Source of the DNA: Acidaminococcaceae bacterium
GTDB taxonomy: Bacteria > Bacillota > Negativicutes > Acidaminococcales > Acidaminococcaceae
DNA length: 11,864 bases
Assembly: GCA_024405585.1 (NCBI GenBank)
Contig: JAKSOM010000019.1
Location: forward strand, 1 to 11,864
Direction: 5' to 3'
Made by a program: the position numbers and the translations under genes. Below the pieces are notes generated by a model. That model saw nothing but the letters and a program-made list of their open reading frames with translations, was not told where the DNA came from and did no database searches. How positions within the stretch are numbered: the stretch's first letter is position 1; each line of letters opens with the position of its first letter. This document shows positions 1 through 11,864 of this stretch, one piece after another.

Positions 1-1
1 A

Positions 2-106
2 ATCTATGACAATGACCCGGATATGCGTTGGGATTTGTTGCGGCTGCCCTTTGCCCATGGCATCAGCGGCGGGGATGTGATTAGAGAATTAGCGAGTAGA
101 GTGTAG
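2..106 (+). CDS. C-terminal fragment of an unrecognised protein
   Basis: An open frame enters from the left edge and stops at TAG (104-106), giving 34 residues that end ...PFAHGISGGDVIRELASRV. The composition is protein-like, and the sequence changes abruptly to repetitive non-coding DNA directly after the stop, which supports it being a real gene end. I do not recognise the family. The gene start, length and function lie outside the window. Confidence 0.45.
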   Translation: MYDNDPDMRWDLLRLPFAHGISGGDVIRELASRV

Positions 107-240
107 GTGTCAGGTGTTAGGTTTTAGGTGTGAGGGATGAACTTTTTCCGCCCCAGGCGTGGGGCGGGGGACCGTCTAAAGGAACATAGAAAGACGGTGG
201 TGGGGTCGCTTGCTTGTAGTTAGAAGTTGAAAGTTAGAAG
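107..240. repeat. Mosaic intergenic repeat, copy A
   Basis: This gene-free stretch is built of modules that recur at the other end of the window (11641-11864). They are: a GGTGTTAGGTTTTAGGT tract; a GC-rich hairpin with an 8-bp stem (148-155 with 160-167); a second hairpin with a 7-bp stem (ACCGTCT 171-177, AGACGGT 192-198) and a 14-nt loop, followed by GGTGGGGTCGCT; and a run of GTTAGAA-like heptamers (about 219-240). Order and wording match copy B apart from the middle hairpin. It is probably a dispersed intergenic repeat family with no coding function. Confidence 0.75.
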
Positions 241-449
241 TTATAAATTTCGGTGCAAGGTTTCTGTGATTAGAGCAATGGTTAGCATTATGTTAAGTTT
301 AGTTATTCAGTCGGGGAGAGCGACCCACCCCGTCTTGCTTCGCAATCCACCCCGCCCACGCCTGGGCGGGAAAAGGGCAGCGGAGAGCGGACTTTCCTCA
401 ACCCTGAAACCTAAAAGCTAAAATCGACAAAGAAAGGAGGTGAAGGAAT
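241..449. repeat. Repeat-rich intergenic leader before the YvrJ-family gene
   Basis: No convincing gene is present. The part at about 316-386 carries a hairpin with a perfect 8-bp stem (CCCGCCCA 351-358, TGGGCGGG 363-370, loop CGCC). It corresponds to the hairpin at 148-167 read on the opposite strand (loop GGCG there), so this is an inverted relative of copy A. GAGAGCGACC (about 316-326) recurs near 1142. I could not assign a confident promoter for the downstream micro-gene. A 64-codon open frame at 227-421 runs straight through the repeats and is not credible. Confidence 0.6.
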
Positions 450-557
450 ATGGAGTTGAATGAGATTTTGCAAAGTGCTTCCAACTACGGCTTTCCCATG
501 CTTATCAGCTGTTATTTGCTGGTGAGGATGGAAAGCAGGATGAATTGGTTGACGTAA
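450..557 (+). CDS. YvrJ-family small protein (35 aa)
   Basis: The 35-residue product starts MELNEILQSASNYGFPMLIS, continues with a short hydrophobic stretch (residues 15-25, GFPMLISCYLL) and then VRMESRMNWLT. This matches the pattern of the YvrJ family, whose members are very small, have a conserved N(Y/V)GFP motif, one hydrophobic helix and then LLVRME. The function of the family is unknown; a membrane-associated peptide is the likely form. The start is fixed by an unusually complete ribosome binding site, AAAGGAGGTGA (433-443), seven bases before the ATG. A terminator follows 40 bases after the stop. In other Bacillota, YvrJ genes often sit beside other small genes of unknown function; here it stands alone. 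It is easily missed because of its length. Confidence 0.8.
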   Translation: MELNEILQSASNYGFPMLISCYLLVRMESRMNWLT

Positions 558-571
558 GCATTGAATCAGCT

Positions 572-630
572 TTGTGTGGCTTTAGAACACAAATAACAAA
601 AAGGCCCGTGCGGTTCGCACGGGCCTTTTT
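572..630. repeat. Terminator module, copy 1 of a 59-bp direct repeat
   Basis: These 59 bases recur at 1299-1357 with only two differences (A584/G1311 and C597/T1324). The module holds a small hairpin (TTGTGT 572-577 with ACACAA 586-591 around a 9-base loop) followed by the strong terminator hairpin. One of the two differences falls in the loop of the small hairpin, so both stems are intact in both copies. The two copies bracket the double-glycine peptide gene. Confidence 0.9.
598..630. terminator. Bidirectional intrinsic terminator
   Basis: A perfect 15-bp stem (598-612 with 616-630) with loop GTT is formed by A5-GGCCCGTGCG and its complement, ending in T5. Because the A-run and T-run are symmetrical it can stop transcription in both directions. 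It would end the YvrJ-family transcript (plus) and the peptide-gene transcript (minus). Confidence 0.92.
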
Positions 631-734
631 GTTATTCAGGGTTGGGCTAACAGTTAAAATAAGTTAGAAGTTAGAAATTATTTGAAAAAATATAGAGACA
701 GTATGTACCACCTTACATTAACTTATCCAAATAT

Positions 735-1007
735 TCACAGTACACTCCCCGACATAACAGCCGCCGGATTAACCTTCTGTCTCGAATATCCCTCAGAACT
801 CGCGTTCTGATTAATACTCTGAAGATTATCCACTATTTCAGATGGTATTGTTTCTGAACGATTTAGGAGTTCTTTAAGTGCAGCACCTGTCTGCCTCATC
901 CCTCCCACAACCTGTTCCAACTCCTCATCAGTGAGTTCAATTTTCTTGTCAGCATTCAGCGGCTGTGGAATCTTTTCCTCGCTTTTCTTAGAATCTTTTT
1001 CAAACAT
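735..1007 (-). CDS. Double-glycine leader peptide, bacteriocin- or RiPP-like precursor (90 aa)
   Basis: The product has a charged, hydrophilic N-terminal part and then IELTDEELEQVVGG at residues 23-36. This fits the classic leader of peptides cut after Gly-Gly by a C39-peptidase ABC exporter (pattern ELxxEELxxVxGG). Cleavage after Gly36 would release a 54-residue core with no cysteine, rich in Asn, Gln, Ser and Glu and ending NPAAVMSGSVL. The lack of Cys argues against a lanthipeptide or disulfide-bridged product. The start is supported by AGGAGG nine bases before the ATG and by a well-placed promoter (1044-1072). The gene stands alone: no exporter, immunity gene or modifying enzyme is within the window, so it would need a transporter encoded elsewhere. 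The leader assignment is strong. The role (bacteriocin, signal peptide or other secreted peptide) is open. Confidence 0.8.
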   Translation of the reverse strand: MFEKDSKKSEEKIPQPLNADKKIELTDEELEQVVGGMRQTGAALKELLNRSETIPSEIVDNLQSINQNASSEGYSRQKVNPAAVMSGSVL

Positions 1008-1043
1008 AAATTTCTCCTCCTATAAAAAACATTCATTTTTTTT

Positions 1044-1072
1044 ATTGTACCATAATCCATTGTCTGTTACAA
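1044..1072 (-). promoter_or_regulatory. Promoter of the double-glycine peptide gene
   Basis: Read on the minus strand, a -35 box TTGTAA (1072-1067) and a -10 box TACAAT (1049-1044) are separated by exactly 17 bases. The -10 lies about 37 bases before the start codon, leaving room for the AGGAGG site. The surrounding DNA is very AT-rich. Confidence 0.65.
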
Positions 1073-1298
1073 TAAAAATCCAAATTATGTTATGTTTTCA
1101 TTTTTCGATAATATTTGCATAATGATATAAAATCTGCGGAGGAGAGCGACCATGCGAATTTTCTTGCCCCTCACGTAAGGAGGGGATGGGCCACGAAGTG
1201 GCGGGGTGGGTTCTAATTATAGGAATATACTTCCACAACTGTCCACTGTTCTCTGTCCAGTGTTCACTTTACTCAATCCTGTTGGCTGATGGCTGATA
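1073..1298. other. Intergenic region without a recognisable gene
   Basis: AT-rich DNA up to about 1130 lies upstream of the peptide promoter. After it comes repeat-like DNA: GAGAGCGACC (1142-1151) is shared with about 316-326, and there is a hairpin CCCCTC/GAGGGG (within 1169-1187) followed by a GGCGGGGTGGGT tract. Bases 1230-1298 contain short imperfect repeats of the type TGTCCACTGTTC / TGTCCAGTGTTC. I see no promoter or gene that the second terminator copy at 1325-1358 would serve. Confidence 0.5.
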
Positions 1299-1357
1299 TT
1301 GTGTGGCTTTGGAACACAAATAATAAAAAGGCCCGTGCGGTTCGCACGGGCCTTTTT
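1299..1357. repeat. Terminator module, copy 2 of the 59-bp direct repeat
   Basis: It is a 57/59 match to 572-630 in the same orientation, 727 bp downstream. Like copy 1 it contains the TTGTGT/ACACAA mini-hairpin and the strong terminator. No gene on the plus strand feeds into this copy, which suggests a duplicate rather than an independently evolved terminator. Confidence 0.9.
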
Positions 1358-1358
1358 T
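1325..1358. terminator. Intrinsic terminator, duplicate of the one at 598-630
   Basis: Identical 15-bp stem (1325-1339 with 1343-1357), loop GTT, and six T's at the 3' end. It separates the peptide-gene region from the operator array and ATPase gene that begin ten bases later, and would insulate that gene from upstream read-through. Confidence 0.9.
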
Positions 1359-1367
1359 GTGACCTTA

Positions 1368-1486
1368 TTACATGCAAAAACGTGATAAATGACGAACAAA
1401 TCACTTGCAATTTCGTGATATTGTGACTATAATTTACCTGTAATTTCGTGATATATGCTATTTTGTTTACGTGCAATTTCGTGATA
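1368..1486 (+). repeat. Four operator-like direct repeats with an exact 33-bp period
   Basis: Four 20-bp units start at 1368, 1401, 1434 and 1467, each exactly 33 bases apart. The consensus is TTACNTGCAATTTCGTGATA. The first unit is the most diverged (AAAAA in place of AATTT), the second has TC at the start and the third has TGT for TGC. The 13-base spacers are unrelated. Unit 2 overlaps the -35 box, unit 3 covers the expected transcription start and unit 4 abuts the ribosome binding site of the ATPase gene. Thirty-three bases is close to three helical turns, so bound protein would line up on one face of the DNA. This looks like a cooperative operator, most simply for autoregulation. It is not a CRISPR array. 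Confidence 0.85.
1405..1433 (+). promoter_or_regulatory. Promoter of the first DUF4143 ATPase gene
   Basis: The -35 box TTGCAA (1405-1410) and a perfect -10 box TATAAT (1428-1433) are 17 bases apart. The -35 lies inside repeat unit 2, and transcription would start near 1440 inside unit 3. Any protein binding the repeats should therefore affect RNA polymerase directly. Confidence 0.7.
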
Positions 1487-1501
1487 AGGAGGGGGCGGAT
1501 T

Positions 1502-2842
1502 ATGCTCAAGCGTAAGATTTACAGGCAGTTTGCCGCATGGAAGGAAAAAAGTCGGGGCCGTACGGCTCTATTAGTGTGTGGGGCACGCCGTACCGGCAAG
1601 AGTTTTATTGTTCAAGAGTTTGCCAAGAATGAGTACGCCAGTCATATAATTATTGATTTTGGCAATGCGGCTAAGGAAGTCAAGGATATCTTTTTGCAGG
1701 ACGGGTCTAATTTGAACCTGTTTTTTGCCAAGTTGGGCGCCTACTACCGTACGAAGCTTTGGCCAAGGCAATCAGCCATAATTTTTGATGAAGTCCAGCA
1801 ATTTCCCCCGGCACGTCAGTTGTTGAAATATTTGGTGGCTGATGGGCGTTACGACTATTTGGAAACCGGCTCCCTTGTAGGGTTGCGGCAGAATGTGGAA
1901 AACATCATCATCCCTTCGGAGGAGGAGCAAATAAATTTGTACCCTTTGGATTTTGAAGAATTTCTTTGGGCCTTGGGGGATGATGTTACTGGAGATGTGA
2001 TGCGGGAACACTATGATATAAGGGCTGAATTAGGTCAGCCCTTGCACCGCAGGATTATGAACGATTTCCGTCAATATATGTTGGTGGGGGGCATGCCACA
2101 GGCGGTCAACGCCTATCTGCCAAGCCAGGATTTTGCGGCGGCGGATGAGGCCAAAAAACGCATTTTGGAACTTTATCGGAAGGGCATTACCAAGTTTGCC
2201 GGGGGATATGAGGAAAAGGTTATGAGCATTTTTGATGCCATTCCCGGTCAACTGGCGAAAAAAGAAAAGAAGTATAACTTGGCAGATATAAGCAAGCGGG
2301 CCAGATACAGGGAGTACAATAGCGCCTTCATGTGGCTTAAGGAAGCCATGATTGTCAATACCTGTTTCAACGCCACGGACCCGAATGTGGGGCTGGCCAT
2401 GAGCAGGGAATGCACCACACAAAAATGCTATATGGGGGATACCGGCCTTTTGGTGACCATGGCCTTTATGGATGAGGATTTCACCGGAAATGAGCTTTAC
2501 CGGGCAGTTCTTTTTGATAAATTGAATGTCAATGAAGGTATGTTGATGGAAAACATTGTAGCCCAGGAGTTGAGATGCCATGGCAAAAAATTGTTTTTCT
2601 ATTCACGGCAGGATTCCTCAAGCAGAAAAAACAGTATGGAAATAGATTTCCTTGTAAGGCAGGGCAGGAAAATATGCCCCGTAGAGGTGAAATCCGCCTC
2701 ATCTTCCAGACATGCTTCCTTGGACAAATTTACCGGCAGGTTTTCGTCCAATTTGGGGAGCAGTTACATCCTTTCGCCCAGAGATGTATACGAAAAAGGT
2801 GGCATAATCCATCTTCCGCTTTATATGGCGATGTTTCTTTGA
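1502..2842 (+). CDS. AAA ATPase with DUF4143 C-terminal domain, first copy (446 aa)
   Basis: This is a P-loop ATPase of the AAA_14/DUF4143 type. The Walker A motif is GARRTGKS (residues 27-34), Walker B is AIIFDE (92-97), and a sensor TGS is at 122-124. The C-terminal DUF4143 part carries MENIVAQEL (349-357), then MEIDFLV (379-385) and PVEVK (393-397). These form the spaced E...D...E-x-K pattern of a PD-(D/E)xK nuclease-like fold. The 446-residue length is normal for the family. The cellular role of the family is poorly known, and DNA-related or defence/mobility functions have been suggested. I chose ATG 1502 rather than the in-frame ATG at 1448 because AAGGAGGGGG (1486-1495) precedes it and because 1448 lies inside repeat unit 3. 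The four phased repeats directly upstream suggest tight regulation. The gene ends 14 bases before the convergent HAD gene with no visible terminator. Confidence 0.88.
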   Translation: MLKRKIYRQFAAWKEKSRGRTALLVCGARRTGKSFIVQEFAKNEYASHIIIDFGNAAKEVKDIFLQDGSNLNLFFAKLGAYYRTKLWPRQSAIIFDEVQQFPPARQLLKYLVADGRYDYLETGSLVGLRQNVENIIIPSEEEQINLYPLDFEEFLWALGDDVTGDVMREHYDIRAELGQPLHRRIMNDFRQYMLVGGMPQAVNAYLPSQDFAAADEAKKRILELYRKGITKFAGGYEEKVMSIFDAIPGQLAKKEKKYNLADISKRARYREYNSAFMWLKEAMIVNTCFNATDPNVGLAMSRECTTQKCYMGDTGLLVTMAFMDEDFTGNELYRAVLFDKLNVNEGMLMENIVAQELRCHGKKLFFYSRQDSSSRKNSMEIDFLVRQGRKICPVEVKSASSSRHASLDKFTGRFSSNLGSSYILSPRDVYEKGGIIHLPLYMAMFL

Positions 2843-2856
2843 CGGGGCTTTGTGTT

Positions 2857-3657
2857 TTATTCCAAGTCCAGGGCGATGCGGATGGCTTCCGCCACGCCGC
2901 CGTTGTTGTTGTCCGTCACAATGTGTTGGGCGTGGAAACGGACATCCGGATGGGCGTTGGCCACTGCCACTCCGACTTTGGCGTTTTCTATCATGGAAAG
3001 GTCGTTCAAACTGTCGCCGATGCACATAATTTCCGACTGGTGTATGTGCCAGGTATCCGCCAGATGTTTGACGGCGTTCCATTTGTTGATGCCGGGGCTG
3101 ATAATCTCCAAAAAATTTTGTGCCGAGCTGGTTAGCTCTATGCGGCCGGCGAATCTTTGGCCCAGGTCCAATCGGATGGGGCTGATTGTTTCCGGGGCGG
3201 TTATTATCAGGAGTTTGTAAACCCTGTGCCTTTCGTTGAAAAGCCGTTCCCCGATTTCCAGTACGGGTTTGTTGATGATTTTGCTGTACCAGCGGCTGTC
3301 CTCGTTGAGCCGGTCCGTGTAGACCTCCCCGCCCCAGTAGGCCTGTACGTGGAGCCGGAATTTTTGGCAGTATTGCAATACTTCGCAGGCCAGTTCCGGG
3401 TCCATGAAGGATTCGAAGAGTACTTCGCCGCTGCGGCTGCCTTTTACCAATGCCCCGTTGTAGGAGATGAGGGGCACATCCAGTTTCAGGGCATCCGCAT
3501 AGGGTTTGGCGGCCTCATACATGCGGCCGGTGGCCAGAATGAATTTGATGCCCCGGGCTGCAGCCAGTTGAATTGCATCGAAGTCCTTTTGGGTGATTTT
3601 TTTTTCGTCCGTGAGCAGGGTGCCATCCATGTCGGTGACGATGAGTTTGATGGACAT
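2857..3657 (-). CDS. Cof-type HAD-IIB family phosphatase (266 aa)
   Basis: This is a cytosolic haloacid-dehalogenase superfamily phosphatase of the Cof/YidA type, which removes phosphate from sugar phosphates, nucleotides or cofactor phosphates. The exact substrate cannot be read from sequence. Motif I is TDMDGTL, with the nucleophile Asp9 and acid/base Asp11. Motif II is ATGR (Thr43), motif III is the Lys of NKWNAVKHL (Lys192), and motif IV is GDSLND (214-219) for Mg binding. The IIB cap lies between motifs II and III, and the length is typical. The start is supported by an AAGGTAGGA site upstream and an extended -10 promoter. The gene diverges from yhdT-panF and converges on the first ATPase gene. 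Confidence 0.93.
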   Translation of the reverse strand: MSIKLIVTDMDGTLLTDEKKITQKDFDAIQLAAARGIKFILATGRMYEAAKPYADALKLDVPLISYNGALVKGSRSGEVLFESFMDPELACEVLQYCQKFRLHVQAYWGGEVYTDRLNEDSRWYSKIINKPVLEIGERLFNERHRVYKLLIITAPETISPIRLDLGQRFAGRIELTSSAQNFLEIISPGINKWNAVKHLADTWHIHQSEIMCIGDSLNDLSMIENAKVGVAVANAHPDVRFHAQHIVTDNNNGGVAEAIRIALDLE

Positions 3658-3686
3658 AGATCCTACCTTCTGTAAAATGATTCAAT

Positions 3687-3695
3687 ATTATAGCA
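3687..3695 (-). promoter_or_regulatory. Extended -10 promoter of the HAD phosphatase gene
   Basis: On the minus strand the sequence reads TGCTATAAT, a perfect -10 hexamer (3692-3687) preceded by the TG of an extended -10. The -35 region 17 bases upstream (TTTCAT) is poor, as is common for extended -10 promoters. It lies 30 bases before the start codon. Confidence 0.65.
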
Positions 3696-3720
3696 CATCG
3701 GTGCGGTCGATGAAATATGT

Positions 3721-3749
3721 TTGTCTTTTTGGGTGTATCGTGTTAAAAT
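3721..3749 (+). promoter_or_regulatory. Promoter of the yhdT-panF operon
   Basis: A -35 box TTGTCT (3721-3726) and a -10 box TAAAAT (3744-3749) are 17 bases apart, with TGT just before the -10 giving an extended -10 context. It sits back to back with the HAD promoter. Confidence 0.65.
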
Positions 3750-3809
3750 AAATATGGCGTGATTTACCTTTGGGGTTTACATGCACACTATTGAAAAGAG
3801 GACTTTGTG

Positions 3810-4064
3810 ATGAAACAAAGTGACAAATTCCGTCAGGCCAACAAGGAGGCCCTGGCGACGGTTATTGCTACTGTGGCAGTAATTCTCTTTTGGTGGGCGG
3901 CGGGCTTCGGCCTGGCCGATTGCAAGACCATGATTTTGGGCACACCGCTCTGGGTTTGGGGAGGTTGTGTAGGCACTTGGATTTTTGCTTGTGTTGTGGT
4001 TTATCTGCTCATCAAGTTCGTCTACAAGGATTTTGATTTGGACGAGGAGGTCAGCCATGAGTAG
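3810..4064 (+). CDS. yhdT: YhdT family (DUF997) small membrane protein, PanF partner
   Basis: This 84-residue protein has a short charged N-terminus (MKQSDKFRQANKEAL), two hydrophobic segments (about residues 15-35 and 48-71) and an acidic tail (YKDFDLDEEVSHE). This is the YhdT pattern, a small inner-membrane protein found next to the pantothenate symporter PanF in many bacteria. Its role is unproven, but an accessory subunit of PanF is the usual guess. Start: ATG 3810 is preferred over the GTG at 3807, with a GAGG site at about 3797-3800. The last eight bases overlap the start of panF, so the two genes are translationally coupled. Confidence 0.85.
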   Translation: MKQSDKFRQANKEALATVIATVAVILFWWAAGFGLADCKTMILGTPLWVWGGCVGTWIFACVVVYLLIKFVYKDFDLDEEVSHE

Positions 4065-5547
4065 CATTTTTAATTTGCTTCCCGTTTTTGCATTTCTGGT
4101 ATTTTTGCTGTTCGTCTCCCTGAAGATTCAGCGGGATTCCGCCAGTGACAGGGCCGCCAATTTTGCCAGGGATTATTTTATCGGCGGCAGGACTCTGGGC
4201 GGGTTTGTGCTGGCTATGACCACAGCGGCCACCTATTCTTCCGTTTCCACCTTCGTAGGGGGTCCCGGCGTGGCCTGGAGCATCGGCTGGGGCTGGCTCT
4301 ATATGGCCATGGTGCAGGTGGTGGTAATCTTTTTGGTGTTGGGTGTGTTCGGCAAAAAGATTGCCCTGGTGGCCCACAAGATTGATGCGGTGACGGTGAT
4401 TGATGTTTTGCGGGCCCGCTACCATTCGGATATGTTGGCCAATTTTGCCGCTTTGGTGACGGTGGCTTTTTTCTGCGCCACCATGGTTGCCCAGTTCGTA
4501 GGTGCGGCCAAGTTGTTTGAGGCGGTGACGGGTTTTTCCTATGTCACCGGTCTGACCATGTTTGGCCTGATTGTGGTTTTCTATACCACCGTGGGCGGCT
4601 TTAAGGGCGTGGCGGTGACGGATGCTTTTTGTGCCATTGCCATGCTGATTGGCACCTGTCTGCTTTTCGGTTGTATGTTGTCTGTGGGCGGGGGTTATTT
4701 GAAGATTATGTCGGATATGGCGGTGCAACATCCGGATATGTTGGAGCCCCTTAGCGGCGGCAAGATGCCTATGAGTTTGTATATTTCCATGTGGTGTTTG
4801 GTAGGCATTTGTACCCTTTCCCTGCCCCAAAGCGTGGTGCGGAGCATATCTTACAAGGACACTAAGGCCCTGCACCGGGCCATGTTGATCGGCACCATAG
4901 TGATTGGCGCCATGACTTTGTTCGCCACCAGTTTGGGCGTGGTGGCCAAGGGCGTGCTGACCCAGCCCATGTCCGCTTATGGCAGTGTGGATAATATTAC
5001 TCCCAGGGCCATTGTGGAGAGTATGGGCCCCTTCTGGGCCGGGGTTTGCATCATCGGGCCTGTGGCGGCCACTATTTCCACGGTTTCCAGTTTGCTTTTG
5101 ACCGCTTCCGGTTCCATCGTCAAAGATGTGTATATGAACATCCGTGAAAAGCAGGGCAAACCTTTGCCCAACGAGTCCATCCGCACTTACAGTTTGGTGG
5201 GGACAATCCTTATTGGTATCGGGGTTTATTGGATTTCCATTTCGCCCCCCAGTGTTATTTGGAAAATCAATATGTTTGCCTTTGGCGGGTTGGAGACCGC
5301 TTTCTTCTGGGTGCTGATTTTCGGCCTGTTCTGGAGCAAAGCCAACAAGATGGGGGCGCTGTTCGCCATGTACGGCGGCGTAGTGATTTATTGCGTCAGC
5401 ATGGCCATGAAGTTCAATGTTTTGAATTTGCATCAGATTGTGCTGGGTATCGGCGGTTCTTTGGTTCTGTTCCTTGTGGGCAATGCCCTGGGCAAGGAGC
5501 CGGATGAGGCCACCCGGCGGCTCTTCTTCCCGGAGCAGTTCGATTGA
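4057..5547 (+). CDS. panF: Sodium/pantothenate symporter (496 aa)
   Basis: This is a solute:sodium symporter family membrane protein that imports pantothenate, the precursor of coenzyme A, using the sodium gradient. The 496-residue length fits the family. The N-terminal helix (about 5-23) is followed by DYFIGGRTLGGFVLAMTTAA (39-58) and then YSSVSTFVGGPG (60-71), the sodium-site region of this family. GGFKGVAVTDAF (180-191) matches the conserved family signature, and many further hydrophobic helices follow. The start ATG 4057 has GAGGAGG nearby (4043-4050) and overlaps yhdT. The neighbouring yhdT strongly supports the pantothenate assignment over other members of the family. An 89-residue gene starts one base after its stop. 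Confidence 0.92.
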   Translation: MSSIFNLLPVFAFLVFLLFVSLKIQRDSASDRAANFARDYFIGGRTLGGFVLAMTTAATYSSVSTFVGGPGVAWSIGWGWLYMAMVQVVVIFLVLGVFGKKIALVAHKIDAVTVIDVLRARYHSDMLANFAALVTVAFFCATMVAQFVGAAKLFEAVTGFSYVTGLTMFGLIVVFYTTVGGFKGVAVTDAFCAIAMLIGTCLLFGCMLSVGGGYLKIMSDMAVQHPDMLEPLSGGKMPMSLYISMWCLVGICTLSLPQSVVRSISYKDTKALHRAMLIGTIVIGAMTLFATSLGVVAKGVLTQPMSAYGSVDNITPRAIVESMGPFWAGVCIIGPVAATISTVSSLLLTASGSIVKDVYMNIREKQGKPLPNESIRTYSLVGTILIGIGVYWISISPPSVIWKINMFAFGGLETAFFWVLIFGLFWSKANKMGALFAMYGGVVIYCVSMAMKFNVLNLHQIVLGIGGSLVLFLVGNALGKEPDEATRRLFFPEQFD

Positions 5548-5548
5548 T

Positions 5549-5818
5549 ATGTTGGATAGCATTGTGCAAATGATTGACCGGCGGACTGCGGCCATGGTGG
5601 CCAACCGGTCAAGTTTGCTGGATGAGGAAATGAACCTTCGGGCAGTGGCCTATATGATAGGGGATTTGCTTCTGCCCATGTGCTGTATGGTTTGCAATGT
5701 GTCAAAACTTAAAGACATTTTGATAAGAACTGATTTGTGTTCCGGAAATCCGGCCTTGGCGGAAAAATTGGCTAAACTGATATATGATTATCTGGCCCGG
5801 TGTAAGGGGCTGGGATAG
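5549..5818 (+). CDS. Unrecognised 89-aa protein, last gene of the panF operon
   Basis: The gene starts one base after the panF stop (TGA T ATG), a spacing typical of translational coupling, and is followed at once by a terminator. No strong ribosome binding site is visible; there is only GGAG 13 bases upstream. The product is mainly helical in appearance, with a Cys-rich hydrophobic stretch (LLPMCCMVCNVSKL, residues 41-54) and a C-terminal helix-like segment (LAEKLAKLIYDYLARCKGLG, 70-89). I do not recognise the family. Placement suggests expression with pantothenate uptake, but no function can be given. The frame also reads further upstream inside panF in another frame; that part is not credible. 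Confidence 0.6.
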   Translation: MLDSIVQMIDRRTAAMVANRSSLLDEEMNLRAVAYMIGDLLLPMCCMVCNVSKLKDILIRTDLCSGNPALAEKLAKLIYDYLARCKGLG

Positions 5819-5855
5819 AAAAAAGCATCCGTTGGCAACAACGGGTGCTTTTTTT
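5819..5855 (+). terminator. Intrinsic terminator of the yhdT-panF operon
   Basis: The hairpin has a CCGTTG/CAACGG upper stem (5829-5834 with 5839-5844), loop GCAA, a T-G wobble, a GCA/TGC base and an A-run paired with seven T's (5849-5855). It begins at the stop codon of the 89-aa gene. From GGTGC onward (5844) it is identical to the terminator next to azlD. Confidence 0.9.
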
Positions 5856-5886
5856 ATATTCCAAAGTACATTTTCAGGATGATGTT
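5844..5886. repeat. 43-bp direct repeat, left copy, flanking the second ATPase gene
   Basis: Bases 5844-5886 are identical to 7388-7430 (offset 1544). The repeat comprises the 3' arm and T-run of a terminator and the sequence that in the right copy is the 3' end of azlD. The two copies bracket the second DUF4143 ATPase gene, its operator and its terminator. Confidence 0.92.
5854..5886 (-). pseudogene. Remnant of the azlD 3' end
   Basis: Read on the minus strand these bases encode NIILKMYFGI followed by TAA, exactly the last ten codons and stop of the intact azlD (7398-7430). No further azlD sequence lies beyond 5886. It is a duplicated gene tail, not a functional gene. Confidence 0.85.
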
Positions 5887-6020
5887 TTTGGCACCTTCCA
5901 TCTATTTCTACGCTGACGACCGCTGCGTTCCCTGTGGTTCAAGGACCGCTCCGGGACGGAGGTATAATTTTAATTTTTGTCGGTTTTTGCTTTGCAAATG
6001 ATGGACAATTTTATTGGCTG
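5887..6020. other. Intergenic DNA without a recognisable gene
   Basis: From about 5890 to 5962 the DNA is GC-richer and contains short complementary words (for example TCCGGGACGGA at about 5951-5961), in the style of the intergenic repeats at the window ends, though I cannot align it to them. From 5963 on it becomes AT-rich leading to the ATPase promoter. No open frame with a start signal is seen. Confidence 0.4.
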
Positions 6021-6021
6021 T

Positions 6022-6100
6022 CGAAAAGTTAAAGTTCCGAAAAAATAAAGTGTCATTTTAGATTTTCGAAAATCGTATCTTGATTTTTCCGAAAAATCAA
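6022..6100. promoter_or_regulatory. Palindromic operator-like cluster before the second ATPase gene
   Basis: Four CGAAAA cores occur at 6022, 6038, 6067 and 6090. Two lie within palindromes: GATTTTCGAAAATC (6061-6074, perfect 14 bp) and a 21-bp palindrome with arms TTGATTTTTC (6080-6089) and GAAAAATCAA (6091-6100) around one central base. The latter covers the -35 box and the spacer of the proposed promoter. The sequence is unrelated to the 33-bp repeats of the first ATPase gene, but the position is equivalent. Confidence 0.7.
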
Positions 6101-6108
6101 TGTATTAT
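6080..6108 (+). promoter_or_regulatory. Promoter of the second DUF4143 ATPase gene
   Basis: A -35 box TTGATT (6080-6085) and a -10 box TATTAT (6103-6108) are 17 bases apart. Transcription would begin near 6115, just ahead of the GGAGG site at 6121. The left arm of the 21-bp palindrome contains the -35 box. Confidence 0.6.
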
Positions 6109-6129
6109 AGGCAAAAAAGCGGAGGAAAG

Positions 6130-7329
6130 ATGTACTACAGGCGAACTTTGGAAAAAATGGTGCGGCAAGCAAGCGGTTACTTCAAAGTAGTTATTATTAC
6201 GGGACCAAGGCAGGTTGGCAAGACAACCCTTTTTCGGCATATTATGGAACCCGGGAGGAAATACGTTTCCCTGGATGATGCGGCGGCTTTGATTTTGGCC
6301 CGGGAGGATCCGGAAGGATTTTTCCTAAAATTTCCGCCGCCAGTACTTATTGATGAGGTGCAGAAGGCCCCCAATCTTTTTGGTTATATCAAACACATAG
6401 TGGATGAATCCAAAGACCGGGGGCAAATATGGCTTACGGGATCCCAGATTTTTACATTGATGGAGAACCTTGCGGATTCATTGGCAGGCAGGGTGGCTGT
6501 CTTGAATTTGCAGGGATTTAGTATGGCAGAACAGGATGGCGATTATGAAAGACCGCTTTTTTCTCCGGAAATTTCCTTGGACAGAAAAGGTAAAAAACTA
6601 TCAAAAAATGAGGTGTTTGCAAGGATTTTGAGAGGCGGTTATCCCCAACTTTTGGATGGAACGCCGCGGGACTTGTATTTTTCATCATATTTGAACACAT
6701 ATATACAACGGGATGTTAAGAATGTTGTAAATGTGACTAAGGAGCTGAGTTTTATTAAATTTATAAAAGTTCTGGCCGCAAGGACGGGCCAAGTCCTTAA
6801 CTATAATGATATCAGCAGAGATATTGAAGTTAGCGCTCCCACGGTTAAGAGTTGGGTGTCTGTGCTGGCAACCTCAGGGCTTATTTATCTTCTTCCCCCG
6901 TTCGGCGGGAATCTTTCCCAGCGTTCCATTAAGTCACCGAAATGCTATTTTTTGGATACAGGGCTTTGTTGTTACTTGTGCGGGCTGGAGGATGAAAATC
7001 AGGTATTGAATAGTTCTATGTCCGGAGCATTGTTCGAAACGTTTGTTGTGAGTGAATTGTTAAAATCTTTTTGGCATCACGGCAAAACACCGTTCTTTTA
7101 CTTTTATAGGAACTCGGATAATAATCAGGAAGTGGATTTGATTATTGAACAAATGGGGAAAGTTTGGCCGGTGGAAATAAAGCTGAGTTCTACGCCGGAC
7201 TTGAAAATGGCAAGACATTTTAAGGTTTTGGATAAGGTTGAGCGGGGACAAGGTTTGATTATTTGTACAGCGGGGGAATTAATGCCCTTGAGTAAGGATG
7301 TGTGGGTAGTACCGGTCGGAATGATATAG
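6130..7329 (+). CDS. AAA ATPase with DUF4143 C-terminal domain, second copy (399 aa)
   Basis: It has the same architecture as the ATPase at 1502-2842 but is clearly diverged and shorter. Walker A is GPRQVGKTT (25-33), Walker B is VLIDEVQ (72-78) and sensor TGS is at 103-105. A predicted winged-helix region lies at about 225-255 (YNDISRDIEVSAPTVKSWV). The DUF4143 end carries ETFVVSEL (303-310), EVDLII (334-339) and PVEIK (347-351), the PD-(D/E)xK-like set. The start is ATG 6130 with GGAGG at 6121-6125. The in-frame ATG at 6100 also reads MYYR, but it has no binding site and lies within the palindrome/-10 region. The gene is visibly more AT-rich than panF and trpB2. Flanking by a 43-bp direct repeat suggests later insertion. 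Its cellular role is unknown. Confidence 0.88.
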   Translation: MYYRRTLEKMVRQASGYFKVVIITGPRQVGKTTLFRHIMEPGRKYVSLDDAAALILAREDPEGFFLKFPPPVLIDEVQKAPNLFGYIKHIVDESKDRGQIWLTGSQIFTLMENLADSLAGRVAVLNLQGFSMAEQDGDYERPLFSPEISLDRKGKKLSKNEVFARILRGGYPQLLDGTPRDLYFSSYLNTYIQRDVKNVVNVTKELSFIKFIKVLAARTGQVLNYNDISRDIEVSAPTVKSWVSVLATSGLIYLLPPFGGNLSQRSIKSPKCYFLDTGLCCYLCGLEDENQVLNSSMSGALFETFVVSELLKSFWHHGKTPFFYFYRNSDNNQEVDLIIEQMGKVWPVEIKLSSTPDLKMARHFKVLDKVERGQGLIICTAGELMPLSKDVWVVPVGMI

Positions 7330-7366
7330 TGGGAACCTGTTGGATTTTGTAAAAAGTAGGGAATAT

Positions 7367-7399
7367 AAAAGCATCTGCGGTTTTGCAGGTGCTTTTTTT
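7367..7399. terminator. Terminator between the second ATPase gene and azlD
   Basis: The hairpin is AAAAGCA-T-CTGC / GCAG-G-TGCTTTT with loop GGTTTT, followed by seven T's. The T-G wobble in the stem is also present in the 5819-5855 terminator, although the upper stem and loop differ. It ends the ATPase transcript and can also act on azlD from the other strand, whose stop codon (7398-7400) lies in the T-run. Confidence 0.85.
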
Positions 7400-7430
7400 A
7401 TATTCCAAAGTACATTTTCAGGATGATGTT
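7388..7430. repeat. 43-bp direct repeat, right copy
   Basis: Identical to 5844-5886. This copy is the native context, since it is continuous with the full-length azlD. Confidence 0.92.
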
Positions 7431-7727
7431 GAGGATGGTCCCCACCCCGATGGAGAGGAGGGAATTGCGTTTCCAGATATGGAGCAGGACCACGACAATA
7501 CCGGCGATGATTTCGCTGGGGATGTGTAAGGGCGGACTGAATTGGATGCCCTTGTAGCAATACACCACCAGCATGGCCATAATGGCGGGGGGCAGGATTT
7601 TGCCCATGTAAAGGATGTAGGGCGGGGTGGCTTTGCTGCCGCTGAAAATCAAAAAGGGAATCAGCCGGATGAGCCCAGTTACCAGGGCCATTACCGCCAG
7701 CCCGGTCAGAAGATAGGTAGTGTTCAT
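7398..7727 (-). CDS. azlD: AzlD-type branched-chain amino acid exporter small subunit
   Basis: A 109-residue, very hydrophobic protein with about four membrane segments. It contains TGLIRLIPFLIF (residues 17-28), a Pro-rich connection and ILYMGKILPPAIMAMLVVY (38-56), typical of AzlD. AzlD forms a two-subunit exporter (LIV-E family) with AzlC that moves branched-chain amino acids and their analogues out of the cell. Its start codon overlaps the azlC stop by four bases (ATGA), so the two are translated as a pair. The last ten codons are duplicated at 5854-5886. Confidence 0.92.
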   Translation of the reverse strand: MNTTYLLTGLAVMALVTGLIRLIPFLIFSGSKATPPYILYMGKILPPAIMAMLVVYCYKGIQFSPPLHIPSEIIAGIVVVLLHIWKRNSLLSIGVGTILNIILKMYFGI

Positions 7728-8410
7728 AGGATTTTATCCTCCCAGCGTTTGGCGAAAGTAAGAATGGCCGCAATGGCAATCATGGCAGGAATCAGGAAGT
7801 TTTTGGGCCCGAAAATCAGGAGGCAAGTTAGGGTGCTGGCCAGGCCGATTATGGCACTGAAATGTTTGTCGGAGTTCAGCCATTGTTCGGTGGCGATAAC
7901 CACGAAAAGGGCGGTCAGGGCAAAGTCGATGCCGGGCAGATTCAAATCAAGGGCGGAACCTGCCACCGCGCCCAGGATTCCTCCGGCCACCCAGTAGGCG
8001 TAATCCAGAAGGGTTACATAAATATAGTAGGCCATTTTATCCGTGACCTGGGTTTTGACAGCCACCAAGGAATAGGTTTCGTCAGTCAGCAGCAGGGCCA
8101 GCAAATACTTTTTCCAGCCCAGAGGCCTGTAGTTTTCAATCATGGAAACTCCATAGAAAAGGTGGCGGGCGTTGACCAAAAAGGTGGTGACCGCCAAACC
8201 GATATAATCCATGCGGTTGACAAACAGGTTCACGCTCAAATATTCCATGGAGCCGGCATATACCGCCAAATTGCTCAAAGGGCAGAGCCAGGCAGGGAGT
8301 CCCTGGCTGGTCATCAGGATGCCCAAACAGGTTCCCAGCACGATGTAGCCGGTCATAACCGGTATGGAGTTTTGCAAAGCCAAACGGAAGGCAGATTTTT
8401 GTGTGTCCAT
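7724..8410 (-). CDS. azlC: AzlC-type branched-chain amino acid exporter large subunit
   Basis: The 228-residue membrane protein carries AzlC family marks: an N-terminal helix with IPVMTGYIVLGTCLGIL (16-32), the YAGSMEYLSV motif (51-60), the highly conserved NARHLFYG (80-87) and DETYSL (110-115). Several further hydrophobic segments follow. With AzlD it exports branched-chain amino acids. Start: the ATG is preceded by AGGTGA, and the promoter at 8432-8460 gives a very short leader of about 15 bases, so no riboswitch or T-box controls this operon. Confidence 0.92.
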   Translation of the reverse strand: MDTQKSAFRLALQNSIPVMTGYIVLGTCLGILMTSQGLPAWLCPLSNLAVYAGSMEYLSVNLFVNRMDYIGLAVTTFLVNARHLFYGVSMIENYRPLGWKKYLLALLLTDETYSLVAVKTQVTDKMAYYIYVTLLDYAYWVAGGILGAVAGSALDLNLPGIDFALTALFVVIATEQWLNSDKHFSAIIGLASTLTCLLIFGPKNFLIPAMIAIAAILTFAKRWEDKIL

Positions 8411-8431
8411 ATTGCATCACCTATGCCCAAG

Positions 8432-8460
8432 AGTGTAATTCTTCGGTGTAGGGTTGTCAA
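8432..8460 (-). promoter_or_regulatory. Promoter of azlCD
   Basis: On the minus strand a perfect -35 box TTGACA (8460-8455) and a -10 box TACACT (8437-8432) are 17 bases apart. The -35 box faces the -35 box of the trpB2 leader promoter 17 bases away. Confidence 0.65.
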
Positions 8461-8477
8461 TATTTTTGCAGGAAATC

Positions 8478-8506
8478 TTGACAAAGGAAGGGTGCAAGAG
8501 TAAAAT
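8478..8506 (+). promoter_or_regulatory. Promoter of the T-box leader and trpB2
   Basis: A perfect -35 box TTGACA (8478-8483) and a -10 box TAAAAT (8501-8506) are separated by 17 bases. Transcription would start near 8513, just before stem I of the T-box. Confidence 0.8.
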
Positions 8507-8523
8507 GTTACAAAATAAACCGA

Positions 8524-8791
8524 TGAGAAAGAGGAGTAGATTCCTTGCAGTTATCCAAGAGCGAGTTGCTGGCGGTGGGAGTGCAACGGACAATGTGGAA
8601 TTGAATGGACTTTCGAGGGCAAGAGGAAAGGGAAGGGATTCCTGAGTATGGGCGCCGGGGCAGAACTCCCCGTTAACAAAGGTTGGCATATGGTGGTATG
8701 CAAAAAGTGGATGCGTCAGTGCATCAAGCCGGGTGGCACCGCAGGTATTACACCTGTCCCAGCGATTTTGTATAGCCGGGACAGTTTTTTT
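8524..8791 (+). ncRNA. T-box leader specific for tRNA-Trp
   Basis: Stem I closes with GAAAG (8527-8531) and CTTTC (8610-8614). The specifier loop has AGTAGA (8535-8540) on one side and GAA-TGG-A (8603-8609) on the other, above a GATTCC/GGAATT helix. The specifier codon is therefore TGG (8606-8608), Trp. The T-box motif TGGCACC (8734-8740) forms the bulge of an antiterminator with GGG/CCC (8731-8733, 8758-8760) below and GCAGGT/ACCTGT (8741-8746, 8752-8757) above. Uncharged tRNA-Trp would favour the antiterminator and so expression of trpB2. Confidence 0.93.
8754..8791 (+). terminator. Regulated terminator of the T-box leader
   Basis: CTGTCCC (8754-8760) pairs with GGGACAG (8778-8784), followed by seven T's (8785-8791). 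The 5' arm is the same stretch that forms the 3' side of the antiterminator, so the two structures exclude each other. Confidence 0.9.
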
Positions 8792-8816
8792 GTTTCCCGG
8801 GGAAAGGATGAAAAAA

Positions 8817-10187
8817 ATGACGACGGAGAAAATTCCCTACAAGATTTTTTTGACGGAGGATGAGCTTCCAAAGGCATGGTACAACTTGAGGGCGGATATG
8901 AAGAACAAGCCGGCCCCCCTGCTGAATCCACAGACCCACGCCCCCATGACGGCGTCAGAATTGGAGAAGGTTTTTTGCAAGGAACTGGTGGCGCAGGAAT
9001 TGGATGATGTGAATCCCTATATTCCCATTCCCGATGAGATTTTGAACTTTTACCGCATGTACCGGCCCTCCCCCTTGGTACGGGCCTATTGTCTGGAGAA
9101 AAAGCTGCAGACCCCGGCCAAGATTTATTACAAATTTGAAGGCCAGAACACCAGCGGCAGCCATAAATTGAACAGTGCCATTCCCCAGGCCTATTACGCC
9201 AAGAAGCAGGGGCTGAAGGGCGTCACTACGGAGACCGGGGCGGGCCAGTGGGGTACGGCTTTGGCCATGGCCTGCAGTTACTACGGTTTGGATTGCCGGG
9301 TATTTATGGTGAAGGGTTCCTATGAGCAGAAGCCCTTCCGCCGGGAGGTTATGCGGGTGTATGGGGCCGGGGTGACCCCCTCCCCCTCCGATACCACTGC
9401 CATCGGTCGTCAGATTTTGGCGGAGCATCCCGGCACCACCGGGTCCTTGGGCTGTGCCATCAGCGAGGCGGTGGAGACGGCGGTGAACAACGAGGGCTAC
9501 CGTTATGTTTTGGGCAGCGTGCTGAATCTGGTTATGCTCCACCAGAGCATTGTGGGTTTGGAAAGCAAGGCGGCTATGGACAAATACGGCATCCGGCCGG
9601 ATGTGATTATCGGCTGCGCCGGGGGCGGTTCCAATTTGGGCGGCTTGATTGCCCCCTTTATGGGCGAAATGCTGAAGGGTCAGGCCCGGTATGAAATTAT
9701 TGCGGTGGAACCCTCCTCCTGTCCCAGTTTGACCAGGGGTACTTTTGCCTATGACTATTGTGATACGGGCCGGGTCTGCCCCTTGGCCAAGATGAAGACA
9801 CTGGGAGCCAACTTCAGTCCCGGCGCCAACCGTGCTGGGGGCTTGCGTTACCACGGCATGAGCCCCGTCCTGAGCCAGCTCTATGAAGACGGTTATATGA
9901 AAGCGGTCAGCGTTCCCCAAACCAAGGTTTTCGAGGCGGCGGAAATGTTTGCCCGGGTGGAGGGCACCCTGCCGGCACCGGAATCCAGCCACGCCATCCG
10001 CATCGCCATTGATGAGGCCCTGAAATGCAAGGAGACCGGGGAGGAGAAAACCATTCTCTTTGGCCTGACCGGTACGGGTTATTTTGATATGTATGCCTAC
10101 GAAAAGTTCCACAATCATCAGATGGATGACTATATTCCGTCTGACGAGGAACTGCAGAAAAATTTTGCCTTGCTGCCCAAGGTTTGA
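8817..10187 (+). CDS. trpB2: TrpB2-type tryptophan synthase beta chain (456 aa)
   Basis: A pyridoxal-phosphate enzyme that makes tryptophan from indole and serine. It belongs to the TrpB2 (TrpB-like) group: it is longer than classical TrpB and has an N-terminal region ELPKAWYNLRADM (16-28) typical of that group. The PLP lysine is Lys117 in NTSGSHKLN. TETGAGQWG (138-146) and the phosphate-binding GCAGGGSN (266-273) are present, and GLTGTGYFDM closes the fold. Start: ATG 8817 has AAAGGA eight bases ahead; the in-frame ATG at 8808 would touch that site. No trpA or other trp gene is next to it, so it may work as an indole-salvage enzyme or serve a distant trp operon. The Trp-specific T-box upstream confirms a link to tryptophan supply. 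Confidence 0.93.
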   Translation: MTTEKIPYKIFLTEDELPKAWYNLRADMKNKPAPLLNPQTHAPMTASELEKVFCKELVAQELDDVNPYIPIPDEILNFYRMYRPSPLVRAYCLEKKLQTPAKIYYKFEGQNTSGSHKLNSAIPQAYYAKKQGLKGVTTETGAGQWGTALAMACSYYGLDCRVFMVKGSYEQKPFRREVMRVYGAGVTPSPSDTTAIGRQILAEHPGTTGSLGCAISEAVETAVNNEGYRYVLGSVLNLVMLHQSIVGLESKAAMDKYGIRPDVIIGCAGGGSNLGGLIAPFMGEMLKGQARYEIIAVEPSSCPSLTRGTFAYDYCDTGRVCPLAKMKTLGANFSPGANRAGGLRYHGMSPVLSQLYEDGYMKAVSVPQTKVFEAAEMFARVEGTLPAPESSHAIRIAIDEALKCKETGEEKTILFGLTGTGYFDMYAYEKFHNHQMDDYIPSDEELQKNFALLPKV

Positions 10188-10244
10188 AAAGATTGGCCGT
10201 AAGGAGAAAAAGTAGTTTTATTGGGCTGATACATGGATTGGCTC

Positions 10245-10273
10245 TTGACAAAGTCGGGGCAAAGTTGTAAACT
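10245..10273 (+). promoter_or_regulatory. Promoter of the SAM riboswitch and metK
   Basis: A perfect -35 box TTGACA (10245-10250) stands 17 bases before TAAACT (10268-10273), a fair -10 match. No terminator is obvious between trpB2 and this promoter, so some read-through from trpB2 is possible. Confidence 0.6.
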
Positions 10274-10292
10274 ACAAAACACTTGAATATTG

Positions 10293-10381
10293 CTCATCAA
10301 GAGCGACGGAGGGACTGGCCCTGTGAAGTCGCAGCAACCTGTTCGGTCAGGTGCTAATTCCAGCGTGTAGCGAGAGATGAG
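10293..10381 (+). ncRNA. SAM-I (S-box) riboswitch
   Basis: The aptamer starts with P1 strand CTCATC (10293-10298), closed by GATGAG (10376-10381). It contains the conserved cores AAGAGCGACGGAGGGACTGG, GCAGCAACC and GGTGCTAATTCC in order, with the usual spacing. It binds S-adenosylmethionine and turns off the gene downstream, here metK, which makes SAM: direct end-product control. Confidence 0.95.
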
Positions 10382-10400
10382 AATCCACTATGTTTGTTTT

Positions 10401-10426
10401 GGCGGCGTTCTCTGAACGCCGCCTTT
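10401..10426 (+). terminator. Expression-platform hairpin of the SAM riboswitch
   Basis: A perfect 10-bp stem GGCGGCGTTC/GAACGCCGCC (10401-10410 with 10414-10423) with loop TCT is followed by only three T's before CGG. It occupies the place of the intrinsic terminator. A possible antiterminator pairs GAGAAT (10379-10384), which includes the P1 3' end, with GTTCTC (10408-10413) in the hairpin. The short T-run is unusual. Confidence 0.7.
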
Positions 10427-10467
10427 CGGTATAACGGGGTGGGTTTGTGCGGAAAGGAAGAAAAGTT

Positions 10468-11640
10468 ATGAAAAAGTTTTTTACCAGTGAAAGCGTAACT
10501 GAGGGACATCCCGACAAAATTGCGGACCAAATCAGTGATGCGGCGTTGGATGCTTTGTTGGCTGAAGACCCTCAAAGTCGTGTAGCGAGAGAGACTTTGG
10601 TCGCTACGGGGCAAATTCATGTGGCAGGTGAGATTACTACCAAAGCATACGTGGATATTGCCAAAATTGCCCGTCAGACCGTAGTGGAAATTGGTTATGA
10701 CCGGGCCAAATATGGTTTTGACGGCAACAGCTGCGGGGTCTTGATTTCTGTGGATGAGCAGAGCAGTGACATTGCCTTGGGTGTGGATAACTCTTTGGAA
10801 ACCAAGGGGGGTGCGGTACAGGAATTGGGTGCCGGCGACCAGGGTATGATGTTCGGCTATGCCACCAACGAGACGGACACCTATATGCCCATGCCCGTTT
10901 ATTTGGCGGACCAGCTGGCATTGCAACTAACCAAAGTGCGGAAAACCGGCGTATTGCCCTATTTGCGGCCTGACGGCAAGACCCAGGTTACAGTTGAATA
11001 CGAAAATGACAAACCGGTGCGGGTGGACACGGTGGTGGTTTCTTGCCAACATGCACCGGAAGTGGAACAAAAACAGATTCGTGAGGATATTATCCGTGAA
11101 GTTATCACGAAAATTATTCCCCGGGAAATGTTGGACGACAATACCAAGTATTACATCAATCCCACCGGCAGATTTGTTATCGGCGGGCCGGCGGGGGATT
11201 GCGGTCTGACCGGCAGAAAAATCATTGTAGACACCTATGGCGGCATGGCCCGGCATGGGGGCGGCGCCTTCAGCGGCAAGGACCCCAGCAAGGTTGACCG
11301 TTCAGCGGCTTATGCGGCAAGGTATGTGGCAAAGAATGTGGTGGCGGCTGGATTGGCGGATAAATGTGAAATTCAGCTGGCTTATGCCATCGGTGTGGCC
11401 CAACCCGTCAGCATTCTGGTGGACACCTTCGGCACAGGTAAGATTGGTGAAGACAAAATTGTGGAGTTGATAAAAAAGAATTTTCAATTAAGCCCCAGCG
11501 GCATTATTCGGGAATTGGATTTATTACGCCCGATATATAAGAAAACTGCCGCCTACGGACATTTCGGCAGAAAAGATGTGGAGTTCCCGTGGGAAAAATT
11601 GGACAAGGCGGAAGCATTAAAGAAGGCAGCCAACAGCTAA
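10468..11640 (+). CDS. metK: S-adenosylmethionine synthase (390 aa)
   Basis: Converts methionine and ATP to S-adenosylmethionine, phosphate and pyrophosphate in the cytosol. Full length. The N-terminal ATP and metal site is [10 protein letters not shown] (12-21). The family signature [12 protein letters not shown] is at 121-132 and the glycine-rich phosphate loop GGGAFSGKD at 264-272. The C-terminus ends normally. Start: ATG 10468 with AAAGGAAG upstream is preferred to the GTG at 10447, which would put the binding site inside the coding region. It is controlled by the SAM-I riboswitch immediately upstream and is probably monocistronic, since repeat DNA follows the stop. Confidence 0.97.
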
Positions 11641-11864
11641 CAGCTTTTAGGTGTTAGGTTTTAGGTTTCAGAAAAGTTGGATGAAAGCGAACTCTCGTCC
11701 GCCCATTTAGGGGTTGAGAAAGCATGTTATGCTTTCGAGCCGGAGCACGCCTTGGAACACCGAGAGTGCGGAGGATGGGCAGGGACCGTCCAAAGGAACA
11801 TAAAAGGACGGTGGTGGGGTCGCTCACTAAGAGTTAAAAGTTATAAGTTAGAAGTTAGAAATTA
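11641..11864. repeat. Mosaic intergenic repeat, copy B
   Basis: No gene is seen. The module order is the same as at 107-240: TTTTAGGTGTTAGGTTTTAGG (11645-11665), a structured middle section, the hairpin ACCGTCC (11785-11791) / GGACGGT (11806-11812) followed by GGTGGGGTCGCT, and GTTAGAA heptamers to the window edge. The middle section holds a perfect 8-bp hairpin GAAAGCAT/ATGCTTTC (11718-11725, 11729-11736) and a long-range pair ACTCTCG/CGAGAGT (11691-11697, 11761-11767). The final 20 bases (11845-11864) are identical to 661-680. Confidence 0.8.

Follow-up and report, generated by a model that had tools for sequence, protein, structure and literature searches.

Double-glycine peptide of an Acidaminococcaceae bacterium with a core resembling the FlgK N-terminus

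The peptide gene at positions 735 to 1007 of the window (the whole 11,864-nucleotide stretch of DNA that was analyzed) encodes a double-glycine precursor whose core resembles the N-terminus of FlgK, the joiner of the flagellar hook and filament. This resemblance is new relative to the original prediction, which described a double-glycine precursor with its exporter elsewhere and a core of unknown type; the first part of that interpretation is supported and the second is not. The best explanation, held tentatively, is that the peptide is an exported FlgK mimic that possibly blocks the flagella of neighbors. The features of the gene and its flanks are as follows.

735..1007, minus strand: precursor gene, 90 amino acids, ATG start, with 15 relatives
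900..1007, minus strand: leader, residues 1-36, ending ELTDEELEQVVGG; matches TIGR01847 and aligns with seven other leaders of its own genome
738..899, minus strand: core, residues 37-90, beginning MRQTG; delimited by alignments
756..806, minus strand: FlgK-like segment NASSEGYSRQKVNPAAV, residues 68-84; from identity to Selenomonas FlgK and profile tests
1014..1021, minus strand: ribosome-binding site AGGAGGAG, 6 nt 5' of the start codon; read from the sequence
1044..1072, minus strand: promoter-like TTGTAA-17-TACAAT, matching at 9 of 12 positions with TG ahead of the -10; not above chance
1216..1245, minus strand: stronger promoter-like TGGACA-18-TATAAT farther upstream, matching at 11 of 12 positions
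592..636, minus strand: terminator-like hairpin downstream of the precursor gene, also facing the convergent YvrJ gene
450-557, plus strand: YvrJ family peptide of 35 amino acids (PF12841, 43.2 bits), converging on the terminator of the double-glycine peptide

The 90-residue reading frame is intact and shares its core with 15 database proteins, which is more than chance would give. The leader end ELTDEELEQVVGG corresponds to residues 24-36. On the NCBIfam model TIGR01847 (bacteriocin_sig) the leader scored 16.4 bits, above the curated cut-off of 15.7, and TIGR03798 and TIGR03793 were absent from the NCBIfam matches of the peptide at E up to 10. The database searches returned 15 core relatives, 14 of which keep the Gly-Gly; the double-glycine assignment of the leader is confirmed. 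The core had been called Cys-free and rich in Asn, Gln, and Ser; it has 54 residues, no Cys, 5 Asn, 4 Gln, and 8 Ser. Of the two expression signals proposed for the gene, the ribosome-binding site (AGGAGGAG, 1014-1021) holds, and the promoter at 1044-1072 is unproven because the promoter-like matches in this stretch (four versus 2.5 ± 1.4 expected from shuffles) are not clearly above chance. A 59-nt repeat with a perfect hairpin flanks the peptide gene at 572-630 and 1299-1357. Its copy numbers (the two window copies only in the own genome, two places in genome G002, and one in genome G001) make it look like a terminator plus conserved flank and speak against a mobile cassette. AlphaFold gave no confident fold for the peptide (pLDDT 60.5, pTM 0.27; three short helices at low confidence), and neither a profile search nor a single-sequence search of the PDB found a convincing relative (best E 0.78 each).

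The core is common to the 15 further proteins obtained by three protein searches (P0002-P0013 and P0034-P0036), and 20 others (P0014-P0033) share in essence the leader only. Mean pairwise identity in the leader-only set was 0.84 for the leader and 0.25 for the core (171 pairs among 19 of the 20 proteins, found through their leader; P0022, whose leader differs, was omitted), whereas in the core set (the window protein plus 14 relatives, without P0036, whose sequence stops at GYSR) it was 0.49 for the leader and 0.61 for the core; this contrast is partly built in because similarity retrieved both sets. The occurrence of similar cores behind differing leaders is not an artefact of retrieval: these leaders include SKKSEE and SKKQEKVQ types, a Nif11-like leader in P0008 (31.7 bits on TIGR03798 versus a cut-off of 32.3), EELKN..EEYE in P0013, P0034, and P0035, and, in P0011, a hydrophobic segment without Gly-Gly. 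P0011 is the exception among the 15 core relatives, with a hydrophobic segment and CG in place of GG, and a similar core in that setting suggests a second export or anchoring route. A GYSR motif is present in all 15 relatives except P0005 (GYPR), and in the alignments it persists across the peptides even as large parts of the core vary. Among P0014-P0033, cores with one leader type contain recurring pieces such as VQLMTG and TPGA, and four pairs have longest contigs of equal size, which hints at tandem clusters. A search of plasmids and phages with P0034 gave no match at E up to 0.001, and no relative was confirmed in viral contigs.

Residues 68-83 of the peptide are identical to Selenomonas FlgK (NASTEGYSRQKVNLAA) at 14 of 16 positions. 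Searching the species genome collection with the alignment of the relatives yielded seven loci, all from Selenomonas-titled records and all encoding FlgK (288-311 bits on TIGR02492, cut-off 170.75). Because this first search was very large and its patterns contained the shared motif GYSRQ, the choice of FlgK was subjected to further tests. On a profile of FlgK N-termini (40 of 44 sequences; L056, which lacks G[YS][ST]R, and three without a Met near the expected start were dropped), cores P0001-P0013 scored 13.0-21.6 bits, whereas the 18,927 shuffles reported out of 20,000 reached at most 10.8. The weakest was P0005 at 13.0 bits, and one shuffle equaled or beat its C-terminal half. Profile-profile comparison of core and FlgK scored 43.2, versus 21.1 for the best of 400 column shuffles. 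When a core profile built without FlgK (A3; 10 of 13 cores, omitting P0004, P0011, and P0012) was run against 100 genomes at E up to 0.1, 34 of the 38 non-own matches were FlgK N-termini, in 22 genomes, and four lay elsewhere.

The more divergent relatives extended the similarity. A core-only search from P0013 led to P0034, P0035, and P0036, whose cores read QNIIGQNITNATSEGYSRQQVN and alike. On the profile of FlgK N-termini these scored 37.3, 31.5, and 22.6 bits, respectively, whereas 8000 shuffles reached at most 14.2, and the alignment of P0034 and P0035 to FlgK spans 48 residues. In a scan of all 18,950 NCBIfam models, TIGR02492 (FlgK) was the first match for P0034 (E 4.5e-5) and P0035 (E 3.2e-5) and the fifth for P0036 (E 0.013), all far under the full-length cut-off. 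An alignment of 8 of 16 proteins (A6), searched against 380 genomes of the class, gave matches at E up to 1e-6 in 13 genomes other than the own one, each of them from family f15; the nine loci that were read look like FlgK N-termini, and the three that were scanned (L081-L083) exceed the FlgK cut-off. The best of these matches, FlgK of genome G242, reads EGYSRQSVNQAAVMP, where P0002 reads EGYSRQQVNQAAVMP, and the N-terminus of an f15 FlgK (L082) is the same as that of a FlgK from a Selenomonas-titled record (L030), so that the class searched is the one to which Selenomonas belongs. The choice of FlgK N-termini, A3 cores, and A6 proteins could favor FlgK in these tests. We consider the FlgK resemblance of the core well supported, and a real relationship between the two very likely.

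In the window's own branch, the FlgK signal is confined to the last ~22 residues. The first ~30 residues of cores P0001-P0013 scored no better than shuffles on the FlgK profile, and the N-terminal core part of P0034 and P0036 reached 7.8 and 6.5 bits, below the best shuffle at 10.2. NCBIfam searches at E up to 0.5 gave no FlgK match for any of the 13 members of the A4 set, which includes the window peptide. The cores of the leader-only relatives scored at best 1.4 bits on the FlgK profile (16 of 20 reported) and by this measure are not FlgK mimics. Taken together, these results mean that the window peptide is tied to FlgK by its last third and via its relatives. The 90-residue product lacks the FlgK C-terminal domain and is not a full-length FlgK. 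Three genome matches that reach core residue 1 start 18 nt before the FlgK model start, and in the one that was read (genome G064) this start is FlgK Met1. We give little weight to an exact start of the core at FlgK Met1, although these three matches agree with it, because the N-terminal half has no profile signal and GGM is frequent among unrelated cores bearing one leader type.

None of the 59 genomes searched from the producer's family gave a FlgK match (E up to 0.001); among the other 41 genomes searched, 34 matched at that threshold and 31 exceeded the cut-off. The other 58 family genomes yielded no FlgK-like peptide, and neither did G001, which bears the exporter; the core profile matched one of those 58 genomes, not at FlgK. 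We infer a rumen or gut habitat solely from how the FlgK records are titled.

The original description of the surroundings, with no neighboring exporter, immunity, or maturation gene, agrees with our analysis, in which none was recognized (six open reading frames scanned with Pfam, the others by eye). The six scanned frames encode YvrJ, two AAA_14/DUF4143 ATPases, a sodium:solute symporter, AzlC, and a PLP-dependent enzyme, and no flagellar gene was seen in the window. The absence of a recognizable immunity gene beside the precursor in this six-frame scan is to be read with the knowledge that immunity genes often lack a family model. Further features of the window are listed here.

1448-2842 and 6100-7329: two AAA_14 + DUF4143 ATPases within 12 kb
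10291-10383, plus strand: SAM riboswitch (RF00162, 79.1 bits), upstream of the open reading frame at 10447-11640

The frame at 10447-11640 looks like an S-adenosylmethionine synthetase by eye.

The window is contig C101 of an assembly of 1.19 Mb in 271 contigs that is 81% complete. This genome encodes eight leader-bearing peptides, located on C101, C212 (four), C213 (two), and C270; the window protein gave the matches on C213 and C212, the Nif11 model gave C270, and reading of the contigs gave the rest. Against the own genome, a profile of the eight leaders recovers those eight, which are all of its own rows, and one 14-position fragment only. The cores differ among these peptides, which form a set of precursors with conserved leaders and variable cores; L005 (C212), L003 (C213), and L079 (C270) are leader-sharing peptides of this kind. 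Further ELTDEE..GG peptides, of the kind that the original prediction proposed to look for, do occur in this assembly: seven were found with related leaders and different cores. C212 also carries two radical SAM proteins, which stayed below every curated cut-off in the 25 top-ranked NCBIfam models listed, and on C270 a SPASM-domain fragment lies near a Nif11-like peptide (17.5 bits on TIGR03798, below the cut-off of 32.3) that is divergent from an RND-type adaptor gene.

The RND-type adaptor of C270 (127.4 bits on TIGR01730, cut-off 94.9) is 27% identical to its counterpart in genome G018, and next to it, at C270:3172-4134, is an HlyD gene that qualifies as an NHLM adaptor (200.8 bits on TIGR03794, cut-off 156.2). 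The contig ends within 70 bases of the latter gene in a G+C-rich stretch. By eye, this stretch looks like a repeat common to contigs, seen at 227-421 of the window and at 1092-1349 of L003 as the identical start of a spurious open reading frame; such a repeat may have broken the assembly at this point. A C39 exporter had been expected in the same genome. Export adaptors are present on C270; the 81% complete assembly gave no PF03412 (C39 peptidase) match and nothing over the cut-off for TIGR03796 (NHLM ABC1). In G018, of the same family, three double-glycine peptides are followed by both adaptor types and then NHLM ABC1 (945 bits, cut-off 853.3), and in G001, of the same genus, a 5-kb contig carries NHLM ABC1 (922.8 bits) and an ABC2-like gene (701.2 bits, cut-off 709.4). 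G018 also has, at 11895-13728 of L067 (minus strand), proteins of 146-214 amino acids that carry, close to the C-terminus, ELTDDDLLAVAGG or a sequence like it (ELSDEDLLAVAGG, ELTDDDLLVVAGG) and then short variable tails. The missing C39 exporter does not refute the export reading, because the assembly is 81% complete, C270 stops after the HlyD gene, and the same-genus ABC1 is complete; we infer that the transporter sits in an assembly gap. The adaptor genes on C270 support the suggestion of an exporter elsewhere in the genome, and "orphan" probably means just that.

The gene makes a double-glycine precursor in which a bacteriocin-type leader is fused to a core like the FlgK N-terminus, and we propose that an NHLM-type C39 transporter, with adaptor genes on another contig, would cut after Gly36 and export the 54-residue core. 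Export by the NHLM system is likely. Outside the cell, the core would be a partial copy of FlgK. Hook-associated proteins can assemble from outside. In other flagellated bacteria the core might sit at the open hook end or pair with the end helices of FlgK, FlgL, or FlgE, and, because the rest of FlgK is absent, it would block filament assembly in these neighbors; such an action on flagella is possible, though more doubtful than the export. Since no FlgK was detected in the family of the producer, the peptide would do its maker no harm and no immunity gene would be needed, and none was recognized. Stated in full, a bacterium of a family without FlgK would use a bacteriocin system to export a copy of part of the FlgK N-terminus of flagellated relatives and thereby stop flagellar assembly in them, a non-lethal weapon that mimics a structural subunit, belongs to a pool of swappable leader and core modules, and comes without an immunity gene, as its maker lacks the target; this complete scenario is rather unlikely.

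Several other readings were weighed against an exported FlgK mimic acting on flagella. A FlgK-derived core could have another extracellular role, as a matrix or adhesion component, an antibody or phage decoy, or a signal, and the available text on excreted flagellin-homologous proteins of Vibrio, which act in the biofilm matrix rather than in flagella (PMC6692518), offers a precedent; retention of the motif while much of the core drifts is also consistent with such a role. We regard it as unlikely. No further sign of matrix or immune binding came to notice, and the best FlgK matches argue against such a role: at E up to 1e-6, all 13 non-own genomes belong to one family within the class, which fits a neighbor as target. 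A modified peptide (RiPP) is given the same low probability: a radical SAM/SPASM enzyme from elsewhere in the genome would modify the core before export, as suggested by the two radical SAM proteins sharing C212 with four leader-family peptides, the SPASM-domain fragment near the Nif11-like peptide of C270, and the alignment of the leaders. No maturase was recognized beside the window gene, however, the core lacks Cys, and the window leader shares just 44% identity with the reference leader from C212. Modification of the core can be compatible with FlgK mimicry.

Less probable still is that the peptide is an ordinary class II bacteriocin or pheromone that acts on membranes or binds a receptor, its FlgK resemblance being short and irrelevant. 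The TIGR01847-type leader, the ~22-residue extent of the resemblance in the window's branch, and the low-confidence model of three short helices would all suit such a peptide, but P0034 and P0035 align over 48 residues and match FlgK in an unguided library scan, the cores of leader-only relatives reach at best 1.4 bits on the FlgK profile (16 of 20 reported), and no immunity gene was recognized among the six frames scanned in the window. That the gene is a non-functional fragment of a captured flgK, or a spurious open reading frame, is very improbable. Although the core matches the 5' end of a gene and FlgK was not found in the family (0 of 59), the frame is intact with a leader and a ribosome-binding site, and each of the 15 relatives except P0005 (GYPR) has GYSR. 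A recent capture of DNA from Selenomonas flgK was rejected, as 28-33 of 48 nt are identical in the eight genes compared; with only 2-5 of 13-14 same-residue codons identical, none of these eight FlgK genes is a recent source.

Double-glycine peptides tend to be classified as bacteriocins or pheromones whose cores have no known source, and the core described here points to a definite molecule, at the flagellar hook-filament junction. If the proposal is true, a decoy that imitates a self-assembling machine would serve to disarm motile competitors, and it would be worth checking the remaining variable cores of such sets for mimicry. Among the titles listed from open-licence literature, none reported FlgK together with a bacteriocin or double-glycine peptide, no paper with GYSRQ came up, and the available portion of the main text of a rumen bacteriocin survey (PMC13289728) does not mention Nif11, NHLM, or Selenomonas.

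Compared with known systems, the peptide seems to use the export logic of the NHLP and Nif11 precursors, which the available text of Haft et al. 2010 (PMC2887384) describes with TIGR03794/03796/03797 transporters and with similarity that stops at Gly-Gly, the core being hypervariable thereafter. Shared with that system, as far as this text goes, are a leader ending in Gly-Gly, several precursors per genome, and an NHLM adaptor gene; in contrast, the window leader matches neither TIGR03798 nor TIGR03793, and the core is both conserved and similar to another protein. Class II double-glycine bacteriocins likewise have a short Cys-free core and a leader over the TIGR01847 cut-off, but here no adjacent exporter or immunity gene was recognized and the core is FlgK-like. 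The modifying enzyme of prochlorosins is LanM. Prochlorosins and like sets, in the portion of PMC10783134 available, also share a leader and differ in their cores, whereas the window core is a conserved member and some of its siblings adjoin radical SAM proteins, not LanM. The excreted flagellin-homologous proteins of Vibrio, again from the accessible part of PMC6692518, are flagellar-like proteins with an extracellular role; they exit via the flagellar channel of a flagellated cell, unlike the window peptide with its double-glycine leader. With FlgK itself (hook-associated protein 1, TIGR02492) the peptide has N-A-x-x-E-G-Y-S-R-Q-x-V-N in common, and its divergent relatives align over 48 residues, but it offers a 54-residue core in place of several hundred residues, has no C-terminal part, and carries a double-glycine leader ahead of the FlgK-like region.
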